This document shows, in pieces, positions 1 through 45,761 of a DNA stretch of 45,761 nucleotides. The notes below the pieces were generated by a model, which searched no databases, was not told the DNA's origin, and worked only from the letters and a program-made list of their open reading frames with translations. The stretch is from a virus: positions 1-45,761 of the IMG/VR virus record IMGVR_UViG_3300043411_000984; one strand, given 5' to 3'. Made by a program: the position numbers and the translations under genes. Every line of letters begins with the position of its first letter. The first letter of the stretch is position 1.

Positions 1-158
1 GCAATAGCGTCTTTCATGGTCATTATTTGTTTGGCAAGGTCATCCATTTTTTTGGCGTCTACTTCGCCATTTTGGTAGTATTTGTCGGATGCGTTAATGT
101 GTTTTGTTTTGAGGGCAGAGAGGTCTGATTTTGCGGCGGATACATTGTAGGTTGTCAT
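1..158 (-). CDS. Small hypothetical protein (partial duplicate copy)
   Basis: This is the first 52 codons of the same gene seen whole at 45494-45742; on the closed circle the two are one gene. Translation begins at the ATG on the complement of 156-158 and runs off the left edge. The only difference from the complete copy is Lys for Glu at the position set by base 50. Confidence 0.75.
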   Translation of the reverse strand, partial: MTTYNVSAAKSDLSALKTKHINASDKYYQNGEVDAKKMDDLAKQIMTMKDAI

Positions 159-177
159 CTTGTTTTGTTTATTGCGT
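1..177. repeat. Terminal direct repeat, left copy
   Basis: Bases 1-177 match 45585-45761 with one difference: T at position 50 against C at position 45634. A perfect or near-perfect repeat of this size at both contig ends is the usual mark of a circular or circularly permuted phage genome assembled with overlapping ends. A genuine short direct terminal repeat on a linear virion genome is the alternative. The mismatch changes Glu to Lys in the 82-residue gene that lies across the repeat, so it is either strain variation or an assembly error. Confidence 0.95.
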
Positions 178-195
178 TACGTCTTATTGACAGAA

Positions 196-227
196 CAAAG
201 ATGCGCAAGATTGTTTGACCGCGCAAG
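196..227 (-). promoter_or_regulatory. Possible leftward Bacteroidetes-type promoter
   Basis: On the minus strand CATCTTTG (complement of 196-203) resembles the TANNTTTG box with one mismatch. A TTGC or CTTG lies 19-20 bases upstream. It would start transcription about 35 bases before the ATG of the 82-residue gene. The match is imperfect. Confidence 0.35.
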
Positions 228-293
228 TGTCTATCGACGAATGTGCGTTTTTTATCGACGAACGGAAGAAAATAGACGAAAAGACAAAAAAAC

Positions 294-321
294 ACCCGGC
301 CTGCTCGTTTGCAGACCGGGT
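294..321 (-). terminator. Hairpin with T-tract on minus strand
   Basis: ACCCGG-C-CTGC pairs with GCAG-A-CCGGGT around a six-base loop. On the minus strand the hairpin is followed by GTTTTTTTG, a good intrinsic terminator; on the plus strand only ATTTTAATTT follows. No leftward gene ends here, so its role is unclear. It may block antisense or read-through transcription from the early region. Confidence 0.5.
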
Positions 322-345
322 ATTTTAATTTCATCCCTCAACTTT

Positions 346-394
346 CCCGGCGGAGAGCCGGGTACTACGCTTTAGCGTTGGTTGGTTTTTTTTA
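346..394 (+). terminator. Two small hairpins followed by T8
   Basis: CCCGGC (346-351) pairs with GCCGGG (357-362). ACGC (367-370) then pairs with GCGT (375-378), and a T8 tract follows about ten bases later. It could stop rightward read-through before the early promoter. The distance from the last stem to the T-tract is longer than in a standard terminator, so the call is weak. Confidence 0.3.
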
Positions 395-483
395 TTCGAG
401 CCAAATACCGTGCCAGACGCCTATATATGTATTGCTTTTTAAGTACCTTGTTTTGGGTATTTTTGAAAATAGGTGAAAATAAA

Positions 484-515
484 TTTGGAAGTGTAAACAA
501 GAAAGTCAATCTTTG
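484..515 (+). promoter_or_regulatory. Early rightward promoter (Bacteroidetes type)
   Basis: TTTG at 484-487, a 20-base spacer and AATCTTTG at 508-515 match the Bacteroidetes consensus TTTG-N19-TANNTTTG except for the first base of the second box. TGTCA follows, as at other sites in this genome. Transcription would start near 520, close to the ATG at 537, giving a short A-rich leader. It would drive the early operon. A second box TAAATTTG (480-487) lies upstream with poor spacing. Confidence 0.6.
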
Positions 516-536
516 TGTCAACAAAAAAGGAAATAA

Positions 537-740
537 ATGGAAAAGATAATTTACCCGCTGAACGATGAACAAACGCACTTCTTAGAAGTGTGTTTTGAAT
601 GGTTCACCGAATACGAAACCCGGCAGGATTGGCCGGAAATTAACAGCGTTTCGCTTGATGGCCTTATGGTTATTAAAGTAGACGAAATGCCAAAAGAGTT
701 AAGGCATGCAATTATAAACCGCATTTATGAGCAACGCTAA
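537..740 (+). CDS. Early small acidic protein, unknown function
   Basis: A 67-residue soluble protein rich in acidic and aromatic residues, with no recognised domain. It is the first gene after the early promoter, and the ATG sits about 20 bases from the predicted transcript start behind an A-rich leader. It overlaps the next gene by 14 bases, a spacing used repeatedly here and suggesting translational coupling. Position suggests an early host-takeover or accessory role, but the sequence itself does not show a function. Confidence 0.7.
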   Translation: MEKIIYPLNDEQTHFLEVCFEWFTEYETRQDWPEINSVSLDGLMVIKVDEMPKELRHAIINRIYEQR

Positions 741-981
741 AGAATACACGCCCGCCGCTGGCGCTTTCACGCTGGCGGCCAAGCGCACCGGATATACAAA
801 GCAGTATGTTAGCCAGTGCTGGAAAGCCGGGAGGCCGCTTCCGATCATTACCGCCGTCATTACGGCATCGGTAGAGATCGTTAACCATAAGCGCGAAGAA
901 CGCCGCCAATACGCGGCCATGCTCCGCAAAGCGGCGCAACTTAGTCAAGAAGTTAACGAAGCCGCCGACGCGGCACAATAA
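727..981 (+). CDS. Small helix-turn-helix-like protein
   Basis: An 84-residue protein. Residues 15-40 (AAKRTGYTKQYVSQCWKAGR) read like a helix-turn-helix in which TKQYVSQCWKAGR would be the recognition helix. A charged helix follows (KREERRQYAAMLRKAAQ) and an Ala-rich acidic tail. It is therefore probably a small DNA-binding protein, perhaps an early regulator. It starts inside the end of the previous gene and is followed after 8 bases by a 51-residue gene. Confidence 0.65.
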   Translation: MSNAKEYTPAAGAFTLAAKRTGYTKQYVSQCWKAGRPLPIITAVITASVEIVNHKREERRQYAAMLRKAAQLSQEVNEAADAAQ

Positions 982-989
982 CCACCACC

Positions 990-1145
990 ATGACAAATCC
1001 AACACAGATACCAAACCCGCCAAAACGCATCCGCATAACAAAGCAAGTGCGCTCTTCTAAACTTGCCGAGGCGGAGAACATAGAACATCGGAAAGCGGAG
1101 CAAGATCGAATCTACGGGCCGGAATACGAAACATTCACAAAGTAA
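990..1145 (+). CDS. Short basic protein, unknown function
   Basis: A 51-residue reading frame from the ATG at 990, between two close genes in the same operon. The N-terminal half is Pro- and basic-rich (PNPPKRIRITKQ), and the C-terminal half is charged and probably helical. No family is recognised. The tight packing (8 bases after the upstream stop, 12 before the next ATG) is the main support. Confidence 0.55.
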   Translation: MTNPTQIPNPPKRIRITKQVRSSKLAEAENIEHRKAEQDRIYGPEYETFTK

Positions 1146-1157
1146 ACCAAAAGCAAA

Positions 1158-1748
1158 ATGCAAAAATCTGAATCTATCACCAAGTTAGCCGCCGCCCTGG
1201 TGGCGTTTCACGGCGAAGTAGGGAAGGTTGGGAAGGACAGCACAAACCCGCACTTCCGGAACAAGTACGCAAGCCTGTCTAATATCTTGGAAGTTGTCAC
1301 GCCGGTGCTTACTGTCTGCAAACTTTCGGTTATTCAAATCCCGACAGGCACAAACACCCTCGAAACAATCCTGCTCCATGAATCCGGCGAATGGATCGGC
1401 GAAGCGTTCACAATGCCGCCGGTAAAAAATGACCCGCAGGGGGTTGGTAGCGCGATCACTTACGCCCGCCGCTATGCGCTCGGAGCGATACTATCCCTCA
1501 ACATTGACACGGACGACGACGGCAATGCAGCAAGCCAATCAGCCGCAAAGCAGCCGGTACGCCAACCACGCGAAAATGAGCGCGTATATGATGAGGCGGT
1601 TTCGCAAGTAGAGCGGGCCAATACCCTCGAAGAACTGAATAAAATATTCACTTCCTACCCAACCCTGAAAAACGATCAGGATTTTCTTAACGCCTGCGGC
1701 CTTCGCAAAAAGCAAATTGCAACCCCGGCAAAACCCACAACAAAATGA
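1158..1748 (+). CDS. erf: ERF-family single-strand annealing protein
   Basis: A 196-residue recombinase of the ERF superfamily, which anneals complementary single strands during phage recombination. The family pattern is clear: NPHFRNKYASL at residues 30-40, the GVGSAITYARRYAL block at about 96-109, and the acidic DTDDDGN turn at 118-123 that closes the core. A Gln/Pro-rich linker and a short C-terminal helical region follow. The ATG is preceded by an A-rich leader. Its stop overlaps the ATG of the SSB-like gene, and the two very likely act together, with SSB coating strands and ERF annealing them. Confidence 0.88.
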   Translation: MQKSESITKLAAALVAFHGEVGKVGKDSTNPHFRNKYASLSNILEVVTPVLTVCKLSVIQIPTGTNTLETILLHESGEWIGEAFTMPPVKNDPQGVGSAITYARRYALGAILSLNIDTDDDGNAASQSAAKQPVRQPRENERVYDEAVSQVERANTLEELNKIFTSYPTLKNDQDFLNACGLRKKQIATPAKPTTK

Positions 1749-2092
1749 GTTACGAAACAACCGGCGTCATACGCGCCATATTCCCGACAGAAAGCCGCTC
1801 CGACAAATTTAGCAGCCGTGATTTTGTCCTGGAAATTCCAGACGGCAACTACCCGCAATTAATCAAATTCCAAGCGGTGCAAGAGCGCTGCGGGCTGCTC
1901 GATAACCACGCCGAAGGAGAAACCGTGACCGTCCACTTTGACCTGCGGGGCCGCGAATGGAATGGAAAGTACCTGACCAATTTAAACGCCTGGAAGATAG
2001 TAGGCCAAGCGGGCGAAAAGCGGGAGACGTTGCCGCCGCCGTATAAAGTGGTTGAACCGATTAACAGCACAACAGACGGGCTACCGTTTTAG
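1745..2092 (+). CDS. SSB-like single-stranded DNA-binding protein (DUF3127 type)
   Basis: A 115-residue protein with an OB-fold-like pattern: alternating strands GVIRAIFP, DFVLEIPD, LIKFQAVQ, VTVHFDLRGREW and LTNLNAWKIV. The Arg-Trp-Asn-Gly-Lys turn at 70-75 and the C-terminal tip DGLPF resemble bacterial SSB tails (DDxPF) that recruit partner proteins. It matches the DUF3127/SSB-like proteins common in Bacteroidetes phages. It overlaps erf by four bases and probably supplies ssDNA binding for recombination and replication. Confidence 0.8.
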   Translation: MSYETTGVIRAIFPTESRSDKFSSRDFVLEIPDGNYPQLIKFQAVQERCGLLDNHAEGETVTVHFDLRGREWNGKYLTNLNAWKIVGQAGEKRETLPPPYKVVEPINSTTDGLPF

Positions 2093-2094
2093 CC

Positions 2095-2517
2095 ATGACC
2101 GACGCCACTTTCACATATTACGGAAACGTCACCTTAGACGGCACCCTAAAGTTGCCAGGGGCGAAGATTCGGCGGGAAGTGATTGAGTTTTCAGGGAAGG
2201 AAATAGAAGTCACTTTCCGCCGCAAACGGAAACACCGCAGCGACCCGCAAAACAGATACTATTGGGGAGTAGTGGTTGAGATGATAAGATCAGGGATGAA
2301 AGAAATGGGAGACACGGTAACGCCCGATCAGGTCCACGAATTTTTGAAATGGCGATTTCTAAGGGAGCAAAGAATAGACGAAAGCACCGGCGAAGTATTG
2401 TACGAGTACGCCGGAAGTACGGCGAAATTGAAAACGGTTGAATTTGGGGAGTACATAGAAAAGTGCTGCCAATTTGCAGCAGAAATGTTAGGGGTTTCAA
2501 TTCCCCTTCCGCAGTAG
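2095..2517 (+). CDS. NinB-like recombination protein (putative)
   Basis: A 140-residue protein. The central block KRKHRSDPQNRYYWGVVVEM (residues 44-63) resembles the 'RS-x-x-QN-x-x-x-W' block of phage NinB/Orf-type proteins, which bind ssDNA and help recombination. A C-terminal helical region follows, with a conserved-looking EFLKWRFL. It starts 2 bases after the SSB-like gene, giving an erf-ssb-ninB order like known phage recombination modules. Family assignment is by motif only. Confidence 0.55.
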   Translation: MTDATFTYYGNVTLDGTLKLPGAKIRREVIEFSGKEIEVTFRRKRKHRSDPQNRYYWGVVVEMIRSGMKEMGDTVTPDQVHEFLKWRFLREQRIDESTGEVLYEYAGSTAKLKTVEFGEYIEKCCQFAAEMLGVSIPLPQ

Positions 2518-2612
2518 AATCTATCATGGGATTATACGGGAGCAAAAGTGCTACCGAGACAAATTTGGTTTTTGGAATGATGCCGCCAGCCGCAACGGTG
2601 GGCGGTAATTAT

Positions 2613-2671
2613 CGGAGGGTGGTTGCGTGGTTGCACAGCCTTTTGGCACGGGTTCGAGTCCCGCCCCTCCG
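2613..2671 (+). other. tRNA-like element lacking an anticodon arm
   Basis: A 59-base segment ends exactly like a tRNA. Acceptor halves CGGAGGG (2613-2619) and CCCTCCG (2665-2671) pair over seven bases, and a T-arm with loop TTCGAGT (2653-2659) sits between ACGGG and CCCGC (one A-C mismatch). The middle holds one further hairpin, GGTTG (2621-2625) with CAGCC (2636-2640), but there are about 13 bases too few for both D and anticodon arms. It is a decayed tRNA, a tRNA-derived attachment core, or a tRNA mimic. Confidence 0.55.
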
Positions 2672-2700
2672 CGAAATGGAATAACAGTTTGGTATCAACC

Positions 2701-2730
2701 CCGCCCCATCTGCAAAGACGGGCGGTTTTT
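2701..2730 (+). terminator. Intrinsic terminator after tRNA-like element
   Basis: CCGCCC (2701-2706) pairs with GGGCGG (2720-2725) around a 13-base loop, followed immediately by TTTTT. It would end transcripts from the recombination genes and the tRNA-like element. Confidence 0.7.
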
Positions 2731-2742
2731 AACCCCTTCGCA

Positions 2743-3360
2743 ATGAAAAGAAGATCATCAGTAATAGGCAAACGCGGGGCCGGTAAACACCAAGTAGAGC
2801 CAAACCGCGAAAGCAGGCCCGCCGGGCAAATAAAACCAGTTATTTCAAAATACAAAAACGGTAAAAAGATGCAAACACATTTTCACGACACAGACGACGA
2901 CATCGGCCCGGACTTCGCCGGATTAAGGCGAGCAATCAAAGGATGGCTTTGGGCGCTTGCGATTATTGCTGTTTTTGCCGTCGCCATGTGCGCGGCAACC
3001 GTCGCCAAAGGGCAAAACGCCCCAAACGTAGAGTTTCGCAGCCTGTTCCAAATCCGGGCCGCGCTGCCCGACACAGTTCTACTCATTCATACCGGGTATA
3101 ATATCCGCGTGAACGCCGCAGGGGTGGAATGTGTACCGCTCAACGCGGATACGCCACCGGGGCCGCCGATCTCGGTACAAACCTGGATACAGGGCGACAG
3201 CGGGGAATGGATCGGCGTAACGCGCTCAGGGGCGACGGTAACGCTCTTTAATTGCTGTGGGGCAAGTATGTACCTGGAAATCGAAACACCCGGCCAGGTA
3301 GTTAATTTTTATAACATGGTTCCGGGGGTGCTACACTGGAAGGAACGAAACAAAATGTAA
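2743..3360 (+). CDS. Membrane-anchored protein with outer domain, unknown function
   Basis: From the ATG at 2743 this encodes 205 residues: a basic N-terminal tail, one strong membrane segment (GWLWALAIIAVFAVAMCAAT, about residues 68-87), and a C-terminal domain of about 115 residues rich in beta-strand character with paired cysteines (CC near the end). The ATG at 2870 (163 residues) is the likelier true start if the basic tail is not translated. The predicted topology is N-in with the C-terminal domain in the periplasm. It could be a superinfection or envelope protein; no family is recognised. Confidence 0.6.
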   Translation: MKRRSSVIGKRGAGKHQVEPNRESRPAGQIKPVISKYKNGKKMQTHFHDTDDDIGPDFAGLRRAIKGWLWALAIIAVFAVAMCAATVAKGQNAPNVEFRSLFQIRAALPDTVLLIHTGYNIRVNAAGVECVPLNADTPPGPPISVQTWIQGDSGEWIGVTRSGATVTLFNCCGASMYLEIETPGQVVNFYNMVPGVLHWKERNKM

Positions 3361-3361
3361 A

Positions 3362-3433
3362 ATGGGAATAGCATTTTTTTGCGCCGTCGTTGTGGCGGCT
3401 ATTTATCACACTGAAAACAGGAAATCAAAATGA
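3362..3433 (+). CDS. Very short membrane peptide
   Basis: A 23-residue frame (starting MGIAFFCAVVVAAIY) that is essentially one hydrophobic helix followed by a charged tail. It begins one base after the preceding stop, and its TGA overlaps the ATG of the next frame as ATGA. That packing supports translation; the length limits confidence. Confidence 0.45.
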   Translation: MGIAFFCAVVVAAIYHTENRKSK

Positions 3434-3606
3434 GCAACGTATCCAAAGAAATGCAGGTCGTCAAAATCGACATTGACCGCCTTATCGGCCGCTATTCATC
3501 GCTTGAAAAAGCCTTGCAGGAAATAGCCGCCGTACCGGCAGGAATGCCGCCGGCACAACAAAACATAACCATGCGGAATATCGCAAAAAAAGCCTTGGGG
3601 ATATGA
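3430..3606 (+). CDS. Small hypothetical protein
   Basis: A 58-residue frame joined by ATGA overlaps at both ends (3430-3433 and 3603-3606). It has a helical N-terminal half (EMQVVKIDIDRLIGRYSSLEKALQEI) and a Pro/Met-rich linker. No family is recognised. Translational coupling with the downstream HTH gene is likely. Confidence 0.6.
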   Translation: MSNVSKEMQVVKIDIDRLIGRYSSLEKALQEIAAVPAGMPPAQQNITMRNIAKKALGI

Positions 3607-3971
3607 CACACGCAAACAGCCGCGAAGCCTACAAGCGCCTTAACCTGACCAAATCGCAGGAAATAGTAGTGCGCGCAATCCGCCGCGAAACAATCGCCGG
3701 AAGGCCGGCAACCATTGACAGCATATTCAGGCAGTACGGGTTAATGCCGACATCCACGAGCGCCAGGATAGGCGAACTAAAGGAAATGGCCGAAGCGGGG
3801 CAGGCGTTCGAGTTGGACGGCGAAGAGTGGGCGCTCGTCCTGGTGGGCAAGCAATTAACCGCCTCGAATCGTTGGGCCGGCGCCTACAAACTGGAAAAGT
3901 TCGCCGTTGTGCGGGCGGCCTGGTTGGAGCGGAATAAAGGGGTGGGGGAACAAGCAAAACTTCAATTTTAA
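3603..3971 (+). CDS. Winged-helix/HTH-like protein
   Basis: A 122-residue protein. Residues 17-62 look like a winged helix: helix TKSQEIVVRAIRRE, then RPATIDSIFRQYGL and the presumed recognition helix TSTSARIGELKEMAE, then a short wing (GQAFELDGEEWALVLV). It would bind DNA as a phage regulator, or act as a specificity partner of the adenine methyltransferase encoded 4 bases downstream. The role is inferred only from fold-like pattern and position. Confidence 0.6.
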   Translation: MTHANSREAYKRLNLTKSQEIVVRAIRRETIAGRPATIDSIFRQYGLMPTSTSARIGELKEMAEAGQAFELDGEEWALVLVGKQLTASNRWAGAYKLEKFAVVRAAWLERNKGVGEQAKLQF

Positions 3972-3975
3972 GACG

Positions 3976-4650
3976 ATGCCAATTTCAGAGGTTTTTTGCG
4001 AAGACAACATGGCTGGGATGGCGCGGTATCCCGACGGGTATTTCCACTTGGCAATCGTCGATCCGCCGTATGGCGCAGCAGACGCCATTAACCCGGTTAG
4101 TTCTAAGAATGTGTATTCGGCTAAAAGGGGGGAATACAAAGAGTTTAAAAACGTGGCTCCCGACCCGGAGTATTTTGCGCAACTCAAAAGAGTTTCGAGG
4201 GTGCAAATTATTTGGGGCGGCAACTTTTTCCCGCAAGTTACAGGAGGAGTTATCGTATGGAATAAGAACGGCACAGCGTTCGGGGAGGCGGAGGTGGCAA
4301 TATGTACCACGCATAAAAGTGTGAAAATATTTGAATACACCTGGAACGGCATGCTTCAGCAAAACATGTCGAACAAAGAGCACCGCATCCACCCCACTCA
4401 AAAACCCGTAGCCCTCTACAAATGGCTTCTAACCAACTACGCCAAACCCGGCGACCGCATACTTGACACTCACCTCGGCAGCGGGAGCCACAGGATAGCC
4501 GCCTGGGATATGGGTTTTGACTTTTGGGCATGGGAAAACGACCCGGATTATTTCGCCGGGCAACAAAAGCGCTTTGAGGCGCATATTGCAAAGCCGGTTC
4601 TTTTTGCGCCGGAGGAAATGTACCAGTTTGAACAAGCAAAATTATTCTAA
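3976..4650 (+). CDS. DNA adenine/N4-cytosine methyltransferase (beta-class order)
   Basis: A 224-residue SAM-dependent amino-methyltransferase. The catalytic motif DPPYG is at residues 29-33, and the SAM-binding region appears late (GDRILDTHLGSGSHRIAA, about 159-176, a variant of DPFxGSG). This catalysis-first order is that of the beta class. HPTQKPVALYKWL (139-151) is the usual helix before the SAM motif. I start it at the ATG at 3976; a longer frame runs into the previous gene. It probably methylates phage DNA against host restriction. The His in place of Phe in the SAM motif is unusual. Confidence 0.88.
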   Translation: MPISEVFCEDNMAGMARYPDGYFHLAIVDPPYGAADAINPVSSKNVYSAKRGEYKEFKNVAPDPEYFAQLKRVSRVQIIWGGNFFPQVTGGVIVWNKNGTAFGEAEVAICTTHKSVKIFEYTWNGMLQQNMSNKEHRIHPTQKPVALYKWLLTNYAKPGDRILDTHLGSGSHRIAAWDMGFDFWAWENDPDYFAGQQKRFEAHIAKPVLFAPEEMYQFEQAKLF

Positions 4651-4656
4651 AAAAAA

Positions 4657-4688
4657 TTTGGAATTCCGGGAAAAAGTAGCCTACTTTG
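4657..4688 (+). promoter_or_regulatory. Putative Bacteroidetes-type promoter
   Basis: TTTG at 4657-4660 is followed after 20-21 bases by TACTTTG (4682-4688) and TACCAC. The second box has one base fewer than TANNTTTG. The string CTTTGTACCAC is identical to the one at the tail-tube promoter near 32624. Transcription from here would run into the structured RNA at 4775-4852 and the 61-residue gene. Confidence 0.5.
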
Positions 4689-4774
4689 TACCACGCAAAT
4701 GAGCGCCGCCGGACTGGAAACCCGGCGCACAACAAATAGCCATCGACCTGGCAAAGAGTATGTTTTCTCTTACT

Positions 4775-4852
4775 GCCCTTTGCAGTTTGAGCGAGAGACG
4801 GTGGTCGAACCGTTGCCGGGTATCCAAGCCCCTCGCTCAAATTTCAAAGGGC
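4775..4852 (+). ncRNA. Strongly structured RNA element, unknown class
   Basis: Two stacked perfect stems enclose this 78-base element: GCCCTTTG (4775-4782) with CAAAGGGC (4845-4852), and, after a 3x3 internal loop, TTTGAGCGAG (4786-4795) with CTCGCTCAAA (4832-4841). Inside lies a further hairpin, ACGGT (4798-4802) with ACCGT (4809-4813), and a G/C-rich arm. GCTTATTATTTT follows, so it may double as a terminator. An upstream GCAAAG (4751-4756) can instead pair with CTTTGC (4778-4783), which would break the outer stem. It could be a small RNA or a leader regulating the next gene. It matches no family I can name. Confidence 0.6.
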
Positions 4853-4870
4853 TTATTATTTTGGCAAACA

Positions 4871-5056
4871 ATGATTGGCATGTTCAAAACAACAGACCCA
4901 AACACCGGACAAGGGATAGTTATACGATTTACCCGCATTGATAACCGCGTACGCATTAACAGTATTTGCGATGCCTCCGGAATGGATATTTGGGGCCGGT
5001 TTTCAAGTGCAGAAATTCAGGTATTTAAGGCCGATATTGCCCAACTTGCCCGGTAG
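4871..5056 (+). CDS. Small hypothetical protein
   Basis: A 61-residue frame from the ATG at 4871 (or 58 residues from 4880). It looks coding: a compact beta-rich beginning (TGQGIVIRFTRIDNRVRINSI) and a helical end (SSAEIQVFKADIAQLAR). It lies just downstream of the structured RNA element, so that element may be its 5' leader. No family is recognised. Confidence 0.55.
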   Translation: MIGMFKTTDPNTGQGIVIRFTRIDNRVRINSICDASGMDIWGRFSSAEIQVFKADIAQLAR

Positions 5057-5136
5057 TTCTTTTAATACCCCCCTCTTTAATTGGCTTATTGTTCACCACA
5101 CCTGTCCCGAAGGGGGCGGGGCAAATTAAATGATTT

Positions 5137-5970
5137 ATGAAACGCGAATTTACAGGCGTATTTATTCCCGCCCACATTTGGACATCCAAATTATTGCCAG
5201 CCGAAAAAATGCTTTTGGGAGAGGTCGCATCTCTTTCAATGAAAACAGGATGGTGCGACGCGAGCCGAGAACACTTCGCCGAATGGCTGCACTGCGATGT
5301 TACGAATGTAACGCATTATGTGAAAAAATTGGAGGGATTGGGGTACCTGGAAGTAAGCCGGACGCCGGGTTTTAGAAGCAAAATGAGGGTGAAAACAGAT
5401 GCTTTTTATGTTGGTGAGGTAGTGAACCCCGTTCACGGGGGTAGTGAACCCCGTTCACGGGTAGTAGTGAACCCCGTTCACGGGGGTAGTGAACCCCGTT
5501 CACCCGAAATACAAGATAAATACAATAATAAAAATGAGAGGGGGCGCGCACACGCCAAAAGTGAAAATTGCTCCCCCTTAAATACCGAATCAGACCAAAG
5601 GCCATCACCCCAATTCCGCGCGGCCCCTCTTCCAAGTATCGGATGGAACGACCTGCCAAAAGCAGGCACGCCGATGGAACTTGAAAACGAGTTGCGCGAA
5701 CTATACCGCCAACTTCCAAACGAATGGTCGGCATTAAAAGACGGCACCCCGGCGGCAAATTGGCCCGCCGAAAAAACGAAAGAGGTTGTTTCTAATTTTT
5801 GCGATTGGGCAATTGGCGAAGGATGGAACAAACGCACGTTTGGCAAGATAAACGCCCGGCTTCGCCGATGGATTAAGGAGGAGCCGATGATGAAGCGCAC
5901 CGCCCAGCAACCGGCAGCAACGCCCACCCGCCAAAGCCTACCTAAAAACATACCTACTTATGGAGCCTAA
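5137..5970 (+). CDS. Replication initiator with N-terminal winged helix and internal iterons
   Basis: A 277-residue protein. Residues 10-90 form a replication-type winged helix (PAEKMLLGEVASLSMKTG, then EHFAEWLHCDVTNVTHYVKKLEGLGYLEV), as in phage O-like and DnaD-like initiators. Residues 95-122 are encoded by four tandem palindromic iterons and are a repeated peptide (VNPVHGGSEPRS). A low-complexity linker follows, then a C-terminal helical domain (about 170-255; FCDWAIGEGWNKRTFGKINA) like the DnaD/replisome-organiser C-terminus. It should bind its own gene at the iterons, melt the AT-rich stretch just downstream and recruit the helicase encoded next. Confidence 0.8.
   Translation: MKREFTGVFIPAHIWTSKLLPAEKMLLGEVASLSMKTGWCDASREHFAEWLHCDVTNVTHYVKKLEGLGYLEVSRTPGFRSKMRVKTDAFYVGEVVNPVHGGSEPRSRVVVNPVHGGSEPRSPEIQDKYNNKNERGRAHAKSENCSPLNTESDQRPSPQFRAAPLPSIGWNDLPKAGTPMELENELRELYRQLPNEWSALKDGTPAANWPAEKTKEVVSNFCDWAIGEGWNKRTFGKINARLRRWIKEEPMMKRTAQQPAATPTRQSLPKNIPTYGA
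5420..5545. other. Putative replication origin: four iterons plus AT-rich element
   Basis: The palindrome GTGAACCCCGTTCAC occurs four times, at 5422-5436, 5444-5458, 5467-5481 and 5489-5503, with start-to-start spacing of 22, 23 and 22 bases (about two helical turns). An AT-rich stretch follows at once (about 5508-5537, dominated by A and T). Iterons and a melting region inside the initiator gene are the arrangement of the phage lambda O gene and origin. Confidence 0.75.
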
Positions 5971-6319
5971 ACATATTTCCGACATCGCTAAAGCGGACTA
6001 CTGGATGTTTGTTTTGGCCGCATACCGCAACGAAACAGAAAACTTCACCCTGGACATTAACCGGCTGACAGACGACGAACTGGTTTTGATGCGCGGCGTA
6101 TCGCCGCAATTCTTGGACTTCGCCCCGCTAATGTTTCACGCCATACACGCCAAACACCACCCAGAACTACGGCGCATCATTGCCTACCTCAACCAACTAA
6201 ACAGCCTACAAGCCGCCGCCTGGGCGCGAATCATGCCGAAATGGGAGGCCGAAGTAAAAGCAACGGAAGCCCGAATTAAAGAACTGCAACAACTTATCGA
6301 AAATGGGAGCGCCGTTTAA
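5960..6319 (+). CDS. Hypothetical protein; possible helicase loader position
   Basis: A 119-residue, mainly helical protein with no recognised domain. A C-terminal helix (AEVKATEARIKELQQLIE) could form a coiled coil. It overlaps the initiator by 11 bases and the DnaB helicase by 17 bases. In lambda and many other phages the gene between initiator and helicase is a helicase loader. That is a positional guess; no ATPase motif is present. Confidence 0.65.
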   Translation: MEPKHISDIAKADYWMFVLAAYRNETENFTLDINRLTDDELVLMRGVSPQFLDFAPLMFHAIHAKHHPELRRIIAYLNQLNSLQAAAWARIMPKWEAEVKATEARIKELQQLIENGSAV

Positions 6320-7712
6320 ACCATACACACAAAACCCGGTAATCGGACAAACCGAAGTGTTCGACAAATACCAAAGGGCGTTACAATCGCTCGCCTGCCG
6401 GGTATTAGGGGAGCCGTATAACTTCCGGGCGATTGATGAGCATTTAACCCCGGCTATGTGCGGCGGCGATTATTTCGGTGAAGTGCTGGCAGAAGCACAA
6501 AAGCAATTCCGCGCTACCGGCCACTATTCGCCGCAGAGTATAAGCATGGCAACGGGCCAGGATGTAACAGCCCTGCTTAATTGGGCGCAGGCAGACAGCG
6601 AACTGGACACCATGACCGCATGGGCGATGTTTGAACACATATACGGCCAATGGGTAGAGATACAAGCCGCCGACCTGGTACGGGCGCAAATAGGCAACGG
6701 CAGCAGCAGCGAAGAAATTAGAATCAATACCGACAAGTTCAGGAAGGAAAAAGGGTTAACCGCAAAAGTTATTATCAATGACGGCAAGGGCGATTTTGAG
6801 CGGGAACTGATTAACGCGATTGACTGCAAGCCTACCGTGTACGCGGTTCGCCCGCCGCTGGAATCATTGCGGCAATCAATACCCTACTTTGAGCCGGGAG
6901 AGTATGCAGTAGTCGCGGCCCGTACCGGGATGGGGAAAAGTTACTTCGCCCTGAACTGCAACTACCAATGCGCGAAAGATAATGTACCATCCTGTTATAT
7001 CAACCTGGAAAACACGCCGAAGAACGTACAGCGCCGAATTTGGCAAATGCACACCGGCGTAAAATGGCAACCGCAATACCCCGGCATTACTCAGGTGCAA
7101 GTCGGCAAAATGATGGAAGGTTGGGAATGGGTAAAAAAGTGCAACATCGAATCTTACACACCGCAGCGCAACCTAAACGCCGTACTGAATACGATCCGGC
7201 GCGATTACTACGAGCGCGGCTGCCAACTGGCAGTGGTGGACTATTTGCAGAAAATCCGGGAGGGCAGTTTCCGAGGCAACCGGGTTGACGAATTAGCCGA
7301 AATAAGCGCCGAACTTCGGCAACTTGCCAACGACCTGAAAATTCCGATCATCGTTTTGGCACAGATAAACCGCGAAGCCGAAAAGAGCGCCGACAAACGG
7401 CCATCTATGGCAGACATCCGGGGGAGTGGCGATATTGAACAGGACGCCAGCACGGTTTTGTTGCTTTACCGGCCAGGGTATTACCAGATCGAAAACGATG
7501 AAAATGCACTGCCTTATCCTGAAAACTACGCCGACATCTACCGGGCTAAAGGCCGGGATAGCGGGCCGGGTTTGGTTAAATGCCGGTTTAACGAGGTGTT
7601 TGGGTTTTACGATGAGGATTTATTTTCGGGTTCCACACAATTTCCTAACCAATCCCAACCCGGCCCGGCCACATCGCCGGTTCCGAGGGGCGGGTATGAC
7701 GCACCATTTTGA
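6303..7712 (+). CDS. dnaB: DnaB-like replicative helicase
   Basis: A 469-residue RecA-fold hexameric helicase that unwinds DNA at the phage fork. There is an N-terminal helical domain (about 20-125), then the ATPase domain: Walker A ARTGMGKS at 206-213, the NLENTPKNVQRR region at 234-245, Walker B LAVVDYLQ at 309-316, LAQINRE at 352-358 and DIRGSGDIEQDA (arginine-finger region) at 371-382. A Pro/Gly-rich tail ends the protein. The length is typical. It follows the initiator and a possible loader, forming the replication core. Confidence 0.95.
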   Translation: MGAPFKPYTQNPVIGQTEVFDKYQRALQSLACRVLGEPYNFRAIDEHLTPAMCGGDYFGEVLAEAQKQFRATGHYSPQSISMATGQDVTALLNWAQADSELDTMTAWAMFEHIYGQWVEIQAADLVRAQIGNGSSSEEIRINTDKFRKEKGLTAKVIINDGKGDFERELINAIDCKPTVYAVRPPLESLRQSIPYFEPGEYAVVAARTGMGKSYFALNCNYQCAKDNVPSCYINLENTPKNVQRRIWQMHTGVKWQPQYPGITQVQVGKMMEGWEWVKKCNIESYTPQRNLNAVLNTIRRDYYERGCQLAVVDYLQKIREGSFRGNRVDELAEISAELRQLANDLKIPIIVLAQINREAEKSADKRPSMADIRGSGDIEQDASTVLLLYRPGYYQIENDENALPYPENYADIYRAKGRDSGPGLVKCRFNEVFGFYDEDLFSGSTQFPNQSQPGPATSPVPRGGYDAPF

Positions 7713-7713
7713 T

Positions 7714-7944
7714 ATGCTAACCATCATCCACACCGACCGCCTAATCGAAAACCATATGCGCCGCCAAATGCAGCGAATGTTAGACGCCGGATTTTCCGAC
7801 CACAACCGGCAGTTTGTACGCTCTGCCCTGGAGCAAGCCTACCAACAAGGCCGCAGCGACGCCATGAACGGGCGCGTCGTTGAAAACATCATCCTGAAAT
7901 CCGTTATCACAGAGGACGTGATAATGCAAAGCGAGACGGCATGA
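7714..7944 (+). CDS. Small hypothetical protein
   Basis: A 76-residue frame from the ATG at 7714, one base after the helicase stop (an in-frame ATG at 7696 would overlap the helicase). It is helical and charged, with RRQMQRMLDAGFSDHNRQFVRSALEQAY. Its TGA overlaps the ATG of the methyltransferase-like gene, suggesting coupling. No family is recognised. Confidence 0.65.
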   Translation: MLTIIHTDRLIENHMRRQMQRMLDAGFSDHNRQFVRSALEQAYQQGRSDAMNGRVVENIILKSVITEDVIMQSETA

Positions 7945-8519
7945 AAAACCTTTTGGCGCTTTTTGAGATAACCGGCAACGGTTCGCAGCCGTACCGGGAG
8001 GCCGGGTGGAATGTGGTACAAGTAGACATTCAGGCCGGTATTGACATTCTGGAATGGAACTACTGCCAATACCTGCCGGATTATTTCCGGGGAATTATTG
8101 CGTTCCCGCCGTGTACGGCATACGCCGGAAGCGGGGCGCGTTGGTGGGCCGATAAGGACGCCGCAGGGGAAACCGAGTATTTCGATAGCCTGGTTCGGCG
8201 TATGCTGGAAATTATTGAATACTTCCGCCCCGGCCTGCAATTCTGGTACGCGGAAAACCCCGTCGGGAGAATCGCAAAGCGCGTTCCTGAAATCGCAAAG
8301 TATCGCCTGCTTTCATTCAACCCTTGCGAGTTCGGCGAACCGTACACAAAAAAAACAATTCTTTTCGGCGAGTTCAACCCGCTACTTGTCCGGCACCATG
8401 TTAAGCCGACCGAAGGAAGTAAGATGCACACCAAATTTGGGCCGGGGCGGAATCGGGCCAATTTACGGAGCGCAACCCCGAAAGGATTTTCAAAGGCATT
8501 TTTTGACGCAAACCAGTAA
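7941..8519 (+). CDS. C5-cytosine methyltransferase-like protein (compact)
   Basis: A 192-residue protein with hallmarks of DNA C5-cytosine methyltransferases. A SAM-site-like start reads LFEITGNGSQPYREAGW (7-23), followed by VVQVDIQ. The catalytic loop is FPPCTAYAGSG (55-65, nucleophile Cys58), and the motif IV-VI region gives AENP at 104-107. It is shorter than typical enzymes (over 300 residues) and lacks an obvious target-recognition domain. It belongs to the small phage type whose activity is often untested. It could also modify bases in another way. Confidence 0.72.
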   Translation: MKNLLALFEITGNGSQPYREAGWNVVQVDIQAGIDILEWNYCQYLPDYFRGIIAFPPCTAYAGSGARWWADKDAAGETEYFDSLVRRMLEIIEYFRPGLQFWYAENPVGRIAKRVPEIAKYRLLSFNPCEFGEPYTKKTILFGEFNPLLVRHHVKPTEGSKMHTKFGPGRNRANLRSATPKGFSKAFFDANQ

Positions 8520-8523
8520 CGAT

Positions 8524-8934
8524 ATGGCACGCTTGACATCTGCCGAACTAACCGCCCTGCAAAGCAAACGCCTGGACAAGAAAGTTGCCGCCAGGCCGAA
8601 AGGCGAAACCGCCAACCGGATGACGGCTAATATTATTCGGGCAATCAATATGCAGCCCGGCTGCGTTGCCTACCGGGTGAACAATACCGGGATATGGGAT
8701 GAGGCAAAGCAGATATTCCGCAAAGCCCATACCGAACCAGGCCTGCCTGACATCTTCGCCGTTTTACGGGGCAGGTTTGCCGGGATTGAGGTTAAGGCCG
8801 GGAGGGACAAGATAAGCCAGGAGCAACTACACAGAAAGGCCGAAATTGAGCGCGCCAAAGGATTGTATTTCGAGGCGCGCAGTACCGACGAGTTTTTGCA
8901 ATGGTTCACAAAAATCTTAATCGAAAAAATCTAA
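8524..8934 (+). CDS. VRR-NUC domain nuclease
   Basis: A 136-residue PD-(D/E)XK nuclease of the VRR-NUC family. Catalytic residues are visible in GLPDIFAVLRGRFAGIEVKA: Asp76, then the Glu-Val-Lys triad at 89-91, with a conserved Gln at 99. An N-terminal helix (ANRMTANIIRAINM) precedes. I choose the ATG at 8524, four bases after the previous stop; the open frame extends further upstream but overlaps the methyltransferase. Such phage nucleases act on branched or flapped DNA during replication or recombination. Confidence 0.85.
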   Translation: MARLTSAELTALQSKRLDKKVAARPKGETANRMTANIIRAINMQPGCVAYRVNNTGIWDEAKQIFRKAHTEPGLPDIFAVLRGRFAGIEVKAGRDKISQEQLHRKAEIERAKGLYFEARSTDEFLQWFTKILIEKI

Positions 8935-8938
8935 AACA

Positions 8939-9442
8939 ATGAAAAACGAAACAGGCTATTCGGAATCCGAACTAAACTGCAAAGGCTGTATGGGGTCATG
9001 CGGGATGTGCGAAACGAAATTAAAGCCCGCCGATTTGGCGCTTTACTTGGGCGCTGAGTGCGAAGTCACGTATAGCCCCGGCGGCTTTGAGTATTATGAC
9101 GACGGGGGCATTTACTTGATTTCCGGCGGATTAATTAACGAGTACGGGAAAGGCGAGGCTGCGGTTAAGCCCATTCTTCGCCCGCTGTCGGATATGACGG
9201 AAACAGAGGCGCGGGAGATTTACCGAATCGACACAGGCAATTTTTTTGAGGCAAGCGATTGGATGGGCGAAAACCCGGCGCTCGACTACTTGCGGGAATC
9301 GGACGAGGTTTACGCGGAAAACTTAAAGATATTAATCGGGAACCCATCTGCATGGCGTTACCTCCTTTCCCTTCACTTCGACCTGTTAGGCTGGATTCCC
9401 GCCGGCCTTGCCATTGACAAAACAAAAACTACCCAACCATGA
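8939..9442 (+). CDS. Conserved-type Bacteroidetes phage protein with N-terminal Cys cluster
   Basis: A 167-residue protein. The N-terminus has a Cys cluster (CKGCMGSCGMC, about 15-25) that could bind a metal. The rest is mixed alpha/beta and ends with WRYLLSLHFDLLGWIPAGLA, a pattern I associate with hypothetical proteins of Bacteroidetes phages. The function is not known. It overlaps the following gene by four bases (ATGA). Confidence 0.65.
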   Translation: MKNETGYSESELNCKGCMGSCGMCETKLKPADLALYLGAECEVTYSPGGFEYYDDGGIYLISGGLINEYGKGEAAVKPILRPLSDMTETEAREIYRIDTGNFFEASDWMGENPALDYLRESDEVYAENLKILIGNPSAWRYLLSLHFDLLGWIPAGLAIDKTKTTQP

Positions 9443-9648
9443 AACTCCCCGGACTTGTCCAATTTCGCAAATGCACCCTTAGCGACAAAGATCTCGCTGA
9501 AAAAGTCGCTGAAGGGTTAAATAAAATGTACACCGAACCCGTATCCGTACCATCACGCCATATCCCGGCGCAACCAGATAACGATTTTGATTTGATCGTT
9601 GCTGAGTTGATTGTCCGGTTTTTGGAAGCAAAAAATATTCAGCCATGA
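9439..9648 (+). CDS. Small hypothetical protein
   Basis: A 69-residue protein with a central flexible Pro/Ser region and a helical end (DFDLIVAELIVRFLEA). It is the last clear gene of the early operon before the terminator at about 9665. Coupled to the preceding gene by an ATGA overlap. No family is recognised. Confidence 0.65.
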   Translation: MKLPGLVQFRKCTLSDKDLAEKVAEGLNKMYTEPVSVPSRHIPAQPDNDFDLIVAELIVRFLEAKNIQP

Positions 9649-9665
9649 CCGAAATCATTGTCTTG

Positions 9666-9706
9666 CCCGCCGCCCCGCCTGCGGCAGCCGGGTTTTTGTT
9701 TTTCCA
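9666..9706 (+). terminator. Intrinsic terminator at end of early operon
   Basis: GCCGC (9669-9673) pairs with GCGGC (9681-9685), extended by CCCG/CGGG with a short bulge. TTTTTGTTTTT follows at 9693-9703. It ends the early transcript just before a new promoter, which overlaps its T-tract. Confidence 0.65.
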
Positions 9707-9724
9707 AACAATCCGTTACATTTG
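9695..9724 (+). promoter_or_regulatory. Bacteroidetes-type promoter before packaging-side operon
   Basis: TTTG (9695-9698), an 18-base spacer and TACATTTG (9717-9724) match both boxes of the Bacteroidetes consensus, followed by TGGCACC. It would start a transcript near 9730 carrying the ParB/methyltransferase genes and possibly terminase onward. Confidence 0.7.
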
Positions 9725-9760
9725 TGGCACCGGAACGCACATAGGCCCGGTTTTTGCCGT

Positions 9761-9853
9761 ATGAATACCACAACCGGAATCGTCATCATAGTAATGTTCG
9801 CCCTGCTTTGCGCCGGTTTTGTGGCGAAGTACGGCATGCGTTTTAAAAAATAA
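9761..9853 (+). CDS. Single-helix membrane peptide
   Basis: A 30-residue frame made of one hydrophobic helix (TGIVIIVMFALLCAGFVA) and a basic tail (RFKK), first in the transcript from the promoter at 9695-9724. The next gene begins 3 bases after its stop. Possibly a small regulator or membrane peptide; short length limits confidence. Confidence 0.5.
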   Translation: MNTTTGIVIIVMFALLCAGFVAKYGMRFKK

Positions 9854-9856
9854 CAC

Positions 9857-10132
9857 ATGGCACAACCAACCAAGAAAGCGCCCGAAACGCTTTACCGATC
9901 CACTGAAACAAACGGGAAGTATTATGTTTCATATAGGGCAAAGAGCGGAAACAATCCGGCGGGCATTCCACTTGCCAGCGATACCGACCTGATTAATCTG
10001 ACAAAGGTAGGCGGGTCAACTAATGCGCCGCCATTCATTGTAACGAGCGAAGCCGATTTTAAGGCCAACTTTACCGAATATAACCCGATCAGTACAACAG
10101 GGGCAAACCCGGCAGACCGTGACGAAATTTAG
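9857..10132 (+). CDS. Hypothetical protein
   Basis: A 91-residue protein of beta-rich, low-hydrophobicity sequence (YYVSYRAKSGNNPAGIPL, then FIVTSEADFKANFTEY). No family is recognised. It overlaps the ParB-like frame by 14 bases, so the two are likely translationally coupled. Confidence 0.65.
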   Translation: MAQPTKKAPETLYRSTETNGKYYVSYRAKSGNNPAGIPLASDTDLINLTKVGGSTNAPPFIVTSEADFKANFTEYNPISTTGANPADRDEI

Positions 10133-10880
10133 GAAAACATCTGAAATACGCCTTAACCCGGCAAACCCGCGAATTATCCGGGATGAAAAGTACCGCGTAT
10201 TGGTGCGGTCGGTTGCGCAGTTTCCGAAGATGTTGGATAAGCGCGGCATTGTCGTTGATGGGTCAAAAATGATCCTGGGAGGTAATCAGCGTTGGCGGGC
10301 AATCCTGGATATTTTGAAAATGCCAGAATCCGAACTAACAGCCCTACTAAACGGAGATACCGAAACCTTTGCCCGCTGGGAGATATTGCGCGAAAAACAG
10401 GCTGTGCCGGAAAACTGGATTGTTGACGGTTCGGATATGACAGACGACGAAATCCGGCGCTTTATCATTGCCGATAATGTAGAGATGGGCGAGCACGATT
10501 GGGATATGCTGGCAAACCAATGGGATGCGGACGAGTTGTCGGATTGGGGCGTAGATGTGCCGGGGTTTGGAGAAGGCGGGGCATTTGACTACGACGATCC
10601 GGGCGGCGTTACAACGCAGGAAGCGCGGGCGACATTGGCGGAGCGGTTTATTATTCCGCCATTTTCGGTATTTGATACCCGGCAGGGATATTGGCAGACA
10701 CGCAAACGGGCATGGCTGTCTATTGGCATACGTTCCGAAATTGGACGGGGGGGGGGCATGACGTACAAGGATCACGAATGGCAGCGGGACAAGTTGGGCA
10801 AGATTCAGGCGCCAGTGGCGGTAAAAATGGCACTACACAAAGATTCGAAACAAAGAAAATCGAAATATGACAAAAGATAA
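10119..10880 (+). CDS. ParB-like nuclease/N-terminal half of a ParB-methyltransferase
   Basis: A 253-residue protein starting at GTG 10119. Residues 1-75 are a ParB/Srx-like domain (KTSEIRLNPANPRIIRDEKY and GNQRWRAI at about 55-62). Residues 175-212 contain RFIIPPFSVFDTRQGYWQ and RKRAWLSIGI, a linker I know from phage proteins in which ParB and DNA methyltransferase domains are fused. Here the frame passes through a run of ten G (10747-10756) and ends at 10880, before the methyltransferase, which is in separate frames downstream. It could be a natural split or a frameshifted gene. Confidence 0.75.
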   Translation: MTKFRKTSEIRLNPANPRIIRDEKYRVLVRSVAQFPKMLDKRGIVVDGSKMILGGNQRWRAILDILKMPESELTALLNGDTETFARWEILREKQAVPENWIVDGSDMTDDEIRRFIIADNVEMGEHDWDMLANQWDADELSDWGVDVPGFGEGGAFDYDDPGGVTTQEARATLAERFIIPPFSVFDTRQGYWQTRKRAWLSIGIRSEIGRGGGMTYKDHEWQRDKLGKIQAPVAVKMALHKDSKQRKSKYDKR

Positions 10881-10941
10881 AGCCCGGACATTTGGGCAGG
10901 ATTTAATGAGGGGCGAACATAAAATAGGGGGAGGCAGATGA
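10867..10941 (+). CDS. Short linker frame between ParB-like and methyltransferase frames
   Basis: A 24-residue frame (ATG 10867, TGA 10939-10941) reading KARTFGQDLMRGEHKIGGG. That looks like the inter-domain linker of fused ParB-methyltransferases, but it sits in a different frame from both neighbours. It overlaps the upstream stop by 14 bases and the downstream ATG by four (ATGA). It may be a relic of the fused gene or a coupled mini-gene. Confidence 0.4.
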   Translation: MTKDKARTFGQDLMRGEHKIGGGR

Positions 10942-11735
10942 GTAAGGCAACTATTAATACAAACGATTGGGCGGCTAAAAATATGCCCGAAAAGTTAGTA
11001 AAAGAAGATAACCAAACCGGGACATCCATTTTTGACCCCGTTCTTTGTGAATTGGCATACCGTTGGTTTTGTATTGATAGCGGCGCAATATTAGACCCAT
11101 TTGCGGGCGGCTCCGTTCGTGGTATTGTTGCCTCAATTCTTGGCTATCAATATACGGGCGTCGAATTACGCCATGAGCAGGTTGACGCAAACCGGGCAAA
11201 TGCGGCGGAGGTATTGACGGGCAGAGAAAGCGCGCCACCTGTTTGGCATTGCGCCGATTCGGTAACGATAAATGAACTACTAAATGGCCGGGCGTTTGAT
11301 CTTATATTTAGTTGCCCGCCGTATGCTGATCTGGAGGTTTACAGTGATTTGCCCGGCGATATTTCAAACATGGATTACCCGGCGTTTATGAGCGCATACC
11401 GGGATATAATACAAAAATCGGTAGCCCTGCTAATGCCTGACCATTTTGCTGTTTTTGTGGTTGGTGAAGTGCGGGACAAAAAAGGGTTCAACCGGGGGTT
11501 TGTGCCGGACACCATACGAGCGTTTGAGGATGCGGGCGCTAAGTTTTACAATGATATTGTTTTGATAAACGTAGCGGGCAGCCTACCAATACGGGCAGGA
11601 AAGCAGTTTGTTTCAGGCAGGAAGATTGGTAAAATGCACCAAAATATTTTAGTTTTTTACAAAGGCGACCCTAAAAAAATAAAAGACAACTACCCGGAAA
11701 TAGACCTTTCGGGGTTGCCGGAAATGGTTGAGTAA
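10938..11735 (+). CDS. DNA methyltransferase domain protein (DPFAGG/CPPY)
   Basis: A 265-residue SAM-dependent DNA amino-methyltransferase. The SAM motif DPFAGGSVRG is at 53-62, and the catalytic motif CPPY at 126-129 stands in for the usual D/N/SPPY. The block GTSIFDPVLCELAYRWFC (28-45) is typical of the phage ParB-methyltransferase family. The C-terminal part (IGKMHQNILVFYKGDPKK) is a typical beta-strand finish. SAM-first order fits the gamma/alpha type. Together with the upstream ParB-like frame it probably makes a two-part enzyme that protects phage DNA. Confidence 0.85.
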   Translation: MSKATINTNDWAAKNMPEKLVKEDNQTGTSIFDPVLCELAYRWFCIDSGAILDPFAGGSVRGIVASILGYQYTGVELRHEQVDANRANAAEVLTGRESAPPVWHCADSVTINELLNGRAFDLIFSCPPYADLEVYSDLPGDISNMDYPAFMSAYRDIIQKSVALLMPDHFAVFVVGEVRDKKGFNRGFVPDTIRAFEDAGAKFYNDIVLINVAGSLPIRAGKQFVSGRKIGKMHQNILVFYKGDPKKIKDNYPEIDLSGLPEMVE

Positions 11736-11746
11736 AATAAAATAAC

Positions 11747-11818
11747 ATGGCACAAGGAAGAAAGCCCCTCCCGACGGATGTAAAGCGAGCAAAGGGAACA
11801 CTGCAAAAACAGGAATAA
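11747..11818 (+). CDS. Short peptide resembling N-terminus of P27-type small terminase
   Basis: A 23-residue frame (start MAQGRKPLPTDVKRAKGTLQ) that resembles the conserved first residues of P27-family small terminase subunits, then stops. It sits 12 bases before the next gene; an 11-base tandem duplication (AGGAATAAAAC-type, 11811-11832) follows its end. It is probably a relic of a replaced terminase gene, although translation as a short peptide cannot be excluded. Confidence 0.4.
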   Translation: MAQGRKPLPTDVKRAKGTLQKQE

Positions 11819-11830
11819 AACAGGAATAAA

Positions 11831-12163
11831 ATGCCGTTCGAGAAAGGCAAAAGCGGAAATAATAAATCTAAGTTCAAAGACGGCCAATCTGGCAACCCTG
11901 CCGGACGGCCTAAGAAGTTGCCAGAATTAGACAGCCTTATTGCAGAGGTATTAAGCGAAGAAAAAGACGGGCATACTGCCGCACTTGCAATCCTGAAAAA
12001 GTGGCGGCAAATGGCGGCAAGCGGCAACTTAAAGGCGGGGGAAATGCTATTCGACAGGGGTTACGGCAAACCTAAGCAAGCCGTTGAGCATAGCGGCCCG
12101 GACAAGGGGCCAATAAACATTAAAACCTGGGTTATCGACGTAGATGGGAGCGACACCGAATGA
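11831..12163 (+). CDS. Putative small terminase subunit (DUF5681-like)
   Basis: A 110-residue basic protein. The N-terminus KFKDGQSGNPAGRPKKLPEL is the 'GQSGNPxGRP' signature of DUF5681-type proteins, which often lie just before the large terminase. A helical middle (LIAEVLSEEKDGHTAALAIL and KAGEMLFDRGYGKP) follows. It overlaps the large terminase by 20 bases. Role inferred from position and signature: DNA recognition for packaging. Confidence 0.65.
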   Translation: MPFEKGKSGNNKSKFKDGQSGNPAGRPKKLPELDSLIAEVLSEEKDGHTAALAILKKWRQMAASGNLKAGEMLFDRGYGKPKQAVEHSGPDKGPINIKTWVIDVDGSDTE

Positions 12164-13553
12164 CATTGCCAAAACGGCGCTATCCGCAAAACAGCGCATC
12201 GCCTGGAAACTGTTGGAACATTCGCCGACGGTTACCGAAGTGCTGTATGGCGGAGCCGCAGGCGGTGGTAAGTCGTGGTTTGGTTGTTTGTGGCAGATAT
12301 TTCGCCGGGTAGCATACCCCGGCACACGCGGCGCGATTGGAAGGAGCGAACTAAAGAACCTGAAACGCACCACCCTAAAAACGTTCAACGATATTTGGGA
12401 TGAGTACGGGCAGTTTAACCCGGCGGGCGTTACCATGCACTTCGATGCGCAAAGTAACATCTACAAATTTTCAAACGGCAGTGAAATAATTTGTATTGAC
12501 CTTTTTGAATACCCCTCCGACCCGGATTTTAAAAGCCTGGGTAGTCTCGAGATCACCGATGCTTTCATTGATGAGGTTACGGAGATCACCGAAAAGGCGT
12601 TCCAAATCTTTTCCAGCCGTATCCGCTACCGCCTGGACAGGCTAAGGGTAGCGGAGCCTAAAATACTGATAACCGGCAACCCGGCATCTAATTGGGTAAA
12701 GTGGAATTATATTAAAGACCAAAAGGGCAATCCGGCTACTTTGCGGCCTCACCAGGCAGTAATACAAGCCCTGCTAACTGACAACCCAGACGCCGAATTT
12801 CGGCGGGTGTACGGTAAGCAGTTAGAAAATACCCTGAATGAATATGACTTGGCGCGGCTACTTGGCGGCGATTGGGATGCCGAACCGCCCACCGGAGGGG
12901 AGTTTTATACCGGGTTCGACAGAAAGCGAAATATTTCGCCCTGCCGTATTTCGTCTACATTGCCCGCTGTTCACCTTTCTTTTGACCAAAACGTAATTCC
13001 CTACAATAGTTGCCTTTGCGCGCAGATAGACACGACAGACGGCGTTAAGCTGCTTATTTTCTTCGATGAAATAACGTTGCCCCCGCCGCAAAACACAACC
13101 GAACACGTTTGCCAGGAGTTCACCAACCGGCACGGCCATAACACGCAGGCAGTGTTTTACTACGGCGATGCCAGCGGGCGAAGCCGGTCCACCAGGACAG
13201 ATGAAAATGATTACCAGATCGTTCACCGGAAGTTGCAAAAATGGGTAGTGTCGGCCTCCGACCGCACCGCATTCAGTAACCCGCCGTTAACCAAGCGGCG
13301 CGATTTCACGAACAAGATTTTGGCCGGGCAAATTCAGGGGGTTGAGGTGGTTATTGATCCGGGGTGTCATAACTTCATTTCCGACTTAACCAGGTGTAAG
13401 ACAGACGCCAACGGCGGAAAACTAAAGAACACCGAACGCGACCCGCGCACCGGCGCGACATACCAACCGAACGGCCACTTGGGAGACTGTTTCGAGTATT
13501 TCCTGGTTGGCGTGTTAAAAACCGAATGGGAACTATTTTTGCAAGGAAGATGA
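12144..13553 (+). CDS. terL: Large terminase subunit
   Basis: A 469-residue packaging motor. The ATPase domain has Walker A GGAAGGGKS at 36-44 and Walker B with catalytic Glu in AFIDEV at 140-145; TGNP (177-180) is the coupling motif. The nuclease domain shows acidic residues in LSFDQN (Asp281), YYGDASG (Asp342) and GHLGDCFEY (Asp448), the RNase H-like triad of Terminase_3/6 enzymes. Length is typical. The start overlaps the putative small subunit. Confidence 0.93.
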   Translation: MGATPNDIAKTALSAKQRIAWKLLEHSPTVTEVLYGGAAGGGKSWFGCLWQIFRRVAYPGTRGAIGRSELKNLKRTTLKTFNDIWDEYGQFNPAGVTMHFDAQSNIYKFSNGSEIICIDLFEYPSDPDFKSLGSLEITDAFIDEVTEITEKAFQIFSSRIRYRLDRLRVAEPKILITGNPASNWVKWNYIKDQKGNPATLRPHQAVIQALLTDNPDAEFRRVYGKQLENTLNEYDLARLLGGDWDAEPPTGGEFYTGFDRKRNISPCRISSTLPAVHLSFDQNVIPYNSCLCAQIDTTDGVKLLIFFDEITLPPPQNTTEHVCQEFTNRHGHNTQAVFYYGDASGRSRSTRTDENDYQIVHRKLQKWVVSASDRTAFSNPPLTKRRDFTNKILAGQIQGVEVVIDPGCHNFISDLTRCKTDANGGKLKNTERDPRTGATYQPNGHLGDCFEYFLVGVLKTEWELFLQGR

Positions 13554-13732
13554 ACGAATACATGGTTTATTTTGGCATATTCGGCAAGCGGCTGAAAGTC
13601 CGGGTAAGCGCCCCGGATAGGGAACGAGCGGAGCAATATATCAGGAATCAATTGAACATCATAAAAATTGAAGAAACCCCGAAAGAAAACCTTAATTTTG
13701 AGGAGTTTTTTGAGCATATATGTAAAACTTAA
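13550..13732 (+). CDS. Small hypothetical protein
   Basis: A 60-residue frame from the ATG at 13550, which overlaps the terminase stop (ATGA). Beta-alpha pattern: MVYFGIFGKRLKVRVSAPDRERAEQYIRNQ. No family is recognised. It sits between terminase and portal. Confidence 0.6.
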   Translation: MNEYMVYFGIFGKRLKVRVSAPDRERAEQYIRNQLNIIKIEETPKENLNFEEFFEHICKT

Positions 13733-13768
13733 TCAACCGGCAAATACCAACTATCTAAGCCGGAAATA

Positions 13769-15571
13769 ATGAATAAATTAGAAATAATGCGCCGCGCGGC
13801 GTTCGTCATAAGAGGCGCACGCCATCACTGGTACAGCCGGACGGTTGAGAAGTCCAACCTGTGGACAACCCTATCGACCGGCGAAGGCATGGAGAAACTG
13901 CTAAAGCAGTACGCCCGCCGGGAATCTGCCGAAGCCTTCGCGCAGCGCGTTAAGATCACCCAACATATTACCCCGTCCGTTGTGTCGCGTTGCGTATCGG
14001 CTTATTTCAAAGTCCCCAGGGCCAACTATGTCCGGCTTTTGCAGTACGACAATAACGACGACAAGCGCCGCCAAGAATTAGAAGGGCTGTTAAGCCGGTT
14101 TAATGGTAGTCATGGGTTGGAGGACTACCTCGCCACCCGGTTAATCGAAATGAACGAAACCGACCCCAACGCTTTTGTGGTGGTTGAGTTTGGGGCCTTC
14201 GACCCGGCACGCCAACTTGCGCAGCCCTACCCATTCGAGGTAAGCAGTGAGGGCGCGGTTGATTACCTATACCAAAACAACGTACTGGAATACCTGATAG
14301 CCAAAAGCAAAGTTTCCGCTGACAGCGTTGACCCGGAGGCGGCAATGTATGACCGTTACACGGTTTATATGAAAGACCAAACCGTCATTATTCAGCAAAT
14401 TCCCGACAAGGTTTTGCCGCCTGTCGGCCTCATGGAGTTAGAGTACAGTAACCCCGGCCCGGACGGGGTGTATTACCTAAAAGTAAACAACGTGTTTTAC
14501 AGCGTCACAGAGGCGCTACCGCACAAAGCCGGGCAAGTGCCGGCCATTCGCGCCGGTTATTCGCGTGACGGCTACACCGCAGCCAAAACACCGCAGCAGC
14601 CGATGATGAAAAGCATTTTTGCGGATGCCGTTGGTCATTTGCTCAAATCGGTGAAGGTCAACAGCGAACACGATTTGACTATGGCGCTTAGCGCCTACCC
14701 GATGACGCTACGCTACGCCGAACCTTGCCAGGCAAGGGGCTGCATTCACGGCTACACCGACAGCGGCGAGCCGTGCGGTAGCTGTCACGGTAGTGGCGAG
14801 AAACAGCGGCCAACGTCCGCACAGGAAGAACTAACCTTAGAAATGCCCCGTAACCCGGCGGACATGGTTAACCTGAATGACATTCTTGTTTACAAAGCAC
14901 CCCCGGTTGAGTTGTTGGCCTGGATTGACGGCTATATCGACAAACTTGCGGCGCAATGCGTTCAAATCATCTTCAACACCGATATTTTCAGCCGCCAGGA
15001 AATCGCCAGCACAGCAACCGGCAAAAACATTGACCTGCAAAACGTGTATGACACCCTTTACCCGTTCGCTCAACAATTCGCAAGGGTGTGGGCTGACATC
15101 GTTACCATATCGGCGAAGTTCGCAGACCGTGACAAAGGGTTGACGGCCAAAATCCGGTTTAGCAAGGACTTTAAACTAAAGGGAATGAACGACCTAATCG
15201 GCGACCTGGAAGCGGCCCGCCGGGCCAATGCCGGGCCGGGTATTACGTCACAGATCGAAAGCGAAATCATGGGTTTGATGTTGGCAGAGGACCCGCAGGC
15301 GTTGACCATGCAGCGGGTGAAAGATCGGTTTAACCCTTTCGCGGGTATGCCCGTTGAAATGGTAATGACCTTTGTCAATTCCGATTTAGTGCCGTATGAA
15401 AAGAAGATTTTGTACGCCAATATGGGCGACATCTTCGACCGTCTTGCGCTGGAAAACCCGATGTTCTACGACTTCGCCGCGTCGAAGCAAAAGGAGTTGA
15501 TTGATGCCGAAGTTTCAAAAATCATTGAAAGTATAACCAACCGGCAAGCGCCGGAATTTAGCGGGAATTAA
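13769..15571 (+). CDS. Portal protein with embedded zinc-finger-like motif
   Basis: A 600-residue portal, the dodecameric ring at the capsid vertex through which DNA passes. Position after terminase, length and a long alpha/beta body support this. An unusual insert at about residues 319-342 carries CQARGC, then CGSCHGSG, which resembles half of a DnaJ-type zinc finger (CxxCxGxG). Helical stem and crown regions follow (about 390-590). The stop overlaps the start of the MuF-like gene by one base. Confidence 0.8.
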   Translation: MNKLEIMRRAAFVIRGARHHWYSRTVEKSNLWTTLSTGEGMEKLLKQYARRESAEAFAQRVKITQHITPSVVSRCVSAYFKVPRANYVRLLQYDNNDDKRRQELEGLLSRFNGSHGLEDYLATRLIEMNETDPNAFVVVEFGAFDPARQLAQPYPFEVSSEGAVDYLYQNNVLEYLIAKSKVSADSVDPEAAMYDRYTVYMKDQTVIIQQIPDKVLPPVGLMELEYSNPGPDGVYYLKVNNVFYSVTEALPHKAGQVPAIRAGYSRDGYTAAKTPQQPMMKSIFADAVGHLLKSVKVNSEHDLTMALSAYPMTLRYAEPCQARGCIHGYTDSGEPCGSCHGSGEKQRPTSAQEELTLEMPRNPADMVNLNDILVYKAPPVELLAWIDGYIDKLAAQCVQIIFNTDIFSRQEIASTATGKNIDLQNVYDTLYPFAQQFARVWADIVTISAKFADRDKGLTAKIRFSKDFKLKGMNDLIGDLEAARRANAGPGITSQIESEIMGLMLAEDPQALTMQRVKDRFNPFAGMPVEMVMTFVNSDLVPYEKKILYANMGDIFDRLALENPMFYDFAASKQKELIDAEVSKIIESITNRQAPEFSGN

Positions 15572-16494
15572 TGCCAAACATCAACGACCTAACCGCCCGC
15601 GAACTATCCGGGAAAATCGGAAAGTTGTCCGAACGCCTGGAGCGCCGGATAAATCAGGCCGTTGACAGGCTGGACGGCGACGCGAAAGCGATGGAAAAGG
15701 AGTTGTTGAGGTTGATTTTAGAAAAGTTTGTCGGGCGGCTAAAAGTAGGCGCCGATGGTAAAATAATCGTAAGCCCGCGAAACCTCGTTTTGGTTTCCGA
15801 GTTAGAAAATCTGTTCTTGGCCTATCGTTCGGAGTTTGTGGCCGGTTCATTACGGCCACTCTCCGGCGAATACCTGGACATCATTGAAATGACGGGCGCG
15901 TATTACGCCGAAATGGAGTTCCCCGAAAACGTGGTAGCCAGGGTAGCGGAAAGTAACGCAGCGATTGAGGCGCGGTTAGGATTAGACGGCAAACGGATTG
16001 TGAAAGACGGTTATCTTTACCGCCTGGGGCAGACCTTAGAAGTCCGGGATAGGTTGAAAAACTTTGTGTTAAATGCTATAACAACCGGCGCAAACCTGAA
16101 AGACTTTACCGAAGGACTAAAGGTTAAGGTAGTTGGGAATAAGGACGTAGACGGCGAATTAGTGCGGTATTTCAGGCAGTACGCATACGACACGTTTAAC
16201 CAGGTCCACGAGGTTAAGAATAAGGAATTTGCAGAGGCGTTAGGTTTGCAATGGTTTATTTATACCGGGTCAATTATCAAAACGACCCGCAAATTTTGCC
16301 GCAAAAAAGCCGGAAAGGTATTTTCCACGGAGGAAGCAGAAAGCGATTGGCCGACCGACCCGGATTTGATCGGCAAGAAAAGGCCGGAGCCATACAGCCC
16401 GCTAATTGACCGGGGCAGGTGGAACTGCCGGCACTTTATTAAGTATATCAGCGCGCCAATGGCGGTTAAATTAGGCAGAACAGACGCGAAATAA
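15571..16494 (+). CDS. MuF-like minor head protein
   Basis: A 307-residue protein immediately after the portal. The C-terminal region (about 225-298) reads FIYTGSIIKTTRKFCRKKAG, then YSPLIDRGRWNCRHFIKYIS, the pattern of the Mu gpF/SPP1 gp7 minor head family with a conserved Cys and His. The N-terminal two-thirds is helical. Such proteins bind the portal and are carried inside the capsid. Confidence 0.75.
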   Translation: MPNINDLTARELSGKIGKLSERLERRINQAVDRLDGDAKAMEKELLRLILEKFVGRLKVGADGKIIVSPRNLVLVSELENLFLAYRSEFVAGSLRPLSGEYLDIIEMTGAYYAEMEFPENVVARVAESNAAIEARLGLDGKRIVKDGYLYRLGQTLEVRDRLKNFVLNAITTGANLKDFTEGLKVKVVGNKDVDGELVRYFRQYAYDTFNQVHEVKNKEFAEALGLQWFIYTGSIIKTTRKFCRKKAGKVFSTEEAESDWPTDPDLIGKKRPEPYSPLIDRGRWNCRHFIKYISAPMAVKLGRTDAK

Positions 16495-16953
16495 ATGGGA
16501 GTAATCGCAACAAAAAACGGCATTACCCGCGAATTAACGTGCGCGCAATACGACGCGATGGACGCGGGCGACGGGTGGACGGTGGAAAGCCGGAACTGTC
16601 TGTCTGACAACCTGGTTGCCGTGCGTTCGCCGTATGCCTCCGCCGATACCGGAACGGCCATTTTTGCGTACACCTCCCGGCGTTCCATTCGATTCAGCAT
16701 TGACACGCCCGGCGAAGGGCAGGCGATAGCGGGCGACCTGCTTACGCAGTCTTTCGTGATTAAGTCCGGCAGCGCCCGAACGGTAAGCATAGGCACCACA
16801 CCGGGCGGCACGGAAATTGTAGATAATGAGCCGATAAGGTCGGGGGAAGCATGGGTTTGGACGTTTATAAGTTACTACGAAGACCCGACGTTTTATTTTA
16901 CTCCGTCGGCATTGATTGAGGGGTACATTGTCTTTGATGTTTTAGCGCAATAA
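16495..16953 (+). CDS. Beta-rich structural protein, unknown function
   Basis: A 152-residue soluble protein of mainly beta-strand character (SIRFSIDTPGEGQ, SFVIKSGSARTVSIG, TFISYYEDPTFYFTPSALIE). It starts directly after the minor head gene. It may be a head decoration or adaptor protein. No family is recognised. Confidence 0.65.
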   Translation: MGVIATKNGITRELTCAQYDAMDAGDGWTVESRNCLSDNLVAVRSPYASADTGTAIFAYTSRRSIRFSIDTPGEGQAIAGDLLTQSFVIKSGSARTVSIGTTPGGTEIVDNEPIRSGEAWVWTFISYYEDPTFYFTPSALIEGYIVFDVLAQ

Positions 16954-16965
16954 ATCAACTGCAAA

Positions 16966-17145
16966 ATGGATAGTATCGCTTTTTACCTTGTTTTTTCCTG
17001 GTTGCTTTCCACCGTTTGGTTTGGCGTAATCGGGGCGCGCCGATCTTGCGGCTTTGCTCCGCCGTTCTTTGCCTCGCTGCTTTGCGGTATGGGATTAGGA
17101 ACGATTTTAGCGGGCGTTATTTTAATCCTTTCGGAGAAGAAGTAA
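16966..17145 (+). CDS. Small two-helix membrane protein
   Basis: A 59-residue frame with two predicted membrane helices (SIAFYLVFSWLLSTVWFGVI and FASLLCGMGLGTILAGVILI) joined by a short basic loop. Size and topology resemble small holins, but it lies in the head gene block, far from the other lysis genes. Function unknown. Confidence 0.6.
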   Translation: MDSIAFYLVFSWLLSTVWFGVIGARRSCGFAPPFFASLLCGMGLGTILAGVILILSEKK

Positions 17146-17184
17146 ATTAGTTAACCATTCGGGCCAAGAACAGACACGGCACGA

Positions 17185-19908
17185 ATGAGAAACACAATAC
17201 TACTTATATTTTTCCTGCCCGCTTTTGCCGTCTCGCAAAACGTCGGGCAGTTCGGCTATGTGTTTGCAAAGGACAGTTTCCGGCTGAAAGCGATTGTTGA
17301 CAGTATTAGCACGGATAGCAGTTTTTTGTCTGCCTCCAACCGGAAACTTGCCACCACCTACGCCGTTAAGTCATACGCTGACCGCCACATCGGCGGTCGT
17401 TCGGCCCTTACCACAGCACCGACCGACGGCCAAATATGGAAATGGAGCGCAGCAAATAGCCGTTGGGAGCCAGCGACAGACGCAACAAGCGGCGGGGGCG
17501 GCACGGTAGTGGCGACTGATACCATTTGGAATACCAAGGGCGATTTGGCGGCTGCCACCGGCAGCGATGCGGCAATCAGGTTAGGGATAGGGGTAGACGG
17601 GACAGTCTTAACAGCCGACAGCGGCGAGCCGACAGGCATGAAATGGGAGGCCATTTCGGGAGGTGTAACCGACGGCGACAAGGGGGATATTGACGTAACA
17701 AGCGGCGCAACCGTTTGGACGGTTGACACGTCGGCAATAACCACGATTAAGGTAGCCGCAAACGCAATTGATTCAACAAAGATCATTAACGGCGGAGTGT
17801 CTGTCCTGGATTTAGGCCAACACGGCGCAACCTCCGGCCAGGCGCTTAAATGGAATGGCACCCAATGGGCGGCAGCCGATGATTCAGGCGTGACGGGTAG
17901 CGGCGTTTCGGGACAGGTGACATTTTGGAACGGCGCATCTACAATCACCGGCGAAACCGCATTTACCTACAACGCGACTACGGACGCGCTTGGAATTGGC
18001 TCATCCACCCCGGTTAGTATCACCAATACAGCCATAACAACGGCAGCGGGGTTTACGTTTGGGAACTCCTCAAGCGCGGCAACATTGGGGGGAAGCACGG
18101 GCACGGTTACTGTTCTTAGTTCATCAACAAGTTCATCGGCAATACTAATCAGGGCAAGCAACGCAACCGGCGGGATAGACTTCTATAACGGGGATTCATT
18201 TTCGGGGACATCTGGAACCAGAAACGGGGCGCGGTTTCGGTTGGGGTTCATCCCATCTTCCGGGAATGGAGTATTAAATCAACTTTCACTCGAGGGCACA
18301 TTTGCCCAAAGTGGCACCGCGAGCGGTATAACGAGAGGCATCTACCTTAATCAAACCCTTACATCTGTCGCCGACTTTCGGGCGCTGGAAATCGCCGCAA
18401 ACGGCGCGAACGGTAAAGCAATCTACCAAACCGGCGCGACAATGGTTAATAACCTTGTCGGTAACACCCGCATAGGTAGCACATCCACCCCGGCGCGAAC
18501 GCTCGACGTTACCGGCGAGGTGCGTATTTCTGACCTTACAACCGACAACCCGACGGGATTAGTAGGCGCCGACGCCGACGGCGATTTGTCGCGGGTGAAA
18601 TTAGGCACCGGGCTATCATTCAGCAATGACACGTTAAGCGCAACAGCAAGCGGCACCGTAGACGGTACGGGCGCAGCCGGGCAGGTGGCGTTTTGGTCGG
18701 ACAGCAACACGATAACGGGGGAAGATTCACTGTTTTACAACGCCACCACAAACCGCCTTGGCGTAAATACAAACGTGCCTGATAATAAAGTCACGGTAAA
18801 AACAAACACGACAACAGACGGCATACAAATCGAAAGCGACGGCACGACCGATCAAGACCCCGGCTGGCTACGATTTAAAAGCACGCAAACCGGCCCGTTC
18901 ACGCAATACGGGTGGATGACTTTAGACGGGTTTAGCAATGGGGGTGCATCGCCGGAGGGGCAGGCGTATGTTTTCAAGTTGCAAACAACCGGGTATTCAG
19001 CAAGGACGCCGCTATCCTTGTACAAAGACCAGGCTATTTTTTCTTCTACTTCGCAGTTTTATATCACGAACAACGCCGCCGGGCGCTTTATTTTTTCCGT
19101 TCCTTCAGCATACGACCACAATTTCCAAAATAACGTACTGGTAACGGGATCATCATTTACTACAGCAGATACAACGATCCGGCTTTCCGTGGTTGGGCGC
19201 ACCCAAACCTCCGCAAGTTGGGGGCTAAGGGTTTGGGATGGAAACAAACAATCTATTTTCCAAGTCCGGGATGATGCCAGGGTGGGAATAACCGCCACCA
19301 CCTTAGACGCTTCCTTAACAATCAACGGCGCGGGCGCAACCTCCGGCACATACGGCCTTATGGTCACGCCTTCCGGCGGCACCACCACAACCGGCACCTT
19401 AGTCGTTCGGGATGATAACCGGGTGGGTATCCGCACGAACGCCCCGCAAGCGCCGCTTAACGTGGTCGGCACCGGCACAACATCCAGCACAACGGCGCTA
19501 CTTGTCGAAGGTTCGGGCGGCCAGGATAACCTAAACGTAAGAGACGACGGGGTAAGCCTTGGGCAGGGGTTTGGCATGGTTGCCAATGCGCCCACTATCG
19601 CTTTTGCTTCAGCCGCCGGCACGGGGCCGGTTAATGACCTATGCCAGGGCGGGGCGAATGGGTTTGTTTTATTTTTCACCACAGGAACAAGCCCGACGAC
19701 AAACGCCGCAATTTTCACCGCAACGCTGCCAAAATTTTACCCCAATGGGGTTATTGCCACAATAACCTGCGGAGATACCGACTGCCTCGACGAAATCGCC
19801 GACATCTATATATCAGGAACCGGAAACAACAGCGTAACACTCACAACACGCGGCACATTGACCGCATCCACCGCATACGTCATTTATATAACCTGCTTTG
19901 GCTATTAA
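17185..19908 (+). CDS. Large fibre-like structural protein with signal peptide
   Basis: A 907-residue, Ser/Thr/Gly-rich repetitive protein typical of phage tail fibres or host-range proteins. It begins with a signal peptide (MRNTILLIFFLPAFAVSQ). The body contains repeated units (ATSGQALKWNGTQWAAADDS and GAAGQVAFWSDSNTITGEDS). A module around residues 270-430 (to [20 protein letters not shown]) is a diverged copy of one in the 909-residue fibre at 33646. The C-terminus is a compact beta domain (TTRGTLTASTAYVIYITC). It is unusually placed between portal/MuF and scaffold genes. Confidence 0.75.
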   Translation: MRNTILLIFFLPAFAVSQNVGQFGYVFAKDSFRLKAIVDSISTDSSFLSASNRKLATTYAVKSYADRHIGGRSALTTAPTDGQIWKWSAANSRWEPATDATSGGGGTVVATDTIWNTKGDLAAATGSDAAIRLGIGVDGTVLTADSGEPTGMKWEAISGGVTDGDKGDIDVTSGATVWTVDTSAITTIKVAANAIDSTKIINGGVSVLDLGQHGATSGQALKWNGTQWAAADDSGVTGSGVSGQVTFWNGASTITGETAFTYNATTDALGIGSSTPVSITNTAITTAAGFTFGNSSSAATLGGSTGTVTVLSSSTSSSAILIRASNATGGIDFYNGDSFSGTSGTRNGARFRLGFIPSSGNGVLNQLSLEGTFAQSGTASGITRGIYLNQTLTSVADFRALEIAANGANGKAIYQTGATMVNNLVGNTRIGSTSTPARTLDVTGEVRISDLTTDNPTGLVGADADGDLSRVKLGTGLSFSNDTLSATASGTVDGTGAAGQVAFWSDSNTITGEDSLFYNATTNRLGVNTNVPDNKVTVKTNTTTDGIQIESDGTTDQDPGWLRFKSTQTGPFTQYGWMTLDGFSNGGASPEGQAYVFKLQTTGYSARTPLSLYKDQAIFSSTSQFYITNNAAGRFIFSVPSAYDHNFQNNVLVTGSSFTTADTTIRLSVVGRTQTSASWGLRVWDGNKQSIFQVRDDARVGITATTLDASLTINGAGATSGTYGLMVTPSGGTTTTGTLVVRDDNRVGIRTNAPQAPLNVVGTGTTSSTTALLVEGSGGQDNLNVRDDGVSLGQGFGMVANAPTIAFASAAGTGPVNDLCQGGANGFVLFFTTGTSPTTNAAIFTATLPKFYPNGVIATITCGDTDCLDEIADIYISGTGNNSVTLTTRGTLTASTAYVIYITCFGY

Positions 19909-19909
19909 T

Positions 19910-20635
19910 ATGAAACACCTACTATATTTTCTGCTTTTGCCCTTGTCGTTGTTCGCTCAGCGCGAAACCAAAACCGACACCTCGTACATCGAAAGTGCAA
20001 ACGGTTCTTTCTTTTCTGTTCGCCGCGTGGTGTACCTAAATGACGAAGAAACCTACCAAAAGACATTGATAGGCGACACTGCCCGCCTGGTGCAAAACCA
20101 GATTGAGCGCATCGTATCACAGGCCGCCAGCATGGCCCGCGATGCGCAAACCGTGTCGAACTTCAAACGGCAATTAGCCGGGCTTATCCGCGAATCAAAC
20201 GCCGTGTTAGCCGCGTCGGGCGTTTCGCCAATTGACACTGTGCAAAAATTGCACGTACTGAAATTCCTGTCGCCTGGGTGGACTATCCGCCAAAGCGGAG
20301 CCATAAGCGACGTTTCTTTCATTGTCAACGCAAGCGGGCGGCTTCGGTACACCGTCGCCGGCCAGGCAGCGCGCAACGCCGATCTTTTCGGCGATGTGAT
20401 GATATTGAACGCCTACCCTTCGCAAGGCTCGCAGGTGGAACTATACCGCAACAGCGAGGGCAACTATATGAGCCTGGGTAGGTCGGTAGTGGTTCGCCTG
20501 CCCGGCAGCACAGCCAACCTATCCGGCGGCACATCCCGCGAAGCCGCAGCGCCGGTACTCAAAACAGCAGAGCCGGAAACAACGCCAATCCCCCCGCCGA
20601 AAGGAAAGAAGAAAAAGAAATCCCCCCGGATTTGA
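19910..20635 (+). CDS. Exported protein next to fibre gene, unknown function
   Basis: A 241-residue protein with a classic Bacteroidetes signal peptide (MKHLLYFLLLPLSLFAQ, cleavage probably before Gln17). A helical region (QNQIERIVSQAASMARDAQT) is followed by beta-rich sequence (SDVSFIVNASGRLRYTVAGQ) and a Pro/Lys-rich tail ending in a run of Lys. The ATG at 19910 is chosen because it opens the signal peptide. It may be a partner or chaperone of the fibre. Confidence 0.65.
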   Translation: MKHLLYFLLLPLSLFAQRETKTDTSYIESANGSFFSVRRVVYLNDEETYQKTLIGDTARLVQNQIERIVSQAASMARDAQTVSNFKRQLAGLIRESNAVLAASGVSPIDTVQKLHVLKFLSPGWTIRQSGAISDVSFIVNASGRLRYTVAGQAARNADLFGDVMILNAYPSQGSQVELYRNSEGNYMSLGRSVVVRLPGSTANLSGGTSREAAAPVLKTAEPETTPIPPPKGKKKKKSPRI

Positions 20636-20655
20636 TAACCAACACCAACTAAAAA

Positions 20656-20964
20656 ATGATTGACACAGTGTCACAGATTACGCGCAAAACAGGCCGGAAC
20701 TTTGCCGATAAAGGCGTGAAAGCGCCAAACATTCTGCACAGAATTGTACTGCGAAACGCAGCCCACACGGCGATGTTTTTCTATGTACAAGGGCAACAGA
20801 AGATTCACCCGGAGTTGAGTATCGGGCTTTGCATCGAATCTTATTCCGCCGCGTTTCTTCCAGATGCCGACACCGAATGTTTGCGCCGGGAATATTACCG
20901 GATGCTTCACGAGTACCTTAACGAAAGAGATATTTTCAATGGTTACAGCGACACGAAACGGTAG
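20656..20964 (+). CDS. Hypothetical protein
   Basis: A 102-residue soluble protein with mixed helices and no recognised motif (NILHRIVLRNAAHTAMFFYV; LRREYYRMLHEYLNERDIF). It overlaps the following frame by 26 bases. It lies between the fibre-like genes and the scaffold gene. Confidence 0.6.
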   Translation: MIDTVSQITRKTGRNFADKGVKAPNILHRIVLRNAAHTAMFFYVQGQQKIHPELSIGLCIESYSAAFLPDADTECLRREYYRMLHEYLNERDIFNGYSDTKR

Positions 20965-21163
20965 AAAACGAGCCTTCACGGTGAAACTGTGGGCCGAAAT
21001 GCCGAAAGACAAATATGGTTGGGAATTGGTGCAGGTGGAAACGCCGAAGGAGATACAAGCGCCCGCCGTACCGGCTGAAATGCCCGAACGCGTAACCATG
21101 ACTACCAACAAAAAGAAACGCCATGCCGCAAATAAAGCACATTCAAACAGGGAAAACGTATGA
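20939..21163 (+). CDS. Small basic hypothetical protein
   Basis: A 74-residue frame beginning at the ATG at 20939, basic at both ends (RNGRKRAF; NKKKRHAANKAH) with a beta-type centre (KYGWELVQVETP). No family is recognised. It overlaps both neighbours. Confidence 0.5.
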   Translation: MVTATRNGRKRAFTVKLWAEMPKDKYGWELVQVETPKEIQAPAVPAEMPERVTMTTNKKKRHAANKAHSNRENV

Positions 21164-21293
21164 GGTTGCCGATTGGCAGGTTGAATTGATTGAGGGAAAC
21201 CCAGCCTGGGAAGTTGTAAAAGTAAAGCCGGCTAAACCGGCCAAAGATATTGCCCCGGAGATCACCCCGGAAAGCAGCGAACCGCCCGCGTAA
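21123..21293 (+). CDS. Small hypothetical protein
   Basis: A 56-residue frame (MPQIKHIQTGKTYEVADWQV start) with a beta-rich first half, similar in style to the one before it, and a Lys/Pro/Glu-rich tail. It may be a paralogue of the upstream small protein: both have the pattern 'W-E-L/V-V-x-V'. Function unknown. Confidence 0.5.
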   Translation: MPQIKHIQTGKTYEVADWQVELIEGNPAWEVVKVKPAKPAKDIAPEITPESSEPPA

Positions 21294-21334
21294 AGGGCGA
21301 CAAAAGCGGGGGCGCTCGTTACACGCGACCAACT

Positions 21335-22216
21335 ATGTTAGAACTACTTACCGCGTTACTGTCCAAAACGTATAACATGGACGAAGCAGCAGTAAAAGAA
21401 CTGCTACTTAAAAAGAGCGAAGGCGGCGACTTCACGGATGAAATCGCAGACAGCGCACTTGACAACCTTCTTTCGATGGATGCCGAACGGGTTAAGAAAT
21501 TGAAGCCCGACACAAAAAGCATTCAGGAGAATTTCTACAAAAAGGGCAAACAGGAAGCATTGAGCGACCTGGAAAAGTCCTTACGTAGTGAGTTCGGCCA
21601 CGACGGCGAAGAACAGGGCTTAGACCTTGTACGCTCCATTGTAGGCAAGAAGGCGGGCAAGCCGCTGGATGACGACAAGGTGAAAACGCACCCGCTCTAC
21701 CTGCAATTAGAAAAGCAAAGCCGGGCCGAAGCCGAAAAGATCAAAGCCGAATATGAGGCGAAGATTGGAGAGGTTGAAAAGACATGGCACCGGACGCAAA
21801 TAACAGGCAAGGTGAAATCCAAAGCAATGGAAGTTTTGGACAGCCTTAAGCCTGTTTTGGGTGAAAATCCGGCTGTTGCCGCTACCCGCCGCGAAGATTT
21901 CCAACGCCTGTTTGATGCCCTCGAATTTGAGGACGCCAACGGGGAAATCGTTGTTTTACGCGACGGCAAGCGGATTGAAAACGCGCATGGACACGCCATT
22001 TCCTTCGATCAATTTGTAAAAGACGAGGCCGCCAAACGCTTCGACTTTTACAAGCAAGACCCGAAAGGAAACGCGGGAAACCAGAACGGCACCAAGCCCG
22101 CCACAACGACGTTCAAAACCGAAGCGGAATACTTGAAAGCGTATGCTGAAAGTAATGACCCGGCGGCAAAGACGGCGATGTATGAGGCATGGAAAGCGCA
22201 GAGCGATTCTAATTAG
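21335..22216 (+). CDS. Putative scaffold protein
   Basis: A 293-residue, highly charged helical protein lying immediately before the capsid gene. A long coiled-coil-like region (KQSRAEAEKIKAEYEAKIGE, about 125-150) and an acidic/polar tail (AEYLKAYAESNDPAAKTAMY) fit a capsid scaffold that templates shell assembly and is later removed. No protease is evident nearby. The assignment rests on composition and position. Confidence 0.7.
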   Translation: MLELLTALLSKTYNMDEAAVKELLLKKSEGGDFTDEIADSALDNLLSMDAERVKKLKPDTKSIQENFYKKGKQEALSDLEKSLRSEFGHDGEEQGLDLVRSIVGKKAGKPLDDDKVKTHPLYLQLEKQSRAEAEKIKAEYEAKIGEVEKTWHRTQITGKVKSKAMEVLDSLKPVLGENPAVAATRREDFQRLFDALEFEDANGEIVVLRDGKRIENAHGHAISFDQFVKDEAAKRFDFYKQDPKGNAGNQNGTKPATTTFKTEAEYLKAYAESNDPAAKTAMYEAWKAQSDSN

Positions 22217-22251
22217 TAGGGTTATTCAGTAACCTACACAAACAAACACAA
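22216..22251 (+). promoter_or_regulatory. Leader hairpin and A-rich leader of the capsid gene
   Basis: GTAGG-G-TTA (22216-22224) pairs with TAACCTAC (22230-22237) around loop TTCAG. The string CAAACAAACACAA (22239-22251) then leads into the ATG. The same 13 bases occur in the leader of the tail-tube gene (32638-32650). In hosts without strong Shine-Dalgarno use, such A-rich leaders favour translation. The hairpin may stabilise the message. Confidence 0.5.
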
Positions 22252-23261
22252 TGGCTTTTACAGCGACCTTGCCGGAAGTTTACCGGAGTATTGACGTAGC
22301 GTGGGCAGATGCCGCGCAAAAATCGCAGTTTGTTGCGAAGGCCGACGCGGCCCGCATCATCCTGCAAAACCAGACCGCAACGGTCACGCCCACCATTCAG
22401 GGCAGCAATTCCAACGCCAAAGACCGCACCGTTCGTATTCACTGGCTGAATGCCTGCGACGTTGTAACGGAAGCCGCAACCGACGAATGTGCCGCCGCAA
22501 GCGTGACGCTGACCGACGGCAGCCAAACGTACAACATCTCCAACACCCGCGAGGCGTCTTTCAAAACGTCCTGGAAGGTTCACCGCACCACCCCGGAGGC
22601 GCACACGTTGAACCAGACCATTGCAACGGGCTTTCTTGCCGCAATGAAAGTCCTGGACGAATACCTTGCCGCGCAAGGCTACACGTTCCTGCAAGCCAAC
22701 AACGGCGCGCACGAGTACACGGCTAACCCTTACGGCGCTGTCAACGGTTCGGACGTTTGGGAAATTTCTGCCGCCGATTGGACAGTGGATTTGATGCCGC
22801 AGTTTATCCTTTCCGCCGAATTTTCGCGGATGACAAACGCCTATATGTTGCACGGTTTGAACCTGTGGAGCGAGCGTTATAAGGCCGCGCAATACGCGCC
22901 GAACGACAACGGAAAAGGCGAAAACAACCTTTACGGCGTTCTGCCGACGTTTTGGGATCCGGTCGGAAGTTCGGCCTCGTCGGTTTCCGATCAATCGTTT
23001 TTGATAGACCGTAGTTCTACGGTATTGGCTACCGCCAACTATTTCGACACCACCCCGGCTGAATTTGGCGGCGCGCACCGCGTCTACAAAATGGCATCCC
23101 GCAACCTGCCCGGCGTGTTCTACGACGTACACGAGTTTGAAACTTGTACCTCCGATGATATGGTTGTTTCGTACAAGTTGACCGCGAATTACGAATACTT
23201 CCTCAACCCCACCGGATGCGACAGCACCCGCACGGGTATCCTGCAATTCTCGAAAACCTAA
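22251..23261 (+). CDS. Putative major capsid protein
   Basis: A 336-residue protein directly after the scaffold gene and preceded by the A-rich leader shared with the tail-tube gene. Sequence is mixed alpha/beta with a helical segment (SFKTSWKVHRTTPEAHTLNQ, then MKVLDEYLAAQG) compatible with the spine of an HK97-type fold. I do not recognise the family from sequence alone. Position, size and leader make it the best capsid candidate. Confidence 0.75.
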   Translation: MAFTATLPEVYRSIDVAWADAAQKSQFVAKADAARIILQNQTATVTPTIQGSNSNAKDRTVRIHWLNACDVVTEAATDECAAASVTLTDGSQTYNISNTREASFKTSWKVHRTTPEAHTLNQTIATGFLAAMKVLDEYLAAQGYTFLQANNGAHEYTANPYGAVNGSDVWEISAADWTVDLMPQFILSAEFSRMTNAYMLHGLNLWSERYKAAQYAPNDNGKGENNLYGVLPTFWDPVGSSASSVSDQSFLIDRSSTVLATANYFDTTPAEFGGAHRVYKMASRNLPGVFYDVHEFETCTSDDMVVSYKLTANYEYFLNPTGCDSTRTGILQFSKT

Positions 23262-23289
23262 ACCGATCACACAACACACAGAACATACA

Positions 23290-23739
23290 ATGAGAAATTA
23301 TATCTTTTTAGCGGGCCTCCTGCTTTTGGTTGGCTTTTTGACCTTCGCCGGGAAGCCGGAAAGTAAGGCGGAATTTGCCGCAGCGCCTAACGTCCTGTCG
23401 AAAACATGGGATTTGGACACAATCAGTAACGCAGCCAATGACACGTTAACCGTGCCGTTCACCATGCAGAGCCGGTACACCGGCGCGCTGATGATTACCC
23501 GGACCAATATCTCCGGCACCACCAATCTCGCCGTTTCGATTCAAACCACTGTGGTTAACTCAACCAACACGCATACGGAATGGGTAACGGTCGCCACTAC
23601 ATCCGCCACTACCGCTACTGCCGAATTATTGACGCTGGCAGAGACTTACGGGCAGAGGTACCGGATTATTGTGGACGGCACGGGCACGCAAAGCAGCTCT
23701 TACCGCCTGTCCTGGCTGAGTAAGAAACTGCCGAACTAA
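23290..23739 (+). CDS. Exported or membrane-anchored decoration-like protein
   Basis: A 149-residue protein beginning with a hydrophobic signal/anchor (FLAGLLLLVGFLTFAG) and followed by a Thr/Ser-rich beta domain (TLTVPFTMQSRYTGALMITR; NLAVSIQTTVVNSTNTHTEW). It ends the capsid transcript just before a strong terminator. Position suggests a head decoration protein; the signal peptide is unexpected for that role. Confidence 0.65.
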   Translation: MRNYIFLAGLLLLVGFLTFAGKPESKAEFAAAPNVLSKTWDLDTISNAANDTLTVPFTMQSRYTGALMITRTNISGTTNLAVSIQTTVVNSTNTHTEWVTVATTSATTATAELLTLAETYGQRYRIIVDGTGTQSSSYRLSWLSKKLPN

Positions 23740-23769
23740 AGCCATTTTGCATCAAACACTTCATACAAC

Positions 23770-23800
23770 GGGCGGCGATTAATACCGCCGCCCGTTTTTT
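23770..23800 (+). terminator. Intrinsic terminator after capsid operon
   Basis: GGGCGGCG (23770-23777) pairs perfectly with CGCCGCCC (23786-23793), loop of eight, then TTTTTT at 23795-23800. Confidence 0.88.
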
Positions 23801-23812
23801 CAATAACCAACT

Positions 23813-24937
23813 ATGAATGTAGCCTGCTACCAGACCGCAATAGGGTTAAGCCAAAAAGAGTGCGGTTGCTTCGATGCGCCCGCCGCTTACAACACCTCCG
23901 ACAGCGGCCTTTTTTTGGACGAATTGGAGCCGCTTAACGCCCTGGGCGGGTATGATGATTGTTCCGGAACTTCGATTTGGACAATGATGGACCGGGCGAA
24001 AACGCAAGGTATTCACGCCTTCCTTTCCGATACCGACGCGCTAATGAAGCAGCACGGCAAACTCAAACGGGAAACATTCAAAGGCGTTATCGGCGAAACC
24101 TACCACCGCGAAACGGTTACAACGTCGGCCACATACGCCGGTATCCGTATTCGATGCGCCCGCGTGAAAAGCGGGGTGTTAAGAATCAAAAAGATAGGTA
24201 CTATTTTCAGCGCAACCGGTACCGTTTCTGTTACCATCTATAACAACAGAAACGAAATAGTAGCCGGGCCGGTAACGCTCGACACGACAGCAGCAACGAA
24301 AGACGAAACAACGCTCGGCACCGTCATTGACCTGCCACTTTTCGACCCGTACAGCGCAACGACAGACTACTTTCTTGCTTACACGGTCAACCAATCTAAT
24401 CTACCCCGCAGGAACCGTATTAATTGCGGCTGTGGAGGGCTGAAAACGCCTTTCTCCCTCCTGTACAACCACTACGACGACCAAAACCCGCGCTACACCG
24501 GGGGTAATTCCTGGGCGAATTGGATAATGGTTGCCGGATGGGAGGGCGATACGATCACCGACTTCGACGAAGCAACGACATTTAACAGCAACCATAATTA
24601 CGGGCTGTTTCTCAACTGTGAAATTTACTGCAATCCTTCCGCCGTCCTTTGCGACGGTGACGGGTTAGACTTCGATAGCGACCCGCTTGCGAAGTCGGCA
24701 GCCTGGGCAATCCGCTACCGGGCCGCTTCAATTATGGCGCAACAGGTACTACTTTCTACGGCGCTTAATCGCTCGCAGCAGGTGAACCGCGAAGCCCTGG
24801 GCAACGCCCGCAAAGAATGGGATATGCGGTACAATGAAATGGTACAATTTATCGCCCAAAACGCAAATTATAACGATTCGGATTGTGTCGCCTGTCGGCC
24901 TGTGGCCGGTATGAAGGTGCAATCCATACTAACGTAA
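23813..24937 (+). CDS. Structural protein, probable head-tail region
   Basis: A 374-residue, Cys-rich protein (CGCF, CGCGG, CVAC) with a central beta domain (AGIRIRCARVKSGVLRIKKI; TVSVTIYNNRNEIVAGPVTL) and a C-terminal helical region (IMAQQVLLSTALNRSQQVNR). It lies between capsid and the connector genes. I know similar proteins as unnamed virion proteins of Bacteroidetes siphophages. The exact role is not shown. Confidence 0.65.
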   Translation: MNVACYQTAIGLSQKECGCFDAPAAYNTSDSGLFLDELEPLNALGGYDDCSGTSIWTMMDRAKTQGIHAFLSDTDALMKQHGKLKRETFKGVIGETYHRETVTTSATYAGIRIRCARVKSGVLRIKKIGTIFSATGTVSVTIYNNRNEIVAGPVTLDTTAATKDETTLGTVIDLPLFDPYSATTDYFLAYTVNQSNLPRRNRINCGCGGLKTPFSLLYNHYDDQNPRYTGGNSWANWIMVAGWEGDTITDFDEATTFNSNHNYGLFLNCEIYCNPSAVLCDGDGLDFDSDPLAKSAAWAIRYRAASIMAQQVLLSTALNRSQQVNREALGNARKEWDMRYNEMVQFIAQNANYNDSDCVACRPVAGMKVQSILT

Positions 24938-25006
24938 CATTTTTAGTTGGTATTTGCCGGTTGGGGCGGCGTAATGCTGCCCCACCGATTATACCGAAAA
25001 CGATAT

Positions 25007-25549
25007 ATGAGCGCATTTAACGACATACACGGAAGATTACAGGAGGCCGAAAGGCGCCTACTTGCCAACCTGCAACGCATCGCCGTTACGGGGGCAAATG
25101 ATCTTTCATCTTTGATTTCGTTGCGCGTGGTCAACAACAAACAAACAGCCAGCGGCGGCAATTTCACGCCCTACTCAAAAACACCCGTTCCGGCCTGGTT
25201 CTACCGGGGTAAATCCCGGACAAGTAGCGCAGATACCGCCGTTTCGGCATTGGCAAAGAAGGGCGAAAAGTTGTCTTATTCCGGTTTCCGGGAATTAAAC
25301 AACCTCGACGGTTCAAATAAGAATTTCGAGTTCACCGGCGAAATGTGGCGCGCCGTCGGCGTGGTTGGGTCCACCATATCCGGGCCTGTGGCAACTGCCT
25401 ACATAGGGGCAAACACAAAGGCCGGGCAGGAAAAATTGAAATGGACATCGACACAGGAAGGCCGCAGCGTGATTGAAGCGAGCAGTGAAGAACTGGACGC
25501 GGTTGGGCAAGTCATTGGGGAGTTAATCGAAAAAACATTGAAAGGATGA
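25007..25549 (+). CDS. Putative head-tail connector or tail completion protein
   Basis: A 180-residue protein from the ATG at 25007. The N-terminal helix (RLQEAERRLLANLQRIAVTG) and ending (IEASSEELDAVGQVIGELIE) recall virion-morphogenesis proteins of the HK97 gp10/Mu gpG type, which join head and tail. It overlaps the next gene by four bases. Assignment is by position and general pattern. Confidence 0.55.
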   Translation: MSAFNDIHGRLQEAERRLLANLQRIAVTGANDLSSLISLRVVNNKQTASGGNFTPYSKTPVPAWFYRGKSRTSSADTAVSALAKKGEKLSYSGFRELNNLDGSNKNFEFTGEMWRAVGVVGSTISGPVATAYIGANTKAGQEKLKWTSTQEGRSVIEASSEELDAVGQVIGELIEKTLKG

Positions 25550-26118
25550 TCGAAGAAATAATCAACGGCATTGCCGCCGAGGTAGCCGCGCTGCCCTGGG
25601 TAAGCCGGACGGGCGGCATAACGCGGGCGGTTCGCATCAACGACAACGGCGTGACACGAACACTTCCGGCGGCAAAGGTTGTCGGAAGCGGCATCGCCGC
25701 GCCGGGGTGGATGATCCCGGATAGCAACGATTCGGCGATTGTGTATTTTGAGGAGGTTAGCACGGCTACCGCTTCGACATCTTCCCTTGCCCGGATTGAC
25801 TGTGTTACGTCGGTTCGGTTGGTATTGTGGGCGAACCTGCAAAGGATTGACGCCGATGTGAGTACCGCAATGGCAAAGATTATCGGAACGATCACCGAAC
25901 GCCCCGCAAACCTGACTATTTGCAAATCCATTCAGGTATCAATAGCAGGCTTTGAGCCTCAGGTGCAAAGTATCGTCTTTGGCCGGTACACCTTCGACGA
26001 CCGCGAAAATCAGCAGTTTTTATACCCGTTTGACTTCGCTTCGATCCTGCTTCGTATTCAGTATTCCGTTGTGCCGTCTTGCGCGGACGCGGTTAACCAG
26101 ACCGACCCGCCATGTTAA
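25546..26118 (+). CDS. Putative tail terminator or connector protein
   Basis: A 190-residue alpha/beta protein coupled to the previous connector by ATGA. Its beta-strand pattern (DSAIVYFEEVSTA; CVTSVRLVLWANLQRI; ICKSIQVSIAGFEP) and position before the tail genes fit a tail terminator. No firm family match. Confidence 0.5.
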   Translation: MIEEIINGIAAEVAALPWVSRTGGITRAVRINDNGVTRTLPAAKVVGSGIAAPGWMIPDSNDSAIVYFEEVSTATASTSSLARIDCVTSVRLVLWANLQRIDADVSTAMAKIIGTITERPANLTICKSIQVSIAGFEPQVQSIVFGRYTFDDRENQQFLYPFDFASILLRIQYSVVPSCADAVNQTDPPC

Positions 26119-26429
26119 GCGCCCCGCCATTCCTGCCGTTTCTGTGGCTGTATTTCGGCCTGTTGTTGGCTGTGTTGGCCTGGGTAGTATGCGTACCGCT
26201 TACGGAGCCGGGAATGATATTCAGTCCCTTCGCACAAGCCTTAGAGCGTTTGCCGCGATGGATCGGCAAGCCGTTGGGGTTATGTGAAAAATGCTTTGCC
26301 GGGCAAATAGCCTTTTGGTCATTCGCTTATTGGAATAACCACCTTAGTGAATTGCTTACCGAATGGTATTTGTTCGTTGGGTGGACAATCTTTTGCACTA
26401 TCATCATCGAAAAAACGACAAGACAATGA
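26112..26429 (+). CDS. Membrane protein with CxxC motif
   Basis: A 105-residue protein with two to three membrane helices (FLPFLWLYFGLLLAVLAWVV; GQIAFWSFAYW; WYLFVGWTIFCTIII) and a motif GLCEKCFAGQ between them. A membrane protein within the tail gene block is unexpected. Its stop overlaps the next short frame. Confidence 0.65.
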   Translation: MLSAPPFLPFLWLYFGLLLAVLAWVVCVPLTEPGMIFSPFAQALERLPRWIGKPLGLCEKCFAGQIAFWSFAYWNNHLSELLTEWYLFVGWTIFCTIIIEKTTRQ

Positions 26430-26542
26430 AAAAAAAGGAGTGGCACAGCGAAACAAAGCATCCGAAAGGGAAGGAAGAAAAGGAGCCGAAAAAGAAACCG
26501 GCACCCGCGAAGAAACCGAAAGCAGCCAAAAAGCGAATGTAA
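26426..26542 (+). CDS. Lysine-rich small protein
   Basis: A 38-residue frame (starting MKKKEWHSETKHPKGKEEKE) that is more than one-third Lys and ends KAAKKRM. It overlaps the preceding stop by four bases and the ATG of the next gene by one (TAATG). It may bind nucleic acid or simply couple translation. Confidence 0.5.
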   Translation: MKKKEWHSETKHPKGKEEKEPKKKPAPAKKPKAAKKRM

Positions 26543-27033
26543 TGGAACTGAAAAGAATAGACTTTACGGGGAATTCGATCACCGGCGCAAGCGGCAAAAA
26601 GTATTTGATTCATAACAGCCTTTCGGAGCCGAGGTATGAGATAATGGAGCGGCTGAATATCGAAATAATGTTTGGCCGGGGGCCGGGAAATATGTACCGC
26701 GAATTGGCGAAGGTGTACGACCTATTGAATAAAGGCAAGTTTGCCGACGCCGCCGTCTCGGTTCATAACCTGCTAAACTCTACGGCGGCAATCACCGACG
26801 GGCGCAAACATCAAATGCTTATGCTTTGCACCCTGTTCATATCGGGCGAAGACGAGGATTTGACAACCTGGACAGAGGCCGAAGCAAACGAAAAAATAAG
26901 CGATTGGAAAGAATACGATGTGCAGGATTTTTTCGCGCTGGCCCTGAGTTCATTGGAGGAGTACAAGGTCGCCTTGCTGCCCGGTTTCCTGGATTCTTTC
27001 GAGGTAAGCCCGGAAACGGCGGAAATGAACTAA
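26542..27033 (+). CDS. Tail assembly chaperone, G-like
   Basis: A 163-residue acidic helical protein just before the tape measure, where siphophages encode the G and GT chaperones that coat the tape measure during tail assembly. The ATG at 26542 is used since upstream codons overlap the Lys-rich gene. Within it lies a perfectly phased slippery site, T TTT TTC, at 26928-26934. Confidence 0.7.
   Translation: MELKRIDFTGNSITGASGKKYLIHNSLSEPRYEIMERLNIEIMFGRGPGNMYRELAKVYDLLNKGKFADAAVSVHNLLNSTAAITDGRKHQMLMLCTLFISGEDEDLTTWTEAEANEKISDWKEYDVQDFFALALSSLEEYKVALLPGFLDSFEVSPETAEMN
26928..26934 (+). promoter_or_regulatory. Candidate -1 ribosomal frameshift site TTTTTTC
   Basis: The heptamer is in the correct phase for X XXY YYZ slippage in the G-like frame (codons GAT TTT TTC). 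It is the only canonical heptamer I found in the overlap of the two frames. The neighbouring -1 frame has no stop before 27197. Confidence 0.55.
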
Positions 27034-27197
27034 GCGGGCCGCAGTCGGTGGTTAACCAGATCACGAAGCACGGCAAGGAGTGGATGGGGCTAAAGCGGAC
27101 GCTGATTAAAGAGGGGGTAAGGCACAGCGATATTTCCCGGATGGATGTGTTTGAGTTTTTCGCCTTACTGGAAGTAATGCAAACCGAAAAAAAATAA
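26934..27197 (+). CDS. T-frame extension reached by -1 frameshift (GT product)
   Basis: In the -1 frame relative to the G-like gene, an open frame continues to 27197 without an obvious start. Its last 50 codons look coding (VVNQITKHGKEWMGLKRTLI). Slipping at TTTTTTC (26928-26934) would join residues 1-131 of G to this extension. The upstream part of the extension is Gly/Arg-rich and less protein-like, so the slip could lie elsewhere or the end could start at GTG 27048. Confidence 0.55.
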   Translation, partial: RAGPEFIGGVQGRLAARFPGFFRGKPGNGGNELSGPQSVVNQITKHGKEWMGLKRTLIKEGVRHSDISRMDVFEFFALLEVMQTEKK

Positions 27198-30082
27198 TGG
27201 CTGACTTAACGCAAGACGTAACTACAAAACTCATTCTTGACGCTTCCGGGTACCTGGAAGGAATCAAGAAGGCGGACGCCGCAGCACAGGCCGCAGCGAC
27301 GAAAGAGAAGGGCTACGCCGATGCGTCCAAAAAGCGGTTCGACGAATCGGGCGACGCGGCACTCCAAGAGGCCAAAGCCCTGGACCAACTGCAAAAGGAA
27401 TACGCCGAACTGCAAAAGTCAGTAGCGACGCTCAAAACCGCGCTACGCGGCGCGTATGACCCCCGCGCCATCTCCGGGTACAGTAAGGCGGTCGCACAAG
27501 GTGAAGCGGGATTAAGGAAGTATGAGCAGACCGCAAAGGCGGTAGGGGCAACGCTCGACAAAACGAATAAGTCGGTAGGCGCAGGCCGGGAGGTATTTGA
27601 AAACCTGTTTGGTGCAATCTCAAAGGCGTCCATCATTACAGGCGCCATTGCCTTAGTGGCGAAACTGACATCTTCCGCCGTTAGTATGGCGGTTGAATAC
27701 GAAAAGGTGCAAAAATCGTTTGAATCATTTTTAGGGAGTGCCGAAGCGGCAGACAAAACACTTGCACAATTATCCCGGTTTGCCGCTGAAAAATTCCTAC
27801 CTACTGACCAAGTTTTCAGCGCTGGCAAAGCCCTGTTGGCGTTCGGCGAAAGCGCTGATAACCTTGTGCCGGTAATGTCTCGCATCGCTGATATATCGGC
27901 GGCAACGGGTAAGAATTTCGGCGAACTGTCTATTATCTACGGCAAGGCCCGGACGGCGGGCGTATTGTACGCCGAAGACATCAACCAACTTGTCGAGGCC
28001 GGCATTCCGATTATTCAGGAGTTTGCCAAACAGATGGGCGTTTCTAACGACCAAGTTAAGAAACTGGCAAGCGAGGGCAAAATCAGTTTTGAAGAACTGC
28101 AATTGGCATTTTTCAACCTAACCGCCGAAGGCGGCAAGTTCTTCGGCCAGGTGGAGGCGCAAAGCGAAACATTGGGCGGGCAATGGGATAAACTGACCAA
28201 CAAGTTTATGGCGGGCCTTCGCAGTGTTGGCAATGTGTTGGCTGAGGAGTTCCTAAAGCCGGCGCTTAAATTCCTGAATAGCCCGCTTCAATCTATCGGG
28301 TTAGGTGGTGGTGAGTTTGCCGCAGCACAAGCCAAGCAGCGGCAAGCCGAAGCGGATTTGTTTGCCGAACAACTAATAACCGGCGAAGTAACGACAGCCA
28401 AAACCATTTTCGACATCGCCAAAGCGGGCAACGCCGAACGCGAAGCCCTGGAAGCCGCAGCGGCGAAGCGCCGGGCCGAACTGAACAAGAAAAAGAACGT
28501 TGACGCGAAAAAAGCCGCCGAGGAGTTTGAAAAGGCCGAATTAGAACGCGCTAAACTTCGCTTTGAGTTAACCGAAGAAGGCACCGCCAAAGAGGTGGCC
28601 GCCGAGCAATTGCGGTATGACGCGCTACTCAAAGAACTGCGCAAGTATTTCAAAGGCCGGGAAGAATTGAAAGGGTTGATTGAGAAGGCAGAAAAAGAAC
28701 ACACTGAAAACCTATCCAATATTTTCGCCGATGCGCTTTCGGTTGAAATCAACGCACTGGAAGCCCAAACAGCACAGGAACAAAAGGCCATTGAAGGCGA
28801 CCGCGAACGCCGGGAGGCGGATGTACGCGACGCGAAAAAGTACACCGACGTGTACATTGACCTTGCCGAAGAAAAATCCAAAGGCGTTATCCTTCGCCTG
28901 AAAGACCAAGGCGCAAGCGAAAAGGAACTACAAAAGACACAGCAGGAGTTTGATTTGCAAATACAACGGGCGCGCCTGGTTGCGGAATTGGAGTTTCAAA
29001 AGGGACTACTTGCCACCACCAAAGAAGGCGACGCCGAACGGGTAAAAGAGATTGAGGCGCAAATAGCGCTCATTCAGCAGAAAATTTCAAACATTGACGT
29101 ATCCATCGAAACGGGCGACGGTGGGCAAAAGAAACCGTTTTCCCTGCTTTCATTGATCGGGTTAGACCCTGATAGCGAAGAAGGTAAACTGGTAGAGGAA
29201 GCCGCCCGCAAAGTAGTTGACAGCCTGCAACAGATCACCGATGCCAGGGTGGCGGCAGCGGAGGCAAACTACCAAATAGCACAGGACAACGTGCAAACGG
29301 CTGAGGGCGCGCTGGAAAGAGAAATCGAACTTGCTCAACTTGGTTTTGCAAACAACGTAGATGCGAGGCGCAAAGACCTGGAAGATTCAAAAGCGGCACA
29401 ACAAAAAGCGCTGAATGAGAAACGCCGGGCGCAAAGAGCACAGTTAGCGGTAGATGTTGCGACACAGATTTCCAGTATAGCCGCATCAATCCCTCAAATA
29501 TTTTCGGCTTACGCATCTATACCGTTTGTGGGCATCGCTTTGGCTGTTGCTCAAATCGCTGCAATGTTCGGTTTTATCGCGTCCTTCAAAGCGCGGGCGT
29601 CTGCCATTTCAGGCAGTTACGGCGAAGGCGGCGAGGCTTCCGTTTCCGGGGATAGTATCGTAAGCGGCCCGGCACACGCCGGGGGAGGGGTTGGTATCGA
29701 AGTGGAAGGCGGGGAATTTATGACGTCCGACGGGAAACGAATATCGATTGTAAACAAGAAAATGACCCGGCAACATTTCGGGCTACTCAAAGCGGTTAAC
29801 CGAAACGACGTTCCCGGCATGGTTGCCGAAGTATCGAAACTTGCTGAGGCAAAAGGTGTTCCGGGTCCGTCGCTGAATTATGCCGCAGCGGGGGCTGGTT
29901 CGTCATCAACGACCGCAACGGCGGCAAAACAAAGCCTGGAGGAGGTGAAGCAACTAAAAGAGGCTAACCGCAATTTGCGGGAAATGGTCGGGCAACTGAA
30001 AAAAGAAACCGGCACCGTACAACACGCCGGAGGGGTGCGTATTGAAACGAGGGGCAACAAAAAACGCACCGTATGGCAGTAG
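27197..30082 (+). CDS. Tape measure protein
   Basis: A 961-residue protein setting tail length. The N-terminal region (about 120-345) contains the tape-measure core, with FAAEKFLPTDQVFSAGKALL, then RIADISAATGKNFGELSIIY and GVLYAEDINQLVEAGIPIIQ. A long charged coiled-coil middle (about 395-760) and hydrophobic segments near 775-805 (TQISSIAASIPQIFSAYASI) follow. The C-terminus is Gly-rich. Scaling at about 0.15 nm per residue suggests a tail near 145 nm. It overlaps the next gene by ten bases. Confidence 0.92.
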   Translation: MADLTQDVTTKLILDASGYLEGIKKADAAAQAAATKEKGYADASKKRFDESGDAALQEAKALDQLQKEYAELQKSVATLKTALRGAYDPRAISGYSKAVAQGEAGLRKYEQTAKAVGATLDKTNKSVGAGREVFENLFGAISKASIITGAIALVAKLTSSAVSMAVEYEKVQKSFESFLGSAEAADKTLAQLSRFAAEKFLPTDQVFSAGKALLAFGESADNLVPVMSRIADISAATGKNFGELSIIYGKARTAGVLYAEDINQLVEAGIPIIQEFAKQMGVSNDQVKKLASEGKISFEELQLAFFNLTAEGGKFFGQVEAQSETLGGQWDKLTNKFMAGLRSVGNVLAEEFLKPALKFLNSPLQSIGLGGGEFAAAQAKQRQAEADLFAEQLITGEVTTAKTIFDIAKAGNAEREALEAAAAKRRAELNKKKNVDAKKAAEEFEKAELERAKLRFELTEEGTAKEVAAEQLRYDALLKELRKYFKGREELKGLIEKAEKEHTENLSNIFADALSVEINALEAQTAQEQKAIEGDRERREADVRDAKKYTDVYIDLAEEKSKGVILRLKDQGASEKELQKTQQEFDLQIQRARLVAELEFQKGLLATTKEGDAERVKEIEAQIALIQQKISNIDVSIETGDGGQKKPFSLLSLIGLDPDSEEGKLVEEAARKVVDSLQQITDARVAAAEANYQIAQDNVQTAEGALEREIELAQLGFANNVDARRKDLEDSKAAQQKALNEKRRAQRAQLAVDVATQISSIAASIPQIFSAYASIPFVGIALAVAQIAAMFGFIASFKARASAISGSYGEGGEASVSGDSIVSGPAHAGGGVGIEVEGGEFMTSDGKRISIVNKKMTRQHFGLLKAVNRNDVPGMVAEVSKLAEAKGVPGPSLNYAAAGAGSSSTTATAAKQSLEEVKQLKEANRNLREMVGQLKKETGTVQHAGGVRIETRGNKKRTVWQ

Positions 30083-31695
30083 CATTACGATACAAAATAG
30101 AATCTGCGACAATCACGCTGCAAACCGTGACGCCTACCTTTGATGGGCTGTTTGAGGATTCACCAGAACGGGAGCAAGTGTATTTTCGCCGGTCTATCCG
30201 CAACGCCGTAACCTTCAAAGGGGCCGACTATACTACCCTCATTGCCCTGGAAGAAACGATTTGTGAGGAGGTAACGCTAACCATTGAGCGCCAATGTACC
30301 GGAGGCTCTTATGTAGCCTTTTGGGAGGGCGTTTTTACATTGCAAGACGCGACAATCAACAAAGATCAATGCTTTATTCGGGTTAAGTGTATCCCGAATG
30401 ATGAATACAAATGCTTTTTGGTAGCGCAAAAAGAGGAACAAAACGTGTTTGCGCTCGACCTGGTGGAGGCGCGCGGGTACAACGGGTTTTATAACCTGGA
30501 ATGTTACAAAAGTGTGTCGTTGATCGACTGCGAAACCGAAGCCACACCGGAGCCGCCGGATTTGGCGGAATGGTGCGCAGAGCCGGAAAGCGACGTTTGC
30601 AACCAATACACCAACGAAGAAGGCGATACTGTATGGGAGCGGGTGGTATGTTACGACCGGCTTACCTTCCCTGGTACTTGTTCTGGCGGCACCCCTTCGC
30701 CGCCTGGAAATTCGCTTTCGGATTGGACACTACTCGAAAACGACTGCCCCACATCATCTACCTACTTTCGCTGCCCAAACAATAGCAATGTTTTTTTCAA
30801 ATATTCCACCGGGCGATGGTTCGCCGATGTGCTAACCGAAATGATCGAAACCGGATTAGGGTGCGGCTTAACGCTCGTCTCCAACTTTTTCGACGTTAAC
30901 GCGGACGCCACCAATCCAAGTAATGACGCCTATACGTATGCGGCAACCTATCTGCAATCGCTGACCTTTCACCAAAAAAGCGACATCAAACGCCCGTACA
31001 ACTCCAACCCGGCGCTTTCCACTGTGTGGAATCTGAAATTAAAGGACCTTCTTGATGACCTACGCATCGCCTTCAACGTGTACTACAAAATCGAAGGCAC
31101 AACTTTCCGCTTAGAACACGCTTCCTACTTTGCCGCCGTTGCCGGGCTGGACCTGACCGGGCGATCATTAAAAAACGTGTATGAAAACGACTATTCCGAC
31201 CAACCGAAGGAGGAGCAATATTTCTACGCCGACCAGGAGTGCAGCACGGCGTTTCAATCGCAGCACATTCAATACGAATGCGGCGAAGACCCAAGGGAAT
31301 ACCGGCTGAAACTGTTTTCTTTCGATGTGGGCTTTATTTCCGACATCTACCAAAAGGAAGTGGTTGCCGATTCGGGGTTTGTTCTTATTTCAACCTTTGA
31401 CAGCGGCGGCACAAACTACATAACCGACGACAACCTGCCACTTTCATGGCCTTACCTCCACGAAAACCTGCACCTACACCGTAAGGCGTCCGAAAGCCTG
31501 ACAATCAATGGAACGCCAACAACGGCGCTAACATTCCGCAAACAGCGCAAAGCGCCGGCCATTATTGCCCGGCTGTGCTGTGAGGATGATTTCGACGCCG
31601 CCGATACGATCACCACAGATATGGGTGAAGCCGACGTAGATACCGCCGAATCGAACGTACTGCGTGAACACGTAACCCTCAAACTCAAATACTAA
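30073..31695 (+). CDS. Tail tip/baseplate protein (distal tail-like)
   Basis: A 540-residue, Cys-rich beta protein after the tape measure, where distal tail and tail-associated proteins lie. The first 120 residues (SATITLQTVTPTFDGLFEDS; VAFWEGVFTLQDATINKDQC) look like the domain that docks on the tail tube end. A central region has SDIKRPYNSNPALSTVWNLK and LKDLLDDLRIAFNVYYKIEG. Likely part of the tail tip hub. Specific homologue not identified. Confidence 0.7.
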   Translation: MAVALRYKIESATITLQTVTPTFDGLFEDSPEREQVYFRRSIRNAVTFKGADYTTLIALEETICEEVTLTIERQCTGGSYVAFWEGVFTLQDATINKDQCFIRVKCIPNDEYKCFLVAQKEEQNVFALDLVEARGYNGFYNLECYKSVSLIDCETEATPEPPDLAEWCAEPESDVCNQYTNEEGDTVWERVVCYDRLTFPGTCSGGTPSPPGNSLSDWTLLENDCPTSSTYFRCPNNSNVFFKYSTGRWFADVLTEMIETGLGCGLTLVSNFFDVNADATNPSNDAYTYAATYLQSLTFHQKSDIKRPYNSNPALSTVWNLKLKDLLDDLRIAFNVYYKIEGTTFRLEHASYFAAVAGLDLTGRSLKNVYENDYSDQPKEEQYFYADQECSTAFQSQHIQYECGEDPREYRLKLFSFDVGFISDIYQKEVVADSGFVLISTFDSGGTNYITDDNLPLSWPYLHENLHLHRKASESLTINGTPTTALTFRKQRKAPAIIARLCCEDDFDAADTITTDMGEADVDTAESNVLREHVTLKLKY

Positions 31696-31698
31696 ATT

Positions 31699-32583
31699 AT
31701 GGCACTGAATGTACTACCGCCAACCTCTTTAAGATTACACACATCCACTGCCAAACAGGCGGGCCGGGCGCGCTATTGCGAGGGCAATATAAATATGTTC
31801 AAAAACGTGACGCCGTACACGACGCTCCCGCCGTTTTGCGAGGTTGCGACCTCAAACGCAGGCGTTACCGAAGTGCTGTTAATTCCTTACGACCTGGAGG
31901 CGGACAATATCGATGTGACTTCGGATATAACCTTTGACACCGCTACCGAAGGGCTGTTAACCTGGTACGCCTACAATGGCGGCGCGGTAATTGACCCGGA
32001 CGCAAACGTAAGTTCTGCCGAGGTGGGCGGGCCGATCACCTTTCGGGAGTGGGTAGATGTGTACGAGGGCGGTCCGTTTTATTTTCGCGTTACCGTCGGG
32101 AGTGGCGGCGGCGCCATTCGCCACTATTCGGAGTGGTTTTATTTTGAAGATGTGGAAACAGCCAACCCGGCAAGCGAATGCAACCGCATCAAATTAGAGT
32201 GGTATGATACTATTTGCGGGCAGGGGAATGTACGGTACGACCTGGTTAACATCGTGAATAAGTTGTACTTGCTTTCCGACGTTGGCGAACCGTCCTACTT
32301 GTACGACGAAGACGGCCAGGAAGATGGCGATAAAGAGATTGACCCGGTTTTCCAAAAAGTTACCCGCCGCAGCCGGTTCAGGGTTGTGATACCCGAATAC
32401 ATATCGGAGGCGTTCGCGCTCATCCCGCTATGCAATACCGTCCTATTGACTGACCAATTTGGCGACCAGTACAACATAACCAATATTGAAATATCAGACC
32501 CTGAATGGTTGAATGGGTGTATGGGTAGGATTGAATTTGTGTATTCGCACTCCTTGGATTACATAATTAAGCGCTGTTGCTAA
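31699..32583 (+). CDS. Tail tip-associated structural protein
   Basis: A 294-residue beta-rich protein following the tip protein after three bases. Features include an acidic loop (LYDEDGQEDGDKEID) and a C-terminal beta region ending in Cys-Cys. Position suggests baseplate or tip. No named family. Confidence 0.65.
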   Translation: MALNVLPPTSLRLHTSTAKQAGRARYCEGNINMFKNVTPYTTLPPFCEVATSNAGVTEVLLIPYDLEADNIDVTSDITFDTATEGLLTWYAYNGGAVIDPDANVSSAEVGGPITFREWVDVYEGGPFYFRVTVGSGGGAIRHYSEWFYFEDVETANPASECNRIKLEWYDTICGQGNVRYDLVNIVNKLYLLSDVGEPSYLYDEDGQEDGDKEIDPVFQKVTRRSRFRVVIPEYISEAFALIPLCNTVLLTDQFGDQYNITNIEISDPEWLNGCMGRIEFVYSHSLDYIIKRCC

Positions 32584-32601
32584 TTGACGCCGTGTCACAG
32601 G

Positions 32602-32628
32602 TTGGTTTTTGTGTTGCCGGTAACTTTG
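32602..32628 (+). promoter_or_regulatory. Tail-tube promoter
   Basis: TAACTTTG at 32621-32628 is a perfect TANNTTTG box, followed by TACCAC. The upstream TTG (32602-32604) has a short 16-base spacer, so the -33 box is weak. The leader contains CAAACAAACACAA (32638-32650), as in the capsid leader. This isolates strong transcription of the next gene. Confidence 0.6.
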
Positions 32629-32663
32629 TACCACAAACAAACAAACACAAAAACACGTAGAAA

Positions 32664-33224
32664 ATGGCAGTTTGCACCACCATATTGCCCGCCGCAAGTG
32701 CGGATGAATGCGCGGTTAATGGCGTATTCGGGGAAATTTCCCGCATTTATTTTACCCGTCACTCCACTGTTGACGAATTGGCAGACGCCACCGACGACGC
32801 CGAATGGGAAACCCGGCTTTCCAACTCGACAACCCTTTCCGCTTCCAACGTAGCCGCCGCAATCCGGTACTTATACGGCAAAGGCGAATTGGTGGAGCCG
32901 GAACAAACCACCATCCCGGCATCCCTCGACCGCGAGGTTTACAGCCCGGCAAAGTTTACCGTCAATTTTACGGTTGATGATACGAGCGCAACGAACTACT
33001 CGTTTGCGTCTTCCCTGGTTGCCGCCAACGGCCAACTTTTTAAGTGTTGGATGTACAACGACGGCTACCTTTTCGGCGGTGACGCAGGATTTGCCGCAAC
33101 GATGCGGGCGCGGTTCATCATCCCGAAGGAAAAAACCGCCTTGCGGACTATCGAAATTTCCCTCGTTTGGACAGACACCATGCCGACAATGGCGACTTCG
33201 GCCTTTATCCCGACACCGGCGTAA
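32664..33224 (+). CDS. Putative major tail (tube) protein
   Basis: A 186-residue beta-rich protein (FTVNFTVDDTSATNYSFASS; LFKCWMYNDGYLFGG; LRTIEISLVWTD) of the size of siphophage tail tube proteins. It is a single-gene unit between its own promoter and a strong terminator and shares a 13-base leader string with the capsid gene. Both suggest very high expression, as for tail tube. The location after the tip genes is unusual. Confidence 0.65.
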   Translation: MAVCTTILPAASADECAVNGVFGEISRIYFTRHSTVDELADATDDAEWETRLSNSTTLSASNVAAAIRYLYGKGELVEPEQTTIPASLDREVYSPAKFTVNFTVDDTSATNYSFASSLVAANGQLFKCWMYNDGYLFGGDAGFAATMRARFIIPKEKTALRTIEISLVWTDTMPTMATSAFIPTPA

Positions 33225-33248
33225 TGACGCGAAAAAGCAGAAAATAGA

Positions 33249-33283
33249 CAGCCCGCCCGCAATGATTCGGGCGGGCTGTTTTC
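33249..33283 (+). terminator. Strong intrinsic terminator after tail-tube gene
   Basis: CAGCCCGCCCG (33249-33259) pairs perfectly over 11 bases with CGGGCGGGCTG (33268-33278), followed by TTTTC. An AT-rich stretch follows. Confidence 0.88.
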
Positions 33284-33304
33284 ATTAAAAAAATATACCT
33301 TAAA

Positions 33305-33649
33305 ATGGCTACAAATAGCGCTACGGTAGATTTTGCGGTCCCTCGGATGGATTTCAAAAACATAGAAAGCGGGTTTGCTTACCTCGTAAACCTGGACATT
33401 GAAGACGAAGCCGGGGCGGCTATCACCGTAACCTCATGGGGCGTTGAAATGGTTATCACAACTTTCGATGGTGACGCGGTTGATACGCTTACCGTTGGCG
33501 ACGGGATAAGCGTTTCAGGTAGCACAATTAATATAACCCTTTCCGAGGTATTAACCGCCGCAATGAACGGATCAAATAAGTATGAAATGACCGTCACTGT
33601 TTCGGCGGTTGAATATCCATTCCTAAAAGGCTGCATCGTTGTATTATGA
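33305..33649 (+). CDS. Small beta-rich tail protein before fibre
   Basis: A 114-residue protein ([40 protein letters not shown]) with an Ig-like or baseplate N-domain pattern, as in BppU-like upper baseplate starts. It overlaps the fibre gene by four bases, so the two probably form one assembly. The likely role is adaptor between tail tip and fibre. Confidence 0.6.
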
Positions 33650-36375
33650 GCAATGTAACTGTAAAAATCGGAGCCGTAGTGGCTAAAATAACCGTTCGAG
33701 GCGGCGCTACCGTTGACGTGGGCAGGCTTATTCCCGCCGGAGGAACAACCGGCCAGGGGATTATAAAAAGTAGCAACACTGATTATGACATCGAATGGAG
33801 CGACACCGCAGGAGGCGGCGGCGCGACGTGGGGCAGCATTACCGGCACCTTATCCGACCAAACCGACTTGGACACGGCGCTCGACAACAAACAACCCCTC
33901 GACGCGGAACTAACCGCAATCGCCGGGCTTACAAGCGCAGCCGACAAGGCTCCGTATTTCACCGGCTCAGGCACGGCGGCGCTCGCAGACCTTACCACGT
34001 TCGGGCGTAACCTAATTGACGATGCCGACGCAAGCGCAGCCCGCACTACATTGGGCCTCGGAACCGCTGCCACTTCCGCCACCGGCGATTTCGCGGCAGC
34101 CGTACACACACACGCCATAGGCGATGTAACGGGCCTGCAAACAGCGATTGACGGCAAGGCCGCTACATCGCATACACACGCCATCAGCGACGTTACCGGC
34201 CTACAAACAGCCTTAGACGGAAAGGTTGACGAAAACGCGCCGATCACCGGCGCGACAAAGACAAAGATTACATACGGCGCGAACGGCCTGGTAACTGCCG
34301 GGGCAGACGCCACAACGGCGGATATTGCCGACAGCAGCAACAAGCGGTATGTCACGGACGCGCAACTAACCGTTGTGGGTAATACATCGAACACAAACAC
34401 CGGAGACGTAACCCTTGCCGGTACGCTGGACTACATTACCATTTCCGGGCAAACAATCACGCGGGGCGCTATCGATTTGGCGACCGACATAACCGGCAAT
34501 CTCCCGGTCACGAACCTCAATAGTGGAACAAGCGCAAGCGGGTCTACCTTTTGGCGGGGGGATGGAACATGGGCAACGCCCGCAGGGAGCGGCGATGCAC
34601 TTACATCGAATCCGCTTTCGCAATTTGCCGCAACAACAAGCAGCCAATTGGCGGGGGTTATTTCGGATGAAACCGGAAGCGGGGCGCTGGTATTCGCAAC
34701 ATCCCCCACCCTGGTAACACCCGTTTTAGGGGTTGCCACAATTACGAGCCTCAACAAGGTAGCAGTAACAGCGCCCGCAACAAGCGCAACGCTGACAATA
34801 GCCGACGGGGCAACGTTGACCGCATCGGCTACCGCAACAGTAAGCGGCACAAATACAGGCGACCAAACAATTACATTAACCGGAGATGTAACAGGCAGCG
34901 GCACAGGTTCTTTTGCAGCGACAATCGCAAACAGCGCGGTCACACTCGCCAAAATGGCCGACATGGCCACAGATTCCTTTTTGGGCCGGGATACCGCCGG
35001 AACCGGAGCGCCGGAGGTATTAAGCGCAGCAACAACAAAAACGGTTCTTTCCCTTAACAACGTTGAAAACACGGCACTATCCACGTGGGCGGGTACGACT
35101 AATATAACAACCGTCGGAACAATCGCCGCCGGCGTTTGGAGCGGCACCGAAATAGCCGTAACAAAAGGCGGCACCGGGTTAACGTCATTAGGTACGGCGT
35201 TACAGCAATTGCGGGTTAATGCCGGGGAAACGGCCCTCGAATATTTCACCCCATCGGCGGGCGCTGGCGACATCACGAACGGCGGCAACACCACCGGCGC
35301 GGCGGTAACAATCGGAACAAATGATGACTTCGGGTTGAACCTGGAAACGGCAGGCGTTACCCGTATGGCGATAACCGGCGCAACAACTACCGGAGGGGCG
35401 GTAACGATCACGAACGTAACAGCCAACACAAACACCGTACAGGATGTATTAACCCTGCAAACCAACTCAACCGGCACGGCGGCGGCATCTTTCGGGGGCG
35501 GGATACTATTTCAGGGAGAAAGCACAACGACGGATAATCAGGACATGGCCCGTATTGCGGCGCAGTGGACGACGGCGACACACGCAAGCCGTGAGGCAAA
35601 GATCAGTTTCCAATTAGGCGATAACGCCGGAGCGTTGACGGAGATAGCAAACTTTAACGTTAATACCACAACCACAGGTCAGTTATCCTTAGGCAGGAGC
35701 ACCCCTGTAATATTAACAAATTCGGGGCTTACAACTGGAGCAACGTTTACAGTAGGAAACTCAGCAAATAACCTTACTTTAGGCGGAAGTAGTGGCACAA
35801 CTACGATTAGTAGCAGCGGAGCAAGTAGCGGATCGGCAATTGTTATCAATGCAAGCGGAAATTCCGCATCCTCAACAGGAAACATAACCATAGGAGGAGG
35901 CACAACGTTTACACAGACGTCAGGAACAAGGAATTATTTTAATTTTATTGACAGTTTCTCCCCAGCTTCAGGCACCGCTATCCATAACAGGATGGTTTTT
36001 GGCGGCACATTAAACCAGACTGGAGGCGCTAACGGCATAACGCGGGGCATATACCTAAACCAAACAGTCACCGCCGTAGCGGACTTCCGCGCTATTGAAA
36101 TTGCAGCCGGGGGAACAAATACAAAAGGCATATACCAAACAGATGCAACGACGGTCAACAACTTCGTAGGTGGCACCATGTTCGGCTCCACCTCAGCCCC
36201 GTCTGCCGTCGCCGCCGTCGAAATAAGCAGCACAACCAAGGGGTTATTGTTGCCCCGCATGACAACGACACAACGCGACGCGATCACCGCAGTAGCGGGG
36301 CTATTAATCTATAACACAACAACAGCAAAACTAAACATCTACACAACGGCATGGGAAGCCGTTACAAGCGCATAA
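33646..36375 (+). CDS. Tail fibre protein
   Basis: A 909-residue Gly/Thr/Ala-rich trimeric-type fibre. Near residues 130-205 it has two copies of [18 protein letters not shown]-type units. Later come [20 protein letters not shown] repeats, a module (about 680-845) related to the 907-residue protein at 17185, and a C-terminal domain ([20 protein letters not shown]) seen in many Bacteroidetes fibres. Unlike its paralogue it has no signal peptide. Probably the receptor-binding fibre. Confidence 0.82.
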
Positions 36376-36377
36376 TT

Positions 36378-36563
36378 ATGAATACAACACACATCAATAC
36401 TTTGCTTGTACTCGCAGAGCGCGCCCGCCAGGCGGGGTTAATTCAATTCGATGAAATGCCCGCCGTGTTGGAAGCCGTGAAAGCGGGCAGGGATACGATA
36501 CAAGCCGCACAGGCGCAGCCGGTAATGACGGCGGAAACAACGCCTGAAAAGGGCAAGAAATAG
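36378..36563 (+). CDS. Small hypothetical protein after fibre
   Basis: A 61-residue helical protein (INTLLVLAERARQAGLIQFD; MPAVLEAVKAGRDTIQ) with a Lys-rich end, starting two bases after the fibre stop. It could be a fibre-assembly helper; small helpers often follow fibre genes. No family is recognised. Confidence 0.6.
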   Translation: MNTTHINTLLVLAERARQAGLIQFDEMPAVLEAVKAGRDTIQAAQAQPVMTAETTPEKGKK

Positions 36564-36608
36564 CAAATTTGGCACGGTTGTTTTCTGTTATACAGGAAAA
36601 CCGCTGCT

Positions 36609-36929
36609 ATGAAACAAATAATTATGGCAATCGCAAAAGAGGCTGGTAACGGTCTTGCAATCGGTATCCGCGAATTTCTGAAACACAGCCTAACTATCAC
36701 GACGCTAATGTGTATCGTGGCAGGGCTAACGTGGACGGTGTTCGTGCAGGACGGCAGGAACAAAGAAACCGTGCATGAAATCAAAGCGGAGGTACTTGAA
36801 ATGAAAAAAGAGTATTCCGCTGAAATAACCGAATTACGCCGGGAGGTGAACGAGTGCAATATTGCCAGGCAACAGCAGGCAATACAGATTGTCGAATTGC
36901 GGTATTTGCTCGGAAAGTTGAAACGTTAA
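36609..36929 (+). CDS. Single-span membrane protein with coiled coil (lysis candidate)
   Basis: A 106-residue protein: short N-terminus, one membrane helix (HSLTITTLMCIVAGLTWTVF, about 26-45), then a long charged coiled coil (ETVHEIKAEVLEMKKEYSAE onward). This topology resembles an inner-membrane spanin (Rz-like) or an XhlA-type holin partner. Adjacent to a holin-like gene and the M15 peptidase. Confidence 0.6.
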   Translation: MKQIIMAIAKEAGNGLAIGIREFLKHSLTITTLMCIVAGLTWTVFVQDGRNKETVHEIKAEVLEMKKEYSAEITELRREVNECNIARQQQAIQIVELRYLLGKLKR

Positions 36930-36945
36930 CGAAAAATTATATATT

Positions 36946-37377
36946 ATGAGTAACACAGTAACAGTAACCGCATCACCCTGGTACGCCTCTTCCGGCTTTT
37001 GGAACGGCGTAATTTTGGCCGCGTCCGGTTTGGTCGTTGGCTTTCCTACCGAAGCCGGGCAAAGTGGCGTGGCCGCACTTTTTGCCCTGTTCGCGTCCGG
37101 TAACGCAATCCGCGAAGCGCTCAGGGGCAAGACCATTGACCTGAAAGGGTGGATTACCAACAAAAACACGTGGAACTATATCGGAGCCACAGTGGTCGCT
37201 ATTTTCCCCATGATCCCCGTTGACCTGTTCAGCCGATTAGGCGATCTTGCAACGGCGGCCATTGGCGGCAACTGGCAGGGCATCCTTACCGCCCTTTTCA
37301 GTATCGGAACGATGTTGTACTTTATCTTTAAGAAACCGACCACAACGCCGGGAACGGCTACAAACGCCACCCGCTGA
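36946..37377 (+). CDS. Putative holin
   Basis: A 143-residue protein with about four hydrophobic segments (GFWNGVILAASGLVVGF; GVAALFALFASGNAI; YIGATVVAIFPMIPVDLF; ILTALFSIGTMLYFIF). Size, topology and position next to the coiled-coil membrane protein and upstream of the peptidase suggest a holin that permeabilises the inner membrane. Confidence 0.6.
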   Translation: MSNTVTVTASPWYASSGFWNGVILAASGLVVGFPTEAGQSGVAALFALFASGNAIREALRGKTIDLKGWITNKNTWNYIGATVVAIFPMIPVDLFSRLGDLATAAIGGNWQGILTALFSIGTMLYFIFKKPTTTPGTATNATR

Positions 37378-37380
37378 AAC

Positions 37381-37686
37381 ATGGAAAACCCGGAAGTAGA
37401 CAGAAAAGACCTCGCGTTCATCATTGCAGAACGCAGCGGTATTTCGCCCGTTGAGGCGCTTGAGTCATTGAAGCATTTAGGCCCGGCTATAGCCGACGCT
37501 CTGGTAAGTCACGGCAGGGCCGAAATCACCGGCTTCGGCACGTTCCGCCTGGAAAAGCGGGCAGCCCGTAACGGGGTTATTAACGGCATCGTTTGGGCAA
37601 CGCCGGAACGGCAGGAAGTCGTTTTCGAGGCGTGGCCGTCAATGGCCGAACTTGTGGCAAGCCGTAGCGGAATTCCGACATACTAA
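37381..37686 (+). CDS. HU/IHF-like DNA-binding protein
   Basis: A 101-residue HU-family protein. An N-terminal helical pair (RKDLAFIIAERSGISPVEAL) leads into the diagnostic strand ITGFGTFRLEKRAARNG (about 49-65) and a C-terminal EAWPSMAELV helix; the arm lacks the usual NP-R-T-G run. HU-like proteins bend and compact DNA. It stands between holin and peptidase genes, an odd place for a DNA-architecture protein. Confidence 0.8.
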   Translation: MENPEVDRKDLAFIIAERSGISPVEALESLKHLGPAIADALVSHGRAEITGFGTFRLEKRAARNGVINGIVWATPERQEVVFEAWPSMAELVASRSGIPTY

Positions 37687-37729
37687 GAGCCATTTTGCGC
37701 CCTCATGGGATTGTTGTTTTTTAGATGCG

Positions 37730-37759
37730 CCCTGCCGGGATAGTCCGGCGGGGTTTTTT
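37730..37759 (+). terminator. Intrinsic terminator after HU-like gene
   Basis: CCCTGCCGG (37730-37738) pairs with CCGGCGGGG (37745-37753) with one T-G pair, loop of six, then T6. It lies 14 bases before the ATG of the peptidase, so it may attenuate lysin expression. Confidence 0.78.
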
Positions 37760-37772
37760 CAAACCTAAAAAC

Positions 37773-38153
37773 ATGGAATTAAAGCACTTTAAGCCGGCAG
37801 AATTTACGGAAGATTTGCGCCCCGTATTCGACAAAATGCACCCGGATTTCCTTCTCAAACTGGACACGTGCCGCGACCTTTGCGGCGTTCAGTTCGCTAT
37901 CACATCCTCATACCGCAGCCCGGAGAAAAACCGCCGGGTGGGCGGCGCGCCAGGTTCGATGCACCTGAAGGGTAGAGCGGTCGACATCACTTGCCCGGAC
38001 GGCGTGACGCGGGCTATAATAATGAAAACGGCGTTAACGTTGGGGCTATCCGTTGGTGTGATGCGTAACGGGTTGCACCTGGACGACCGCGAGACGCAGA
38101 TCGTTTTCCATTACTACCAAAGATATGGCGAAGGGAAAGCAGAGGATGAATAA
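37773..38153 (+). CDS. M15-type peptidase (putative endolysin)
   Basis: A 126-residue zinc peptidase of the M15 (D-Ala-D-Ala carboxypeptidase-like) family. Metal and catalytic motifs are SSYRSPEKN (45-53), SMHLKGRAVDI (62-72; His64 and Asp71) and LHLDD (101-105; His102). It would cleave peptide links in peptidoglycan for host lysis. The ATG at 37773 gives the usual start MELKHFKPAEF. There is no signal peptide, so release would need the holin. Confidence 0.88.
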   Translation: MELKHFKPAEFTEDLRPVFDKMHPDFLLKLDTCRDLCGVQFAITSSYRSPEKNRRVGGAPGSMHLKGRAVDITCPDGVTRAIIMKTALTLGLSVGVMRNGLHLDDRETQIVFHYYQRYGEGKAEDE

Positions 38154-38184
38154 AAAAGCCCGGCGCATCTTGCGAGCGTCGGGC
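38152..38184 (-). terminator. Terminator of the leftward membrane operon
   Basis: GCCCGGCGC (38158-38166) pairs with GCGTCGGGC (38176-38184). On the minus strand TTTTTT follows the stem, so it ends leftward transcripts coming from 43.3 kb; the plus strand lacks a T-run. Confidence 0.75.
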
Positions 38185-38246
38185 AAATTCCCCATAAACC
38201 AAAATGATGAAAACTATCTTGACAAATCCCGTACAAATATAAAATA

Positions 38247-38678
38247 CTATCCCTGCTTTTGCAAATGTAATTCGAGATATGCCAGCGCGGCGGCTGCGTG
38301 TTCGCTGTTGTGTTTATGCCCGGAAATATGATACCGCGTATTTCGGTAAGACATTGTAAGCCACGCCGGCAACTCCCGCAATATGTCTCCCACCGTCGGG
38401 AGATACACCAAGCCGCGAAAGTCACGGCTGTCAAAGTAGTCGTCAATTATCGGGCGACCGCCATCGACGTAGTGAACAACAGGGGATAACCCGCCTACCG
38501 GCTGCATTACCCCGTTTTCATCTTCCCAATATTTACCCGGTTGCGGGATTGTTTCGCCGAAAACAAGAACTACGCCGCTTTCATCTCCCCACCATTGCCC
38601 CGGCGCGGGGGCGGGTTGCGGGAAACCGGCGGCGGCAAGGCGGCGGGCGGTTTGTACGGTTACTGTTTGTGTGTTCAT
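38247..38678 (-). CDS. Hypothetical protein of Bacteroidetes phage type
   Basis: A 143-residue soluble protein with an N-terminal part (ARRLAAAGFPQPAPAPGQWW) and a C-terminal Leu/Trp-rich part (GDILRELPAWLTMSYRN; AAAALAYLELHL). Proteins beginning 'LAxAGFPQP' and ending this way are common but unnamed in Bacteroidetes prophages. Last gene of the leftward operon. It lies 10 bases past the preceding stop. Confidence 0.7.
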   Translation of the reverse strand: MNTQTVTVQTARRLAAAGFPQPAPAPGQWWGDESGVVLVFGETIPQPGKYWEDENGVMQPVGGLSPVVHYVDGGRPIIDDYFDSRDFRGLVYLPTVGDILRELPAWLTMSYRNTRYHISGHKHNSEHAAAALAYLELHLQKQG

Positions 38679-38688
38679 CTTTTAGATT

Positions 38689-38892
38689 TTAATGGTTTCC
38701 CTTTTTCCCCGTCTTTGCCGCTGCTTCCGCCTCCAATTGTTCAACGCGCTCCATTAGTTCACGCTCTTTCCCTTCCCATATTGCGGGAAGATTTTTAATA
38801 AGCAGCGGGCTTGCCGTGTACCCGTCGCCTATTGCATCGTTCGCGGCAATTAGCCGGGCAATAAGTTCGTCAAATACAGTTTTGATTTCCAT
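38689..38892 (-). CDS. Small helical protein
   Basis: A 67-residue helical, acidic protein ending in a basic GKKGNH (EIKTVFDELIARLIAANDAI; LMERVEQLEAEAAA coiled coil). No recognised family. It starts one base past the stop of the transglycosylase-like gene. Confidence 0.6.
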   Translation of the reverse strand: MEIKTVFDELIARLIAANDAIGDGYTASPLLIKNLPAIWEGKERELMERVEQLEAEAAAKTGKKGNH

Positions 38893-38893
38893 G

Positions 38894-39778
38894 TTATTTA
38901 GATTTTAAAAGTAACCCTTTTTTGCGCTCCAAACAAAGGTAAATCTCCCACCCCGTTATCCGGCCATCCTTCGCTCCCCGCATTATCCTATCCCCATCCT
39001 GGTACCACCCGTCCAACCCTGAATTTTTGTAATACGCCGGATTACTGAAACCGGCATAAATCACCTTTTCCGGGGTAGCGCCAATGTTGGCGGGGCTAAA
39101 AATCGCAAGGTAAAGGTCTATTGTGTTTCTCATATCTGGGCGTCCGGCTTGCTCCCATTTGCGAATCAGATACTTTTCGGTTAAGTCCATTATAAAATGG
39201 ATGTCCCGCCGGTTACAGGCCGCAATCACCTGGGGCATCGTTACCCCCAACCCGGAACACCCGACGCGGGTGAACTGAATCCATCCGGCTGCCACCCGAT
39301 CATCCCGAACGCGTAACGGATTAAGCCCGCATTCCAGCAAGGCGCTTTCGTAAATTGCCAAAGGGGTAGAATTGATCTTTGCCGCCGTTTCCGCTGTTCG
39401 CTGAATAACCACGTTAGCCTCGTAACTGTCGCAGTGTTGCCGTATCCGTGCCTCGTACAAAGCAACGGCGTGATCGGGCGTCACAGCCGTTGTGGTGGAC
39501 AAATAGACGGGGTTAGTCATATCTTCCGCCCATTGCAGCCAGGCCGAAAGTTGATCGGCAAAAAGAAAGATCAACGTTCCGAAAAAAGCCGACTTAATCC
39601 AAAAGCCTAATTTCCACACCGGCACAGCCACCCGCCGTATGACGGCGATTAATGCCGACCATGACGCCGATATGAGGCGCAATGCCTGGAGGAACGCCAC
39701 AAAGAGCAGGACGCAGACAAGCCACCGGATAGGGGCGTATGTCAACAGTATTTGGATAAGATCGGATAGGGCGGTCAT
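38894..39778 (-). CDS. Membrane-anchored transglycosylase-like protein
   Basis: A 294-residue protein. Two N-terminal hydrophobic segments (IRWLVCVLLFVAFLQAL, about 17-33; FFGTLIFLFADQL, about 65-77) are followed by a lysozyme-like domain: IYESALLECGLNP (142-154; Glu144 or Glu149 could be catalytic), AAGWIQFT (163-170, the GxxQ-type motif) and DLYLAIFSPANIG (221-233). This is the Bacteroidetes phage variant of a soluble lytic transglycosylase. Tethered to the inner membrane, it could open peptidoglycan locally or act in lysis alongside the M15 peptidase. Confidence 0.7.
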   Translation of the reverse strand: MTALSDLIQILLTYAPIRWLVCVLLFVAFLQALRLISASWSALIAVIRRVAVPVWKLGFWIKSAFFGTLIFLFADQLSAWLQWAEDMTNPVYLSTTTAVTPDHAVALYEARIRQHCDSYEANVVIQRTAETAAKINSTPLAIYESALLECGLNPLRVRDDRVAAGWIQFTRVGCSGLGVTMPQVIAACNRRDIHFIMDLTEKYLIRKWEQAGRPDMRNTIDLYLAIFSPANIGATPEKVIYAGFSNPAYYKNSGLDGWYQDGDRIMRGAKDGRITGWEIYLCLERKKGLLLKSK

Positions 39779-39788
39779 TGGTTCGTAG

Positions 39789-40019
39789 TTATTTGTGGAT
39801 AATAGGCCCGATTTCGGCTTTATAATCTGCCCAAAGTTTTGATGCTGTTCTCCCCCGAATCACCGTATTTGACAGCCATGAAGCATACGCTTTTGCCTCT
39901 TGTTCGGCGTACTCATCCATCGAAGCAAATAAGTTTTTCGCAGAATATTCATTTTCAAACTCAAAGTGGTCAAAATCAAATCCGTTTTTGTCGAGTATTT
40001 CTTTTTTTGTTAAGTCCAT
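39789..40019 (-). CDS. Small acidic hypothetical protein
   Basis: A 76-residue acidic helical protein (KEILDKNGFDFDHFEFENEY; MDEYAEQEAKAYASWL) with no membrane segment. No family is recognised. It sits 4 bases past the GIY-YIG-like gene. Confidence 0.6.
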   Translation of the reverse strand: MDLTKKEILDKNGFDFDHFEFENEYSAKNLFASMDEYAEQEAKAYASWLSNTVIRGRTASKLWADYKAEIGPIIHK

Positions 40020-40023
40020 CGTT

Positions 40024-40503
40024 TCAAATATTAAAAAGCGTTATCAAAATCATACAAAAAGCCCATGCAACGCCACAAAAAACGGCGTAATGCAGGAAGG
40101 CGGCAGTGAAAAGAACAAGCAGCCCATCTAAGGGGAGCGGGAAAAATAAGATCACCAAAATGTACCAGGGGTTAAAATCCATTCCAAACTGATCGATGGT
40201 TAACGCAACAATGTACAGCGTCCAAATATTCAGAATCCTAAACCATTCCGTTTTACCAGCGTGGGCGGGCATCTTCGCCCTGACCGAATCGAATACCCAA
40301 TGCAGCCGCTTTTCTAACCAACCCGCCCCAATGATGGGGAACGCCGCCGCCCGGCGTACAATTACCGGACGGCCTAAAGCGCGGGATAATTCGTACTCTA
40401 TTTGCGCTATCCTTTGCGGCACGTTAGTCGCTATCCCGATTTTGAACCGGGGGAGGCGCCAGGGTAAAAGCGACCATGTGAATAAGCAATAAAGCCATTT
40501 CAT
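40024..40503 (-). CDS. GIY-YIG-like (T5orf172/Mug113) domain fused to membrane helices
   Basis: A 159-residue protein. Residues 19-90 follow the pattern of the GIY-YIG superfamily T5orf172/Mug113 type: FKIGIATNVPQR (20-31; Lys-Ile-Gly), GWLEKRLHWVFDSVR (61-75; Glu64 and Leu-His) and EWFRI (86-90). The rest is hydrophobic with two to three membrane helices (WYILVILFFPLPLDGLLVLF; FCGVAWAFCMILITLF). A nuclease-like domain tethered to the membrane is unusual. It overlaps the six-segment gene by four bases. Confidence 0.65.
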   Translation of the reverse strand: MKWLYCLFTWSLLPWRLPRFKIGIATNVPQRIAQIEYELSRALGRPVIVRRAAAFPIIGAGWLEKRLHWVFDSVRAKMPAHAGKTEWFRILNIWTLYIVALTIDQFGMDFNPWYILVILFFPLPLDGLLVLFTAAFLHYAVFCGVAWAFCMILITLFNI

Positions 40504-42101
40504 CCGTGCGGAAGTTCCGGGTTATTGTTGTTGTGCGCGTATTGCGTTCTAACCGGCGTATTCCCCTTTTGTGGGCGAAAGTCCGGGTTGAACCAAATTA
40601 GTATCATATACGCAGCCCCGGCTTCAACGCAGGCCAATCCAAACAGCATACCAATAGGCCACCCGGCAACCTTCGCCCATAGGTAGATATTAATCAGTAG
40701 GATGGTTGCCGAGCCAAGCGATACAACGACAAGCGTCTTTTTTGCTATTCTGTGAATCTCCCAAAAACCCTCTTTTGCGGCAACCTTCGCCCACAGCCAG
40801 CAGATCATAAGGATCAAAACAATCATCGAAGCCAATTCCCAAAAGCCGAACATAATGACATCCCACCAAGGCTTTGCCATGCCGCCCGCCGTATTGCTAT
40901 ATTTCCAAATCTCGAATTTTGCGCGTTCGGCCATATCCACCATCGCCAGGCTATCCGGCATTTGGAAAGATTCGCCCTGCAAATCCTCAGCCGCCGCCGT
41001 CTCATTGTGCGGCCTCATGGCTGCCGCCTTGGTAACGGGCCGATCAGCAACTTCGCCCGTTTGCGAAGCCTTGTACACCGACTTGTTACCGGCCATCACG
41101 GCGAGCAATTCACCGCCACCGCTGTCGCGGTAGCCGGGTACTTTTTTCAGTAGTTCCGCGTAATTGTCGGAACCGTTGCCCTTCCGGTATATGTCGGACT
41201 GCGAAAAAATGTAAGACACGGAAACGCCGGAAGGCGGAACCTCATTACCTATTTTAGTTGCCGCTACTTTCGCGGATTTCTGCCCGAAGGCGGAAACGGA
41301 AAACAACAGGAAAACAACAAGGGATGCGCCGACCATTTCCGCGAAGGTCACAGAAGCGCGGGCCGGATTGATCGACAGTTTTTTCCGTGCCGACCATTCG
41401 CGGAAGTGCGGCGCGAAGCGGTCAATGTATGCCTGAAATTCCGTTATATCTTCCGTTGTGAAACGGGCGTTTTTCGCCACTATCCTTTGTTCGTCTGTCC
41501 AATTTTCAGTTTGAAACGGCGCGTCATCCCGCGTGAAAACTATGTCATCTTCACCCGGCCCCGTGTAGATTGTTGCACCCGGCTGGCCTTGTTTCAAAGA
41601 CACTACCCACCGGGCCGGGGTTGTTTGCTTTCTTGCAACCGCCAAACGTTCGGCATATTGTTCGTCTGTTTCGCCGGGATAAGACGCCACAAGTATATCA
41701 GGCCCAAATGCGGGCGCGAGCCATATCGTTTCAGGCAACGCCGCCGACGTATCAAAATGCAGGCGAACACCGATAATGGAAAGCAGCCGCGTTGCCGGCC
41801 CTTCCTCTGGGCCAACCGTCGGCGTAAATTCAGGCACCGACACGGCCAGGCCGCGCAATATGGCGAAGGCCAGAACGCCCGCCGTTACCGTCACGATTGT
41901 CAGGAAGATTGTGATTAACTGGTTGTGCAGTATTTCCGCGTGGGCAGGATGGGTTGCCGTAAGGTAAAGCCCGGCAACGATCAGCCCGGCGGCTATTACG
42001 ACCGGAATCATTATCCAATGCGGCCACAGGTCGCGGCGCGTTTGGATGAAATTCGTCAGGATTTGAAATTGATAGCGGAAAAGTGTTTCAATCTTGTTCA
42101 T
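40500..42101 (-). CDS. Large polytopic membrane protein, unknown function
   Basis: A 533-residue protein from the ATG at complement 42101. It has about six membrane segments: two near the N-terminus (IMIPVVIAAGLIVAGLYLT; LITIFLTIVTVTAGVLAFAI), one central (LVVFLLFSVSAFG, near 270) and three C-terminal (ELASMIVLILMICWLW; LVVVSLGSATILLINIYLW; GMLFGLACVEAGAAYMILIW). Between them lie a cytoplasmic domain (about 85-260) and a predicted periplasmic domain (about 285-415, with SGGGELLAVMAGNKSVYKAS). It matches no family I know and is the largest protein of the leftward operon. Confidence 0.65.
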   Translation of the reverse strand: MNKIETLFRYQFQILTNFIQTRRDLWPHWIMIPVVIAAGLIVAGLYLTATHPAHAEILHNQLITIFLTIVTVTAGVLAFAILRGLAVSVPEFTPTVGPEEGPATRLLSIIGVRLHFDTSAALPETIWLAPAFGPDILVASYPGETDEQYAERLAVARKQTTPARWVVSLKQGQPGATIYTGPGEDDIVFTRDDAPFQTENWTDEQRIVAKNARFTTEDITEFQAYIDRFAPHFREWSARKKLSINPARASVTFAEMVGASLVVFLLFSVSAFGQKSAKVAATKIGNEVPPSGVSVSYIFSQSDIYRKGNGSDNYAELLKKVPGYRDSGGGELLAVMAGNKSVYKASQTGEVADRPVTKAAAMRPHNETAAAEDLQGESFQMPDSLAMVDMAERAKFEIWKYSNTAGGMAKPWWDVIMFGFWELASMIVLILMICWLWAKVAAKEGFWEIHRIAKKTLVVVSLGSATILLINIYLWAKVAGWPIGMLFGLACVEAGAAYMILIWFNPDFRPQKGNTPVRTQYAHNNNNPELPHG

Positions 42102-42202
42102 AAGCACTTTTTAAGCACCTTTTTTTAAGTTGTAAGTATATTGGGGGAGTGGTTAAGTCGTTGATTTATAAAGGCTATTTGAGCACAAGCACTAAAAAGC
42201 AC
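42101..42202 (-). promoter_or_regulatory. Cluster of AGCAC (GTGCT) repeats upstream of the polytopic gene
   Basis: AGCAC occurs five times: 42103-42107, 42114-42118, 42182-42186, 42188-42192 and 42198-42202. The pairs are spaced 10-11 bases apart, at both ends of the gap before the 533-residue gene, and AT-rich sequence lies between. This resembles operator half-sites on one face of the helix. No -7 box is evident. Confidence 0.4.
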
Positions 42203-42539
42203 CGCTTTCTTTTTTTAAAGCCCTGCCAAATGCGGCATGAAGCCTTTTTGCGTAATCAATTGATATTTTGCACTGCGCTTTGATGTTTTTTATTTTGCCG
42301 CCAGCGGCAAAAATTCGCTTTGCCATTGTGTTTATTTCGGCGTTGTTCATTCCATATGCGGCAAGTTCCCGTCTGTCATGCAATGTCAATTCAGGCACGG
42401 CAGCAGGCCGAGAAGTAGATTTCAGCACCCAACCGAAAGTCTGCGTTTGCCGGTTCTCTACGAACATCGTAGAGACCTTAGCGGGCGCTTCTTGTGCCGC
42501 ATTTTCGGTATCCTTCTTTCCTGATGAGTAGATTATCAT
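42192..42539 (-). CDS. Hypothetical protein, second gene of the membrane operon
   Basis: A 115-residue soluble protein from the ATG at complement 42539, sharing that base with the stop of the upstream gene (TAATG). The C-terminal half is helical and basic (NNAEINTMAKRIFAAGGKIK; YAKRLHAAFGRALKK) and could bind DNA. The N-terminal half is polar and flexible. Confidence 0.65.
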   Translation of the reverse strand: MIIYSSGKKDTENAAQEAPAKVSTMFVENRQTQTFGWVLKSTSRPAAVPELTLHDRRELAAYGMNNAEINTMAKRIFAAGGKIKNIKAQCKISIDYAKRLHAAFGRALKKESGAF

Positions 42540-43231
42540 TAGTCTAATTTTGAATCTCTGAATAAATAAAGAGCGATAAATGACGCCGCGCAAATGAACG
42601 CGCAAAGGCTACCGGTTACCACGTTATCAACCACCGGTGTCTTAAATACTTCAAAATGCACCTTCCAAGCCGCACAGTCAACGAAAAATATAAAGGCCAG
42701 GGCATTGCCAGAGGTACGCGGCAAAGTGGCGTCTGAGGCCAACAGGAGCGCAGCCAGGACAACGATAAACACCGTTCCCCCTCCGATTTGGCCGGGAATG
42801 TCCCACAACACGGCGCAATCGTACCAGATCAACAGCCCGTGCATCACAACCACCGTAAAAAGCAGGGCCGAAATAAGGAAGCGGCGCACCTGATGAAACG
42901 ACGGCCAAACAAATTTTGCCCGCCCCGGCGCGGGGGTATTCTCGACAGCCGGGGCAGGTTGGTTAACAGGTATGGTTGAATCAGTCCGAATAATCTGTTT
43001 TGGCGGGGCCGGTTTGGCGGGAGCGGAAATAGCCGGACGCGGGGCGGAAGCGTTACCCAAAAGTATCCGCTGCTCATCTTCCGTTAATTCGGAATAAAGC
43101 GACCACTTTCCGCCGGATGGGTGTGGAAGTTCCTTTTTTGCTTTCCGCCAAAGCGTATCCGGTTTCCGGCCATACGCTTCCGCTAATTCCGTTATATTCA
43201 TCCGTTTTCCTATTTCGTGAATTTGTCCCAT
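42539..43231 (-). CDS. Membrane-tethered helix-turn-helix protein
   Basis: A 230-residue protein. The N-terminal domain (MNITELAEAYGRKPDTLWRK, then HPSGGKWSLYSELTEDEQRI) reads as an HTH followed by a short conserved-looking segment. A Pro/Ala-rich linker (about 62-98) follows, then about four membrane segments (RFLISALLFTVVVMHGLLIW; GGGTVFIVVLAALLLAS; ALAFIFFVDCAAW; VVTGSLCAFICAASFIALYL). First gene after a perfect promoter and divergent from a rightward operon. It is a plausible membrane-bound regulator sensing envelope state. Confidence 0.7.
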   Translation of the reverse strand: MGQIHEIGKRMNITELAEAYGRKPDTLWRKAKKELPHPSGGKWSLYSELTEDEQRILLGNASAPRPAISAPAKPAPPKQIIRTDSTIPVNQPAPAVENTPAPGRAKFVWPSFHQVRRFLISALLFTVVVMHGLLIWYDCAVLWDIPGQIGGGTVFIVVLAALLLASDATLPRTSGNALAFIFFVDCAAWKVHFEVFKTPVVDNVVTGSLCAFICAASFIALYLFRDSKLD

Positions 43232-43274
43232 TTTCCGTTTCCGTTTCCGACGGAATCATTTTCCGTTCATGGCA

Positions 43275-43305
43275 CAAATGTACACGCTTAAATTTATATT
43301 CCAAA
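43275..43305 (-). promoter_or_regulatory. Leftward promoter with perfect Bacteroidetes consensus
   Basis: On the minus strand TTTG (complement 43302-43305), a 19-base spacer and TACATTTG (complement 43275-43282) match TTTG-N19-TANNTTTG exactly, followed by TGCCATG. Transcription would start near 43269, 38 bases before the ATG of the HTH-membrane gene. Confidence 0.85.
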
Positions 43306-43341
43306 CACTTTGGAAATTAATTTCGATTTTTCTTTCCAAAT
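43301..43341. promoter_or_regulatory. Possible operator: paired TTCCAAA/TTTGGAA sites
   Basis: The divergent region holds TTCCAAACACTTTGGAA (43299-43315, a near-perfect inverted repeat) that covers the leftward -33 box, and another TTTCCAAA at 43333-43340. A further repeated block TTCCG / CGGAA lies at about 43235-43266. These are natural sites for a regulator controlling both directions. Confidence 0.45.
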
Positions 43342-43363
43342 TGATGGGAACGCCCCATATTTG
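43333..43363 (+). promoter_or_regulatory. Possible rightward promoter, divergent
   Basis: TTTC (43333-43336), 19 bases, CATATTTG (43356-43363) differs from the consensus at two positions. It would give an almost leaderless transcript for the ATG at 43368. Confidence 0.35.
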
Positions 43364-43367
43364 CGGC

Positions 43368-43598
43368 ATGGAACTAAACATGACCCACATGGAAGCATGG
43401 AAGTATTTTTATAAGTGGATGGAATCACGCCGCGATGCGGGCGAGATTTCGCAAATACCGAAAGATGTTCAGGAAGCGAAGTACGCCGCAAACGGCGACC
43501 GCCGGCACGGCCTCGGAGAAAAGCGTATAAAAAACCTACTCACCAAATACGCACCCGACCGCTACGAATTTCGTGAAACCGTTATCCTAAAGGATTGA
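43368..43598 (+). CDS. Small hypothetical protein of the divergent operon
   Basis: A 76-residue basic protein from the ATG at 43368 (a second ATG lies four codons in). Features: aromatic helix MEAWKYFYKWMESRRDAGE, then GLGEKRIKNLLTKYAPDRY, which could bind DNA. It is divergent from the HTH-membrane gene, a place where phages keep switch proteins. No family is recognised. Confidence 0.65.
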   Translation: MELNMTHMEAWKYFYKWMESRRDAGEISQIPKDVQEAKYAANGDRRHGLGEKRIKNLLTKYAPDRYEFRETVILKD

Positions 43599-43601
43599 AC
43601 C

Positions 43602-43931
43602 ATGACCACAAAGGAAAAAGTAATCAGGGCCGCAATAGCGGACGCAAAAAGGCAGATTGAAAAAATAGACGCATTGCTCAATGCCACGCCTATTTCAGAG
43701 ATTATCAAAATAAGGGAAGAGGCGCGAGCGCTACTGGAGCAAAATCAGGGTATTGGAAAAAGGACAGACCCGGAGTTTTTAAAAGCGTTGGAAGGATTGT
43801 CGCATCGCGAAAAAAAGCAGTTTCGTATTGCTAAAAGCATGAAAAACAGCACCGACCTGATTGAAAAGAAAGTGAAACTTGATTTTGAGTTGCGCGACCT
43901 GAATAACGAACTTTACTTCCTAACAAGATGA
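43602..43931 (+). CDS. Coiled-coil hypothetical protein
   Basis: A 109-residue, highly charged helical protein (IRAAIADAKRQIEKIDALLN; DLIEKKVKLDFELRDLNNEL) that should form coiled coils. Three bases after the previous stop. Its TGA overlaps the ATG of the broken zinc-ribbon frame. Confidence 0.65.
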   Translation: MTTKEKVIRAAIADAKRQIEKIDALLNATPISEIIKIREEARALLEQNQGIGKRTDPEFLKALEGLSHREKKQFRIAKSMKNSTDLIEKKVKLDFELRDLNNELYFLTR

Positions 43932-44132
43932 CCACCATCCACATCCCGGCGGCATCCTGCACATTACCGAATCAAAGGCACTTTGCCCGGCGTGTAACGC
44001 CCTCAGCCTATCGAAAAACTGGAACCAAAATGGGAGAAAGTAAAGGGCTTTTCGATGCGCCACAAATGCCAGTGCGGGAAGTGGATGCACATAACCTGTA
44101 ATTATATGGGCGACTTTGTCGCGTATGATTGA
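43928..44132 (+). pseudogene. Frameshifted zinc-ribbon gene
   Basis: Two reading frames together spell a small zinc-ribbon protein. One contains GGILHITESKALCPACN, and the other, after a one-base slip near 44001, contains KLEPKWEKVKGFSMRHKCQC and GKWMHITCNYMGDFVAYD ending at TGA 44130-44132. The CxxC and CxC pairs fall in different frames, and the ATG at 43928 is in a third, so at least two indels would be needed to restore it. Confidence 0.5.
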
Positions 44133-44156
44133 ATAACATTTGCCACCACCGCAAAC

Positions 44157-44189
44157 AAAAAAGCCCCGGCGTAGTGCCGAGGCTTTTTT
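44157..44189. terminator. Bidirectional terminator
   Basis: AAAAAAGCC-C-CGGC (44157-44170) pairs with GCCG-A-GGCTTTTTT (44176-44189), with one C-A mismatch and a five-base loop. It carries A-run and T-run on both sides, as expected between the rightward operon and the leftward methyltransferase gene. Confidence 0.85.
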
Positions 44190-44248
44190 CGTCTAACTGT
44201 CGTTTCCCGGCCATCGGCGCTATGCGCGCCGGGGCGTGAAACTTTGAG

Positions 44249-44707
44249 TTAGCGGTAATTTAAAATAGAGAACGTGCCGATCTTTGCCTTTTCGCCGAAA
44301 ATGATAATGCACATCGGCAGCCAAAGACCTCGTTCTTCGTCGTTAAAATTTACTTCGCCATTGATAAATCGAATTTCTGATTTGACACAAACTTCCGCCC
44401 ACCATTTTGTATTACTTCTTACTGGAATTAAACAAACTTTCGTTCCTCCAAGTCTTCCGGCATCGTTACACGCTTTCTTTACCCACTTATTCAAGTCTCG
44501 GCTAAATGGAGGATTCATCCAGCAGTTACCCTCCCAATCCATCGAAAGGGCATTATCTTCCTTTGTCCAATAATCTGACAACTTATGGTTTAATGCACTT
44601 GCGCAGACATCTTTCGTTAAGCCGAACTCGCATATCAGTGGCTCCACTATTTTAAGTGGAGTGCTGTATTCGACACTAATGCTTGATCCGACTATCTTGG
44701 TTCCCAT
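44249..44707 (-). CDS. Phage-type DNA N6-adenine methyltransferase (Dam family)
   Basis: A 152-residue enzyme of the phage DNA N-6-adenine-methyltransferase family. Motifs: EYSTP (13-17), DVCASALNHKLSDYWTKEDN (33-52, the typical 'CASxxNxxxxxYWTxExNAL') and catalytic NPPF at 65-68. It would methylate adenine in phage DNA. Base composition is clearly more AT-rich than neighbours, with few of the CCGG/GCCG strings common elsewhere. This suggests recent acquisition. Confidence 0.88.
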   Translation of the reverse strand: MGTKIVGSSISVEYSTPLKIVEPLICEFGLTKDVCASALNHKLSDYWTKEDNALSMDWEGNCWMNPPFSRDLNKWVKKACNDAGRLGGTKVCLIPVRSNTKWWAEVCVKSEIRFINGEVNFNDEERGLWLPMCIIIFGEKAKIGTFSILNYR

Positions 44708-44797
44708 GTATAAAGATTTTATTGTGAGTAAAAAATACCGCTAACCCGCTTCAACTTCCATGCTCGCTAAACGGTCGCACAGTCGTCGAAGCCTCAG
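44708..44797. other. Intergenic gap before the methyltransferase
   Basis: Ninety bases between two leftward genes hold an AT-rich stretch (44710-44735) and no clear promoter box or hairpin. Nothing else is supported here. Confidence 0.5.
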
Positions 44798-45106
44798 TTA
44801 AAGATGCTTTTCAATCAATCCCTCCACCACTGCCGTAACGGACACCCCGTCTTTTTCGGCAGCATTAACGAGCCGCTCGGAAAGGTCGGCCCGGATTGCC
44901 AGGTTGTGCCGGCGGTTCGGCTTTGCGATGCGCCCGCCGCCGGGTTTTTTCGGGCGGGTCGGGATTGTGGCGTTGTGTTGTTGTTGCGCCGATTTGGCTG
45001 CTTCGTATGTTCCGAACGGGCCGATTCGCTCGCCGGTTGAAAATGGCCGCTGGCATAGTGTCCATCGGTGGGTGGGGCGAGAGCGGGAGAGGTAGTAGTT
45101 TACCAT
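44798..45106 (-). CDS. Ribbon-helix-helix-like protein with N-terminal extension
   Basis: A 102-residue basic protein. The C-terminal 36 residues (NLAIRADLSERLVNAAEKDG, then VSVTAVVEGLIEKHL) have the strand-helix-helix pattern of ribbon-helix-helix DNA-binding proteins. The N-terminal part (WTLCQRPFSTGERIGPFGTY) could be a small separate fold, and a basic Lys/Pro/Gly linker joins them. Possibly a transcriptional regulator of this end of the genome. Confidence 0.65.
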   Translation of the reverse strand: MVNYYLSRSRPTHRWTLCQRPFSTGERIGPFGTYEAAKSAQQQHNATIPTRPKKPGGGRIAKPNRRHNLAIRADLSERLVNAAEKDGVSVTAVVEGLIEKHL

Positions 45107-45110
45107 GCCG

Positions 45111-45326
45111 TCACAGTTTTTTCCCGAAATACGGGTTTTTCATAATTTCCCCGGCGCCGTTTTTGAAGTGGGAAAACTTTCCCAGAGAAAACCCGGCGGG
45201 CCATCCAGTTCCGTACAATGTAAACCCATACACATCGTGCATGGAAACCGAAATAATTGGCGTCCAACTTTCGTTGATAAGAACCTCCGAGATCGATGGT
45301 AAGATATTAACCATTTTTCGTTTCAT
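45111..45326 (-). CDS. Small hypothetical protein
   Basis: A 71-residue frame just upstream of the ribbon-helix-helix gene with a four-base gap. It starts MKRKMVNILPSISEVLINES. It has a mixed beta pattern and no recognised motif. Codon pattern is compatible with a real gene, but support is mainly positional. Confidence 0.45.
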   Translation of the reverse strand: MKRKMVNILPSISEVLINESWTPIISVSMHDVYGFTLYGTGWPAGFSLGKFSHFKNGAGEIMKNPYFGKKL

Positions 45327-45493
45327 TTTTCGCCCTCCCTGGGCCAGGTTGCCGAAATACCCGGCGTTATCCTTCTTATAGTGGAATGGGCTATGCCCTT
45401 ACGTATTTTTCCAAAACCAAAGACGCCGTATGAAAACAAGTTTTATCCATAGGCCGCGTCTGCGGTGTCCGTCTGGGTCGTGTACGGCGCGCC

Positions 45494-45742
45494 TCATTTG
45501 GCAGCATATTTAGCCGCTACGCTCTTTGCGCTTGCAATATCGTTTTCAGACATTGCGGTATAATCCTCATCGCCCTCAATTATTGCAATAGCGTCTTTCA
45601 TGGTCATTATTTGTTTGGCAAGGTCATCCATTTCTTTGGCGTCTACTTCGCCATTTTGGTAGTATTTGTCGGATGCGTTAATGTGTTTTGTTTTGAGGGC
45701 AGAGAGGTCTGATTTTGCGGCGGATACATTGTAGGTTGTCAT
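45494..45742 (-). CDS. Small hypothetical protein (complete copy)
   Basis: An 82-residue soluble, helical protein (SAAKSDLSALKTKHINASDK; MDDLAKQIMTMKDAIAIIEG) ending in Ala/Lys repeats. The gene spans the terminal repeat, so its first part recurs at 1-158. No family is recognised. It would be transcribed leftward from the intergenic region at about 196-227 on the circle. Confidence 0.65.
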   Translation of the reverse strand: MTTYNVSAAKSDLSALKTKHINASDKYYQNGEVDAKEMDDLAKQIMTMKDAIAIIEGDEDYTAMSENDIASAKSVAAKYAAK

Positions 45743-45761
45743 CTTGTTTTGTTTATTGCGT
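45585..45761. repeat. Terminal direct repeat, right copy
   Basis: It repeats bases 1-177 with one mismatch (C at 45634 against T at 50). Removing one copy gives a circular map of about 45,584 bp. Confidence 0.95.

Follow-up and report, generated by a model that had tools for sequence, protein, structure and literature searches.

A phage operon combining a predicted membrane nuclease with relatives of a host envelope protein pair: a candidate superinfection-exclusion cassette

The core of an eight-gene leftward operon in a siphophage genome consists of a 535-residue membrane protein (TM535), a GIY-YIG nuclease with membrane helices (GIY-TM) and a membrane-attached transglycosylase (TG). Sequence comparison relates TG, and TM535 in its C-terminal half, as homologues to proteins encoded in host chromosomes; the likely hosts are environmental Bacteroidota, probably Saprospiraceae. 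The presence of the same trio in two largely unrelated viruses suggests a device that would destroy the DNA of competitor viruses at entry, and exclusion, or a block to injection, is tentatively the preferred reading of the operon. The preliminary description had proposed an undescribed envelope system. That proposal is upheld in part: no Pfam, NCBIfam, PADLOC or PHROG family spans the operon set, and the evidence supports an envelope-acting system that is absent from descriptions in the libraries and papers searched.

The operon and its conserved core

The window, meaning the whole stretch of DNA analysed (45,761 nt), comes from a complete siphophage genome of ~45.6 kb. Eight closely spaced leftward ORFs, all of them present, occupy 43231-38247 on the minus strand, framed by a promoter and a terminator:

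43275..43305, minus strand: promoter TTTG-N19-TACATTTG, an exact match to the Bacteroidetes -33/-7 type
42539..43231, minus strand: gene 1 (ORF, hydropathy), 230 residues; an HTH-like region at the N-terminus, a proline-rich linker and 3-4 membrane segments
42192..42539, minus strand: gene 2, 115 residues, soluble, basic, possibly HTH; its ATG overlaps the gene 1 stop codon
40500..42107, minus strand: gene 3, TM535, membrane protein of 535 residues (ORF, host-only TMC profile)
40024..40503, minus strand: gene 4, GIY-TM, 159 residues; T5orf172/GIY-YIG domain (residues ~1-90), then hydrophobic helices (Pfam, residues)
39789..40019, minus strand: gene 5, 76 residues, acidic, soluble (ORF between core genes)
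38894..39778, minus strand: gene 6, TG; N-terminal membrane segment(s), then a lytic-transglycosylase (lysozyme-fold) domain (PHROG, identity)
38689..38892, minus strand: gene 7, 67 residues (ORF)
38247..38678, minus strand: gene 8, 143 residues (ORF)
38152..38184, minus strand: intrinsic terminator at the operon end; stem-loop plus U6, -17 kcal/mol, z -3.2 (within 38190-38140)

The junctions from gene 1 to gene 8 measure -1, 84, -4, 4, 10, 1 and 10 nt; short or overlapping save for the one 84-nt gap, they make the eight genes an operon. The operon is real, and the preliminary description of it, running from a perfect promoter to a terminator, was recovered in every element: ORFs, exact promoter match and stem-loop. 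The weight of the promoter lies in its position ~44 nt before the first ATG (that of gene 1) and not in the rarity of its motif: the exact N19 match is the only one in the window, but shuffling expects 0.24, and 22 of 100 shuffles contain at least one. At 50.8%, the GC content of the operon matches that of the genome (51.2%), and composition thus gives no hint of recent import. No integrase was found in the phage, and a role in protecting a lysogen is therefore not indicated.

Five of the eight proteins belong to no convincing family. Gene 1 had been described as an HTH protein with four membrane segments; hydropathy gives three clear segments and a weak fourth, and the HTH call is made by eye only. 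It has no relative among viral contigs or phage records, and its PADLOC match to a two-TM effector is weak (E 0.006). For gene 2 the likeliest start codon is ATG 42539 (115 residues, with a TAATG overlap with gene 1) rather than a TTG (137 residues). Genes 1 and 2 are probably the operon's own regulators. Phage records hold no relative of gene 2 or gene 8, gene 5 matches no Pfam/PHROG-type family, and the family scans provide none that is convincing for gene 7. Searches of viral contigs with whole TM535, gene 1, a 540-residue tail protein and the phage's M15 peptidase returned zero relatives.

The topologies given for the operon proteins rest on hydropathy and the positive-inside rule. TM535 has six membrane segments by hydropathy, as had been described for a protein of 533 residues (535 here). 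Its N-terminal part (residues ~1-259; two membrane segments and a soluble domain) is unique: it was not found in 12 host genomes or in the second phage's record, in which the TM535 copy sits at the contig end. Residues ~260-535 are homologous to the host protein TMC and comprise a former signal peptide or TM segment, an outer domain and three TM segments. A profile built from host TMC sequences only finds the TM535 of the window at E 1.7e-10 and that of the second phage at E 3.5e-44; the best of several hundred decoys reaches E 0.041. AlphaFold models from shallow alignments (five rows for TM535, two for GIY-TM) have a mean pLDDT of 46 and are unusable.

GIY-TM, whose gene overlaps gene 3 by 4 nt, scores 29.5 bits against Pfam T5orf172 (cut-off 20), and residues 112-159 are hydrophobic, forming ~2-3 helices by hydropathy: this agrees with the fusion of a GIY-YIG-like domain with membrane helices noted earlier. 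Y5, KIG 21-23, R31, E64 and H68 are invariant in five relatives, whose alignment is divergent. GIY-TM was not found in the five host genomes tested; its relatives are rare and lie on other chromosomes of the host order, in no visible defence-island setting.

The presumed catalytic residue of TG is E149, in the motif LECGLNP; it and the GLMQ-like motif GWIQF are invariant in seven sequences. Members of the family match phrog_196/4928 at E ~1e-8 to 1e-9 in all seven cases scanned and reach no Pfam family. TG is 43-51% identical to the second-phage and Saprospiraceae proteins, and a host-only TG profile finds it at E 3.6e-100. The description of a two-segment transglycosylase-like protein stands as to the domain, which PHROG finds in the seven relatives; the window TG has one strong membrane segment, the second falling below threshold, whereas host TG has two. 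PDB sequence searches with TG, TMC and GIY-TM gave no match.

The second phage repeats the order TM535/GIY-TM/TG and its location, convergent with the lysis genes (which include a chitinase-like endolysin, assigned by eye), although its packaging/terminase, portal and tape-measure genes are unrelated and its other genes mostly so. A shared neighbourhood elsewhere, the check proposed in the preliminary description, thus exists for the trio, against independent occurrence of these genes; the proposed eight-gene system reduces to a conserved core of TM535, GIY-TM and TG, and the other five genes have no known relatives. In the trees the phage branches are long, and one origin of the phage genes is not distinguished from several.

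The host TG-TMC pair and its Omp85-family neighbour

Among 399 genomes of the host order, eight carry TG and TMC, the same eight in both cases, and none carries a strong match to one alone. With four further genomes (G002, G004-G006) the two proteins co-occur in 12 of 12 carriers. They are single-copy chromosomal genes, adjacent in seven carriers and unlinked in five (including on different contigs); an Omp85-family (Omp85/POTRA) gene follows the TMC homologue in 8 of the 12. For this pair and its linked Omp85 gene there is no description in the libraries and papers searched. The phage cassette resembles the Saprospiraceae TG-TMC-Omp85 module in its TG (47-51% identical) and in the likeness of the C-terminal half of TM535 to TMC; it differs in having the nuclease and an extra N-terminal domain of its own, and in neither phage was a homologue of Omp85 seen.

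Weak matches to TG (G048, G149) and to TMC (G194, G230, G366) were attributed to chance or to a distantly related lysozyme fold. A type VI connection, raised by one locus (L004) where TG has Hcp and patatin genes as neighbours, was rejected, Hcp being present in 1 of the 12 carriers. One carrier seemed to belong to the Acidobacteriota (L008), but the close match of its neighbouring genes to Saprospiraceae makes a mis-binned contig from that family the most likely explanation.

A possible exclusion function and its alternatives

The operon may be an early superinfection-exclusion (inter-phage defence) cassette driven by a host-type promoter, in which a membrane nuclease placed at a mimic of a host complex would cut incoming DNA; we put this forward with less than even confidence. 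TG, with its wall-cutting domain outside, and TM535, with its outer domain and helices, would come together in the inner membrane and either imitate or partner a putative host TG-TMC complex, which this model places at or close to the point where the tails of siphophages drive DNA across the envelope. There the nuclease, on the cytoplasmic face, would cut DNA as it emerges. Incoming DNA would be distinguished from the resident genome by its position at the membrane, not by its sequence; the resident phage would be safe because the operon is, we propose, expressed only once its own DNA is inside. What favours exclusion is the synteny of the trio and its convergent placement beside the lysis genes in both phages, the catalytic residues, the homology to host proteins, the co-occurrence of TG and TMC, the Omp85 neighbour, the separate promoter and the precedent of SNIPE, considered below. 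Against it count the lack of a DUF4041 match in the window and the chromosomal GIY-TM relatives, which are not visibly in defence islands; the host TG-TMC pair, moreover, is not known to mark a phage entry site. A more specific version, that in Saprospiraceae phages two subunits borrowed from a host envelope complex dock a membrane nuclease which cuts any DNA threading through, making a phage-borne analogue of SNIPE from different parts, is less likely.

The products might instead serve envelope disruption or lysis control, with TG and TM535 weakening or opening the wall or timing lysis, and the nuclease degrading host DNA near the membrane during takeover. A transglycosylase domain with a presumed catalytic Glu would suit such a role, as would a cassette that adjoins the lysis genes in both phages (in this one the M15 peptidase gene, 37725-38153), but we regard it as unlikely: the operon lies on the strand opposite the late genes under its own promoter, and none of its products belongs to an endolysin or holin family; an endolysin and a holin-like gene are already present in the phage, whose M15 peptidase lies outside the operon; and the host homologues are single-copy chromosomal genes that are not lysis genes. 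To our knowledge the known lysis modules have no place for a nuclease. Takeover by replacement, in which TG and TM535 would displace host TG-TMC from the Omp85-linked complex and alter the surface (blocking a receptor or affecting export) with the nuclease as a mere rider, is similarly improbable. It would accord with the homology to a co-occurring host pair that is retained even when unlinked, and with the long phage branches, but not with a nuclease gene kept between those for TM535 and TG in both phages, nor with the want of an Omp85 homologue in either.

DNA-uptake and conjugation machines combine a membrane nuclease with a wall enzyme, and by the same logic the products could assist, at the membrane, the DNA or the replication complexes of this phage itself, or could act on DNA that the cell takes up. 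We consider this very unlikely, since newly expressed products would appear only after the genome encoding them has entered, and the operon is without pilus, ATPase or ssDNA-binding uptake genes. That these are unlinked morons, accessory genes sharing an operon by chance and acting separately, would explain the five genes without relatives and the host TG and TMC genes sometimes lying apart; it has as little to recommend it, given a trio order kept across otherwise mostly unrelated phages and co-occurrence of TG and TMC in every carrier.

If the exclusion reading is true, the uncharacterised, putative TG-TMC-Omp85 complex would emerge as a possible route of phage DNA entry in Bacteroidota, whose inner-membrane phage entry is largely unknown, and phages would tell a competitor's DNA from their own by entry-site position, using a nuclease; TG, TMC and Omp85 would then form a testable host complex, possibly a DNA-entry or envelope machine. 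Even without an exclusion role, the exactly matching host pair with its Omp85 gene, together with its occurrence in two otherwise different phages, is a solid lead to a new envelope module.

Comparison with known systems

SNIPE (PD-lambda-1) is a bacterial single protein with an N-terminal anchor, a DUF4041 domain that is needed and a C-terminal GIY-YIG nuclease; anchored in the inner membrane, it cuts phage DNA while this is being injected, is associated with the host entry proteins ManYZ and becomes toxic once its anchor is removed (PMC13190303). GIY-TM likewise joins a GIY-YIG nuclease to a predicted membrane anchor and is proposed to sit with inner-membrane proteins where genomes enter; it differs in being phage-encoded, 159 residues long, with the nuclease first and the helices last, without DUF4041 and alongside TG and TM535. 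DUF4041 (PF13250) gave no match in the window, in a search run without a positive control, nor did any operon protein match it when Pfam was scanned at permissive thresholds. Zorya, an envelope complex with a nuclease, is described as acting at injection sites (PMC13190303). Its logic is similar, but motor-like proteins were not identified in the operon, and against Zorya and the other PADLOC models no operon protein save gene 1 had a match at E<=0.1.

HK97 gp15, P22 SieA and T4 Imm are small phage membrane proteins thought to block DNA entry. They resemble the operon products as phage-encoded membrane proteins, a comparison by description and not by sequence; we know of no nuclease domain, wall enzyme or homologue of a host envelope pair among them. 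HK97 gp15 is also cited in the SNIPE work (PMC13190303). The lytic-transglycosylase domain of TG is shared with baseplate hubs of tailed phages (phrog_196), but here it is carried by a short membrane protein and not by a tail component.

The operon and its phage

The window has a 177-bp direct repeat at its ends (1-177 and 45585-45761, one mismatch), the overlap of which falls within a small leftward gene, and the window is therefore a genome of about 45.6 kb that is essentially complete. Rightward early genes encode an Erf annealing protein, SSB, NinB, a replication initiator, a DnaB helicase and several DNA methyltransferases, and rightward late genes specify terminase, portal, tail and lysis functions; a scan of early and flanking window proteins turned up no integrase. 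The nearest named terminases belong mostly to Bacteroidetes phages (32-48% identical, in alignments that cover part or most of the protein), and gene homology suggests a Bacteroidota host, probably of the Saprospiraceae.

43231 to 38247, leftward: operon of eight ORFs

A perfect promoter, TTTG-N19-TACATTTG, lies about 44 nt 5' of the first ATG, and a terminator is present at the operon's end. The gene junctions measure -1, 84, -4, 4, 10, 1 and 10 nt; gene 2 most likely starts at ATG 42539, with a 115-aa product. Three genes form the core of the cassette. Gene 3 encodes TM535, a 535-aa membrane protein with six hydrophobic segments by hydropathy; gene 4 encodes GIY-TM, a T5orf172/GIY-YIG domain (score over the Pfam cut-off) with a C-terminal region that is hydrophobic by the same measure; and gene 6 encodes TG, which matches the lytic-transglycosylase parts of phage hub proteins (seven of seven relatives scanned), with an invariant, presumably catalytic E149 and a GWIQF motif. 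The other five operon proteins yielded no convincing family match.

The trio in a second phage and the host TG-TMC pair

The phage IMGVR_UViG_3300017774_005853 (L002/L059) carries the C-terminal part of TM535, in a copy cut off by the contig end, with GIY-TM and TG, ordered as in the window and convergent with its lysis genes. In terminase, portal and tape measure the two phages show no resemblance; besides the trio, they have in common only a methyltransferase, fibre-type proteins, one small secreted-type protein and a holin-like stretch. The trio has thus been retained as a unit across different phages, these two, one of them with a truncated trio, being its only carriers in the collections searched. 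The long phage branches would accommodate one acquisition or two alike. At L002:3106-5091, a 661-aa protein apparently joins a holin-like membrane region to a subtilisin-like protease domain; the fusion adjoins a chitinase-type endolysin (domains assigned by eye).

Saprospiraceae genomes encode proteins 44-55% identical to TG (genome scan, two TG queries), and in several the following gene encodes TMC, a protein with a secreted domain plus helices that shares homology with TM535's C-terminal half. Profiles built from host proteins only, with several hundred shuffles as decoys, establish these relationships: the TMC profile matches the second-phage copy at 3.5e-44 and TM535 at 1.7e-10 (best decoy, 0.041), and the TG profile matches the window TG at 3.6e-100. 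The third hydrophobic segment of TM535 aligns with the signal peptide of host TMC; TM535 therefore resembles a TMC of the host type, extended at its N terminus by about 259 new residues. A search for this extension, run without a positive control, found it neither in 12 host genomes nor in the record of the second phage.

Strong TG matches occur in 8 of the 399 genomes of the host's likely order, and strong TMC matches in the identical eight; the host genomes are largely MAGs. With four further carriers included, the two genes occur together in 12 of 12, adjacent in seven and on separate contigs in five. The hypergeometric figure for this co-occurrence, about 7e-17, is overstated, as shared ancestry explains part of it; that both genes are kept even where unlinked points to a joint function. 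Beside TMC in 8 of the 12 lies a gene of one family, the three tested members of which are Omp85/POTRA outer-membrane proteins.

Saprospiraceae loci L006, L007, L049-L058: host TG-TMC-Omp85/POTRA module

The libraries and papers searched yielded no description of this module. Host TG in linked loci (L006, L007, L008, L017, L020, L022, L023) has a lipobox-like N-terminal signal (e.g., LAGCS) before its membrane helices, absent from unlinked host copies and phage copies; such a start agrees with a predicted N-out, wall-domain-out topology. At L004:7937-9831, genes for Hcp (T6SS_HCP) and a patatin phospholipase adjoin host TG; Hcp is present in only one of the 12 carriers. L008 (JAKLJF010000114.1), a contig filed under a Thermoanaerobaculia MAG, resembles Saprospiraceae and is probably mis-binned.

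The putatively anchored nuclease and SNIPE

GIY-TM was not found in the first five host genomes tested. The 399 genomes of the order gave four weak matches, three of them small GIY-YIG proteins encoded alone amid ordinary chromosomal genes.

L060, about 1366-1818: small GIY-YIG protein, C-terminal membrane helices
L061, 1348-1788: the same
L062, 1456-1833: the same

By sequence, these proteins appear to constitute a rare membrane-nuclease family of the order. Y5, KIGI, R31, E64 and H68 are invariant in their alignment with GIY-TM. In a phylum-wide sample of 396 no relatives were found, the single match there carrying stop codons.

SNIPE, described in 2026, is a GIY-YIG nuclease with a membrane anchor; it cleaves the DNA of a phage as this is being injected, associates both with ManYZ, host proteins of phage entry, and with the tape measure protein, and is toxic once the anchor is removed (PMC13190303). 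The cassette would follow the same logic of an anchored nuclease but builds on different parts: its nuclease gene shares an operon with genes whose products are homologous to a host envelope pair, and the domain order of GIY-TM is reversed. Because of that reversal, and because DUF4041 was not found in the window or the operon proteins, the cassette is judged not to belong to the SNIPE family. The operon's anatomy, its synteny and homologies, the co-occurrence of TG and TMC and the conservation of catalytic residues are shown by the sequences. The combination of SNIPE-like logic with relatives of two host envelope proteins is what suggests, as a real possibility somewhat short of even, that the cassette serves superinfection exclusion at the site of DNA entry. 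Expressed early, the trio would form a complex at that site in the envelope, where GIY-TM, predicted to be membrane-anchored, would cut the DNA of a superinfecting phage on entry.

DNA methyltransferase genes of the phage

3907-4650, 7941-8519, 10938-11735 and 44249-44707: DNA methyltransferase genes (at least four)
10119-10880: ParB/methyltransferase-type protein

The enzyme encoded at 3907-4650 shares 60% identity with a second-phage protein. Heavy methylation in this 45.6 kb phage could, among other things, shield its genome against nucleases, its own included.
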